Assembly (NCBI GenBank): GCA_037576195.1
Contig: CM075104.1
Span: forward strand, 9,430,775-9,494,774
Direction: 5' to 3'
Origin: Phytoseiulus persimilis
Taxonomy: Eukaryota > Arthropoda > Arachnida > Mesostigmata > Phytoseiidae
Length of the DNA stretch: 64,000 bases
The notes below the pieces were generated by a model, which was given only the letters and a program-made list of their open reading frames with translations, was not told the origin of the DNA and made no database searches. Each line of letters starts with the position of its first letter. Position 1 is the first letter of the stretch. Below, one piece after another: positions 1-64,000 of the stretch. The translations under genes were made by a program, and so were the position numbers.

Positions 1-819
1 AATGGTGCCGTTATCCCTGACAAGGGATGCGTACAGGGTCCGCCGTGGAACGCGGTTTCAGGATGCGCCGAAGTCGTTCGTTTGGTCGATTTTTCTCCTG
101 ACACGAATGAGCCGTTAGTTTCCGTTGTGGAACTCCTGTGTCTGATGAGTTCGTGCCTTCACATCCAGAAGCTTGTGAATGATATTTGTTGATCCGATAT
201 CACTCTGAGTCCTCGTGGCCTGGGGCTTCCGGAAGTCTACGAGAGATAAGCTCAATTTGAAACCGAAAATCCGTCTAGGAGAGCGGTCCAAGTGTACTCC
301 GAGCTTGGAGTCGCCCACGTTCACGGCATTTGATCGTTCATGGGGATAGCGTTGTCTTGAATCCCATGATCGCGCACCTGGTCGAGAACGGAAATTGTTG
401 GAGTCTCCTGTTCCAGCGCGACAACGAAGCTACACAGATAGACCGCATGAAGGCAAAGAAGACAACGGAGAGAGGCGGCTCGGTGCGGGCCAATCCCGAA
501 GATGGGCTCAGAAACGATTGCGATGACTTACCTTTAGTACTGTACACCATAGTTGAAAGAACTTGGCCTCAGAAGTTGCGGTTAGCATTACCGAATAGTT
601 GCCGTCGGGTTTCCCGCTCGAACTCGAATCCCTAACTCGAGGGAACGATGTGACTTGATCGGCTGCGGTCGTCTCGGAGAATCACGTGAATTTCATTCAA
701 CAGGTTGGGCTTGAACCTCTTGATACGTTTCCTACTGATAATGCTGTCTTTCATCACAATAGTCCTCAGCATCAAACACTCCATGAGTCCGAAGCATTCG
801 CGTGTGGTGCGTTTCTTAG

Positions 820-1700
820 GGATCCCATTTGCTTCGGTGTCCATACAATTCACACTCGTGTACCTCCTGTTCAAATTCAAGAACAGTATGTCACCCTCCG
901 AAACAAGCGCGAGAAATAGTAGTTTGTAAGTTGAGCCTCAGACGCTCTCGAGGAGATACTGTTCTCTGAATGATTAACTTTTTCGTGAAAACACTGTTTG
1001 TCGTCGATTTACAGGTGTTCGCAGGGTACAATCATGTCCGTTGCTACGGGATACCCGAATGGAGATCACTGAGACCCGCTTCCCACCAGGAATTTATGTC
1101 GCGAACTTGAGGCATCTGCGACCTGGATTCAAGGAATCTTGTAAAAGCGGTCCCCATTGGAGCCCACTTCCGCCGGTGGCCCCCGAGGGCCCGATCGATT
1201 ATTTTGGGTGTCGGTTACAACGAGTCACGGCCTTTCACCAGGTCGATTTCTATGAACCCTGTTTTCTTTTTCATGAAAAACGCACGATTCCATCACAAAA
1301 ATGGTTTGGCCAATTTTACTCTGAGAACGTGCTCTGCGACTCTACACATTTTGTCCATCTGGCGATTCGACAATATCTCGGCGACGGAGTCCTTCCTCCT
1401 TGGTCGACTGAGCTGATCCTCACTGAATATAATTCCCCGTTCAGCGTATGATGTGAAGCGCTGGCTAGAGGTTAGGTGCCCCATCGAAAATGTGAAAATC
1501 TGTTGAAGCCAACTCCGTGGAAAAAGGGGCAAGGGATTGAATCATTCCGTGCTGACGCCGCGGTTATTTTCGACGTCTCACGGGGAGATCAAACGGATGA
1601 GTTGTTGCTGTTTGTACCGCCTGGCGTCAACAGTTTCAGCCGGTTCCAGGAGCTCGTAGTACCCCACCGAGGAGACCGGATGGCTTCGCTTCAAGATTGA
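820..1700 (+). CDS. 3' part of a three-exon gene, unrecognised product
   Basis: Three exons join in phase: 820-925, 1015-1445 and 1509-1700, ending in TGA. The donor at 926 is GTAAGT and the acceptor at 1013-1014 follows a pyrimidine-rich stretch ending TTTACAG, so this intron (89 bp) is well supported. The second intron (63 bp, GTATGA donor) is phase 0 on both sides. The first exon carries a Cys-rich run (about RCPYNSHSCTSCSNSRTVC), then the frame continues through roughly 205 residues with normal composition and C/G-rich third positions. If the 5' exons do not exist, an internal ATG at 1059 could start a shorter protein. No family is recognised. The upstream acceptor at 818-819 (TTCTTAG) is the least certain boundary, and the true 5' end is not resolved. 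Confidence 0.45.
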
Positions 1701-3829
1701 TTCGGCCCCAGAGTCGATGCTCCTCCGGAGTACACTAAGGGTTCTTTTCCGCTCAGGATTCTCGCGAATCTCGTGTCATTGGTCTCGTTCCGCATTCGAT
1801 GCTGAGAATTCTCCCGGTGTCGCGCAAGCCGCATTCCGGAGATGCTTCTTCAATTTCCTTGCTGTCGTGAATCCAGTTTCTGCGGGATCAATTTCCCGAG
1901 TCTCTTATATTTTTCAATGACTTGCAAACGCCGGGGGCCGATTCCTCGACTCGGGTTCGACCGATTGGCAAGCTCTCCTTGCGTTCGCGTGTCATGTAAA
2001 CCAGCGGAGCTTTATCCTCAATTTTTGTGGACGTCCGACCTCCAGCTCAACAGTGGTCGAATCCAGAAGTCAGTTGGAGATCGGGGAGCTCATCAAGCCC
2101 AGACAATAATCCAACAAAGGGTTCGATCAAAGGGTCACCGAACGACGGCGGCTCAAGTTTTCAACGCGGAGGGAGCGAGTTGTCAAGTGGTGAAGTTCTA
2201 GAGCGAGGTTCACGGCCTCCGGATGATTCGAGACTTAAACCGGCTCGATCGAAGTGAAAATTAGACTTTGAACGGATGAGCAAGCGAACTAACCCCGAAA
2301 TTCAGCAGTTCTGGGTGGCCTCCCCGTTGGTGGTTTCGCACGTTGGAAACGAGACTGACCTCAGAGTGTCGAAGGAGCGGGCGGGCGCTCGAGCAGGCGA
2401 GCAGAGGCAACTGCGATCATGGAAATGTTGTTACACCCGCGTACGGTGTTCATGGTGATATGTTGTTGTTGTTGATTGTTATATCGCTGCGCTGGTCCAG
2501 CCAGTCAGCGATAGAGCAGGTTGGAGAGCAGCCCGAAGCAGAGCTGCGGTGGAATAAATGTTCGTTGCTATTTTATGTCTCGAGGCTTTATTTAGTGCTA
2601 AGTTGATTTCGTGTTGGCCAGATACCACAGGGGGTTGTGATAATCGAATCATGCCAACATCAGGTACGCCCATCGCGGCTTGTTCTTCCAAAACACTGCC
2701 TTCGAGAGCCGCGCCGGCAGCCGGATCTGGGTTATGCTCTTACGAAAACGACGAACACGAACGAGAGAGGAGAGCGGATGCGACGCTCAGGAAATCAAGA
2801 AGTTTGAGATGTCGGGGATGTCGCTGCGGTCAAGGCGAAGAAAGCCGTGCATACTGATGGCAACGATCGGAACTGTAGAAACTGTTCGATGAGAGGCGAA
2901 CAGAACGACACGGTCGGATGGGAATTCCACCTACGGAGTAACGGATGCACTCCGGCAAGAAAGGAAGAGGGAGAGCGGAAAGTGCCATTCTGGAACGCCT
3001 GTGTACGCGCGTGGGAGCCTGTTATTCTCACAAACATAGCGGCGAGCATGCCGTCACGCTCGCATATCTGCCCAATATCGTCGCCCGAGCGCCTCTCTCG
3101 AGCAACCCGTCGACACTCTCAACATCACCCGCTGTGAGCGAGCGCCTTATCAGCGGACGACACGCGTAAATGTGGCGAGCTATTGAGCATTGTTACCGAG
3201 AGGGAAACTGTTGTTGGCGGTCGGGTTGTTGAACGGGACGAGGGGGGACGTTGCAAACCAGTGCGGGTATACCTTTGCTCGGCCGGAGGAGAAGCTGGCT
3301 GGCAGAAAGACAGACACTCAGTCGACTGAGGTGCGCTGTGAACAACGAATACAAAGGAGATTGGCAACTAGCTCAGCTCTTCTACTTTTCGCCCGTTGCC
3401 GCCACGTCTCCTCCAAGCCGCGTTGAATAATGGACGTCCCCAATTGAGGCAAACAAGCTGTGAGAAAAGCCCGCTTGTCGGTTGCTCTGCATGTACAGTT
3501 ACCTCGCAACTTGACTAACTTCCCTCAATGTGGCCTAATATCGAACAAGACAGCGGCAGTCCGAATCAGAGATCCAACAACACCGACAGGGAGAATGAGA
3601 GCTTTGATTATCGAACTCGTCCGCTACGAACGAGCCCGCCAAGCCGAGTCAGTGTACGCGCGAACGAGCACCTCATCGGGCTTCCAGTGCATTTCATCCG
3701 GAGAAGCTTCGAGCGGTTCACGTCACGTCCACGCTTCGGGGTTGGAGATCGCCATTTCAGCGGGGAAAGCTTCCCACGCCCCTGCGAGGAGAACGGCTTC
3801 GATCGAGGCGCGACTCGCAGCTAGACATG

Positions 3830-4222
3830 TATTTCCGTATCGCGGTTTGAGTGGTTTCGTCGTATTACGGATAACGGCGTTACGGAAATTGAAACCCGTA
3901 ATCCGAAATTACGGGAAATGAAACCCGTTATCCGAAATTACGGAAAATCAGGCCCGTAATACGAAGTTACGGAGAATATTTTTCGTAATACGGGACTAGG
4001 GGGATGAGATTACACGAAACTTCGATGATGTTTCATGCACGAATCATCTCAATGACTCCGCTGAGATATTCGGGCATCCGGTATCCGGTACTCACGGCTC
4101 GCCAAGGGAACACAATCAATATCGTTACATCAAGGACATCTGGGGTGTGAATCTGGGCGAGATCATTTTCCGTAATACGTAACTAGGAAATTGATTTCCC
4201 GCAACGCCGTTATACGGAAATA
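3830..4222. mobile_element. Inverted-repeat element with palindromic 29-bp subterminal repeats
   Basis: The left end (3830-3996) and right end (4170-4222) are inverted copies: TATTTCCGTAT at 3830-3840 pairs with ATACGGAAATA at 4212-4222, and ATAACGGCGTT near 3871 pairs with AACGCCGTTAT near 4203. Both ends carry the same 29-bp periodic unit. The inner 170 bp is ordinary sequence without a convincing ORF, so the element looks non-autonomous. No clean target duplication could be read, so the exact ends are approximate. The core CCGTAATACGG is shared with the foldback element at 46 kb. Confidence 0.6.
3867..3996. repeat. 29-bp tandem array, each unit containing a palindrome
   Basis: Units start at 3867, 3896, 3925, 3954 and 3983, exactly 29 bp apart. 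Three of them contain a 19-bp imperfect palindrome of the form CCGTAATCCGAAATTACGG. The first and last units are degenerate. Two further units with the same 29-bp spacing lie in the opposite orientation at about 4170-4217. Confidence 0.85.
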
Positions 4223-4239
4223 TTTCCGGCTGGAAGCCA

Positions 4240-7200
4240 CGCCCGAAACTAAAGAACACATTGATGATATCCGATGCGTTTTTTGCGATGAATTGCCGGA
4301 CGAGGGCGAAAGGAGCGCCGCGTGAAGAACGAAGAACCACGCGGGAAAACGAGAGACGGCTCCCCGACTGTTCCGCCGTGGGAGCGCGAGAAACACGCCC
4401 CGCAGAGAGGAAAGATCCTTTGCTGACCCCTCGGTGAATGAGCCCGCCCGTAATGTGGCTGGACCTCAAATATGAACAGCGGCGTGATGACCATTCGCTT
4501 TTTTTGCTGCCTCGAACTTGAGAAAAGCTTGATTCCCCTCCACGGAGTCCCGACCGGCCCTGTTCCGAACCAGACCGACCGAGCGAGCTAGGGGCGCGGG
4601 AACGGAATACGCTGAAAAAGCTATCGACGTCCTCCTATCCCCGAATCAAACTCATATTGGGTCGTTGCCTCGCGCCAACTCGCTCAAGTATTAAAGCATC
4701 GGCACCGCAATCACTCACATCGCGGCTACGTGCTGTCCGGGACGCAGGAGCTCGACTCGAGGAGTTACTTCGCGCTTCTAAACTCAACTTTTCGAAGGCT
4801 TGATCGGGGCGCGAAGTTTCACGAGATAGATGCACCGCTGGGGGAGTGAGTCAGTCGGACTTTCAGGCTCGAGAATTGTCGTCGTCTGCGTCAGTGGCGT
4901 GCCACAATTGTACCTTGTCGTGGGCAAAGTTCTCGATCGTCAAGAGTGTGTCGTTCCGGTGTCCCGTCTTGGCTCAACGAATGCAGAGGTCGGTCGTAAT
5001 ATCCTCTTGTATACATTCGAACCACGGTTTTCAAGCCCTTCGGGTATTTGCCCACTAAGCGCGGCTTTTCAAAAAAGTTAGATATTGCTTTACTGCTTGG
5101 AAGAAGATGCGGCCCGGATCGCGATCTCGCGCCGGTCTTCGTTCATGTTTCAAGAAGGCAAAAAAAGCCGAGCCAGTCAGCCAAGCTCCGGAAGCTGCCT
5201 CGGAGCCAGGAGAACAGAACACACAAAAGCGCAAAGGGAACGAATCGAAGTTTTGAAATAAAAAATTTATGGCCGTCCCATCGGATATGTCCTGTCCTCT
5301 TTGCCTACGTTGTCGATTCGAGAGAGACGTTCGGCTGTGGCGACACCCACGGGGAGAGCTCATTCCGCCAGGATGCGGACTGATAAGTGAATCGATGCCG
5401 AAAAGACGTTCTAATGTCCGACGGTTCGCGTTCCTGCCACCAACTCACGGCCGGGAAGATATCTAACGACGGCTTTCGCTCAGAGGAAATGGCCCACGAT
5501 CTCATCATCGACCGCGCCAGCCGGTAATCCTCTTCTCCCGTGGTTATCGGTCGAGAAGTGGCGCCGAGAATCGCGCGATGCCACTTAGCCCATCGGCATC
5601 CGCTTCCAACCTGGCCCAACAGCGGGAGGAGATATTCTTCCCATTTTCCATGGAGAGCTTGGGAGATCCGACGACTGCGTACTCGAGGAGGAAACACAGG
5701 TCAACCTCGATGACATGAACCAAGTCGAGATGAGAACGGGGACATTGTCGAGGTCGGTATGGGACGAATATGGAGAGTCGCGGAAATACGGCATTGCAGG
5801 AGAATTCTCCCTGTGAGTGTTCCTTCCACAGAGCCGTGGAATTCGACGTCGAGCTCAGTGCAAACTTGTGACGCCTTTCCGAATAATCAACTCATCGGTA
5901 GTCATGACTTGGCTGAACTAACAAACCATAGGCAGACATTCCTAGCGCCCCGTCACTTTTCGCGTCTCGCGTTCGAAATACACGAACCGCTCCGAAACTT
6001 GTTCGAGTGACACGAAAAGTTCACATGCGGAGTTCAGATGGCAGGAATATGCATGAGGTGGAACCCGTTTCTGGATATTGATCCTGACCAGCGCGAGTTC
6101 GGTGCTGGTTCTGGTGCTCCGGCTTCTGGTGCAAAATGGGTGAATCAACTCATCGACCGTTTTCGTCCGAGCCCAGCTCGGGCCAGTTGTGGGACACTCT
6201 TATTGGAAATCATAATCCTTCCGCTAGGAGTTCTGAGCTCTTTGGCTGCGCAGGACGAGTTGACCGGGGAAGTTCGGCTTCATCAGTTTTCTTCGCACGG
6301 CAAAGCTTGGAGGCAATCAGTGATGTACTTGGCCAAGGTTGGGTCCGACAACGGTCGGCTGCGTTGTTCCGGCCGGAGTTCGGGTTTGAATGTTTGTGCT
6401 CGAATATTTCACCGAGAGCATTTTCGGAACGGATGGAAGAGAATCAGGGGGTAAGGGATTCTGGGCGCTTAGACACTCGCCGATTATCACGGCACCAAGC
6501 TGGGAGGTTTGGAGAGAGAACATCTAGAAACAAAGCAGATACTTAGTGTCGGGCGCGTCGGTTGAATCATGGATCATCTGTGGGTGAATTATGAATCATT
6601 CCGAAAAGTGCGAATCCTCCCCGAGGAGTGGAACTTTGACGTCGGCTGCAAAAGCTTGATTGTTGTGCAAAGTTGCCGTCCCGACCTCAGCTGCAGGAAT
6701 CTCAATGAATAGCTATCATGGAGTCGAGGTCGATTCATCTATCAGAGCGCGATAGATGACACTTCTGAGGAGACACATTGCACCGCTACTCTGCGTTTCA
6801 ATCAGTCGCTTCACAGAAACCAAGTTGTTTCTCGGGGGGTTGTTCTCCATCGAAGCCGCCAATCTTACAGAACTCTCCTCCTGATGTGCATTCCTCCTTC
6901 CCGAATAGTGTAATCGATCACTGTTTTTTGTCGTGCACGGGTATCCCCATCTTCGGCTCTTCGGAGCTGCTGCGAGAATACGGCGCGCTGTTCGAGCACT
7001 GAAATTCATAAACGTCGCGTTCTGAGTAAGGGCCTGGTTGATCAACGCCAGCTCGCGTCTTGACCCTGCGCCTAGTGAGGATGCAGATCGAACGAGTCAC
7101 TCCTGAACTGGGAGCGTGAGCATCGTGCTGGAGCGGCAACTTCGAATCGTGTTCGAATCCTCAACAGTGAATCTCCGGAAACCGACGGATCGCTCAGCCA

Positions 7201-10200
7201 TACGAAGCTGTGGGAACGCTCTCATTCCGAGGGGAATGGCCATGAGTCTCATTTCTTCGGGCGTGTGCGGCTGGATTGAATTCCTCTGGTCTTTGATATT
7301 ATCGTCTAGCTGCATTCCAGGGAAACCGTGTCCGCGTTCGCAGCCTCGTTTCCGCTCCATCAAATTCGTCAGAGGAACTCGACGAGTTCGCCAAATCTGT
7401 CCACGTTGTCTCGAATCCAACACCTGCTTTCCAGGCAGTTTCCTACACCGCGTGTGCTCGCGAGCTGCTACGACTGGGTCGGAATAACGTCAAGAGGCCG
7501 TTTTTTTTTCCTCTTTCCCTCCCCGCTGGAGAGAAAGCAAAGCTCGCGCTAATGACTGCGTGAACCATCGATGTTGCCGGCCAGCTCGCGCCGAAGCCAT
7601 CAGTGATGGTTAATTCCGTAGCCGCAGGACATTGCCATCAAAATGGGTGAAGGAGCGACGAGGCTGTAGCAGAGGGGCCTCCATCAAGCGATGAGATAAC
7701 GTCGATTATTCCCCCGGAGAAGCCCTACAGCCCTCGAAGGCTTCTCGTGTGAAAGATGGAAACTCGAATACATTAATGGAAGCGAGCTCCTATATCCACC
7801 ACGAGAACCGTGTGGAACAGAGTCTCCGTGAGTTGCGGAAAGAGTCGTGGAAGACGGGACAAACAAGATCATGGAGCTATCCTCGACGACCCTTCCAGCA
7901 GAAGAGTCGGGAGCGATCGAACCTTCATCGCTCGGTAACGGTCACCGTCGATGGCCTTCGATCATTTCTTGAACGAGCCATTGTACAAGCTCCGATCATT
8001 TCCGCGGACGGTAATGGAATAATTATTCGGCGGAGAATTGACACCGAGAGGGGCTCGGATCCCAACGCTGTGAGCGCACCCCAAAGCTCCAATTCAACAG
8101 CGATACGGTCAGAGCACTTCGGCCGGCAGGGCCAGCGTGGAATTCTTCCTGTCTGTATCTCCTCATTCCAGTCGCTTCTTGTGCTCCTCGCTGCCGTTCG
8201 AATTCAGTGTTGAAATACTCCCGGCGCGGCGTGAAGAATGTGCGGCATTTCGCACGGGATGTGATTTCGATGCCGTGCTCCACAGCTGCCCGCCGTCCGC
8301 TATTTCGTGGATGGCAATCGAGCTTTTATCTCTCTCGCGATGAAATTCGAGGAACAATCCAAATGATGTTGGCGGGAACCATAGCGAATACTGAATGGAT
8401 CGTTTCTGTTCCCTGAATAGACCATCCATTTTTACACAGGGGAGCAGTGACACTTGTGCTTCTTATTCCGGAAACCCCGGCAAAAATTAGCGAATTCTTC
8501 GCAACCCGGAGGAACGGTTATGATAATTAACAATCATTACCCGACTCGGTGTACTCCGTGCGTCAGGGTCGTGGCCGGGTTTCTCGTTGGAGTCTTCTGT
8601 GCGCCGCGTCGAACACCATCAGGCCGTTCCCGATAGCGCCCTTGCGGAGAGCGCGGCAGGATATCCCGGCGAAAGGGTTTTCGACGAAGTCCGATCGCAC
8701 AGAATTGTCATGTCTGAGCGGCCGCGGCTAGTTGTTTCGTCTCGACGGACCGCCGAGAGCTGAGCCGCGGAGTATGGAAGATTCCGCCGCCAACGGTTGC
8801 CGAGCTCCACCTCAGACCGTTCGGCCGTCTCGCCGGCTAGCATTTCGATGCAACAAAACTTTCGTTGATGCAACCAAGGCGCAAACGGGAGGAGATCAGA
8901 ACCCCAGACATCGGATTCCCACGTACATCAGTATTCGTTTGTCCTCAGGACGCGAAGGACCATCCTCGGCAGTCTCGATTCAGTTCAGGATTAGAGAGAA
9001 TTCCTGAAGAGCTAAAAACCCAGGAATGCAGATGACGGAAGCTCAAGATTATTAAACAGTCATCCTCGCTAGACAGAGGCCTCCGCGCGCACTCTGTAAT
9101 TGCAAACATACGTGCACATACTCACACGCACACACATAGGAGCGCCTGACAAAAACCACTGTTGTCTCTTCTAGGAGTAGTCGTAGAACAAAACTCCTCA
9201 GAGCTCTACAGAGACCCCGGACTTCCTTCAGAAGTCCCTTCGCAGTCGAACGGGCGGCTTGGCGCGGCAGTGATCCTGCTCCTCGACTCCGACGTAAAAA
9301 CGGTCAACGACTGGAGCAGCGAATGAGCTGCTTTTTAGAGGCCCCATCCCCTTCACTCGCGGCGGAATATCCTTGGGGCCCGCCTTCCAGGAGGCGATAT
9401 CGAGCCGACTCTGTGAGGAAGCCATGCGTAGGGGACTCGAAAGCAAGAAACTCCGGATTTGAGAAGGGTACTACGCTCAAAAGTCGGCTTGGAGACCCGG
9501 CTTGGAGACCCGGCCGGTCGAAAGTAGACAGAGAGAGTCAGCCGAAGCCCGTGACATGGGAAGCCTCTCAAGAAGACGGTCACGCGAAGGGTTCGCGGGC
9601 GTGACTGCATGCGTTTGCAAACTGTGGAATTTTAATGACGACTTCTGAAGAAACGGATGAGTTTTCGCGCTCGCCCGTACATCCGGTCTCCGCGTCAGGG
9701 ATGACGTAGGGACCCAGGCCCCGAGTCGGGGACGTGGACCCGGTGCTGAGCTAGCCGTCTGAACGGCAGCTCCGAGAGGCGCTGCTTGCGGCATTCATTT
9801 CGTAATGGAAGCATTTTGAGTTGTTCTCCTGCTCATTCGCTCGTTGTTCCGTTTCATCGTCAGCTCCTTCATTCAGAGAGGTTCGAGCTTCGCGCTGCTT
9901 TTCATCTGCCAGACGAACCGTGGTCCGCTTGAACCCCGGTCGGCTCGAGCGTGTGACGCAGGGGCTGGAAAAAAAGGAAATTTCTCGCAGGGTGAAAAGC
10001 GAAAAATTTCGAGTCTTGTTATTACGTTTTTAGGCAGAGCTCGACAAGAGAACCAAATCCCCGTTAGCCCGGATCGTCCGCGGTGTGTTACACTTCCCTG
10101 AATAGGAACCTCTTTGGTCTACTAGAAGGAGCTCCATGACGTTTTCAGGAATTTTCGATCCATTTCACTTTGATTGTGTCTTTCCGAGTAGTCGTCCCAC

Positions 10201-10690
10201 AACGCAAAGCGAATGTGCTAATCGAGGTGGCCGAATATGAAGGGCAATAAAGCCATTCCAAAGCTGAACCCACGGCCTTCAGAAACTACGCTATCGAGTG
10301 GCTGCTCGACCCACCGATCAGAGCAGGTGGCGAAACCGGACCGTCTCCGAATTGGAGAGTGGTCGATGATTAATTTGGGTCATAAACACCGAAGCCTTTC
10401 GGCACTTCTGTTGCATCGAGCCGCGCTTCCATATGAGACCCCTGGGAATAATATTTAGCACATCGAGACTCCGATTAATTTCCCAGCTAACCGGCTATGA
10501 ACCCTAGGTTCGCGGAGCGCGACCGCTCAGTTCTATATTCCCGAGCGGGTCCGAGATCAACGGTCACCGGGAGCTCTTTAGAGAGCAGAATTCTAATGGC
10601 TCGCTGGCAAACTTCCCAGAATGAGGTTTCCTTGAAGAATGCGAAGTAGGTGCTACCGACAAGGGTCAAAGGGAGGCGAACTAGGATGAC
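4240..10690. other. Stretch without a supported gene
   Basis: Many 60-150 codon ORFs occur on both strands, as expected by chance at this base composition. I found no run of phase-compatible exons and no recognisable protein motif. A short CA-rich microsatellite lies around 9100-9140. The region may contain exons of unrecognised genes or long introns. Confidence 0.4.
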
Positions 10691-10698
10691 CGGGGGGA

Positions 10699-10710
10699 GG
10701 GGGGGGGGGG
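10699..10710. repeat. Poly-G tract (12 G)
   Basis: Twelve uninterrupted G, preceded by a further run of six G and one A. One of six G/C homopolymers in this window. Confidence 0.95.
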
Positions 10711-11146
10711 CTTGCAGAGTTTCAGGAAGCATCTCCGAAGATCCCGAAGATTAAGCCCAAGAAGGGCCCTTCGAAGGGTCGCTCCGACAAATCCAAGGTT
10801 CAGCATACGGTGTCGCTCATGTGACCAGTCGGGGCTCTGAATACGGCTGGGCAACAACAACTCTGACATTAAGAAAGCGGAACAGGCCGGTGAATTGGCA
10901 GTTTTGCGAAGGGGATGAGTAAGGCGACGGAGTCGACTCGTGACTGTGTGGCGGATTCCCACGGAAGGGGCTCGTTTGACTGTTATAAAAGTTTTCCCCG
11001 TCGGAGGAGCATCTCATAATAAATATAAACCCCTGCTGAGATGTTCGACGAGGCGAGCGAGCACTCGCAGGTGAAGTACGATTCTCCGTCCATTCGACCG
11101 CCCGCCCGCCCGCTTCCTACGGCTGGCTCTCTGTTGTATAGAGTAG

Positions 11147-11353
11147 GAACGGGGATTAAAAATACATCCATCAGGGGTCTGGGTGGCCCTCGTGCAAATA
11201 TGCAGCGAGCCAGTGGGTGAGCGAGCACCATTCTACCACCAACGAACAGATGTCTGCCTTCAGACTCTGGGGTTCGCGGTGGCAAAGGCGGTGGCGGCCG
11301 CAGCAGCAAAGCAGTGGTTGTTGGCCGAGACGAGGAACTTGCGCAACTCCGAG
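11147..11353 (+). CDS. Internal or first coding exon with a perfect splice donor
   Basis: The frame is open for 69 codons and ends in phase 0 at GAG|GTAAGTA, a consensus donor. The translation is protein-like, with an Ala-rich helix (AVAKAVAAAAAKQWLLAE) and high G+C third positions. The frame opens after a TAG at 11144-11146, which could be part of an acceptor (GAGTAG). A TATAAAA at 10984 lies upstream on the same strand, but no transcription start can be shown. The partner exon downstream was not identified and the product is unknown. Confidence 0.4.
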
Positions 11354-13811
11354 GTAAGTAGAGATGGGGGAGCGGGGAAGGGGCGAATGGGGGGGGTGCG
11401 ATTGCGCTGGGGTGCCGACACTATGATTAATGGCGATACACATGACCATTTGCATCAAAGGGGGCGGTCACTGTTTTCCTGAACGTCGACCCGCGCTGTG
11501 TGGGTTCGTGGGCCCATGCCACAGTGAAGGGACCCTAAGGCCCCCAAACTGAGCCTGAAGGAATGCGGTATCTCCGTCGTTCCCGCACTATCAGTGGAGG
11601 GAGGCCAACCAGAGTCAGTGCAGATTCGATCCGAGTCCTGCGGTTTATCCTCACCGGCTGATGAAGCGAGGGACGGAAATTAGCGGATCTCACAACCTCA
11701 GATTCAGAGAGATTTTCCGTCGTTGACTCCTCCCGATTTCGAGATGACGCGACATCATCGGTGGCGACACAGGGAGGACGCAGATTGAAGAGCGGAGGTG
11801 TTCACATCACATGGCAGGGACGGCCTCGAATGACTCGGTTGGGAGGGGGACGAGGAGTACGATATGAAAGAGGAACGTGTCTCAGCCCCGATGGAATTCA
11901 AGGGTTCCGATTCGATACGCTGAGAATGTTTTCAGGAACAACAATGACACAGCCACCACAGCCGACGCAGCGACTTCGAAGAGTTTGAGCATCTCCCGAT
12001 GAGAACGGGGAAGAGTTAGAAGAGATTCCTCTTCCTCCCCCGAGTCGACGACGGTGATTGAATTCACATAAAAAAAAAACACGCGAACAAACACTTCGAC
12101 AGGCGGTGCCCCACATTCATGCTCTTAGGTGAGATGAACTTTCCAAAGTCCGATTGTTCGGGCACTCCATACAAGCGGACGGACGGAGTTGTTGCCATTA
12201 AGAATGTATTGGGTCACTTGCTGCCAGAGAAAAAAATAATATCTCACGAAGCCCGTCGTCCAGTACCACTCCATCAATGTCCCGCTGGCTGACGCCGACC
12301 CTCCTGCCTCGCGAGGACTAAAACGGATGAATAGCTATGGCATGGATGACATATTAAATAACACCTGACCATGCTATCGGCCGAAATCGCTCCCATCGAA
12401 ATCATTGGGCTGCCATTACTATCGATAATTCTCTACGACATCGGAGGGCGGTGGCCGAGACGACAACAACGATTCCGACGACTGCTCCCTTCCGCGTCGG
12501 CTTGAGATCCCTGGAGCGATTCGTTCTACCTCAGCTTGCAGGAATCCACTGTCGAGGAGCAAAGTGTGCAGAAGCCGTGGACTAGGAACCCCCCTCCAAC
12601 ACGCCCCAGTTTGCGGAACCAATTCGCGTGGTCGATCCAGCAGGCGAAGAGCACATCGGCAAATTCATCTGATGGTGGACTCCCGAATTAAAACCGCTCC
12701 CAGGTCTAAAAAAAACTCGCGTCCGACCGCCAGGACTCGAGCGACGGGACGGAATAACGTCGCAATCGGAACTGTCTCAAACAGAGCCCGGGGTCCGCTG
12801 AAGACCAGCGATTCCCCGCAGGAGCTAACGACGCGTAGAAATCCGAGAGTCGAGCGGATGACCCGCAGCAGATCGAGGTGCCGGGCAGCTTCGAAGGTGA
12901 CTGACATTCCCGATGAAATTAGGTCGCCCTGCAGTCTGGGAGCTTCTCAGAGAAACGACCTCGAGCGCTTCTCAGACTTGATGACAAGTCGTGATGACCT
13001 CCTGAACAACAACGAGCCTAATTGGCCGGAAACATAATGAGCCGGCGAGGAGCAAGCCGCCACCGACGACGGCGAACAGAAGGAGGAGAAGAGCGCTGGG
13101 TTCGACTAGCAGGGAGAGGTACCAGACGCTGCGCTGGAGTCACTCGGGAGACCTCACTGTTGATATTAGCCTCGACTTGATCGGGTTTCAGGGATTGCAA
13201 ACCATCTGCTCGCATTGGCGATCGGGGAGGGCGCTCCCCCTGAGAGCGACGGGGTCGCGTCGCTGACTGCTCCAGATGAATGATGAGGTCGAATTTTAGG
13301 CACAAGAACATTCAGAGACCAAATTGATTCATTCTTTCTTGCCACGAGGAGGTACAGGTTGATTGGGAGTGAAATTCTTAGCATAGAACTCTGTATCCAG
13401 TTCAACGGTCGATCGACCACCTGCGTGGAGGCACCTGACGAAAGTTGTTCCCTAGTCTTATTGGAACTTTCACTGGAGTCCTATTTTCCGCGCCGTCCTG
13501 ACTCCTTCTCGAGCGAGGATGGCCTCCGTTCGGAAGCTCCGTTCCCACCGCATCGTGGTCCTGATCTCGGAAGGAATTCACGGAGCTTCCGCCCGGTTGA
13601 AATCGGAAACTGAAATCTGTCACGGAGCCGCTGTCAGGACAAACTTTGCACGGGACAAACATTGCAGAGTGCTCTGAAGGCCGCTCCCACGTTCCCGCAT
13701 GAGTCATCGTGGCTGAGCGTGGGCCGACGCCACCGAGCAGCGTTTGGATCGTAGCGCACTTTGAGCGGGATGTGGGCGAAATCCGGGCAATTAAATGCAG
13801 ATAATCACAGT

Positions 13812-15150
13812 TTAAGCTCCCACTCGGTATAGCGTGACAGCGTAAAGGAGCACGCTTTTGAGTGTCCCCGTCACAAACTCTTCTTTCAGCTCGATGCAAT
13901 CCCACACGCGCACCGTGAAAACGTCCTGAGAACACGCGTCCGGATGAGTTTGAGTTTCAGGAGGTTCCCAGGCTCTTCGTAATCGGTTTCCAGCACGGGG
14001 TTGTCGAGCCTTCTCTCCAGCCTTCGATAGCGCGACCGAGCTCTCAGCGGAACTTTCACGAACATGAACAACATCACGAGCATCCGGGACTGATAGCGGT
14101 CTTTAGCGATGCATCCGACAGCTGTTTGCGAGCTGGGGAGCCATCGCAGAGCGGCGTGCACCAGCCCTGTGACAGAGAACACGAGCTCTAGGAGGCACGA
14201 GAACAACAAAAAGTGGAAATCTTCGTTCGGGCCGTTCATGAAACGCCCCCTCCCCTTCGTTCAAGATCACAGGTATTTCATCGCGGTTGTTGTCCGGAAG
14301 ATGTTTCACCCCATCACTGTTTTTACCAACAACGAGAACCAGCATCCCGCGGACACAGATGATTATCCAGAGCTTGTAGGCCGCAGAACAGGGAAACTGC
14401 CCAGTTGAACTGGAACGGAAGCCAACGCTGCTAAATAAAATCGAAAATTTCCGTGGTTGAAGCGTAAAAATGAGACGACAGGCTCTCGTTGGGGAAAGCC
14501 GATGGAATTGGTGAAACTCAACCTGATGCTGCCAATAAGCACGGGAGGCAGCCATCAGACTGTTGGGCGAATCCCAACAGCGCGGTACCACCTACGCAGG
14601 TTGGAGATATGCTCCGGGTATTTTCCTCGCAGCTTCCGCACGTGAATTCGCAGAGTGATCGCAGCTGTTAGGGCCCGGTGATTCGTGTTCAGGTGTATGA
14701 GGCTTGCGGACAGCCCGGGTTCGGAGATCGCAACGCTGACGCACCGATGGATCGCGTAAATGCTGCCGACTAAGCAGATGCCGAGACGCAATGCGCCAGC
14801 AAAGGTAGGCAACGCGATCCTCCGAAGGAGCTTTCTGTTCTTCTCGTAGAAGACTTGTGCGATGAGACGAACGAGCGGCAGACAGTAGCAGCCGTGAATA
14901 TAAATTGGCTTCTATTTTAATTGAATATCCCCACACGCTAGGCGAGGATCAGTCTGAGAATGCCGGACGAGGAGTAAATTGCATTTTTAAATAGGCTGAC
15001 GAGAACAAACGGACACATAAGCATATTCTGCGTAATTTCCCGGCTGCACTCGAGATCAACCAGTCTGAACTGACGTCGGGGGTAGAACCGGGTCGCTCGG
15101 CGAAGAAACGTACGACTCGGAGAGAGCACGTTCCGAACCTCAGGAAACAT
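13812..15150 (-). CDS. Gustatory-receptor-like seven-transmembrane protein, partial model
   Basis: Minus-strand exons at 14592-14911, 14327-14430 and 14060-14220 join through introns that agree in phase (2, then 1), with good acceptors (TTTTATTTAG before 14430, AAAATAG before 14911) and a GTAAAA donor. The conceptual protein alternates basic loops (YEKNRKLLRRI, RIHVRKLRGKYPEH) with hydrophobic helices (LRLGICLVGSIYAIHRCV, KLWIIICVRGMLVLVV, FHFLLFSCLLELVFSVTGLV). The C-terminal exon 13812-13925 ends in a short helix (SVLLYAVTLYRV) and TAA, where the last helix of chemoreceptors lies. A likely N-terminal exon starts at the ATG at 15150. The link of that exon, and the join at 13925, are unresolved: it is either a 134-bp intron or a one-base frameshift. 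The family call rests on topology and general resemblance, so it is tentative; another polytopic receptor is possible. Confidence 0.45.
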
Positions 15151-15629
15151 CCCGTTCAGAGTTCCCGACGGAGCGGATCGTTATTTCGGAAGTCCTAGAG
15201 ACCGAAGTTGATGAGCGGAGCTCACTCGATAGCGCTCTCCGTTGCGCTTGTTGCTATTGATGTGCATCGACGCGTGATTTGTGGTTGGAGGTTTGGTCGT
15301 GGGCCGTTTCCATGGGAAGTTCCGTGATCCGGTTTTCGAGCGCCCCTCGGATCGAAGCCCCGACGAGAACCCTGACTGGGATTAGCTTCGATGATGCGGG
15401 AATCGGAACCGCCGAATTACTTCATGAACGAGCGATAAGCAGGAGGTATGAGGTAGTGTCAACCAAGAGGACGAATTGAAAGAAGAACTGACTGACTCGA
15501 AAGTGAAATTCAGAGGACAACGAGTTGAATTATTGAATCCCGATTAGCCTCAGGAGAACCATCGCCAAGAGCTTTCGAGGCGGAGGAAGCGAGGTGTCCA
15601 ACCCACGTTCATCCACTCACCCAAGCAAG

Positions 15630-15663
15630 CAGTCGGTCAGTCAGTCAGCCAGTCGGTCGGTCA
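15630..15663. repeat. Degenerate (AGTC)n microsatellite
   Basis: Repeated AGTC with AGTCGGTC and AGCC variants. A similar run occurs at 28079-28108. Confidence 0.85.
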
Positions 15664-16299
15664 CTAATGACGGCCGCTCAAGAGCACTCAGCTCTTTTTA
15701 ATCAGACCGGCTGCAAGTTTTTCGGGCCCACTCGAGCAAATTTTGACTCTAAATTAAGCCCTGAATCAAGCGCTCCAGTAGAATCTAGTTGCTGGATCGA
15801 AGAATATCACTCCGATCCGAAAAGATGGACGATCGAAACAGGACGCACTTAGTCAAACAAGCGGGAGACAAAGAGTCGAGCAGAGTATGACGGACAAATT
15901 CTGCTCGCCCGGCTTCAGATGGATCATTCCATCCATGAGACAAGCTGACCATCAGCCAAACACGGATTCCGGGCTCGATTCATTCTGAAGCGAACTGTAG
16001 GCTGAATTTTCGAGCGTCGTCGATTTCGACCGGAGATTGGGAAGCATCAGGACTGTGTCCTTCAGCATGAGGGGCTTCTGCGGCCCTCGACCTGCTCCTC
16101 CGGCTTGCGCCCCAGTAGATGGAAACCGTTCTCAATGCCCAGTGGCGTAATGAGGAGGATGGATTATAATGCCACTCCGATAGACAAGAGTGTTTCGCAA
16201 AGATTCAGTCTTATCAGAAAAATCCTCGCATGTTTGAAAACCATGTTGATCGCGTCATGAAAAGGTCGGGCCGATAATCGTCATAATCACATCCTTCCA

Positions 16300-16310
16300 C
16301 CCCCCCCCCC
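16300..16310. repeat. Poly-C tract (11 C)
   Basis: Eleven uninterrupted C. Confidence 0.95.
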
Positions 16311-19066
16311 TCTTCGGAAGAAATCTGGTTACGCCCCTGTCAAAGTCCCCCCTGCAGCCTCTAGCACCCAATCCGAGGAACAGCGGAAAGGGTCGGACCC
16401 ACACGCTCTCGCTGAGCCAACGCTCGGTCATCTCACGCTTCCGTCATTGAAACTGGCGGAGAACCGAACGGTCGGCCGATCCCCTCGTTAGCAGGGAGGG
16501 GAATGGAGTCGGAAATTCAACTGAATAACCGTTCGGAGAGCGCTGCTCAGGCCAGGACCCGGAGCGGTGTCCATAGCAAAGTAGCAGGGTCATTGGTTTG
16601 TCTCTTTTCCCATTCCGTGATAAACGATGCCAACACTGAGCAGACATAACTCAGCCGGTGTTCCAGTGGCGGTGTGTTCGACGAGTGATTTTGTCGTCGA
16701 GCAAATCGCTTCATAAATTTGCGTCGTGATCAGCATATCGTCGACGGACGCCGTACGTCTGCGTTATCCGTGCAGGCACGTCGTATTGCGTTTTGGCAAT
16801 GATAATACAGTCGGGTCGGCCCCCCAGCTCGCTGACCATCCGCCAGGTCAGTCTACGCGATGGCCATATTAGGCCATTACCACGCGAATATATCCGTATT
16901 CAGTAGGGCGGCGGTGCTCGCAGCGCGCTATCGGCATCTCATATATCCGAACGACGACGTCGGACTAGAGCCGGGATCTGAGCGAGCAGGTATTTAATGG
17001 AGTCTCGTTCATCACCTCGCGGCACTGGTTCGATGGGATATCGGGACAGATTCAACTATGATAAGGCAGGGATGGTTCGCTAACAAACTCAATAACCAAG
17101 CAACCCACCAGCCCGAAATGTGAATCACCCTCCTCGTCGACTACCTCCGTTCTCCTGATCGTTCGGCTTCAAAACAACCGTACTTCTTCGCTTCAAATGA
17201 CCTCATGTTGCCCTAAGGTGCGAGTTCGACAACCTGAGACATTCATTGACTCCTGTCTTTGGAAACCCCTTGATTGAGCTGAAGCAATCCTGGATTCGCT
17301 CGATAAGGCCCCGTCTGGAGGGAACGGGCATCAGAATCGAGTCTCAATCTCAAAAGTGAGCCTGAGGCATAAATCCACGCACCTGTCTCCTCCGACGCTG
17401 GAGGTGATTGGCGAGTTTTCGGTCCGATTTCAAAGAGAGTCGTTTCTGGAAATTCCACCGTTCAACCACGCCCCAGTCTCGCAGGCTACTTGACCACTGC
17501 AGGAGATTCGGAACACTTCTGTCCGCTCTCGATCCAGGCGCACATCCAAACTACTCGCTGAGCTGATTCCTACCTCCTAGGTTTCGCGGCCCTCGTACAA
17601 GCGGGAATTCGAGTTTCAGCAGAGATATTAAAACGGGAGTTGACACAATCACGTCCTGGAATTCCCGCGTCGGAATCATCGCCCAAGGTTCTCCTTGACT
17701 CGAACCTCTCGTTTGTGTGTGATGGACGATAAAATGGTACATCATCTTGTACTCAGCAGCTGTATAGGTACACACGGTATTCTTAGCTGAATAGGATATG
17801 AATTCTTCTCGAAATCGTGCATGAAAACTTCCGAGAGATTGTTTGCAACGTGGCTTGAGCGAAGTTTTCTCTCTGCAGATGGAAGTTTGTGAGTTTGTGC
17901 GAGCATGACTGCTGGCGTAAACGTACCTGGTTTTGGAGTTCAGATACTCGCAAGGGAAGAAAGTGTATTCTGTTCATAGGTGTTCGGACGCCATCATGAC
18001 GGGTGTTCATGAATATGAAACAGCAGGCTTTCATCAGAATATTCAATTCCTAGACTCGCGCACTCGCCTTCTACAGGGTCGACGTTCTGGTATGTATAAA
18101 ATATCGGTTCGGCTAACATCGTCTGGCCCGCACTACCATGGTTTTCCGAACCTTTATTGGGTGATTGCAGAAGTTCGGCGCGCTCAACTTCGATCGCTCA
18201 TAACTTTGCTGATAGAATCCCTGCAATGCGCGGAATCCAGTAAGCTCCTGAATTCGTCCAAGCTTCCGTCCCGACGATGGACGTGCAAACACAAGCGGAT
18301 TCAGTGAAACAATCGGGAATGGGAAGGGCAAGAACGCCAACCGGAGATACAGGCCCGATCTCGGGATGATCCACCGAGAGAGACAAGAGCCATAGCCGAG
18401 CTTGAAAAGAACGATTCGGTTCTGAATATGGCATATTTGGGTTCTCGAGCTTCTGAAAAGATCCACTTGTTGTGTTTCAATCTACAACTTCAGATCGATA
18501 TTCATCAAGCACGGATTGTGCCGGAAACCCGGTTTCAAATAGAGCCTCTCGAGGCGAGCCATGTTATTGAAAATAAATCAAGATGTTTTTTGGTTATCAA
18601 AAAAAAAAATGTTCGCGTTCAACTCCTTCTCCAGGAAGAACGTTCCCGACGAGTCATTGGACCAATTTCAAGTCATCGTGTAACAAGATCCGAGATGGCT
18701 TTGACGGGGAGCTCCGACCCCCTCGATGTGTTCCGTTTACCTCAAGAATATCGGCGGCTTTATGCGCTGCCACCAGAGACGGGGCGCATTACAGAGTTTA
18801 TATGGCAACAGGAAGTATATGGCCTCGTGTCATAGTAGGCGTAGTCAGCTCTCCAGTGGGCTGCGCACCTGTAGGAAGCTGCAGGTAATCCGGAGGCGTC
18901 CTCCGATGTTCTCCTGGGAAACGACAAAAGGAAAGGAGACGAGGACGACGACGCCGATGACTGCTGGAGCTCTAAAGCCTGAGACTTACGAGAGCATTAA
19001 ATGGATTACGGTTCGAAACTTCAATTTCTCCAGTCGGAACCTTCACCCCCGAAAGAGATAGATGGG

Positions 19067-19087
19067 GAGCGAGCGAGCGAGCGAGAG
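19067..19087. repeat. (GCGA)n microsatellite
   Basis: About five GCGA units in a row, preceded by GGGGA. Confidence 0.85.
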
Positions 19088-20225
19088 CATAGGAGACGAC
19101 GCACTCGATACCGAACGCAGTCGCTGGGCACCCCGCTCGATCCAACAATATATGTAGGTGATGTCGAGCGCGCGCGCATCCTCCACGACTACTGTAGCAT
19201 CGTCGTACGAAGGTGGGAGTTTCGTGATACAATTAGACACGAAACTGCGTACGTAGCTCGCTCTCCTGCTTTGACGATGTAAACATAGCTTGCCGCTCAC
19301 GAATCCCATCAGTTTCGAGTCTTTTTGAGTCAGGTGGGCCTCCCAAACGGCGCTGGCGTCGAGCCAGAGCTGAACGCAGAGAACGGCCGCGGGAACATTT
19401 GCAAAGAATTCTTAGGGGATAGCGACACTTATCATCCGGCAAAAAGCTCCACACAAACATACCGAGCTAATGGAGCGTTGCTGAGCTACGAAATGACTGC
19501 TCGACTCACAAATAATAATCGTTCGTACTGCTACCGTTGACGCGGGCAAAAACCTTCCGTGGCCATCATAGGGACGGACCGGAGCCGTCAGCGGAATCTC
19601 GCGACTGAGCCGCGACGTGTTGAGAGGTCCAAACGAGGTTTTTGATCCGTTACTGAGCTTTAGAAATGCCGCGAGTCACAAAAGTGTCGCGGGGAACTTC
19701 GTCTGGGCATTCAAGAAGCCCTCCGCTGAGCCCCCGTCAGCTCCAAACTCTGCTGCGCAGTTTTAACTCCGTGCTTGGTCTGTATTTTCTGAATAATGAA
19801 CTTAGGAATAGACTGCGCGGCAATCTGGGGTTCTCTCTTGTCGACAACAAAAGCCATTAAAACGAAGTCGCTGGAAGACCCCATAAAAAAGGTAACGACG
19901 CCGCTGCAATAGGAGTATCCTGACCTTCTCGTATAAACAATTTCTTCTCCGCCCGGCCGTGCTCAGTTGCTCTACGGGAATCATCCGCTCCGAGCTGAGA
20001 AATCAAAAGACTGTTGCGACCTCCTGGATCCCTTTGACCCCGTTTCGCAAATTGCTTCGAACGGACGAACAGTGAGCATGGAAACGTGTAGGGAAGGAGG
20101 CAGCCGAGCTGAACAACGTCGGTCTGTCCTTCCCGCGGCGGAAACGATACGCTATTTCCCCTTTCAGCTTTCTTCTCTTCGATACGATTTCATTGTATTC
20201 CTCTTTGTCCACGTCGTCTTTGTAG

Positions 20226-20366
20226 CACATACTCCATGCCAATACAATGTCTCAACAATGTTCGACGTGAGATCGGAAATCCAGGGACAAATTTGGTTGA
20301 AGAGAGCAGCGGCGGGGAAAAGCAGTTGGGCAGGAACGAGATGTAGACGGAACTACCTGGGAGATG
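20226..20366 (+). CDS. Coding exon with strong splice sites on both sides, product unknown
   Basis: The exon is preceded by a long pyrimidine tract ending CTTTGTAG and followed by GAT G|GTGAGTG. Only one frame stays open across the whole 141 bp, reading two bases, 46 codons, then one base. It contains MFDVRSEIQGQIWLKRAAAG and a basic Cys-containing end (GTRCRRNYLGD). An ATG inside the exon (ACAATGT context) could be the start if the upstream sequence is 5' UTR. No neighbouring exon of the same gene was identified. Confidence 0.4.
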
Positions 20367-20575
20367 GTGAGTGACTCCGCAGAGGACGAGTCGCGGAGCG
20401 CTTCCACCGAAGGGTTTTGTTGCAGCGCTCCTCGAATCACTCGAATTTTTCGGGGAAACTTCCCGTTGACGGCGAACTGGTTAGCTGTCTGTTGAGCTCG
20501 GTCGGACTCTTGAAATATTAAATAGCCTCCTCACTCAGCTGACAGAGTGGGCGGTGGTGGGTGCGGAAGTCCAGA

Positions 20576-20585
20576 GGGGGGGGGG
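20576..20585. repeat. Poly-G tract (10 G)
   Basis: Ten uninterrupted G. Confidence 0.95.
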
Positions 20586-20879
20586 CACTCCCGGTGAGCT
20601 ACACGGGGCTCACTTGGCCAGGTTGTAGTACCTCCACGTAGGAAATTGAGACACATGGAGCGTTTGTCAGCCGCCAGGTGGGGTGGTGGCTGTCGCAGCT
20701 GCAGCAACAGCGGCAGCAGGATTCCCTCCTTGCCGTCGGCGCGGAAAGTTGAAGGGGTGCTAATTCGTTCTGCCGCCGAAACCGCTTCTGCACCGAGAAT
20801 GAGTCTGTTCTCGCAAATGGGCGTCTCCCGGCTCCTGTTCAGAGCGGAGTATCAGCGGGCGTGCGGTTTTTCTTTTGTT

Positions 20880-21110
20880 TCACTCGTGATTTGCGACAAC
20901 TGGCTGAAAGAGGCGCTCGTCCAAGTGGGATTGCTTCAGTGAGACCGCTAAATCGTTTGAATGTGCTTTCAAGGAACGGGAGAGGGTTCGTATCGGGGCT
21001 GGATCATCCAACAGATCGGAGATGAAACCGTCCCAGATAGGGAATTGGTTCTTACAGGTTTGCGACCTGTTTTCATGAATCATCTCTTTGCCGCCTAGAC
21101 CATTTCCCAT
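20880..21110 (-). CDS. 76-aa ORF, unrecognised
   Basis: A complete ATG-to-TGA frame whose start (GAAGAAATGG) has purines at -3 and +4, favourable for initiation in animals. The composition is that of a soluble acidic protein, with FPIWDGFISDLLDDPAP followed by a Ser/Leu-rich helix and no hydrophobic segment. Third positions are C/G-rich. It could equally be an exon of a longer gene. No homologue is recognised. Confidence 0.35.
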   Translation of the reverse strand: MGNGLGGKEMIHENRSQTCKNQFPIWDGFISDLLDDPAPIRTLSRSLKAHSNDLAVSLKQSHLDERLFQPVVANHE

Positions 21111-22349
21111 TTCTTCAACGTGGCTCGGAACGTTAGCCTCGGGGGTTCCCTACTGAGACCGTTGTCTGAAGAGTGGCGGAATCTCCCTCATACCCTGTTC
21201 AGAGTTAAATTCCGGCCCTGCGTAAGAAGTGAGACGGTGTGGGAGCTGAGACTCCGTCGCCGCATGAAAAACAGTTAGATCCGAATGAGAGGCTTTGTTT
21301 TGTCAATCTCGCGACCGACAGGAAAACTTCGAGCAATAACCATCCAAATATTCGATTGCGGAACTTTCGCAAAAACAACATTCGAAAGCTTCCCATCGAT
21401 CTATAGCGGACGATGAGGTTTCCGGCCAGAATCAAAGAGCTCTCCCCTCCTGTCGCCTGTCATAGATCCTCCGTCCTCATCCCGAGACTTTCGGTAAACG
21501 AAGACTTAGTGGTTCATCGAGAGGAATCAATCCAAATCCTATATTTCGTGTATAAGAGATTCACCTTGGCGTTTCCATCGACAAAACTTGTTCATGCTCG
21601 ATAACACCAACAAACGGACGTATGCGTCAGGCTTTCGGTCGATTCAGACGAAGTCATTTGGCACAGACTCTGGGAATGTGTTTGCATCGGATGCAGATGA
21701 GGGTCCCACGGTCCCTCTAGAGACAACGAGAAGTCTCTCAGGACTGCGAACCTCGGGCACACTTCATCTGTTTACCCGCAAACACACACGCCGGTGGGTC
21801 TATGAGTCGCTCAGCCTTCTAGGTAGAGCACGCGCATGCGACCGATATACATTTCATGGGATCGGGTTACATTAGGTGTTCAGAGTCATTTTACACAAAT
21901 CCGTCAAAGGCATCCACCGTGGCGAGCCCACCCCGTGGCAAAACAAATGGACGCGGGTCCGGATCCGCCAGACGCCAGCGAAATGAAAGACAGGCGTCTG
22001 TCGAAGCTGCGGCAGCCGCAACGATCGCTTAACTGAAAGCGATCCCGTCTCGAGAACTCTGTTCTACTGAGGCAGGAACAGCGAATGAACAAGGCGACGA
22101 GCAAAGAAAGAGAGCCCGAAGATACCAGATACGTGGGTTGAGCAATCTTCGGACATGTCGTAAGAAACAAATTGTCTGCCACTCGCATCGCCAGGTGCCA
22201 GGTACCGTTCAGCCAATCGCTGGGTAGGCATTACGCTAATACCCGATCCTGCTTCTCATCATCACCGTATCTGTGTAGTTTACCGCGCCCGCCTGAAGTC
22301 TCGGAGCACTCTTTTAAGTTTCCTCCTCTGGTTCCAAGCTTGCTCCGGC

Positions 22350-22604
22350 TCAACGTCGAGCTCCCAGGGAGGATGCCAGAATAATTGTGTCCTCTCTCAG
22401 GCGAGCTCCGGAGTCACATCCGTCCCTGAGATTTCGGCATCCACTGGACTCAGCCAGACAGAAGCCGTCGGAATTTACAAGACGAATCTCTCCGAATTCT
22501 ATCCTCGGAGATAACTGCCATGTCGATTGAACAATACATTTCATTATTCCCACACCATCGGTATCGCAGACCGATCTCAGCTTCCGGTGTTCTCGTCTGA
22601 ACAA
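22350..22604 (-). CDS. Exon candidate, possible C-terminus of a Cys-containing protein
   Basis: Open frame of 84 codons ending in TGA. It has five Cys residues (VCDTDGVGIMKC, DGFCLAESSGC, RDGC) and coding-like third positions, but no in-frame ATG at its head, so it would be an internal or last exon. Family unknown. Confidence 0.25.
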   Translation of the reverse strand: MFRREHRKLRSVCDTDGVGIMKCIVQSTWQLSPRIEFGEIRLVNSDGFCLAESSGCRNLRDGCDSGARLREDTIILASSLGARR

Positions 22605-25203
22605 TTAGTTCGCGGGCAGTCGTGAGTTTTGTTCAGCGGCCCGATCGTTGGGTGCGCGGATGTGGATATGATAGAGGAAGATCACCAGACTGAGCGAGAG
22701 CGTCTTCGAGAAGGAAAGAGCAGAACCCGAGCGAGGGGTCATCGTTCATCGTCATATTTCAGCGAGATGGGAAAAAGCCATTTGGCTAAATTTATCTTCT
22801 GCGTCAGCACAACGAACATCAGGGTAGACGAGAAGAGGAAATCTCCGGAAAATATCGAGCTGCCGCTCGCTTCAAAAATCTTTCAATGAGAATCCCGCGC
22901 TCAATATGGCTTCATCATTATTTATCGCCTGCATTTCGGTCGCCCAATCTCTCTATTGATTGCTAAATTCTGCATAGCTCTGAATTTCTAGGCTGCGGAC
23001 GATGGGAATACGTTTCCCGTTTCGATTTTTCGGTGGTCACAGGCTTCGGAAACTGAAGAGGTACCACCGTCCCGTTTTCCCCCCGAGTCAGTCTTTGTTT
23101 CCCTTGTTGGAAGCAGCTGCTTCACTGGAATTTTGCGAGCCACTCCTTCGTTCCTGTTGACAAACAAGAAGTCGGAGCTGTAACGTGAGGAAGGAGAGCA
23201 TAGTCGCCCAATGGTCATTTGGAGTTGATTCATCGCGGGAGACGCCAGCAAAAATGGAAGCGCTGAGGCAATAAGAGCTTCTTCTGCCCTGCGGTTGTAA
23301 AAACGTAAAAGCGCCGACGTATCCGATGAACGAAGAAGCTCTGAGGGAAGCGAGCGACTCGGGAAGGAACGGAAAGGTAGTGAGGATGATTTTCAAGATG
23401 GCAAATTCATATTTTATTGACTGTGTGCATGCGAGCTGTATCCGCGCAGCGCTATGAAGGCCCTCGAAAAACGTAGAGATCGACAGCACATGAGCCTCGC
23501 TTGCTCGCTTTCGTTCATTTTTTTCGAACGACTCCGCGGTCGTTCGTCGAATGGAGGAGTTTCCTCTCTGGACGAGTCTTCTCAAGAAAGTTTGAAAACC
23601 GATTCCCACGATATTGGAGCAAATGCATCCGGTATCAGCACGAAGCTCAGAAGAATCAAGGACGAATGTTGGTCGGAAACCGTGGATGACACAGACGAAG
23701 CGAGCAAAGGCCGTGAGACACGCCCGCGAAAGCTGCGTTGTCATCAGAGCGCACCTGTTTGTTGTTTCTCGGCCGAGAACGAATTGGTAACGAGAATGGT
23801 GCTGAAAAAAATCCCGAAACTTGTTCCGTTATTGAATCCAGTATTAGGGTCCGGGAATAATCGCTCCCTCCTACCGTTTTGCGGAAGAAGACCTCGGTGC
23901 GTTTGTCCCTACGTAGCAGGCCTCGACGAGGGGCCGAGCACACCGAGCAACTGCACTGATTCTACGATCACGAGGCAGTGAGGCACACGGAGGATGCCCT
24001 CGCATATGGTGTCATATACCCAATTACGGACAAGATGTGTCGTACGGACCAGAGCGGAGCACGTCATTAAGCCACACACCACCAGACGCTCCCTCGAGTC
24101 TCATATAACAACCTCTAACCCCTTCCATCTTCCACCGCGAGCGTGGCTCACCGATAATTGCTGTTTTTAGCTCCCACGCTCCATTCCAAGGCGTTAGTCT
24201 GCAGAGCACCGCGCGAATGACCTCTGGCCCGTTCCATACTACGTGCAAATAACGCATGCGAAGATCATGTTTCTGATTGCGTCATTCAAGTCCATGTTCT
24301 CCTATTCAATCCTGAGGCGCGGAGGTTCAGGTGCGTCTCAAACCCATTTTCTCCATGGCTTTCCAACTTCCACCCGGCTGTACAATAGAGCGGTCAGACA
24401 TCTCAAATACAATACATTTAGCAGTTCCGGAACCCCTCAACGATTGGAGATTGCCACATATCACTGAAAGACCATGCCGGCTTGTACTGTCGGCTAGAGC
24501 GACTTCTGATGGAGCTTTGGTGTCGTTCAACTTTCCGTTCCGATCCATCCATCGGCTGATTGACCGCAACAGCGTTACTCGAGCCCAGTGTTTCATGGTC
24601 GTTCGGAGCAGCAACGAGACGAGAGGCGTGCAACATATTCCTTAATACGATGTGATATTTCTCCCAGAGGAGACATCTACTCAGATGAGGCTGAGACATT
24701 GACCAGCTGATGCCCGACTGCACCGTAGGAGCCCCTGAGTCGGGCTCCAACACAGCAAATTCGGGTATCTTGGCTCCAAGCGATCGGATCCGTTCAACAA
24801 AAACGAAGACCCAGTAGGAGGGAGCAGGGTTCTCTTTGGTAGAGCGTCGTTTTTAGTTCATATATCTAAGGATTTTGAACACTATGTCGTTTCGCGGGCA
24901 TTGAAAGCGGAAGTAAGCTTCTGTTGTTTCGCGCAGCAAATGTGCAACCTACTAGATGGTGTTGTAAAGCAATGAAAACGCCGAAACGCGCCGCTTGAGG
25001 TATGAATCTTCACGGAACGGCCGGCATCGTTGTTTGAGATGATCCGGCTCGGAGCCCACTCAACGAAATGATCATTCTGATGTTCATCTGCAGCGCTCCT
25101 CATACTTCTCCCCGGACATATTTCTGCGAAAAACGAGGAGCTCGCTGCGAAGCATGAATCAAGTTCTCAGTCTGAGTTCAGTTGTGTTTTGAATCGATGA
25201 TCA

Positions 25204-25967
25204 TCACATTCTTTCTGGTACGCGTATTCTGAACGGCGGAGCGATCAGGCTGGATGCTGGTCTTGGGGATTCAGGTGATGCGCTTGTGTCGAATCGCGTC
25301 CTCGACCGTTCTTCAGCATCCTTCTCGACATATTCGACCAACTTCCATCCGCACTCACTGGCTCCGGGGAACATGCTCGCATTGCGCCATACCGTCCGTA
25401 GGGTGAGCGGGATCGGGCTGTCCTGAACAGCCGAGAGGCCAAGACTGAGAACTATCATGAACGGAGTCGTTGAACGCAAACTTTTCTCGCTCACTTTCAG
25501 TCGTGTCGTTCCGGTCCGTCCCCAACAGTCGACGATAGGGTTCAACGCTTGTAGGGTCGGCTGACCCCGTGGTCTACTGGCAGGCCTAGCCGGGCGCTGG
25601 AAGGATTCCGAGATGGGCCAAAAACAGGAAGAGGACGGGAAAAATTCGTGGCCCGGTCGCAGGTAGGCGCGACCCAGTTGTAGGCGAACTTCATAAAAAT
25701 GAACACCAGGTCACGCTTTGTGCCAGCGTAATTGAATTTGCAACTCTCTGCCATCTGTGCGCGTTCTGCACTTGTGACGAATACATCTTGAGTTACTATT
25801 CCCACGATCGCCCTGGAGCCAGCTCGCCACTCCGTTCGCTCGATCGGGTCTCGCAACCTCCCGGAGAGAAAGAAACCCAAGAGAGTCGGCTTGCGAACGA
25901 GCGAAGGAGCCACCCATTCGAGGAGTGTAGAAATGCACGGCGAGAGAAAGCCATGAGATCGAAGCAC
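25204..25967 (-). CDS. Two-exon gene fragment, unrecognised
   Basis: The last exon (25204-25596, 130 codons plus TGA) is preceded by a very strong acceptor: about 40 bases rich in T and C ending CCTTCCAG. It starts in phase 0. The upstream segment (up to about 25800) reads a Cys- and aromatic-containing stretch (AERAQMAESCKFNYAGTKRD) followed by a hydrophobic run (LVFIFMKFAYNW), with phase-0 GT dinucleotides available as donors (GTGTTC or GTCGCG, neither consensus). The last exon contains a short hydrophobic segment (FMIVLSLGLSAV) and a Ser/Pro-rich tail. The first exon and start codon were not found. Confidence 0.35.
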
Positions 25968-26218
25968 GCTCGGAAGGCTCTGCTGCCAATTATCAAATTA
26001 GGGAGGAAGAAAAAACTTACAGCACCTGTACTACCTAGCCCAAAATAGCAAGTGAGCAATGAGTCATGAGACGAGTGCGTTGCAAAGTGCTTGCTGTGAG
26101 TAGGAGTTTGGCTCCGCTCCCCGCAAGCATCTCGTCCGTTTGTCCGACTCCCCTTCTCCGCTCGTGTTTTACCAGCCGGTCGAGTCACCTGCCCGGAGGA
26201 GCGATTCGCGGTTTACTC

Positions 26219-26263
26219 ATGAGAGCCGCGTTTCGCAAACTTCTTTCAAGGATTCATGCGATG
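26219..26263 (+). CDS. Possible first exon encoding a mitochondrial-type presequence
   Basis: ATG followed by 14 codons (MRAAFRKLLSRIHAM) ending exactly at a strong donor, GTGAGTG. The peptide has four Arg/Lys plus a His, no acidic residue and alternating hydrophobics, as in mitochondrial targeting presequences. The frame is also open upstream of the ATG, so it may instead be the end of a longer exon. The next exon was not identified; 26.3-27.3 kb would then be intron. Confidence 0.3.
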
Positions 26264-26809
26264 GTGAGTGTTTCCTGCCGAACTTGCGGCTTGTTTCGAT
26301 TCTGAGCCCAGCTCGAACGCTCCATCCCGCGCTCTGGATGCTCGCGATTCCAACCGGTCGCGCTTCGACCCCCAATTCGTTGCGGCGGTGATTGGCGTCC
26401 GTGAACGTGCACATGATGCACGAAACGTGGGAACCGCTCGGGCGTCTCGTCTTCGTGCGTTCCACGAAGCCGGTCGCTTTGGGCAAGCATCGTTATCGTG
26501 TTCTAGTCCGCTGGTTTCGTGGGGCTCGTACAGATCGAGTGACTCGGTGTGATGTGTTGTAGTGTAGCTGTGGGCGCAGGAAGGAAACAAGCATTGAATC
26601 AGACGGCTGCTGCGTCGTTCTTGCTCTGTACTTCCCTGTATCTAGCCGGCGGAGGCAGTGGTTGCATCGTTGGTTGTGGCGGTGGTGTTGTTGTTGTTGA
26701 TGCCACTGCCTACGAACACAATCGTTTGCCTCTTTCCAGACCATAGAGCTCAATCGGACGGAGGCGATATATCAACTAGGAGACGGAGCAAGCCGCGCCG
26801 CCGAAGGAG

Positions 26810-26834
26810 AGGGAAAGAGAGAGAGAGAGAGAGA
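26810..26834. repeat. (GA)n microsatellite
   Basis: Purine run with about ten GA dinucleotides in a row. Confidence 0.9.
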
Positions 26835-28078
26835 CCAGATGTCACCACTGATGTAGCAGAAAGTAATAATATTGTAAGCGATTGTACCGAAGTCTACTGC
26901 TGTCTGTTCGTCCTCCAAGAGCTCTCTGTGCCGTCGGGAATTCAATCTACGACGGCAATGGCAAGCAGAGCTGCTCCTCTATGACGTCTTCGTAATATAT
27001 CGAACGGGATCGCTAATGGATCTCGAGGCCCCCGAGGAATTATCACCTGGAAAACCCGCTCCTTGAAAGAAAGGAGAACGAGACCTGCAGCCGACCAGCT
27101 CGAGGGACAGCCAGCTGCCAGACGAACGGACTGGAGATAGGCAAAGGAGCGGGAAGACAAGGGAACCAGCGAGAAAGGAAAGAGGAGAATATCGAATATC
27201 CGTAGCGTCTACCTCGGATATCTCGAGATTGGATCTTCCCGTCAAGCCTTCCTGATGCCCCGCCGCCGCTCGTTCGACGGTCGGCGGTGAAGCGCTCGGC
27301 GGCGGTGGGTCCCCCCCCTCCCCTCCCCGCCGTTTCGTCGGTCGGATGATCCAAACCCCTCCCGCCCCCGCAGAACGAATTGAAATTCCCGCAACCTCGA
27401 GGGATCTCGCCTACCGCCGCCCGTCTCCTGGGAGGGAAGGGTCGTGTGTCATCCTCACCCCGGGAAAATTATCGCAACGTGCCCGGGACACCGATGCTGC
27501 GTTGGAAACTGAAATTTCGTCGAAACTCCTCGTGAGTCGTTTCATGGGGAGCTTTGCGATTTCCGCTCCGGGGACGCGGTTTCCAAGAGATCAAACTTCG
27601 GAAACACTTGCTGATCACTCAGTTCGAGGGTACGCAGCTTCAAAGCGTGACAATCGTTCGTTTGGATCCGTTTCCGCGGTCGTCGCAATCTGTTGCGAGC
27701 TGCGTGAGACGTGTTGCGAACGGGACCTGAAACTTTCCCTGGCGCGTCTGAATCGATTTCGGACGAGCCTCGCGTGGCAACTTGAGTGCGTTGCTCAATT
27801 GTTCGTTCGTTCGTTTGTTTGATTGGTGAAATTCCGTCTCAGTCTGTAGGTAGCGGGGAGAAGCTTTCTCGGGGTCGAGTCTCGGTTGGCGAGACGATGC
27901 GCCGCCAGCCAGGCAGCAAGCCGAGCACGCAGCTTTCCGCAAGAAAGTGGTTCCGGTCAAGCCCGTAATCGAGAGATCTGCGACTCTCAGGGGGGAAGGA
28001 GCGTGTACTCTACTGCCAGAGTAGAGTGCTCAGTCAGTGGCGCAGAGTGGACCCGCCGGCTCGTTCACTCGCTCGCTT

Positions 28079-28108
28079 GCAGTCAGTCAGTCAGTCGGTC
28101 AGCTAGTC
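28079..28108. repeat. Degenerate (AGTC)n microsatellite
   Basis: Starts GCAGTCAGTCAGTCAGTCGG and continues with AGCTAGTC. Same unit as 15630-15663. Confidence 0.85.
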
Positions 28109-28201
28109 GAGGGAACTAAGGAGGAAGAGGAAATGCAATGGAGATCAGTGGAGCATCACGCCGGCTTGCCCAGAGAGAGACAGTGAGGACACCCACCGAA
28201 G

Positions 28202-28529
28202 TCAATGCAGCAAATCGACCATAAACTCAACAGGACATCGGAGATCACGGGACCACCTCGAGTCAAAAAAGGGACTTTGACCATGTTCTTCAACGCATCG
28301 GTAGCCTGGCTGTAAGCCGGTATCGATTCGAGCATCCACTGCAGACATTTTGAAACTTCCGTCGCATACCAGCTTCGGATGTCTCCTCGACCACGACGCT
28401 CGAATGAATATCTGCGTGCTCGGTCGTTCAGGAGGAGTGCTCAGGACGATTTCCTCCAGGGAAGGATCTTCGTTCACTCCGGGATTTTCGCGAGTGGCTT
28501 CGTTCATAGTCGCGAAGATAATGAACATT
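28202..28529 (-). CDS. Last exon of an unrecognised gene
   Basis: The frame is open for 109 codons with high G+C third positions and ends in TGA. The acceptor before 28529 (TTGCGTAG) pairs with a good donor GTAAGC at 28644, giving a 115-bp intron. The upstream exon (encoding VILCKFSAVWGG in one frame) was not followed further. The protein begins with a hydrophobic MFIIFATM, then a soluble acidic segment (NPGVNEDPSLEEIV) and two Cys. The minus strand has a second plausible frame here, so the frame choice is moderately certain. Confidence 0.35.
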
Positions 28530-29099
28530 CTACGCAACATCACGAGGATGTAAGCCGCTTTCGTCGACCAACGCCATCCCGGAAAAACAACTGCGTACGC
28601 GCGCCGCGAGTTCCGCTCACGTTGTTTTTACCACTCCAGCTTACCCCGCCCCAGACGGCTGAGAATTTGCATAGGATGACAACAGCGCGGCACCCTAAGC
28701 GGCTTGTGTCATGCTTGGCAGTCGTTTCAGTTTCGCATCACGTTCCCAGCTGGATGAATGACAGACTGATGGACGCTTCACCGGATCGAACGTTGCCCCT
28801 TGTCCTCCTGAAACAATTATCTCCGCTGAACACTCTCTGCCGTGGCCTTCGAACGTCGCTTTCCCACGTCACAGACGGACCTGTAAACTCGAGATCGAAA
28901 TTACATTTCCTCGAAGTGATCCATGGTTGAGGAGAATCAGATTTCCTCCTGCTCTCGAGCATCTTCCCGGTTGGATTCCCGAGGATCCAGCGACTCCCCG
29001 AGGTTCTAAGAGGCTTAGCTGGAGGACCTTAATGAAGAGGAGAGCGTTGACTGAGATCGCTCGAGACTCAGGAACACACAAACTGCGCGGGGAATTCAA

Positions 29100-32000
29100 G
29101 TTCTGAGAGATGAGCGATGCATAATCCAGTCCATCAGGTCGAGAACTCGTCGCGCGATGTCACAGAGCCGGTGCCGTGACTCAAACCTTGAAAAGAGAGC
29201 GGAGGGAGAAAGGATGGAGTCTGAGCCCGAAGATGAAGGAGATAGAAGCAATAGGAGTTCCGAAAGTCTTATTCAAACAGCGCACGGGCCGCATCTAAAC
29301 ATGATGACGTTCGGTTTTCTCACGAGCAGCACTTTCCTGTTCAAGTCTCCTCGAAAAGCCACTTGTTCCCTTCCGTTGCCCAGCAGCAAACTTCGCCCAA
29401 GTGAAGAAGGCTGACGTAACGGAAGAGAGCCAAGTGCAGCATTGTAAACATCTGACACACGAAGACTTCTATGCGTCGGTCGCTTCGTGTGTTTGACTGC
29501 TCCTCTGTTTGCTTGTAAATGTGCTCCTGTTTGTAGGATGTAGGCCGTGTGAAAGAGTTGGTTTACGCCTCGAGCGAAAGTTCGAGGATAAACCAGAAGT
29601 CAAGAGTCCAATACTTTTCGCCAGCACCGAAGCTGTTCTCGCCGTTCGTTGAATTCCCCATTTCCCCCTGTCCTCCCCATTCTGATTCGACTCGCAGTGG
29701 CGGAACGAGTTTCCGCGATCGGTGGAGACCAGGAATGCTCGGGAGAGGGGGAAAGCGATGATTCCAGATGATTATCAGACCTCGATCCGCAGTGATCCTC
29801 GATGGTACGTGCTTTCTGATGCCTGGGAGCTGCGAGAGTGATACGTCTGCAGCGAGCCCCATCCGTCCATCTCGGAAAGATCATCCCGCTTCAGGAAACT
29901 GTTCGCTCTCCGGGGGCGAATCCTGTCTGCCCACCGCTTTTTTTCAGACGCAGCGGCTGCGAAACTCTCGATCGCAAAAAAAATTGTTTACTTCCAGCAG
30001 CTCGGCGGGCGGTTTCTTCTGGTGAGCTGCGGGGTCGGAGGCTGGTTGGCCCCTCACGGGAGATCCACTACAATATTAGTCCGGGAACGGGACCAATTGT
30101 TTTCATGCTTGGTCGGAGCATCGGCGATAGGGGCCGACCATGTCGCTTTCGTCCTGATCTTCCCTTGCTGCGCAGCGTCGGAGCCACGCACCCATGACGC
30201 CGACCGCGTTGCCCATTCCATTGGGGAGATTTGAAACTACCGATCGCGGGCACTGGAATATCTGGGAGTAGTGGAGTCGCTGAACAGAAAGCGCTTGCGT
30301 GGGAATCAACCGAGATTCAGGAGAGAAACTTGCCAAGCGAGAACATACGAGGTGTGAGCACTCGAGGAAGAGGAATAACGTTGAAGGAGCATTCGAGCGG
30401 TTGGGTGGGGTGAGGCGTAAAAGCTAGTCGGCGGCGAGCGCAGACCACTGGGCACTCAATAGGCATGCTCCTTATCAGGCTACCGCCACGGCTTAGCCAC
30501 GAGCTATCGATAGCGGTTACAGCAATGGATGTATGTGCAACTATCTATATATGTATGTATGTGGGCTTTCGGGTGGCTTGTTTTGGGCTGTTGAGGATAT
30601 GGATACTTGTGCTGATTCCGCTGCCACTGTTCGGTGGGTCTGGTGGAGGTCGTATTCTCGGTCGCTGTCATAGTTGTCGCCATCGTCGTCGTGTGACTAT
30701 GGCCAGGCCGGGTGTTTATGCGTTTACACCTCACGTTGGTGTGAATGAATGTGTGGTCGACTAGGTTGCGGAGACTGCTGACTTGCGATAGCTTTGTTGA
30801 TGCTCTCGCAGTCGGACGAGCATGCGTCTCCTGGAAGCGGATTCACACCTCATCCCGAAGCCCTCCCCGATCTGCGGTGTCTGTGGATCTCTGGTGGGAC
30901 CCGCCGAATCGGCCGCTCCTCCCGCCCAGGATGCGACCACCACTCAGATCAGTAAGTGATCGCTCACATTGAAATCCGGATTGCTTGAAGCACACCAACG
31001 AACAGAACTTGCACACTCTCTCAAAAATCCACAAACCAACAACAAACGCACACAGTGGTACTCCAGACGAAATACACCTGTGCCATGTTTGCTCAGCTCT
31101 CGCAATGAATAAGCGCTTTCGATTCGTTATGTGGAAGAAAGGCTTGCGAGGAGATTCTGCTTGAGGGAGATGGGGGGTTTGCGGCGAAAGCAGATGTGTT
31201 GCGGAATCGGTCATCTCCTCGGGGGAGGCTCAAAGGGCTGAAAAGGAGAATCCTTAGACAAATAGAATCGTGGTGACATAGAGTACCCCTTTTCGAGTCT
31301 GAGCTCGTCATATTGATTTTTTCCAGGGACTCATTCAGCCCGAGATAAATCTCCCGATTTGAACACGGTTTCAATGCTCTCGCGAGCGACCTCTACGCGA
31401 GCAACGGGAATCGAAGATGCACGAGAGTGTAGCAATATTCTTGATTCTCAAAAACGGTTGAACTCTCGTGGAGTTTCAATGTTGACATCCTGGAACGACC
31501 ATCACTTAACCGACAGGAGCTCTGGGGAAGCCCCGTGCAACGAATTCCTGAGCCGGGACGGATCTCCAGTTGATTGTGCCAGTTCCTACACGCCTGGAGG
31601 CAACTTCCGGAGGTGTTTACGCTACAGCTTGTGTACGGGAACTACTGCCGCTTGGAGATGAATTTCATTCCTTCTGAATGTTCACTTCTCTCTGCCGCTC
31701 GATCCTCAAAGAGCCTCGAATCGACCGCAGTATCGATGGAAGCCGCGAGAGCGCCGAAATTTGCCCACTAAATTAGTCAGCCTCACCAGAAGTACGACGA
31801 GCCCCGAGAAATTTTCACTCCTCGGATTCGAACGATGCATGAACCTCGAAGAGTCAGGGTCGCAATACAAACTTCGCGCCTCTCGACTCCAAAACGTGTC
31901 GAATATCGTGCGGTCATCGTCCAATCCCAGTGTTCCTCCACGAGCTGTTATGAACGGCATGTAACTGACTTTCGACTGAGCTGACGGAAGCGTTTATCGA

Positions 32001-32350
32001 GAATAACGGTTAATGCTTTCATGCCGGCAGAATTGTGCCCGAGATGTCCGCAGGAATGAGCCTTCCGTCTCTTGCTTCAATTGCTCATTGAGGTACAACA
32101 AGGAGCGGATGCTTGGCGCTAGAAATCCCTGCGGTTCCGCTATTCTGGTGGGCTAAACAGGTCTCTGGTGCGTGTACATCGGATGGATGATCGGGATAAC
32201 CCCCTTTGATTGCACCATTGATCTGTGGATACTTCAGGCTCCTGACTGCGTCAGCGATGAAGCCTTCCGACGCTCCGAACGACTAATGCGAAACACGTTG
32301 TCTTCCGCTCCGGACGACGCAGTCCTCGACGGGTTGCAATTGAAGGAACT
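29100..32350. other. Stretch without a supported gene
   Basis: Contains a short TATG repeat near 30545-30562 and scattered ORFs of 60-120 codons on both strands. One acidic Ser-rich ORF at 29157-29414 (+) has coding-like composition but no splice support. Confidence 0.35.
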
Positions 32351-32982
32351 ATCGAGCAAGAGGGCTTAGGTTTCAGTTTCCCGCGGATCACTCAAATAGG
32401 ATTGAGATGGGCCTTTCCGTGCCGGCAGACAACTTATTCCGACTTCGTTTCCACACCTACGACTTCGGGATTGGGTGTGAGGTTTCCATTTTCGATTAAA
32501 TGGAATGTGCCACATGAGGCATATCAACCCCATACAGGCGCGGTTGCCATCGGGATGGGTATCGAAGCCCTCAGAATATTGCGGAATAGTAGCTGATCGT
32601 GAGATTTTCCGAGAGCCCTGGTTTCCCTGCAATGCTTGATCGAGTCGTTTGGCAAATCGAGGCAGCTCAGTCGTTGCGTCTCGGCGAGCCAATGAGGTTT
32701 ATGAAGATAAAATTTTCGACCTGTCCGTCGCGTCAATAGCGGGTAAGAGTGACTCACTAAAAAATATTGAAGTTGAAATTCATACGGCAATGGCTCTCTG
32801 AGAAGCACCCGTGCTCCCATATGAGGAGGTAGAATAACCGACCATCCGAGCTATTGTACAGAAATAAGCTTCCAAACCGATGACGCTTTGACTGGATTGC
32901 AGTTTCATGAAGCAAGTGGGAAGCTCCACCCGCATGCATCGGGAGAAATGAACGGGAATCACCCATGGAATAGGCAAAGGGT

Positions 32983-33252
32983 GTGATCCACAAGATTCAA
33001 AAACTTTTTTCAATGAAATCCCTTCACAGCAACCGCTTCCTGTTGGTTCCACAAAAACGCTCCTTGTCACCATATCCCGATGCACCTCGAGGCTGGAACG
33101 AGTCAAAAAATGGCGGCATTCATCTGTGTCTCCTCGGTCGTATAGGGTTTTTTCATGTCGATTCCCAACACCCGGTGGGTTCTTGGGGAACCTACGAAGC
33201 GTCTATAGGTTTCACTCGAGGCTGGGAGACGTTCCAAGACCAGCTCATCTAG
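32983..33252 (+). CDS. Exon candidate, unrecognised
   Basis: Open for 89 codons, including an internal ATG (MKSLHSNRFLLVPQKR) and a Gly/Trp-rich end (PVGSWGTYEASIGFTRGW) before TAG. Third positions are coding-like. The minus strand is also open here (32780-33106), so strand choice is uncertain. Confidence 0.28.
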   Translation: MIHKIQKLFSMKSLHSNRFLLVPQKRSLSPYPDAPRGWNESKNGGIHLCLLGRIGFFHVDSQHPVGSWGTYEASIGFTRGWETFQDQLI

Positions 33253-33580
33253 AGTTGCTCCTCACGAAATCGATGACTTGGCCTTCAAGATCGCTCGGAT
33301 CGATTTCAAAAAGCTCCTCAAACGAGGCTGCGACGGAGCCCCATGGAAGAGCAAAACGCACTGGATCGCACTGTTCTCCGGAGCCGTTGATATCGGAATT
33401 CGCGAATCTCGTCTTCCATGTCAGAAGGCTAAATTAGGCTTTTCTGAGTGTCGAGACGTTTGCGCACGACCGTGGGGCAGCTGGACGAGTTCTGTTGGAT
33501 TCAGAGCCTGTATTTCTCCTAATTCCGATCTGGTCAGGATAATGACTGGGAAGCGTGAACTCGCTCTCGATAATCTCTAG
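33253..33580 (+). CDS. C-terminal exon candidate, unrecognised
   Basis: After an AG at 33251-33252 the frame reads VAPHEIDDLAFKIARIDF and continues to TAG at 33580 with coding-like third positions. It has five Cys and a GSWTSSVGF motif resembling GSWGTYEASIGF in the preceding candidate exon. No family is recognised. Confidence 0.33.
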
Positions 33581-35143
33581 ACACGGATAAACCTCTTGTG
33601 TAACCTCCCTCCTCGGCCGATACGGAGTTCTCCCTAGGCATAGGAGCCTGGAGATTTCGCCGGAATGCCGAGGAACTACAGCGGCTTAATTCCACAGAGA
33701 TTGATCCCTCCCGGTAGTTCTTCTCGTGGTTACCCGGTGTTTTCGCTGGAATACCTCTCAAACAGTTCCGATAGCCTGCTCGGCTGTTGATCCGTCAGGT
33801 CGCTGCCGAGTCCTACATCCCTGCCAGCTGAACAAACTGAATTCGACAAAGCGGAGCTCGAGTCCCAGGATTTGCAAGGCCGAAAAAGACAACAGGAGAG
33901 GGGGCCGATGATAGGACAGAACAGGAGTAAGAGGAAGATGTCGACGGCCTATCCAAACAAGAGATTTGATTGGATTTGGCACAAAAGAGCGGGAGACACA
34001 AGTACATCTAGGCGACATGGATTTGAAGTGGGATCGTTGGCTGGCGCTCCCTCGCGCTAAGGGAAATGCTCCAAAATGTCAAGACAATGCAGGCTCGGGG
34101 AGGAGCTGGCAGAGAGAAGCGAAGTAGAAACAAAAAGAGAGACAAAGAATATTCGGAGCGCGTGCCCTTCCTCTCTTGCTCAAAGTATTACTGGAAGTGC
34201 CGCTCACGTCGAATCGGGTATCGAGTGCGCGACTGCCTCCGCACATGTTCTAGAAGTCTTTGAAATCCTTCAGCGACTCTGCTTGACGGTCGCTACCTCA
34301 TCATTCAGCGGCCCCGTCTCGCATCGGTCGAGGCGGCAATTATAAGGAGAATCGACTTAGCGATCGGAATCCGAGAAAACATGTTTTCGAAGCTGATCAC
34401 AAAGCCCCGCGAGTGACCTGTTTCGTGCTCTTCGGTTCAACTTCCCCGATCGAGAGAGACACCAACCTTCCCGGGTCACTGGTCAAGAGACAGCGTGCGA
34501 TTTCATCATCTGACCGGGGAGCTGCATTCCAGAAAGCTAGTCTCGGACACAGTGTCAAAGGAGCAAATTATTTTGACGGGATATTTAAGACGTCTTCCGA
34601 GCTCAGGATGAAATGCATCGCTGCACTTGCTTGCGATCCGGAATGATCAGCGGCGACTCGACTCAGACACTATGTCAGCTGATACTCTGACTCTTCAACC
34701 CTGGCCGAAACCCAAGCTCGAACTCAAGAAGAGGATCCGCGCGGAACTCTGAGGAACGGGGTTTGAAGAGCTGAGATGAGAAACGGGACCGTCGAGGAGA
34801 ACGAGAGGACTTCACCTTCTGTACGTGAAATCCGACCTTAGGCCTCTCGAGTAAAAACCTTTAGGCAGAGTGCAAATTTCCTTTGTCGTCGCCTATGGCG
34901 GCTCCCTCGAGCAACCGAGGGGAGAAGACAGTTGTGGAACGGACGCCACAGGCAGAGCCCGTCGAAAGCCCGACTGGAGACGACCACCATCCACTTTTTG
35001 CCGGCACCAGCATCGCCACCCCACACCACTCCAGAGCACGCGGAGCGGCACGCAAGACGGGAGACGATATTAAAAGTGCGCGGAAATTTTATAGCTGAAA
35101 AAATGAATATGGCTTCATTCGCTTTCTCTCTTTTCTTGCGCAG

Positions 35144-35163
35144 CCCCCCCCCCCCCCCCCCCC
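35144..35163. repeat. Poly-C tract (20 C)
   Basis: Twenty uninterrupted C. Confidence 0.95.
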
Positions 35164-37349
35164 GTTCTCCGCCATCCGACCCCGAGCGGCCGGGCTCTGG
35201 CGCCGGGGACGAGTCGGTATTCATTCATGCGGGCGATGTAATTATTAAGAAATAAGGCGAATATTGCAAAGACCAAAGGGACCACGACGAAGAATTCTTC
35301 TCATCGTCCTTATCAAACGTCGTCGACGGCGATGGGAGCATCGGCTTCCGCCACTGCTGTTCCTCTCGATACCTGCGCTCGCTCCGAGTTTCCGGGACAT
35401 GGACAAACTTCGCTGCGCTGCTCCAAGACGGCGGGACCGGGAATCTCGGAGCAGGGGAACAAGTCAAAAGTGTTCCGATCCGCAAACATACCGGCCATGG
35501 GAGCTGATGCTCCTCGGCACGTCCATGCGAACTCTCAGAGCCGAATTTCTACTGATATTGGTTCCTCGCCGTTTGTTCTCGACAGGCTAATCAATCGAAA
35601 TGGACAGCAGTTTCGAGAATTCCGCGTGATCCGCAGGAATCTCGACCATCTCGAAATGGATTCGCCCTCTTTGAAATCGCGGATATGGATGCGAATGGTT
35701 TGGATAAAAAAAACGTACATGGAAATAGGAGGAGAACCATGGACTCGTGGAAGACACTGGAGTGGCTTGAAAAAGGTAACTCCGACTCCAGACTGTCGGA
35801 GCAAGTGGATCCCAATGAAAACAGATGAATGGTGATGGTTTGAGCGGGCATTCTATAAACTAATGGTTGCTCGGCGAGAGTTTGGGAAAGTAGGAGGGAA
35901 CGAATGCGTTTGCGTTCTCTGCTCCGTGAAAGTTCTCTATTTTTCAAATGGCCGGCGCTCTACCTGAGTCCAATCTCCCAGGACCATCTGGGAACCTCAC
36001 GGGTTCCCTCCATCCCGATGGAAATTTCGGCCCCACACGTGTCTGTTGTGCTCTACGGTCATGCTCCGCTTCCCGGAGCTTGTTCCGTGGCACCTCGGAA
36101 GAGGTGGCGAGAATTCTGCGAATCGCCGTTCGATGTCTCCAGCAGTGAGAATGCGAAGTGTATCGTCTCGCCACATTGATCAGGCGTTGAGCTTCCCATT
36201 GACAATGGTGGAAGACGACGCACCGGGGCAGAAGCCGCGACGTTGCTGACTGGAGTCGATGTGTGATAAATTCGTTCGGCTCCGTTCTGAAGGCGTCGGA
36301 GCCGTCCGCTTGTTCGACAAAAACTCGCGGAAATTCAAAAATCATGAACCTGCCGAACGGATGTTCAAGCCAAACTGGAGAGTCCCCCCATCCGCAATCG
36401 GTCGCTGCCCGACTGCAAAACGCCGCGGATCGACCAGGCGTGCCGAGTCGGTGCATCGAGACAAGTTGAAAAAAATATCGATTATCCGATCGTTCGAGGA
36501 GAAGCCCCAGGGAGTGGAGGGTCATGCGTGAGCCTGAAGTTTAGGGTTCGGAGGGAAGGATCGAGCCAGACCCAGCTTAAAAACACCTGAAACACACAGT
36601 TGAAACCTGGTCAGGAAATTGATGCAAAAACCACGATGCGCTTCCGGGAACGGAGCGGGTCGGTGACTCGACAAAAGAGCGACCCAGCAGGCACACCGAG
36701 CCCCGGCCGAGCAATACAGCCGAACAGAGGTGACACCCGGCGTAAGGGGTTAACGAGCACAACCGGGACCTGTATCGAGTGCTCATAAAAAATCGAGCGC
36801 GACCGGGTGTGATCGTGGAAATCTTTTGACGGATGGCGCTGTGATACCGTATCGATGCTCTGTTATGTCCTCCACGACTCATATTTTCTCTAACCGCTTA
36901 GAATCGGGGTTTCCCCAAAGCTCCGTGATGCTGACTTTCCTCACCTAGTTTCCCGCGGATCATGCGGGATCGACCGAGATCAACGCAAGTATGTAGCGAA
37001 AAAATAACGACTTGTCCAAGCCCTGATCCGCCCAGGCGAAATCGCGTCCGATTCGAACCATCGTGGCGTGAATGAGTCTCCAACGAGTCTCCTGACCCAG
37101 TTCAATGCTGCAATCAAGCAGCAGGAGTTCACGTTCGGAGGACGAATATCTGTCGGTTCTCAGACCGAGTTCAGACAGTGTTGTCGTTGGGGTCTTCAGT
37201 TTCCCGGAGGGTAATTCCAAGGGCTTAGCATGGGGTCATCAGCGGAATTCACAACGAATCTGCCGGAATTTACTCTCCGCAGGGAGGATTCGGGTCTCGA
37301 GTATATCCAGATGCTCGAAATCTAGCGAGTGCCTTCGCCGCAACGGCTC

Positions 37350-37372
37350 GGGGGGGGGGGGGGGGGGGGGGG
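37350..37372. repeat. Poly-G tract (23 G)
   Basis: Twenty-three uninterrupted G, the longest homopolymer in the window. Confidence 0.95.
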
Positions 37373-37867
37373 TTGAAGCTGAACTCACTGACGACCGACT
37401 CACCCCACTGATAAGCGATCGGTTCTCGGACTTTCAGCTGACAGCGTAGTTTCGGCAAGCTATGAAACATTCCGACCGTGAAGAGTCTGAAGAGGATGAT
37501 ATCGGGCAAGTAGTGTAAATTTCACTTCTGCGCTCCACGAGCCCGGATGAATTCTCATGAATTTGATTCATCTCTCTCAGGGGTTCGACGGGACAGAGTT
37601 TGCATGAATCGTCTTCGTCTTGTTATCATCTCCGTATCGTTATTGGTCATGGCCTGGGATCACACTCGGTTTTCAAGCGAGAGAGCTCCTTCGCAGAGTA
37701 GTCGTTGGTCAGGGTGCGGCCTGAATCGGGCGCCGATGCCTCATGTCACGTTTTCGCAATAAAACGTCCCGTTCATTATCGCTTGGAAGAACATTCTCTC
37801 AACATCGTAGTTTCATAACAAGATCGTGAGGCGGAAAGACTCAACAAGATCTGTCACATTGCTCCCG

Positions 37868-38152
37868 TCACGGTACTTCATCGTGCCTAGCTTCGGCAGT
37901 CCTGTACAAACCATGGCGAACAACTTTCTGGAGGAACTGATAGATGGAATGAAGAATGGAACAGGGAAGGATACTGAGACAAATAAACTCTCGACGAAAT
38001 GAGGCTGCTTTCAGACTGTTGACGGGCGAGGCGGCCTGATAGGTCCGACGGTTACGGATTAGGACCAACACGTGGGAATGAAACGGAAAGGATAAATCGG
38101 AGGTCAGAAAATCTACGAGATGTTTCTTGATCTGATCAGTCCGATGAAACAT
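37868..38152 (-). CDS. ORF with possible membrane segment, unrecognised
   Basis: ATG-initiated frame of 94 codons ending in TGA. It has basic N-terminal residues and a moderately hydrophobic stretch (FICLSILPCSILHSIYQFL). This resembles the first helix of chemoreceptor N-termini such as the candidate exon at 15150, but the likeness is only in character. Could be a first exon or a chance ORF. Confidence 0.22.
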   Translation of the reverse strand: MFHRTDQIKKHLVDFLTSDLSFPFHSHVLVLIRNRRTYQAASPVNSLKAASFRREFICLSILPCSILHSIYQFLQKVVRHGLYRTAEARHDEVP

Positions 38153-38766
38153 CCAACTCGCTCTCGAAACTCCTATATTTTCATATCCAGGAGGAGGTTG
38201 AAGAAGCGATGTAACACGTCCCTTGACACGTTCAGTATCCTGATCTGAATCCAGTTTCTCAAGGAGCGCTCATCTGATCTCTGAGCTCCACAGCGAGCTG
38301 GCTTTGGACCCAGCTCTTTTCAGAGTGCTGCCCGCGCGGTCAGTGGCGCATCCTCAGGTCCAACCAAAATGAATTATGTCGGAGGTCCTCACGCGAATAT
38401 ATCCTCAGTCAGGATTCTCGCGCAAGCAGAAACTCTACGAGTTGCGTCCGGGTTCTGGGGTCAGAAACACCGAGCTTTATACCCCTTTTTGCCTCGCCTC
38501 TCCTATCCTAAAAACATTGATGCTCATTATCTTTATCGCTCGAAATCGGGAGTTCAGTGAATGCTCATCACTCACTATCCATCGATTCTACTTCGGTTCA
38601 CCGGTGGAACGACCGTTCATGGTGCTGATGTTGCTTCAATAATCGTGCGCAAATCTAACAGTTATCCACAAAGCTATAAAGTTCGTAGAATCGGCAGTAC
38701 GTGAGCGTGCTTCCACTGATTGTGTCGGGAATCAACCGGCGCACTGCAGAGCTCGGACCACGAGCG

Positions 38767-39930
38767 CTAACCGGCTGCACCTCGAGAGCCCGGAGTCATC
38801 TGAATTTCATTCCGAAGGTCTTCGATGTCGTTCATACCTTTCTTCATACTAACTATCTTCTCGCGAGCTTCTGGATGCCAGCGGGCAGACCACCGAAGTG
38901 AGCTCGGACGGAAGCATGGTCTGTTTTTAATCGCGCTATTTCCTTCACTTAGCTCACCACCACGGGAATGCTTCTGTCTCGTCAAGGCCATCTACAACGC
39001 ATCCGTCGAGAAGTCCCCTCCAGCACAATGCAGCTGAAATCCAAGTTACCCATCTTGATAATATCGTCTGAGTTGGCAAGGAAGTGCCGGCCGCTCTCTC
39101 GTTAAGATCGATCCACTGACGGCCGATTCAACGGAGATATTCTCCGTGATGGCCACGAGTTTCTCAATGTCCGGAAACAACGGTCGGATCGCCTCGGTTA
39201 CGCGATGTATTGCATGAGTCGTGCATTTTAGTCACTTCGAGCATATTGGAGAGAATTGCCTCGAAAGCAGGTCCCGCTTTCTTAACATACGCTGCATCGG
39301 GAGAATTGATCCTGAAAGGAGCGAAATCTTCCAAGTTGAATTCTCGTTCAGCCACAGTATTGACACTGGGAAATGTTTAAGCTGTTTATCTTCTGCGACG
39401 GACATCAGTAGATAGAGCCCCAGAACCGCATTCCATCGGGCACGACCGCAGTTTCGATCTGATTCAGGTGGCCACTTTAGGCGTCTTTCGGCCGAGCTCC
39501 ACTCGCAAGCGAATAAGTTCTCGGAGAGTCTCCCATCTATGATGTGGCCGGCGCCTCCTCGTACGGCGCATATCTCAGAATGTACCCAAGAGCTTCCAGA
39601 CCGGATCAATCCACTGGCCGGGAGACTCAATGTTGGTAACCTGAGGCCACGACGACAGCGCCTGCAGCGCGGGATTCGAACGCTCGGTATTCAGAGGAAC
39701 GAGCTTGTTTGACTTGAACCTCTCGAAGTTGGCCTCTCGAATCGGTCATGATTACCATCAAAAGAGAGCCCCACTTAACCGGCGCTTCATAACTCGATTG
39801 ATGGTGCTCGGAGAAAAAACCCAGAGGAGCTGGAATAGTGGCAACTGCCAGAAGCTCCAAGTGAGCTGTACACTTAGTGGGCTCCTCTAAATCTAAGGAT
39901 TGAGATTCTCAATCGGAGCGATGGGACCAC
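38767..39930 (-). CDS. Multi-exon gene with very short introns, unrecognised product
   Basis: Exons on the minus strand: up to 39780, 39586-39733, 39236-39365, 39050-39192 and 38767-38920 (stop TAG). The introns 39734-39779 (46 bp) and 39193-39235 (43 bp) are phase 0 on both sides; the last intron (38921-39049, GTAACT donor, AAAAACAG acceptor) is phase 2 on both sides. The join between 39586 and 39365 does not agree in phase, so an exon is missing or the acceptor is further in. The protein is soluble and conserved-looking (NFERFKSNKLVPLNTE, SSWPQVTNIESPGQWIDPVW, FAPFRINSPDAAYVKKAGPA, AIRPLFPDIEKLVAITENIS), with few Cys. An upstream ORF (39909-40100) with a hydrophobic core may encode the N-terminus. 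I do not recognise the family. Confidence 0.5.
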
Positions 39931-40225
39931 AGTATCAACGCTCCAAGATTTGCGTCCAACATAAATGCGGGGAGTAGACAAGCGATTAACGAGCTTGGCA
40001 GAGTTGGGGGATTAGTGCGCAGCCTTCCGGAACTGAAGAACCTCCCACCAAAGGTTCGAAACTGGGAGAAGTGTCGTTTCTGCGCCGCGCTCGTATGCAT
40101 GATCGGGAAAATCGGGTGGGTTGGCTCAGTTCAACCGAACACTGAAACTTCACCCTTGGAGTCTCTCTACTCGTGATCCCCTGCGATATCTCACATCTCG
40201 CGTCTCCAGGGTCTGAAACCCGTGA

Positions 40226-40606
40226 ATGAGCGTGTCCACGCATTTCGGGAATCTCGCATCCAGGAACGAGCTCTGGAGGGGAAGCGAGGAAGGTCCAGGC
40301 TCTGATTGTCGCATAGAATTTGGCTCGACAGTCAGAAGGTCGGGCAATCTGGGGCGTATTCCCGTCAGAATATACATCCAGGGTGTACCCTGTGACTTGG
40401 GAACGGCTCTGAAGGAGCGGGGTTCTTGTTTACTTGATACAGAATCTGAGCCCGAACTTCCGACAACGTCGTCGGCCGGAGCATTTCCTCCTAAAGGCCT
40501 CCCGGGGACCGCCGCTGTCGACTGCAACGTTCGAAACGACGTTTCTCATGCCCAAACTTCAAAGTTCATTATGAGTCTATTACGCACAGCAAGACCGCGC
40601 AGATGA
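40226..40606 (+). CDS. 126-aa ORF, unrecognised
   Basis: ATG-initiated frame ending in TGA with high G+C third positions. The middle is beta-rich (GNLGRIPVRIYIQGVPCDLG), then an acidic and Ser/Pro-rich stretch and a basic C-terminus (SLLRTARPRR). No membrane segment. The ATG context is weak (T at -3). The opposite strand is also open for 125 codons. Confidence 0.33.
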   Translation: MSVSTHFGNLASRNELWRGSEEGPGSDCRIEFGSTVRRSGNLGRIPVRIYIQGVPCDLGTALKERGSCLLDTESEPELPTTSSAGAFPPKGLPGTAAVDCNVRNDVSHAQTSKFIMSLLRTARPRR

Positions 40607-41063
40607 TGCATGAAACCGGAGCAATTCTCGTTCCCGCGTGCGGGTCAAGAGAGCTTAACTCCGACCGTGTGGAGCGGAAGAAATCAGAGGTCTGCGTTGC
40701 GACAGAATCACCCGAGAATAGTCACTGTGCGATATCAGCACTCAAACCTATGGGGTTCCGAGGGGAGCGGATCTCTGGTTGGTCGAGCATCCGAACGGTC
40801 ATAGTGTGTTTCCTAATGAGATGAAGAAATGATCGCGAATGGCTTGAAAATGCTCAAATACAAAGCTACATGTTCGTGTATCAGTGAGAGCGTCTTTCTC
40901 AATTGGGAAGGTCGATATTTTACTTGGAGCCGGAACGCCCGGTGTCAGCTGATCAGCTGGGCCATGGCCTCAACCGGGCAACAGCGGCCTCGACGTGATT
41001 TCGCCCGAGCCCCAACCCAGAATCACCCAATCTCCCGACCTGATTCAAATTCGCTGCCTGCAG

Positions 41064-41339
41064 GTCCGCGCGGTAGGTGACGCCATGATCCAGTTGACGC
41101 TCTCCCCTCGAGGTCTTCGAATGAGTTTCCGAGTGCCGAATTCGCACACGTTGGCTCGACTGGAGTCCGCCAGGGCTGAGCTAGACCGCTGGTTGTTGTT
41201 CCGGGACCCAATAGGCTCTTTACGCACACTTTGCGCGGAAAAACTGCATCCCATCCACGCTCAGGGACTAGCGGGGGAATCGACGTCGCGCGCGTCTCTT
41301 TTTCAACTCCCGTCTAACGCGGCTGGAAAACCGCGCTGA
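41064..41339 (+). CDS. C-terminal exon candidate, unrecognised
   Basis: Begins at an acceptor-like CTGCCTGCAG and stays open for 91 codons to TGA with C/G-rich third positions. An internal ATG lies at 41085. The encoded segment has a basic amphipathic start (LTLSPRGLRMSFRVPN), a helix (LARLESARAELDRWLL) and a Ser-rich tail. It may belong to the same gene as the 40226 ORF, but the link was not shown. Confidence 0.3.
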   Translation, partial: VRAVGDAMIQLTLSPRGLRMSFRVPNSHTLARLESARAELDRWLLFRDPIGSLRTLCAEKLHPIHAQGLAGESTSRASLFQLPSNAAGKPR

Positions 41340-43755
41340 GCGGGGGCCGCCTGTTGCGGCGAGCTGAGTTTTTTCGAAGCTGCCAACTGACCCTACGGCA
41401 CGTGAAGATATATCCTGATCAGCGTTGATGCAGGAATACAGATAAGCCCCCAAAAGAGATCTTCTCGCCTGCGGAAGCGCTGATTCTTCCTGCATCGGAA
41501 TTTCCCAACTCCTCTTGTCGTCCAGTGCAGCCACGTCGTGATTCGAGCACGGTTTTCCTTCCGTGGGCGTGTTCGGAGAACGGTACTGAAATACCATACA
41601 GATGCATCCGGAGAGCTCATGAGTCACAAGCCTCTCGAGATTTACAGGCCAAGATCGTCGGGAGATGGTTCAAGCAACTCTCATTACAGTTAGCGGTGAT
41701 ATTTGGTGCAAGAATCAGATATTTTTTGCGTGGATAATTTTTTCCATATCAGACTCATAGGCCGCCATGGTTGAAGGTTGTTCTTGGAGGGGAGGGAAGT
41801 GTTGGGGAGACAGGTACCCCGAGAAGATGCTCACGGGCCGCAAAGCATGGCTTGTGGCGGACTGATTTCACAGCATTCTGAAATCAGCGATTCTCGGATC
41901 AGTTTGTCGGAGAAACTGTTCTTGTGCTGCAGCACCTGAATAACGGTGTTCCCCGGAAATCGAATATTTGGAGCGGAATCGGGTATTTTGCAGTCGACGG
42001 GGATTTTCCAGTGCCGTCGGAGATGAGCCGAGCTGGAAACCTCACGAGATGTCATCCGTCACCCAGCTGAGAGCGGCCGGACCGTTTCCCGAGTCTCCGC
42101 AGCTGCCCAGCACTCAGTCTGCCCCGACGAGTCGCCAAATCGTGATTCGTGTGAGTCGCTCAGAATTTAGAATCTGGAAGGAGTTCATATTCTCTGACCA
42201 ACATTCCGGGCGGACTCCGCTACAATCACAACGATGAGCGTTCATCTGCTGTGTCGCATCTCTGCACCTCGTCAGTCAGGCTGAACTTTTTCATCGAACC
42301 ATTTTCTACAAAGTTCGAAACTGTGAGCCGACTCGGCTGATGGCGTCTCTCATTATTCCGGAGAGGAGGGTGAGCTTGAGAACCCGGTTGTACCCAGTTT
42401 GATAGCAGACAGCGTGTAGAGGGTGATTGGAATGATTGCTGTCCGGAAAGACCTCCCGGAGCTCAGCTGAGCGTTCTGGACCAACGACTGGGTATTCTTA
42501 TCCCCATCGGCTCAGGATCCAGAAATCTAGGGTTGACGAATGGCTAGAGCGGGAACTTATCTTCCGCACTGCGCTCGGGAATCGCGCTTGAATAACTCTC
42601 TCGCAGCTCTCGGTGTATTTTCGTTCGAGCTAAGCACGTTGTCGGCAGACACTCTATCGCTCCCCCCTCGGATCTCTCCTGAATCGCATCGCTTCGTAGA
42701 CAATGAGCAGTTCCCAAACACTTCCGATATTTCAAAATACCACAGAGCTTCGGGGAACCAAATGACGCTCCAGGCAAGCTACGGCAAGAAGTGTTTGATG
42801 AGCGAAAATATTCTCAAATGAGCTCATGGACGCGGTCGCGGGAGATCGAATGAGCTGTTGTCCGTTAATCTGTCTGCGCTTAGGTAAAGATAAGATGGAA
42901 CGCGTCCTGTTGCCAACAATTATCACAAGAAAACGAAGCCGATAGCAGCGGTGAATAGCCGAATAGAGCCTCATTAGAGATTGGTGCCAAAGTAGTTTGA
43001 CCAGGAGGCTGCTCGTGGTGTGTACTGCTCCGAGTCTCGTATCGTAGATATCGTAGAGGGAGCTAAAAATACAGGCACGCACACGCTAATTTCCCCTTGT
43101 TTGTATCGCAACGGTTCCTGACGCCGTCGCATGCAATCTGTCTGCTTTTCAAACTGATTGCTTCAGCTATTTGCAAAAAACGCCTTCGTATCAGCAAAGC
43201 CATGCCGGAAGAGCTCGACCGATCTCAACGTTCTTCAGGACGATGAGGGAACGCGGGAACATTTTCTCTCCGCTCCCAGACACCGATGGATTGAGGAGTG
43301 GATTCCGAAGTCACACGAAGAGACGCCGGGGAAGAACCGGGCGTTCGAACTCCTCTGTAGTTGGTCCACACAACGAGGCTCCGGAGTGCCGCTGTCCACA
43401 CGGGCGGGAACGTTGACCGTGCGCGGCACGCCACGGAACATTTGAGCCGATGGTGTAACGTGCGCGCTCAGCAACGCCGTTTTGGCTTGTTTTCGCGCCG
43501 TCGCTGAGCGGAGCCCTGCTCGGAGAGGGCCGAGCGTTGTCGTTCGTCGTCACAAGAATATCCCTAGCTGTCGGTCTTCCCTTCCGTTTGTCCGACGCCC
43601 CGACGACGGTGTTACTGGTTGGTTGGTTGGCTGGCAGGCAGGCGTGCTCGCTTGCTTTCCCGCTCACCACATTCGACGACGCCGCTCTGTGGCCAGCTGA
43701 CGGCAGCGTCGCGGCCATATTGAATGTGATCCACGCGAAAACCACAAGTAACGCA

Positions 43756-45201
43756 ATGGCGTTCCAACCTGTGCTGTACAAAAACGATGATCTCGTTGAG
43801 CGAAAACTCAACCCCGAGCCCCGAGCTCTCCGCTGGTCTCTGCGACAGGAGTGCATCGAGCAAGTGAAGCTCAATCTTCTACAGTGGGCCAGGGCCGAGG
43901 GCCGAACGCAACCTCCGTACCAACTCAACGTATGCCCGTCGACTCTGCTCCAAGAAGTTCTGCACTCGGTCCTCAACGACGAAAGCAGCTCCGACCCCCT
44001 GAGACGTGTGGCCGAACAGCTCCTGACCAATGGTTTAGAAGAGTTCGATTTTCGGTGCATTGACGATCTGGCATATTGTGAAATCGAAGCAATTTTCAAC
44101 TTGGTAAAAGTGCACGGAGTGAATTTCCGCCGACTCCGCCTGATCGGCAGCTGGATTCACTACCCGAACGCGGCTTCGATGGTCCGGGAAATCGTCAAGA
44201 GCTGCCCGAATCTGGAGCAGTGTGCCCTCCAGGAAGCTTTCTATGAGGACTTGGTCTGCGTCGCTCGACACTGCCCGAAACTCCGTCAGCTGGAGATTCT
44301 GCACCCCTCGATCACCGGCGAGGACGTCGAGAAGGTCCAGGCCGTGGCTCGAAGAGAGAAGTTCGCCCTGAGGAAAACCTTGAAGCGCCTCTCGGTGCCG
44401 TCGTCGCTGAGCGGAAAAGCTCTGCTCACGCTGCTGGAAATCTTCCCCGAAGTCGAAGACGTGACGTGCGTGGAACTCGAGGGACTCATGCAGGCCATGG
44501 CCGAGGCCGAGCCATCGGCTGTGACCCGATGTGCCAAACTCCGATCGCTCCGGATCAACAAGGTTATGGGCTGGAACAGCATGGAAAACCTCGTGCAGGC
44601 CTTCCCCGGACTCCAGAGTCTCTCGCTCATCACTCAGGAGATCATGAATCTGCAACAGATCTCAAAGCTGGCCCACTTGACCCAGCTGCGCATCGAGAAC
44701 AGCCATGTCATACCGTCGTCGTACACGGACGACATTTTACCCCTCCTGAGGGTGATCGGCCAGAATCTCAAGCACCTCAGTCTCGTGCATTTCGACGTTA
44801 TCGAGCTGCCGAAAACCCATTCGTTCTGCCCCAACCTGGTCTCGTTGGACCTGCATCATTTCACCCTCCTCGGCTGTAACTCCGACCCCATACACCGGCT
44901 CCAGTACGGCCGGGAGAAGCCGTTCGCCAATTTGCGGTACCTCTCGATGCGACCTCGCCAGGGGAAGTTCATCTCTCAAGAAGCGTGCCACATGCTTCTC
45001 AAACACAGCACCCGTCTCCTGAACCTCGAACTGCACGAAGCCTACGGCATGACGGACGCCTTGGCGAACATTCTGTCCGATCACAACGGATTCCTGGAAC
45101 TGAGGCGGATCCGATTGCGCGGAGGGCACTGTTTGAGTCGGACAGGCATCGAGACCCTCCTGCACAAATCCACAGAGCTACGTCACTGCCACATACCTTA
45201 A
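43756..45201 (+). CDS. Intronless leucine-rich-repeat protein (RNI/FBXL-like), 481 aa
   Basis: By far the longest frame in the window. The open frame extends upstream to 43537 without any ATG, so the first in-frame ATG at 43756 (GCAATGG, G at -3 and +4) is the likely start. After about 90 residues of helical, Cys-poor N-terminus, degenerate leucine-rich repeats of about 25-30 residues run to the C-terminus, in the style of ribonuclease-inhibitor-like or F-box LRR proteins: for example CPNLEQCALQEAFYEDLVCV (150-169), HCPKLRQLEILHPSITGEDV (172-191), CAKLRSLRINKV (259-270), HLTQLRIENS (307-316), NLKHLSLVHFDVIELP (337-352) and RLLNLELHEAYGMTDALANI (420-439). Such solenoids bind proteins, often as substrate adaptors of SCF ubiquitin ligases, but no F-box consensus is evident at the N-terminus. 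Third positions are strongly C/G. No signal peptide or membrane segment. A poly(A) signal follows at 45516. Confidence 0.93.
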   Translation: MAFQPVLYKNDDLVERKLNPEPRALRWSLRQECIEQVKLNLLQWARAEGRTQPPYQLNVCPSTLLQEVLHSVLNDESSSDPLRRVAEQLLTNGLEEFDFRCIDDLAYCEIEAIFNLVKVHGVNFRRLRLIGSWIHYPNAASMVREIVKSCPNLEQCALQEAFYEDLVCVARHCPKLRQLEILHPSITGEDVEKVQAVARREKFALRKTLKRLSVPSSLSGKALLTLLEIFPEVEDVTCVELEGLMQAMAEAEPSAVTRCAKLRSLRINKVMGWNSMENLVQAFPGLQSLSLITQEIMNLQQISKLAHLTQLRIENSHVIPSSYTDDILPLLRVIGQNLKHLSLVHFDVIELPKTHSFCPNLVSLDLHHFTLLGCNSDPIHRLQYGREKPFANLRYLSMRPRQGKFISQEACHMLLKHSTRLLNLELHEAYGMTDALANILSDHNGFLELRRIRLRGGHCLSRTGIETLLHKSTELRHCHIP

Positions 45202-45409
45202 AGCCAACGATGTCTTGGAGAGGCATCGGAGAGCTGAAAATAAGTCCACTCGGGGAGCGCAGGGATCGAATATGAAGTTTCATGCGAACCAACACCAAGA
45301 CATACACTCAGCGCATTCATAAACACGAGAGGTCACGCTCACAAACGAAGGAGGAAACTTTTTCCGAAGCCACAAACACGCTCACAATACGTTCCAATCA
45401 TTCAACATA

Positions 45410-45426
45410 CCCCCCCCCCCCCCCCC
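45410..45426. repeat. Poly-C tract (17 C) in the LRR gene 3' UTR
   Basis: Seventeen uninterrupted C, 208 bp after the LRR stop codon and before its poly(A) signal. Confidence 0.95.
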
Positions 45427-45515
45427 TCCCCAGCGGCTTGAAAACGAGCGCCACACAAGAGATCGAACAAGCGCGTTGTCCAACACTCCGACAGACGTCC
45501 CCCGGACAGGGAGGT

Positions 45516-45521
45516 AATAAA
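45516..45521 (+). terminator. AATAAA poly(A) signal of the LRR gene
   Basis: Canonical hexamer 315 bp after the stop codon, followed at 45527-45544 by a T/G-rich stretch (TTTTGTTGTGTTGATATG) that fits a downstream cleavage element. Implies a 3' UTR of about 330 nt. Confidence 0.7.
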
Positions 45522-46019
45522 GAATGTTTTGTTGTGTTGATATGATTCTTGACTTCGGATGGTCCACGAGATCTCGAGGACTGCAAGACTTCCGGAGAGG
45601 TCATCCGCCGAACAAGAGAATCGCATCCAAAGGTTCCAGATTTTCCTTCCTTCCGAAGCTTCCGCTCTGCCGTTCGAAGCGACTGCTGATAGTATCTGCG
45701 GAAACGACCACTGAACGGCATCAACACCACTTGGGTCGCCAAAGTCCAAACAACCCTCGAAATATAGATACTCTGCAGCTATTACGCCGTCGCGTCGCGC
45801 GAGTGTAACGGCTACGCTGCGGATTAGTGATTATTGTCAGTTTTTGCTAATTGAAGACGGTTCCGAGTCGATGTCCGGTACCGTTGTGCGCCACGGTTTC
45901 GCAAGTCGTGCGGCCGAGCCAGCCTGCAATTCCCGTAATGAGCCTTCCAGCCACGAGACTAGACTTCAATTCCCGTAATACGGAGTACGGAAATTCTTAG
46001 CCTCGGAAGCATTGACGAT

Positions 46020-46178
46020 AGAGCACAAAGACCTTGAGTGAAATTGTTCACCGCAATGAGCTTTAAAACATCGCTTCGTCGTTTTCACTTTTTCCTCCAA
46101 CTCCCTCACGGTGCTAGATAGATGAAAATGATGAAGAGCTTTTTTGTCTGCCTCACTTTTCTGAACGATTTCGGTCAT
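46020..46178 (-). pseudogene. Open frame in the left arm of the foldback element
   Basis: Starting at an ATG at 46178 (MTEIVQKSEADKKALHHFHL...), the left arm encodes a frame that aligns codon for codon over 66 codons with one in the right arm, with no indels. It continues to a TGA at 45966-45968, at the terminus itself. Of about 19 differing codons only about four are synonymous, so there is no sign of selection for protein sequence. No match to a known transposase. Most likely a fossil exon fragment carried in the repeat. Confidence 0.45.
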
Positions 46179-46348
46179 GACAATTTTCCGTCTATTCCCA
46201 ACGATTCTGCCGGAAACTCGAAAAAACGTGGGCTCCACAACTGGGCTCATAAGACTAAGTGCGATAATCGGACTTGGAATTTTTGAGAACTCTCGCGAGA
46301 GTTTCCCTCATTTGTATAGGAACGAGTTGAGATAGACGGAAAAGTCTC

Positions 46349-46549
46349 ATGACCGAAATTGTTCAGCACGAAGAGGTGGACAAAGAAGCTCTTCATCATT
46401 TTCCCCTATCTAGCACCATAAGGGATGGAGAGGAAAAAGTGAAAACAACGAAGCAATGTTTTAAAGCTCATTGCGGTGAACAATTTCACTCAAAGACTTT
46501 TTCGTCTATATTCAATGCTTCTAAGGCTAAGAATTTCCGTACTCCGTAA
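46349..46549 (+). pseudogene. Matching open frame in the right arm of the foldback element
   Basis: Starts at the ATG at 46349 (MTEIVQHEEVDKEALHHFPL...) and ends at TAA in the terminal CCGTAATACGG. It is the inverted copy of the left-arm frame, sharing a KCFKAHCGEQFH-type segment with Cys and His. It may be the remnant of an ancestral coding sequence or a chance open frame kept by duplication. Confidence 0.45.
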
Positions 46550-46599
46550 TACGGAAATTGATGTCTGCACGAGACTAACCATTGAAGTGGACTGCAATA

Positions 46600-49500
46600 T
46601 CGTTGATGGACTTTGGAGCATTCCAAAGTGCCACCCATGTCATGAAACACGACTTGTCTAGGTCGTCATTGTCGCCGCTGTGGTGGAAGCACTTCTGATG
46701 GAGTCGTTTGGCATATAGTCAGAACAGCGTCTCTGGCAGTCTCGCGGTTCGCTGCGCGAATTCTGTCCGGCCTGACTAGAATTCTCTTTCCGGCTAGAGT
46801 TCACAACGTTGCCACGTCCGAAGCTTCGTGGACGTACCGTCTCTCCTGGAGTTTGAAGGCTGTACTAGGAGCTGTTGAGACTTCATTCCGGAAATTCGGA
46901 CGTCCTTGAATGTTCCAAGGGGATTTCTTGAGGATCAAGTTGTAGCCGCCCTGAAGATGGAATTTTCGATTCGCTGTCCACGCATTCACGTCGCATTCTC
47001 TAGGAGCTCGTCCTCGAATCGCGCTCAATCGATCGATACTACCGTCTGAGCGAGTTTCCCAGACTGTACTGTTATGGAGCGTTTTGCTGATTACAGCCGA
47101 TAACCGTTATCCACGAACGTCGACGAGTACGGTGTCTAGCCTGCCCTACGACTGTTGAGCACTGGTAAAATGTGCACAGCGCGCTAATTCATCCGAATTC
47201 GCGCGGTCGATTTTCGCGCGCATAGCGGTTCGACGACATCTATGATTAGTTGCATGCAAGTGGTCGTGACGGTCGAGCGAATCGCAATCGATGAGTATCA
47301 TACCAGGGGACCATTTTCTGTTCTCCACAGCGAGCGACGCACGAAAAATGTAGCATTCGCGGCGAAATCCGCGATCAATTGGAGCAACGCTCAGTGTGCT
47401 CGATGTCAGAAATTCGATTCCAGGAGCGGCGCCAGACACAAACCTTTCGGGTTGTCTGCCCGCTCGTCCGAGTGGTTGTGACCTCATCTTCTGTGGCGGG
47501 AGGTTGGATCAAGCTGAGAATGGCTCTGAAAGCGGACGGAAAAAAACAGATGCTGGCAATGATCGCCCTCATGTGGAGTCATGTGCGGCCCAGGAGCTCT
47601 TCATGTGAGGAGGGGCGAGACGCTGGAAATCACATGGATCCAGGATAAAATGCCGAGCACTGTGTGCAGAGCCACGCTAAAATTCTCGCATAGCTTCTCG
47701 CGATCATCGCGTCATACTCGTTGGCATCGCGTGCATCCGAAACGGCGAGGAATCATGCCGAAAGCCGAGCTCTGGTGATCTATGAGCTGTTCGTCTGCCC
47801 TCTCCAGACCGAAAGGTTCGAGCTCGCACGACATCATGGGATGATTCTAGAAGTTTCGAGTTTACTCGCCCCACGACTCGGGAGCTTTCGTTCGCGCCAA
47901 GTAGCTCAACAACTAGACGTTGACACGCGACACCCGAAATACTAACTAGCGTGACCTATGCTTTGTTAAAAGCTGTGTTCCGAACCCCCTTCTCCTTCTT
48001 TTGGGACTTTCCTCCCGTTACCACCAGACATTTCATTAGAGAACGGGTGGACCTATTTTCCTAGCTGCTATCGAGCGATCGTGAAAAAAAATAAACCAAG
48101 CGATCACTTCGAACACCCTTCTGCTGCGGAGTTTTCGCTATTGTTACCCCTGTTGGCGGTTTCCCGGTTTTCTGCGAAATCGAGGACCATGCATGGAACT
48201 TCAGCTCGTGGGCTGTTTCTTGGGATCATCTTCAGCTAGCTATGAGTCGGGAAAGGAATGTTATTAATGAGCTTCGGATTTGTTTGACGCGACGTCCGAT
48301 TCGAGCTCCGTCGATCGCTAGCTGGAGCTGCTGAAGCAATGCGGAGTTCCTGCTATACTTGCCGCTATTGGTGACTTGAGGCCGCGCTTTTTACGCGGTC
48401 GATGCTCTCGCCGCTGCGAGAATGAATAATGGCCCTCCAGCCCGTTGGGAACGCCTGTACCTTGCAGCGAGGAGAGCGTGAAGGTTGGGACTCACGCACG
48501 CACACTAGCACGCGCATGCATGATGCCCTCAGCTCCACATATCATATGGACAGGTTCGAGAGAGCCCGTGCGACTCGTGGACGGCAACGTGGCCTTCTGA
48601 CGCCATCCATTCATCAAATATTAAAAAGTGTCAACTAGAAGTTGCTCCACCTTTCATGCACTCGCGGTTTAGGAGCTGCTCGACGCCTCAGTGCTTCCCA
48701 GGGCGGTTGATTGAGCGCCGGCCACAAAAAAAAAACGGGAAATTTCATCGCAGCAATACAACTCCTCGATTTCCTCTAAAAAATTCAAAGGGATTTCTCG
48801 AGCGGACCTGATATATAATTGAAGAGGCAGTCCGTGAATCGCGCGTTCTAGTCGATGAACCCATCGACTGAGTTGCTCTCTGCCGACAATTGATCCAAAA
48901 CACTCGGTGAACGGGAACGAAAATTACTCCGGCTCCAGTGAACGAGTGAAACCGAATCACACCCATAGCGAGGTTGTTCTTGCTTGAGTCATCGACTGAC
49001 GTCAATCGGACGGATCCGACGCGCCGCCGTAATTCGACCACGCTGACGTTCCGTCTGTTCGCTTTTCCGTCCGTTTGTCTGTCACAGGAATTCTGTTTTT
49101 CGCCAACTTTCTCGCCGGACTTGCGTATTGCGGCCGATCCCGCACGAGGAACACGTTCGTGGGGACGCCGGGAGTCCGTGCAAACAACGGGAATCGGATC
49201 TGGTTCACATTGTGCGTCAGGCTTGCTCGATCGGAGAAGTTCGCAACTTCGTTGAAACTCTTTGAAGATCATTGGGATCGCTAGAAGTTCGATGTTGGAA
49301 ACAATCAACCGAAGCCCTACAGTCCCTCAAGAAATTGCTCATGTCCAACGCACCGTTCGTCTTGGATTGTCCTTCAGGAGGGGAGGACTAGGAGTCGATT
49401 TCCAGTCGAGAAAGCAGCGCTCCCGTGTTGGAGCAGCTGCTTCGGTGAAATCCGAGTCGCTTCGAGAGGTCGCGAAAGTGAAACACGCCGATTTCCCAAT

Positions 49501-50700
49501 GGAAATTAAGCAAATTCGCGCCAGCTTGTTGGCTTAAAATTTCCAGGCGCTGACACGTTCCAAATAAATACACTCAATGATTGTATCCATGGAGGGAACG
49601 AAAGTTCCACGGTACGAATCCTCCACCAGGAATTCTTCCGGAAGTCGGGCGAGAAAATTCGACGATGGTCTATTGGCATGAATCTCACCGCACCGATTTG
49701 AATCCGTTGCGATGTCGAAGACTGATTCTTGCTGCTCCCAACGTGGCGCAAAGACATGCCAACCGGACGAAACATGACGAAGTACCATTTTCGCTATCGT
49801 CCACGCGAATAGAACAACAGTGAGAGCCCCTTACGGAACGCATTGACGACGTATCGGGAAATTGTGTGAGCTACGAATGAGTACAATGACACGGGCGCTG
49901 AGCCGAGCTCCGGCCTGCTCATCCGGGATTTCCGAAGTCCATCAACCACGGGAGCAGACACGAGAGTGAGATTCAGGGTAAGAACACGATGAGTTTGCCT
50001 CTCTGCCACATCTTCCTCAATCAAGCAGGCCTTGCACCGTCTACGACCCGAGCTCGACCGATTCTGAATGAAGTCTTGAACGTCCTTGGTGGCTGTTTAC
50101 ACCCTTCTACCGCCACCTGTGCTCTTGACGCTGATCCAATTGGTCTTGTGCCGTAGGGCGTTCGCTCAGCCCAGGCCCGGTGTTAGTGAAAATCCCGTTA
50201 GGCAAAGAATAAGGAGCGAGAACGCGTGGGCCCATATCTATCATTCGGGCTTTTAACCAAGTTACTCATCATCTTCTCCTTCAATCTCCTGGTATGTGTA
50301 TGCAAGGTTTTATTCTTCCGATGCCAGATCCACCGTTCCATCCATTGCCTTCAGCGATGCAGGTGACTCTTTTGCGGATCCCCCTCCCGAGCTCTCCACC
50401 TGGATTAAAACACTTCGAAGAATCGTTCTTTATTGAATTCCGCATGATTTAGGCTACGCTCATACGCCCCCCGCTCATTGTGTATTCGCTCGGATGCTTC
50501 GGTAGCCGCTTTTCCTCGCTTCGCCATATTGTCAGGGCCGACAAGTGTATCATCGTGTGAAGCCTGGAACTAATCGCATTTTTTCGGCATTTCACTCAAG
50601 GGGGATTTCCTCTTCTTGAGCGTCCTTCCGAATTCTTCTCTCTTTCTTACCCTCGCTTACCTTCCCAGACCACCGTCGTGAATCCTTGAGCCGCTCTCTC
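46600..50700. other. Stretch without a supported gene
   Basis: ORFs on both strands up to 187 codons (48745-49308, -), but their composition is rich in Ser and Arg and no splice chain was found. 47950-48420 and 50030-50700 contain almost no ORFs. No repeat array was seen. Confidence 0.35.
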
Positions 50701-50809
50701 TTTGAATGCAGGTGACTCAGAGAATCTGTTTTTGCTACACGACTAAAACCAAAGCCCTGGATTGCCTCGGTCGGTTAGCAGCTGAGTTCGGGATGAGACA
50801 CTGTTATCG

Positions 50810-51001
50810 ATGGACGAAAACATGCTCGACAACCTGGGTGCATTTTTCTCACAGGTGTCCCTTACCACGAGTGCAGGAAGCCGCGATGAACACGAGACGC
50901 TTACCTTGGACTTTGCCGTCGACACTGGAATTCGGCCCAATTCACTGGAGCCGCCGGACGGGTATAACCGTTACGCGGGCGCTTCCCCTAGCGTCGAATA
51001 A
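50810..51001 (+). CDS. 63-aa acidic ORF, unrecognised
   Basis: ATG (TATCGATGG, purines at -3 and +4) to TAA, with strongly C/G-rich third positions and an acidic composition (MDENMLDNLGAFFSQ, RDEHETLTLDFAVDTG). A GT at the FFSQ|GTGTCC position could be a donor. It may be a complete small protein or a first exon. No family recognised. Confidence 0.33.
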   Translation: MDENMLDNLGAFFSQVSLTTSAGSRDEHETLTLDFAVDTGIRPNSLEPPDGYNRYAGASPSVE

Positions 51002-52884
51002 CAATAGCGATCATCAGTTAAGCGTCGTTTCTCGATCGCTTTCCACGGAGCATGCGCGTACAAATGTTAACCCGTCAATGCGAATAATGGTTTTCTGCGG
51101 TGCGTTTGGGCGAAGTGTACGCAATGGAGTCCAACAACTCGACAGCTCGGCCGCGTCCCCCTAATTCCAGTCCCTACCTTCAAAGGGAAAACTAGGTCTC
51201 AGGGCGGGGAAACTCAACTAAAGTTCGGCACCGATTGCCAGACAGAACCGGGGACCCGGGTCGTCAAGGCTCGCTCTAATGCCGGGCAGCGTAAAAGAAG
51301 CGCCGTCGTCTTTGCTGCTGTCGTCAATTGTTAAAATCATCGCCGTAAGGGAGATAACGCATTGATATATAGTGTGACAAAAGGGTGATCTCAAGAGAAT
51401 GCAGTAAGATCAAAGGTGTTTACGAGGCAACGTGAGCCTTGCCGGGCTGTCGACGCGTGCTGGGCAGAGTCCGAAGTCGACAGCAGGATGGAAAGCAAAA
51501 CCGCCTGCGGAAGAAGGCCAAGCGTGAGGATCTTATTTCTCTGTTATTCGTTCGTCCATGAATGGCGGTTTATCGCGGGCTGAACATTGCTCAGAGCAGT
51601 TCCGGCGAGCTGGCTTCAGGATTACATTGATCAGCGCGTCTTAGGGGATCAGAGTCGAATCGGAGAAGGCGATCACGGTGGGAAGCGGGCTGGATTTCCG
51701 AGACCCAGCAGCCGACCCCGCCGGAAACGTACGAATTTTACGGCTCTCAAAAAAAGCCTGAATGCGTTACCATGCGGCGCACGTTTCGGCCTTGCGGCAT
51801 AGCCTCCACCGCCCGCCAGGTAGCGGCCGGAGCGGATGACTATGGATTGAAATTTAGATGAGATCGCTCTCGTGGTCTACGCAGCGGCTCATACTAACAT
51901 CGTGAAGTTTTCGCAAACACGAGTCCGTCAGCCCTGAACCGGTTCGATTCGAAGTTAGAACCTGCCCTGCAAACACTCGGTCGGGGTTGTGACATTTCTG
52001 CGACGGCACACACAAGATCCGTGGCCGAATTCGAAGTCGATTAGAAGCGGAATCGAGTGAGTTGATCTGACGCAGGTTCTCCAGGGTTTTAAGCAGAACA
52101 AAGAGCTTCAATTTGCAGCCTCACAGCAGCGTTGGTGGATCGACGCTTGCTTCGTTTCAAGTGTCTTGTGTCTTCATTAGAGAGTGCATCAACACATCTA
52201 CTGGGAATTGTAGGCTGGGAGTTACCAAGTTGATGCCCGCGCAACGTGGGTCCCTGCGCTTGTACTTGTACTGCTGCTGCCGGTGCGGCTGATCCCAGTC
52301 ATGGCAGTGGTGTAGGCGGCGGTGGCAGAGGTGGCCATGGTGTGGTGAAGCACGCCGGAGGCCATGTCTGGCATTTGGGGTGTTCGACCAGGCAATCTGT
52401 ATAACTTAGTTTCGTTCTATCACACCTACCTCTCACTAGCTTTGCTACCCAGCGCAAACTTGGTCCCGGGATTCGTTTAGGCAAATACACACGAGATCGA
52501 CTGCGAGCATCTCCTGCTTCCACTTTTCCGAGCGAGGTACTCATTTATTGGCCACCAATAATTCAGACCCGGGCCGATTTCCACCCCGACCGCAAGATGC
52601 CAGTCCGCAACAATCTATCGGTTCGTTCTTGTCTCACTCTCGCTCGTCCATTCGCGGCCATCGCAGCGCATACTTGAATCCCCATATCGCGTCCAGGATG
52701 CTCCTCCCCTGCTACCTGCGATCCATTTGCATAACTGGTCATGAGTAGTCATCGGTGGGTCGAAGGAATCGTCCGAATCAACTCGGGGATTTCTCGGGTC
52801 GGGCCGAATCGGTTCGCACATTGGTTCCGATACTTTTCCCCTACGAAATGAGTCGAAATTTTCCGGGAAGTGATGCTTCCCGTC

Positions 52885-53087
52885 TAGAGCCTGGAAGTTC
52901 AGGCATTATTCATTAATCACCATCCATCAATCCATGGATTCATGGGTAGATGAGTAAACGGATTGATGAATTAAGCCATACCGCCATGAGAACTGATGGA
53001 CCCAGCTATCAGAGACTCATTTATCCGCTCCCGCACATGGATAGATGGGAGGAATAAAATGATGAATGCCTGAACTTCCAAGCTCTA
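52885..53087. mobile_element. MITE of about 200 bp with TA target duplication
   Basis: Terminal inverted repeats of at least 21 bp with one mismatch: GAGCCTGGAAGTTCAGGCAT... on the left (from 52887) and its inverted copy ending CTTCCAAGCTC on the right (to 53085). Both ends are flanked by TA, the target site of Tc1/mariner-type elements. The interior is A/T-rich compared with its surroundings, with small internal palindromes (ATCCATGGAT), and has no ORF. Confidence 0.82.
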
Positions 53088-53099
53088 TTTCCGTTATCA

Positions 53100-55450
53100 C
53101 CAATCAAACGAAGAGCAGCGTGTACGACCGCAACATGTTCGAAACGTCAATAGGAGATAGGCCTCGGAAGAGTAAGGCCGTTGAGGCTCTATTAAGGCGG
53201 CAGCGGGGTAACGCTTCGTTGCCCGCTCGCAAATTCCCCACGAATACGGATTTTTATTGCGGAATAAGTGTCGGGAATCGAGGAGTGCTCACGATAGTCT
53301 GGCGCTCGGGCAGCCCGCCCCAATCTCCCGTTTGGGCCCCTCCGCCTTCTCCGCTGTCAGACGCGCGTCTCAACTTCCAACAAACCAACCGCTTCCGAAG
53401 ACTCACGAAGAGGACAGGAAGGCAGACGAGCATCATCCCTCATGCTTGCATCACTCAGTGCACAAACGCTTGGCAAGTTTGAGTTGGGCGATCAACTGTC
53501 GCCACCAGACGAAAGTTAGCACGAGAGCACAGGTTTTGATGACTCGGCGGAGTCGACTCAGTTATCCGTATTCGATTCGTTCGTTCGGTGAAACATTAAA
53601 CCTCCCCGCAACAGCGACAGAAGCCGGCGGGCGGGAGGAACAGCTACGTACAACTGTCAACACAGATCCCAGCACACTATGCCCGTCCGCTCCCAGGTGG
53701 TTTGGAGACGAAAGTCTGCGTGCTGCAGATATGAGTTATTGCTGAGGGCAACACGAACCGAAATGTCAGGGCGGGCAAACGTTAGGCCAGACGAACGCGC
53801 GGATGGAGGGCAATCGAGAGCCGCGAACGGGTGGAGGGCGCGGATGTGAAGTCAAACTAAGTTTGTGCGCGCCCCTCCGCTCGCGGGCTCGTCCTCCTGA
53901 GCGGCTGACTGGTCGAGTGCAATCGCGGGCAAGAGAACAAGTGAGTTTGAGCGAAGAGTTACAATCAGCTAAAAGGCTTGTTCCTTGATCCCTGACAATC
54001 CATCTCTATAACCAATTCCCAAGGAAGCCGTTTGCTCCGATGTATAATTGTTCTCCATTAGTTCGTTTGTGTGTGCAATCTGCAAATGCATTTAAGATGT
54101 TACATATGGTATTTCGCTCCTGGCGGGCGGGCGGCGGAGCGCAGCCGCGGCACCACCGGTGTCCTTGTGACTCAGTCGGCGCTTCGGAAGGACCTGGCGA
54201 GTGTTTCTCATACCTGCACGCGTAGGACCATCTTGCAATCTATGCACGACCCATTTGACTTACTCGAGGCGGAGGGAGAGGTCGAAGTTCTGTGGAGCGA
54301 GACCATTTTTTTTCGTCGCAGGAGACAAAACCATTCATCGTCGGCGAGAGAGCGAGACAGACGCTGAGCTGGTGTGGAAGCTCTGACAACATTGAGCGTC
54401 GGGTGGTAAAGTGTTCTAGTATTCACGATACATATGTTTGTGGCTTCCGAGAATATACATACAGGAGTTGAATTTTTACAGAGCGTCGCCCAGAATAAAT
54501 CGACGAGGCTGTACAGTCATCCTCGTCGTCGACCCCACGAGCTCTGAAGAGCAAGAAGCCCCGACGGATTCACTCGGACGGAGGAGAAACGACCCCAGTA
54601 CCTCTGTCCACGCTCAACAAGCCCGAAACGGTCCGATGTCGACTCCAGGACGACTTCAGAACTTTATGACACCGCTCTGGATCCGGGACGACGATGGTCC
54701 TCCGGAGAGCCAAGGATCGGAAATGTGTGTGGAAAATATCGAGCGTCTCCATGCAGCAACCCAACGAGCAAACTGAGTGATCCAAGGAACACCTGCACCT
54801 CATTGCTCTTGAAAGGTTCGATAAAGTACTGTCACGAATGAATGGCATTGCCTCCTCCCAAGAATAACTCCGGTGCTGGTATGTTGCGAGTTTCGTGCTC
54901 CTCGGCCGGCGTGTCGAACTGGAGTCGGAAGGCAAAGAATCCTGGAGCAATCGGAGTCTGTGTCATGCTTCGACATAGCGGATCGGAGTGAAGGATTACT
55001 CGGAATAATAGATACATGGAGGAACGTTATAAAGTGCGCAGTCCCCTGTGGCATTCATACCTTTGCATAGCAGCTCCTGGGACTCGACTAATTGTTTCAT
55101 GAGTCACCAGCCACGGCGTTCCACTCTCCTCGGGCTCTCAGTTCGTGCACTGAGTCCGCGCCCCGTGCACCCGCCAGCTTGGTTGCCACATCACAAGATG
55201 GATCTCGTCAAAAATTTTCCACAATGGAGTATGTCGAGCGCATTTATTCACTCGACTTGAAGTTTTACGAACAGCGTACGAGCACCGTATCGGCATGCAG
55301 ACACCCATTCGCTTGCCATCAGCGCCTCTGTGGGAGTCGAGTGTGACCGAGCAACTCTTGGTTAAACGCCTCGACTCTTGGAGCCTGGGCACAGCGACCA
55401 GGTGTCGAAGACCGATTGAGCGGAAATCTTGGCCTCGAGCTGTTTGCTTT
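53100..55450. other. Stretch without a supported gene
   Basis: Overlapping short ORFs on both strands with no preferred frame and no convincing splice chain. Confidence 0.35.
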
Positions 55451-57029
55451 GTTACACTGAATGATTGAGCCAGTTCGAACCGAGAATTCGGTCGGAGCGG
55501 GGCTGCAGCAGATGAAAATACCAAAGGTCGAGGTGGTCGTGGAGGTTCACTTGCGCCAATCCGAGTCAGGTGCAGTCAATCACTTACTAAAAACCTTCCG
55601 CCTCATTTCATCGCGTGCGGCCTGTTCGCTCCAATGGAGGAGGAACCAACTTTCGCAGCCGACGCGCTCGAAACCGGAGCAGTTCCCTTTCCAAAACAGA
55701 CACGGTGTCAAAAACTCTTTTTATCCACGCTCGGGAAGATGCCCCACTCCTGCGGCCGGCAGCGGGTCACTTCAGCTCACGCTCGTAGTTCTTCCAACGA
55801 TCGTGAGCTACGAATCGGTGGCCCACTCGCCATCAATGGATTCCGAATCGAGACAGACGGAATTGCTCATGGAGAACGCTTGAAGCGGCCCGGGGGATGT
55901 CGAGCCGTTGCCCGATTCCTCAATACAGGAGTTGAGCTCACCGGGAAGAGATTAGAAGCCTGGAAATGAGTCTCGAGGGGTTCATATACTCCCTGATTAA
56001 TCAAGAATAATCGTTCCGGAGTTTGATGCGGAATTCGCTCCAATCCCTCATGTTGGATTAGGAAAAGTTCGAACGAAAAGAGTAATGAAAGATCCTGGGA
56101 AGCGACCTCAGCTACTCCATCCGCGGTTGAATCAGTTCCGTTTGATGCATTGATTGAAACTTGGCGGCGAACTCTTTGCCACCGTCTCGGAACCGCTCCG
56201 AAACCGGACAGTTGAACGGAAAAGCGAAAATAAAACCTCAAGTTCTCACTGTTCGTTCTGAATCGCCTGTAGCTTACGGCTGGAACGAGATCGGAGCTCC
56301 GATCGGATGTTTGACTCTCAATCTGATGTGTCCTTCCGATGCTTCGAGGGAACTGAATGTGATTCTCATAACCTGCACAGTTTCCGATGACTATATGACG
56401 TGGCAGTACTGACCTCAGAGAGGATTCTTCTGTTAACATCATTCATCAGAAGCGCACCCCCCGTCCCCGGACTTCCCCCACAAAAATCAGATCCAGGTAG
56501 TCCTCAAAATTTATGGTTGCAGCCCGATCAGAGTTGGTTCTCTCCTTGATCACGTTTCGCGTCCCCCGGCGAGGAGTTGATCATTGCTGCGAGGAGACAC
56601 GAGCGGAGTGGGATCCCACCATGGACCTTACGAGGAGTTTGATTGAAACAATATGGGAGGCTTGCCATCGAAGGAACGAATGTCGTCGCCGAAACAGCAT
56701 CAATACGTTCACACATTTTCACGCCGAAAGGACGAAGCACGATCCGAATTCGCGGATTCTACGCCGCCGATGCCTCGGAGGGTTTCCGGAGATGATAGTT
56801 CTCAAACATTACGTGCACTCTGACTCCCTCCTTCTTCTAGCGAATTTCTCGTCTGATCGTGCTTCTGGGATGAATTCCGGAGAACCTCACTCGGGGGCAA
56901 GAGGCGTTATCGCGGGGGAGTCGTGCTCTCCGACAAACGGCCAATATTCTGATTGCCAGAGCTTCGGCGGAGGTGTGTCTGGAATGGAGACTGGTCGCCG
57001 ACCCTCCACTCAAGAGACAATGATTGGTC

Positions 57030-57713
57030 TTAATCAGCCGCGCTGGACTTGCACAAAACATCGACGATGAATCGACCGGAGAATACGCGAAAACTATGTT
57101 GTTGACCCCAGCTGAGAGTTTTATCCTTCAGACGACTTTCACGACCGCTGAACATCTGAATCACGGAAGTCGAAGAGTATGAGAAACTGATATCATAGGA
57201 ATTCGGGAACGGTGTTTTCGTAGTTGCTGTAAGGATGCTGCCTGAGCCATTCCTAGCAGGTATCACGTCAGAAAACAGTATCATCCGGGAGGTACCACGC
57301 ACGCAGCAACACCTGCGAAACGGAATCGACGGACATTCGAGATGTATTCCAATCAGAAATCGCAATTTACCCATTTCAACCGAATATCGTACCACGCTTG
57401 TATCCTCTTCATCGAGCGCTTGCTCATTTGCAGACTCCTCCGCAAATATTTTTGGAACATCTCTTCGAGCGGCGTCGAGTCCGAGAGTCGAGCTCAAGTC
57501 CACCGAGTAACGCGTGCGTCGGAAGAACTTTGCTTCAGGAAGAGAAATTGAATGAGCTTTCATCGAAATCGTGCGCTGCCAATCGATTCGGCGGTCGGAA
57601 TGATAGAATCGTCCGGAGAGAAGAGACAGCATGCTCACGTCTTTGAAATCGTACTCCGCACCAGCTCGATGCTCCGGTTCCATCCTCGACTTCGTGTATC
57701 CGGACGCTAGCAT
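57030..57713 (-). CDS. 227-codon ORF, unrecognised
   Basis: ATG-to-TAA frame with coding-like third positions over most of its length and an A at -3 of the start. The first 115 residues are soluble and charged (EYDFKDVSMLSLLSG, PKIFAEESANEQALDEEDTS). Around codon 114 lies a GTAAAT donor and 58 bp later a good acceptor (TCCGTTTCGCAG), so the second half may instead be spliced into another frame. No signal peptide or clear membrane helix. Downstream on the same strand an open segment (56740 to 56620, IRIVLRPFGVKMCERI) may be a further exon. Family unknown; an ionotropic-receptor-like ligand-binding fold was considered, without firm motif support. Confidence 0.4.
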   Translation of the reverse strand: MLASGYTKSRMEPEHRAGAEYDFKDVSMLSLLSGRFYHSDRRIDWQRTISMKAHSISLPEAKFFRRTRYSVDLSSTLGLDAARRDVPKIFAEESANEQALDEEDTSVVRYSVEMGKLRFLIGIHLECPSIPFRRCCCVRGTSRMILFSDVIPARNGSGSILTATTKTPFPNSYDISFSYSSTSVIQMFSGRESRLKDKTLSWGQQHSFRVFSGRFIVDVLCKSSAAD

Positions 57714-57997
57714 CTTCTATCATGTGAGACCGCTCAACGATCCCGAGGTTTCGGTACCGAAAAATCCACATGGAATCAGTCGAATCGCAACGACAATCGG
57801 GCGTCCTCCGGGGCTCAGAAGGACATGCCTGCCGATATTGGGAATTTTCGCTATCTTGGCGCAGTTTTCCGGAAACACATCAGCTATTAGCCCGACTCGA
57901 CATCCTGCGAGATTGCGTTTCTCTCTCACCTGGAGATCAGCTCCTTCCTCGCGGTATTCTGCGGCATGAACCTCACGCATCTCGATGCCAGACATTT

Positions 57998-58288
57998 TCA
58001 CAAGTCTTCATCCAGAGCCGTCTCGAGCGCACGAACGGTTGAGAGCGCTTCCTTCATTAATCGAACTCGTCTGGCCTCGCTCACAACTGAACGATATGCG
58101 ACGTGTGAATACAAGGGTATTGGTTTCGCGATCAGAGCCTCTCGGCACCAAGTTCTCCTCTGGACATTTCGCTCAGAATCGGGTGAAACTCGATATGATT
58201 TCGTAACATGAATACGCGTGTGCTGGCAGCCACGGCAGAACGACTGCTGAGAGTCTCGTCCCCGGCGGTCTAAACTCTCATTCGTCAA
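57998..58288 (-). CDS. ORF upstream of the 57.7 kb gene, unrecognised
   Basis: ATG-initiated frame of 96 codons with coding-like third positions and a helical C-terminal part (EARRVRLMKEALSTVRALET). A neighbouring segment (about 57925-57990) in another frame ends at a strong CAG|GTGAGA donor, suggesting that both are exons of one gene running into the 57.7 kb region. The joins were not resolved. Confidence 0.28.
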   Translation of the reverse strand: MTNESLDRRGRDSQQSFCRGCQHTRIHVTKSYRVSPDSERNVQRRTWCREALIAKPIPLYSHVAYRSVVSEARRVRLMKEALSTVRALETALDEDL

Positions 58289-58429
58289 GAATAAATTCTT
58301 GAGCGGTTGAAGACCCGACCGTGTGAAAAAAAAACCTTTGGAACTTCGGGAACCTGGATGGCTTCCGGTAAATCCGGGGCACGGAAAATCTGCGCGGTCT
58401 CGAACGATCTGAATCCGGCTTCCTCAGGA

Positions 58430-58570
58430 TTTTCAAATCCGAACCCGAGTTGTAGTCCGTACTCGAGCCTCGATTCGATTCCAGATTTAGTTGTCTCTAC
58501 GGATTCGAATCCGAATCCAGGTCGACTTCGGATTCGGGCCTGGATTCGAGGACGGATTCGAGAGCGAATG
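58430..58570. repeat. Imperfect GGATTCGA / TCGAATCC array
   Basis: The hexamer GATTCG or its complement CGAATC recurs roughly ten times, often as the palindrome GATTCGAATC. On the minus strand it translates as an Arg/Ile-rich string, so the 107-codon ORF there (58285-58608) is a by-product. Confidence 0.65.
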
Positions 58571-59337
58571 CGTCTCCGGGAGCCTTTGGAAGGCGCCGCG
58601 ACACCCAAGGTCTCGAAATGTGGCTAGGGACACATGCCGGGTGCCCGCGAGTACCGGATCCTGAAACCCGTTTCGGAGCCCTGGTCTGAACTCATGGTTC
58701 CAGTTTTGGTCTGAATGACCCGGCATTGGCTCCGACAAATGCGCTTCGAATAACAAGAATCAGCCAAGGACAACACTACGGAAATCAAGTTCTGGCGGGA
58801 AGTTTGCACGGCATTCGCCCCGGTCTCGTCAACGAGCCGAACGGGGAAACCGAATTTAAAAAGCTGTGTCTCAGTGACACAAGCCGAACAAACTGGTACT
58901 GTCTATGTATTAGCCACCATTTTTCTACCGCTCAGTTTCTGACAGACGTGATGGAAACGGGAAGGGTGCCCCTTGCGAGAATCGCTCATTACTCCCTCTG
59001 GTTCATAATATTTTTTTTTTACTCCCGCTCAGTCTCTGATATCTGTACTTCCGCGATAATAGACGGAAGTCAGTGGTTCTAAGCGAGGTTTCCTAGACCT
59101 TAAGCGTGCGTGGTGGGCTAAGTTTTCGGCGACATTTTATTCATGCAACACGGGACGCAGGACCTCCAGTGGGTACGTCTTTGAGCACACAAGTATATTC
59201 AAGTATCGCTCTGAGCGTACAGACAGCCGATGAAGGCTGCAGGCGAACAAGCAGGCTAGCATGCAACAATGAGCGATCGTCAAGTATAATACGAAGGTTG
59301 AACGCTCTGAGAAAACTGATTTCTTATGGCACGTCCT

Positions 59338-59741
59338 TCAGGACAGCATGGAGTTCTTCCCGTCTGGTACTCCTGCGGAGAGAACGCGAATTTGCATAAA
59401 AATGCGATGGAAACCATTAAAAAAGAGTCCGTCCGCCTCAGAGAGATTCTCAACCTTCACCTCGTCGCTCTCAGATTGCGCGGCTCTGAGACCAGTTTCC
59501 TGGGAGAAGAATGATGATGAAAGGGATAAGCGAAGAGTGCATCCGAGATATCGCCGTCCGAAAGACCAACTCGACGCGCTCTCACCATTGTCCAGTTCAG
59601 GTAACACATTGCGTGGAAACGATGACCACAGGGAACTGCTCTGTGATAACGGTGAGGCAGACCTCTCACATCGGACCCACATACGGAACAAATATGGTCC
59701 TGGTTGGCGAGAAGTGTTATGAAAGCGGAACTTCCCAACAT
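59338..59741 (-). CDS. Two-exon gene for a half-RING (RING-H2-like) protein, about 105 aa
   Basis: Exon 1 (59586-59741) encodes 52 residues ending in phase 0 at ATG|GTGAGAG; exon 2 (59338-59499) follows an acceptor TTCTTCTCCCAG in phase 0 and ends in TGA; the intron is 86 bp. Exon 1 contains the first six zinc ligands of a RING-H2 finger: C18-x2-C21, then C38-x-H40-x2-H43-x2-C46, followed by W50 as in RING E3 ubiquitin ligases (CGHRFHAMCYLNW). Exon 2 has no Cys, so the last ligand pair (CPxC) is missing in this model. Either a different downstream exon supplies it or the finger is truncated. The frame is open a few codons upstream of the ATG, so a 5' exon is possible. The product would be a small cytosolic ubiquitin-ligase-type protein if the finger is completed. 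Confidence 0.62.
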
Positions 59742-59899
59742 CGAGACCGAAATCAGAAAGTCGAATCCTTATCGAGCGCGACCGCATCCGGCGCGGGGAT
59801 CATGTTCACCTCGGAGGTCAGGTTACAGGGAAACTTCAGCGATGGCCTCAATGTCATTTTGAAACGCGGAACCATAAATAATGGTTTTCTTTCTTGTAG

Positions 59900-60015
59900 A
59901 GTAACGGGGTGCGGTAACGGGAGCTGGAAGGCGTATCATAAAGTTTCTAATGAGAAGTTCCACCGGAGTCTCCCTTTTTGTCGGATCCACCGACAACTGT
60001 TCGCAGCCCATCCAG
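59900..60015 (+). CDS. Exon with Cys/His-rich motif, product unknown
   Basis: Bounded by a very strong acceptor (TTTTCTTTCTTGTAG) and a strong donor (CCAG|GTGCGT). The one open frame reads VTGCGNGSWKAYHK, then FHRSLPFCRIHRQLFAAHP. The spacing of Cys and His suggests a small zinc-binding knuckle, but no named family fits. It lies upstream of the two-exon gene at 60391 on the same strand and might be one of its 5' exons; the phase of the direct join does not fit, so an exon between them would be needed. Confidence 0.42.
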
Positions 60016-60390
60016 GTGCGTCGGACTTTTAGTCTGAATATCATCGGCGAATGGAAACTTCAGACAAGCTCTGACTCACGCTGCGTCGAATCCGTTCTCC
60101 ATCCTCGCCCACAATATGCTTCTTCTACGAAATAGAGTTCAAGTTGTGTAAAAATGACGGAGCTGCCAACTTCGAGCCCCTTCAATCGAATGCAACCAAC
60201 GAATCCGCCCCAGAACAGCATGTGAATTAGATAGATAGCGGACCGAACAGAAAGCAGATCTCGGAATATTCATAGGAAAGCGCTACATGCCAAATCAGCC
60301 CGAAAACTCAAGTCCAGAATTCGGCAACCAGTCTGCTCACCGGAGCTCTACCCCACTTTGGTCTGAAGGGGTCCATTCTTCGACCTTGGG

Positions 60391-61054
60391 ATGATCGACT
60401 TTCGTTATCATTGTTACAGCGACTCTCCGAAATCGCGCGACTTTCCAGAGACAACGAATTCCTTTCGCACCGACGACAGCCCATTGGCATTCGTCCTTTA
60501 CGGAGCAAATCATATCAGATTGGGACGGTTCAGCTTTTTCGATGACTATGTTCTCATGGCTGACACGAGGGACGGTGAGAACGGTGCCTTTAAGGCAGCG
60601 ATGTAGCCAGGATATTCGTCTGGGCATTCGTCTGATTCCGTTCGAAATAACGTTCCTAGGGAATAATTCCCAACAACCCGCAGAACGAACTTCCACCGTC
60701 CAAGAGGGGCGGAACAGATTTGTCTCCATCAAAATCAACTTCTCCCTGGGGACTCCAGGAGAGCCCTCATGTTCACCTCTCGGATCCGATAGCCAGCCGA
60801 ATATCAGAATTTCCGAATCATCTTTCTCTCAGAAGATGGTTGGGGGAAAATGGCGCTCGAAACCTGGAAGAGCGACTCTAACCATCATGAGAAGACACAA
60901 ACAAAGACTGCGCCCGAGATTCTTTCGGGTCGTCGAAGGTTGCTCACGAGTCGTCATATGGATTCCTATGTTGGAAGCGGTGTTCGAACACGGTGGCTTC
61001 GAGTGCAGCGACGAAAATCAATGGGACACGAAACATCCCTCGGCGCTGTCGTGA
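60391..61054 (+). CDS. Two-exon gene, about 192 aa, unrecognised
   Basis: Exon 1 (60391-60574) starts at an ATG and ends in phase 1 at GAC G|GTGAGAA. Exon 2 (60660-61054) follows the acceptor CGTTCCTAG and continues in the same phase to TGA; the intron is 85 bp. Codon composition is coding-like in both. The protein starts soluble (SPLAFVLYGANHIRLGRF, FFDDYVLMADTRDG), has a Ser-rich middle, then a basic stretch (TIMRRHKQRLRPRFFRVVEG) and a C-terminal segment with one Cys. A strong acceptor at 60418-60419 (TTGTTACAG) means exon 1 could be internal and begin at 60420 instead. No family recognised. Confidence 0.45.
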
Positions 61055-62596
61055 CCCAATCATCACGGCAGCGGTGGCTTTTTTTTTGCTGTTTGGCGGA
61101 AGATAACAAGCGAGCCATCCGAGTCGGTCAATCAATCGATACGACTGTCATTAAATGAGCCGGTCGAAGATTTCGGCCAACAGTTCGAGCATCTGGACAT
61201 CTCGCTATCTCAGGTGAGGCAACGTGGACAACCTCCCTTTTTCGCGCCGAGCGATCACAAAATACGTGCCTCGCGCAATCAGCGCGGCCCATCGCCTCGT
61301 GAGTATTCATCGACTTTTTTTTTGGTGCCATTCCACGGATCGAAACCGAGAAATATGGCTCAGAACGAGAAGGTAGACTCTTTCTGCCAACGCCATCAAA
61401 CCCGGTTCGATCACAACCTTGACCTCCAAGAGGTCGATGCTGGTTCCTTCGGCAAACATCCGCTCTCCCTCGAGTCGAACTAGTGCATTCATCGCTTCGC
61501 TACGCAGCCCCTGTTCGCCATGTTCTCGTTCTGTTCTCCACTTTTTTTTTGATCGCATGAACAAGAACTCCGAGCCATCGGTCGTCCGAGCTGGCTGTCA
61601 CTTGCAAGAAGGGTGCTGCTGGTGGAAGTACGATCCATCAACCGAGAACGCGCAAGGATGTGATCAACAAGTACCAGCTGACTTCTGTACCCCTTCTCTT
61701 GACACTGTTGCTGTAGAGATGATATTCTTTCGACTAGCGTACTCGGCCGACCGAAAGACAACCAAGCCAGTCACAGGAGCCGACTTTTGGTGCTGACTTT
61801 TCTTCAAGAGCTTTTCCCTCCTAGCTCGCGACGGCCCGCTCTCTCGGTCGACTGATCCTGGGAGTCTAGAAGCCGTTGTACGTCCTTTTCGGGAGGCATT
61901 CCCTTCGAGATTCCTTCCAGGCGACGCAACTATTAATATCCGAGGCTCTAACGTTGCCTTGTTCACCGAGAAAGAAGAGTTCACGCCGTCGGGAGGGGAC
62001 GCGGCGCGGCAGAACAAGGCGAACGGAGGAGGTTATGCATAATTCATGCAGACCCGGGTCCACCTACAGGTGCACCGGTGCCACCGTATTTTGCTTCCGT
62101 CTACTTTTGGCTTTCTCGAGACTGTGGCTGCTCCCCTGCAATCGTAGGCATCGCAAAAGTGCAACTCTCTCTGCGAAATGAAACAAGAGTATACGCGCTA
62201 TCAACACATGGCTATCTTCCACATCACGTACAGCTAACCATTCAGATGCAAGAAGTTATCTGAGAAGGATTCATCTAATTTGCGAAACTGGAGCTCGTGT
62301 CAAAAACTGGTGAAGGCGCTCACAATGGACTCTGGGAAGTGGACACTCTGGAGTTTGAATTCGCTCCGGCTCTGAAGGTTTTCAATGGATATTTCCGCTA
62401 GAAGCCTCATCGGTCGTGCACTTCCTCGTTGACCTAACGGAGAACTCCGTGTTTGCGTGATTTCCTGCTCACACAAACGGGCTCCTCGAGTTCGGATACG
62501 ATATAATAGTTGAATTTCCAATAAGCGGGGCGGCGCCGGAGATTGAACTCGCTTCGTTGCAACCTTCAGGGATGTGCGGCGCTGACAATAACTGTG

Positions 62597-62707
62597 ATGC
62601 AGCGCTACCATCGATTCCTCAAAGCTTCCTCAGACGGCACGAGTATATGTAGAGGGATGAGTTTTGTGGAAAAAAAATGTTCAGGCAAGATGGCATCGGC
62701 CCCGCAG
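62597..62707 (+). CDS. Possible first exon, unrecognised
   Basis: ATG followed by 36 codons ending in phase 0 at CCGCAG|GTATCT, a good donor. The peptide is basic with two Cys (RYHRFLKASSDGTSICRG). The frame is open upstream of the ATG as well. The next exon was not identified. Confidence 0.28.
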
Positions 62708-62960
62708 GTATCTAAGGTCGATCGCATGACTGAAACCCGAGCTACCCGCTGAAGTGATTCGATTGTGTGAGCCCCACATCGGGGTGAGCCGCCTGCGGTC
62801 GCAGAGGACGAGTTCTTCGTATTCGGATACTTTCCAGCGAGGTGGAGCTAGGAGCCATTCGCCGACACTCGGACGCGTTATGGACTCAGAACCTTCGAAA
62901 GAGGCTTGGCTCTGCCGTGAAATGCGAGTGTTCTGGTTTATGAACTCGCGTAATCCTCAC

Positions 62961-63100
62961 CGGGACAGTCATCAACAAGTTCCCGCAGCGGACGATCGTC
63001 GGAAGTCCCCGCAGAGTCTTAAAATGAACGAACGGACTACTGCGGGCCGCGACGGCATCCGCAACGACGGCTCCAAGTGTTCTGGAACAACGGGCCACTC
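62961..63100 (-). CDS. Exon bounded by two good introns, unrecognised
   Basis: The acceptor before 63100 (GGTTAATATTCAG) pairs with a strong donor at 63173 (GAAG|GTGAGT), a 73-bp intron. The exon ends at CCG|GTGAGG in phase 0. It reads two bases plus 46 codons (LGAVVADAVAARSSPFVHFK, LPTIVRCGNLLMTVP). The phase of the upstream segment (63174 and above) does not match this frame, so the upstream part may be 5' UTR or the frame may be wrong. Confidence 0.38.
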
Positions 63101-63275
63101 CTGAATATTAACCGAGTGACGTGATCGCCGTACGTGTTCTACAGCGAACAAGAGCTCGCTTACGTAAACTCACCTTCTCGGAACACCTTTTATGTTGATC
63201 AGAAGCTGACTTTGATCTCCATTAGGATCGAAACCCCACGGAATTCCGGTAGGTCAAACAATCATCCAGCCGGAG

Positions 63276-63626
63276 ATGAAATCAAGCGGCGGGTTCGTTC
63301 TCCAAACGAACCGTTCGACGGCTCGGTTGGTTAGGCCTGGAGTTCCCTCATTCGATGGAGAAACGTTCTCAAGCGAGGCATCATCTGTGACGACGGAGCT
63401 TTTGCTCTGGTGGTTTCCAGCTGGAAAGTCATCCCGCGGGAGTCAGTCCATCGAGGGACCGACTTCATGTGTGGAATCGAGTCGGGGAGGCCTCTCTGAG
63501 GCGTCGACAGCCGAAGGATGCAGCTTGCGGTCCGCCGCGCGACGCTATCAGAGCGAGTGGCGGAGGGCAGCGGCCGCCCGAAAAAAAAAGGCAAGGCTTG
63601 CCGAGGCAAGGCAGGAAGCCGAATGA
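63276..63626 (+). CDS. C-terminal ORF with basic helix, unrecognised
   Basis: Open for 116 codons to TGA. The final 30 residues form a highly charged helix (RRYQSEWRRAAAARKKKARL and on to EARQEAE), as in coiled-coil or nucleic-acid-binding tails. The opposite strand is also open. Moderate composition support only. Confidence 0.27.
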   Translation: MKSSGGFVLQTNRSTARLVRPGVPSFDGETFSSEASSVTTELLLWWFPAGKSSRGSQSIEGPTSCVESSRGGLSEASTAEGCSLRSAARRYQSEWRRAAAARKKKARLAEARQEAE

Positions 63627-64000
63627 TGAATGGTCTGCACTGATGGACGCGAACACTTGTTCAGCAATGGTTGCTCGCTCGCGCTCGTTGCCGTTTGGGC
63701 CAGCCACCCATCTACTCGGTCCGAATCTTGGCAGACTCCGATGGTGAAGTGCCCTTTGTGATCTCATAATGGTTGAGGGAGCGACTCCCGACCGTGGTCT
63801 CGAAAGTGGGTCCGGTGCCGCGGAACCCTGAAACGAGAAAATCGAGTTCTGTTGCTGCGTCTTGTTCCGGCCATTCGGTGTGTTTATCCAGCAATTAACG
63901 TTAGCCTTGGAGTCATCTCCGACGATCCGCTCGGCTCGTTTCCACCGAGCAAAGCTGCAAACAGATAAGCTGCGCGCGGCTCGCCTTTCCGCCGAGTCCG

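Follow-up and report, generated by a model that had tools for sequence, protein, structure and literature searches.

The closest described counterparts of the element reported here are Tetris and DAIBAM of Drosophila virilis, which are presented in PMC4079207 as a foldback and a short MITE with common termini, both thought to be moved by a single autonomous element that was not found. Galileo, a Drosophila transposon of the P superfamily, is similarly described as having long, foldback-like inverted repeats and a preference for palindromic targets (PMC4168063). Here we describe a foldback element within a window of 64,000 nucleotides from Phytoseiulus persimilis (assembly GCA_037576195.1, contig CM075104.1, positions 9,430,775 to 9,494,774) and the family to which it belongs.

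The likeness to Tetris is considerable, since both are non-autonomous foldbacks that have a terminus in common with a short MITE and no conserved ORF (PMC4079207). The differences lie in the arms, which contain internal tandem repeats of about 220 bp in Tetris and none that we could see here; in the target duplications, which are 8-10 bp in Tetris, leading its authors to suggest Mutator, and 8 bp here; and in abundance, as only three structurally complete Tetris copies are described (PMC4079207) compared with about fifty near-identical copies here. Galileo, in turn, is reported to make duplications of mostly 7 bp, with three 8-bp cases and a D. willistoni consensus of GTATTAC, and copies with transposase-coding segments are known (PMC4168063), whereas the duplication is 8 bp here and no such coding copy was found. 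A third point of reference is hobo, of the hAT superfamily. The terminal repeats of hobo are short, the hAT terminus consensus is YARNG, and hobo is without the 235-bp arms of our element, whose terminus is YAGAC, not YARNG. The likeness consists of an 8-bp duplication with a T2/A7 target preference, the hobo target motif being GTNCGNAC (PMC3276498) as compared with (G/C)TC-NN-GAC here. Among the matches listed from the literature on foldbacks and hAT, none describes a hAT foldback by title.

Taken together, the results below make it likely that this is a recently amplified, non-autonomous foldback-type TIR transposon (a long-TIR MITE), moved in trans, probably by a hAT-like transposase, and that the ORF in its arms is passive.

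A foldback element of 608 bp

The features of the locus, in window coordinates, are as follows.

45952-45959, no strand: left 8-bp target-site duplication, CACGAGAC, perfect over 8 bp at this register in 47 of 49 full copies
45960-46567, no strand: whole non-autonomous foldback element, delimited by copy comparison
45961-46195, plus strand: left inverted arm, from inverted-repeat pairing and copies; the element end reads TAGACTTCAATTCCCGTAATACGGAGTACGG from 45960
45966-46250, minus strand: left-arm ORF, 94 aa from ATG, judged by the ORF tests to be passive and no gene
46196-46331, no strand: loop of 136 nt; the equivalent loop of copy L061 contains a LINE insertion
46332-46566, minus strand: right inverted arm, from pairing and copies; the element end, read inward from 46567, is CAGACATCAATTTCCGTATTACGGAGTACGG
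46349-46549, plus strand: right-arm ORF, 66 aa, judged by the ORF tests to be passive and no gene
46568-46575, no strand: right 8-bp target-site duplication, CACGAGAC, followed by host-flank TA at 46576-46577

A preliminary description of this DNA had proposed a foldback transposon of 606 bp with inverted arms of about 240 bp. The foldback is borne out by its inverted arms, its extreme fold and its many copies with target duplications; the arms measure 235 nt each and the length is corrected to 608 bp. The arms are 86% complementary in an ungapped pairing and account for most of the element, around a small 136-nt loop, as is typical of foldbacks and long-TIR MITEs. Indeed, the predicted fold energy is -359.1 kcal/mol, as against -147.0 (sd 5.9) in 20 shuffles, a z-score of -36. 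Also in keeping with this class, the element contains short ORFs only and no transposase of its own. An Rfam scan of window positions 45500-47000 gave no match.

Two neighbouring features deserve mention. Just upstream of the element, a 19-bp stretch (45921-45939) that includes CAATTCCCGTAAT matches the left end (45961-45979) at 89%; a 13-mer of this type, allowing at most one mismatch, occurs, in the flanks compared, beside the window copy only, out of 49 copies, and the stretch may be what is left of the end of a different element. Further upstream, at positions 43537-45201, is an open frame of 554 residues whose leucine-rich-repeat match is weak and does not reach the curated cut-off.

An apparently recent amplification to at least 50 copies

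We searched the 181-Mb assembly, which has four large contigs of 55, 52, 39 and 28 Mb. The best 40 of 135 candidates in a DNA search with the element were all 98-100% identical to it, and the terminal pattern, allowing up to three mismatches, was found at 55 forward and 53 reverse places genome-wide. Comparison of 51 loci (L021-L071) yielded 49 full-length copies, 607-609 bp long, among them the window copy (L060), which is one position off the 49-copy consensus; the remaining two are a copy with an insertion (L061) and a single old arm (L062). There are thus at least 50 young copies (the 49 and L061), dispersed over contigs C1-C4, C12 and C20, and the possibility raised earlier that the genome might contain no second copy at all is ruled out. 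Each copy carries 0-13 substitutions from the consensus and four copies are identical to it, which is why the burst looks recent. The family is an ordinary kind of element that has undergone an unusually clean and, by all appearances, recent amplification.

Older relatives are present as well. Two of them, L107 and L108, retain 77-85% identity over long stretches, the loop of L108 containing another repeat family, and further old relatives are mostly at 62-80% identity.

The preliminary description had also suggested looking for a longer copy with a transposase. A longer copy does exist, L061, and it does not carry a transposase. It spans about 3.9 kb, is flanked by CTTGTGAG on both sides, and has 3.3 kb within its loop with a stop-to-stop frame of 1,111 residues; in Pfam that frame matches a reverse transcriptase domain at E 5.5e-33 and an endonuclease domain at E 4.5e-9, so that the long ORF is that of a LINE. 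The reverse transcriptase stretch recurs at full length in at least 14 other places at 97-99% identity (among the best 142 of 1518 candidates). Because none of these 14 places coincides by eye with a listed foldback place, we take the insert to be a LINE that landed in the loop; its junctions show an imperfect 6-bp repeat, CATAAG/CATATG.

An 8-bp target duplication with a palindromic motif

The window copy had been credited with a perfect 10-bp target duplication, a length that the copies do not uphold. Of the two full copies outside the 47 with a perfect 8-bp duplication, L063 has one mismatch and L045 has no duplication. Directly after the left duplication, 48 of 49 copies read TA and the other reads CA; being present in all 49, these two bases are part of the element. 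On the right, by comparison, the duplication is followed by TA in just two of the 49 (the window copy and L068), about the level of chance. The apparent 10 bp thus arise because the element starts with TA and a host TA happens to follow the right duplication.

The 47 perfect duplications define a target motif. G or C occupies position 1 in 39, T position 2 in 31 and C position 3 in 34; positions 4-5 show little preference; and G6 is found in 36, A7 in 30 and C8 in 30. The resulting motif, (G/C)TC-NN-GAC, is palindromic, without a CG preference at its centre, and is confined to the 8 bp, flanking positions holding at most 0.17 bit. A strict fit to NTNNNNAN is seen in 19 of 47 targets. The hAT-type preference nTnnnnAn is represented by T2 in 31 of 47, A7 in 30 of 47 and both in 19 of 47, and a P-like motif fits about equally.

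The probable source of the transposase

The copies show that the inserted unit is precisely bounded, at about 608 bp, and that insertion makes an 8-bp duplication, with a preference for palindromic (G/C)TC-NN-GAC sites. Movement of this kind would be cut-and-paste, by a transposase supplied in trans and most likely of the hAT superfamily, which would recognise a terminus of about 35 bp common to the foldback and to much shorter MITEs of the same genome. The foldback terminus is YAGACWTCAATTYCCGTA, with the end sequence YAGACWTCAWTTYCCGTA; YAGAC agrees with the hAT consensus YARNG at four of five positions and departs from it at base 5. Nearly the same 35-bp end is found on two short MITEs, L103 (189 bp) and L109 (103 bp), both with perfect 8-bp duplications, and the same terminus is found on L105 (159 bp), which has no perfect 8-bp duplication at the boundaries used.

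Several observations accompany these short elements. A 524-bp element at L120:4026-4549 has a related terminus, its ends reading TAGACATCATTTTCCGGAGTCCGGA and its perfect 8-bp duplication CTCCTGGC, and in L072 a related end is found close to a fragment of a hAT transposase. L104, L106 and L073 contain minisatellite-like arrays, with units that in translation give repeats such as ITPPELESNAQIGLG, and in L104 and L106 one end of a related MITE adjoins such an array. The locus of the L103 MITE codes for a cuticle protein of insect type (Chitin_bind_4, E 5.1e-18), which identifies the host as an arthropod.

The 8-bp duplication agrees with that of the hAT superfamily, and hAT dimerisation domains occur at at least 145 places in the genome (from the best 150 of 444 candidates). 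In 30 hAT loci, taken with about 1.5 kb on either side, no two matching ends were flanked by the same 8 bp, and three of the 30 (L072, L080 and L090) each contain a single terminus-like match. When hAT places were compared by eye with terminus places, none lay within about 6 kb of each other among the matches listed (100 of 108, 100 of 387 and 150 of 444). Individual candidates for an autonomous partner were also set aside. L072 and L073 have only a 1,387-bp block in common, with ends undefined; L095/L096 shows one end, CAGTGGCGTGCAA, which differs; L122 is a lone terminus-like 15-mer with no second end within 1.5 kb; and L120/L121 has other ends, CAGGGGTGGGCAA. The last two loci form a near-identical hAT pair in their own right (L120 at about 1279-3747), with 99.5% identity along 2,448 bp and an open frame of 647 residues, and they may represent a recently active autonomous hAT. 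Because YAGAC differs from YARNG at one base and the loci examined yielded no partner, we call the family hAT-like and do not make it a hAT member.

Two other sources for the transposase are conceivable, each of them unlikely. According to the first, a P-superfamily enzyme mobilises the foldback, just as Galileo joins P-superfamily membership to foldback-like long TIRs (PMC4168063). The P-element target motif GTCCGGAC, with its 8-bp duplication (PMC3276498), bears comparison with (G/C)TC-NN-GAC, although the motif described there extends over 14 bp, whereas ours stays within the duplication and has no central CG preference. The two Pfam P-type transposase models gave no match in this genome, an absence that weighs little because they gave none in 14 control genomes either. 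According to the second, which we also hold to be rather doubtful, YAGAC ends, 8-bp duplications and palindromic (G/C)TC-NN-GAC targets would mark an undescribed transposase branch serving both MITEs of 100-200 bp and foldbacks of 600 bp, its source being hidden or lost after the burst.

A Mutator-type foldback, as a 10-bp duplication would suggest, is more improbable still. Most foldback elements are thought to be Mutator members (PMC4079207), and MULE transposase domains are indeed common in this genome, at 150 places or more. None of the 12 MULE loci examined, however, carries the foldback terminus within the sequence compared. Mutator duplications are about 9-11 bp long, a length that the foldback family does not share, and the Mutator reading became disfavoured once 49 copies had fixed the duplication at 8 bp, the length seen perfectly in 47 of them. 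The 8-bp duplications and the palindromic (G/C)TC-NN-GAC motif are better suited by hAT or P than by Mutator, and a hAT-like transposase acting in trans remains our preferred source.

The ORF in both arms looks passive

As the preliminary description had noted, the same 66 codons are open in both arms, and the stop-free runs of the two arms are 71 and 75 codons long. Its count of about 28 differences in 200 positions, mostly nonsynonymous, is confirmed by the consensus ORF, in which the arms differ at 27 of 198 positions, 8.5 of the changes being synonymous and 18.5 nonsynonymous. It had proposed, as one of two explanations, that the arms descend from a captured exon. We consider it very unlikely that the arms stem from an exon that was captured and once had a function, or that the ORF is still translated. 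The shared ORF looks like a by-product of mirror-copy arms and chance, and no gene: the arms would be inverted copies of one old sequence that happened to lack stops in one frame, so that the ORF appears twice.

How readily such openness arises can be judged from simulation. Among 2,000 dinucleotide shuffles of one arm, 21% reach at least 66 codons in any of six frames and 13% reach 71; with one arm given and 27 neutral changes added, the other arm is open in 42% of simulations. The open neutral simulations average 6.8 synonymous changes and 24% of them reach the observed 8.5 (P 0.24), so that the synonymous count is neutral-like provided that the arm must stay open. An arm-versus-arm dN/dS of 0.52 might speak for an exon, but the ratio is similar, 0.47, in an antisense frame that contains 5-6 stops. 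Of the 27 differences between the arms, 13 are at third positions, a leaning (P 0.08) that counts against the passive reading.

Variation within the young family points away from coding. Its 55 distinct ORF variants comprise 8 synonymous, 45 missense and 2 stop changes, the synonymous share being below a chance expectation of about 27% (P 0.047) and the stops close to the roughly 1.6 expected. By codon position these variants fall 18/28/9, a depletion at third positions (P 0.007) that is opposite to coding constraint but also sits awkwardly with the passive reading. In Pfam, the best match of both arm ORFs was at E 0.078, all being below the cut-off.

The old relatives supply evidence on both sides. 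Divergent relatives extend down to 35% protein identity with many of them open, and L107 and L108, recovered with a DNA pattern in place of a protein query, have three of their four arms open; L110, L112, L114 and L115 also have arms open through one frame. The openness of the arms of L110-L119 is biased, however, because these 10 of the 13 old loci came from a protein search that favours open arms. In a fairer sample, made up of the second arms that were of sufficient length for comparison (in L107, L108, L110, L112, L114 and L116), five of six have indels and that of L108 is open. The 13 loci offer 26 arm slots, of which 20 could be aligned and 6 were too weak to align. In the aligned arms, changes at codon positions 1/2/3 number 262/305/272, and ten arms that are mostly in frame give 132/158/148 by hand sum; neither set has the third-position excess that an exon would leave. 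The absence of a Pfam family, the absence of this excess and the stops among young variants all argue against a captured exon.

An old, inherited difference between the arms

As an alternative to the exon, hairpin-mediated conversion of the arms had been invoked, removing indels while tolerating substitutions. The young family contains 2 indels as against 90 distinct substitution variants, and at this ratio the chance of no indel over 27 differences is about 0.55, so that the lack of indels between the arms is unremarkable. Among aligned old arms, 16 of 20 contain a gap and 6 of 20 an in-register stop; gap placement here depends on the aligner, and several +1/-1 pairs are probably artefacts, with an ungapped protein alignment running through them. 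Similarly, what aligns as a one-base insertion in L108 (+) could in fact be a deletion that keeps the frame. Frameshifted arms, which the preliminary description would have counted against its reading, occur among the old relatives only, and young copies keep the frame.

When the arms are placed in a tree, the young family, L107, L108 and L116 have their left arms together in one group (support 0.70) and their right arms in another (0.83), both supports being moderate. With the two consensus arms the L116 left arm shares 73% and 72% identity, and its near-equidistance makes its position in the tree ambiguous. For the arms of L107 and L108, same-side exceeds opposite-side identity in each case (87 versus 80%, 83 versus 74%, 85 versus 80% and 82 versus 79%), and a deeper subfamily is partly split in two as well (the arms of L110 and L114). 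Since the arms mostly group by side, the difference between them is an old one that the copies have inherited, with no homogenisation of the arms afterwards; the 14% arm difference would be older than the split of the older copies. Conversion that keeps the arms alike and removes indels is hardly credible in view of this clustering by side and not by copy in the young family, L107 and L108, of old second arms that are usually broken by indels, and of within-copy arm identities down to 70% in L107, 74% in L108 and 66% in L116 as against 86% in the young consensus, even though young-family arms pair ungapped and four of nine variants at arm-diagnostic sites match the other arm, a share close to the one third expected from random changes.

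Implications

The family offers a clean, apparently recent foldback amplification in P. persimilis. Its inverted arms illustrate how the same ORF can appear twice without being coding, which is a trap for gene annotation. With the exact foldback ends and the target motif in hand, the autonomous partner should be findable.
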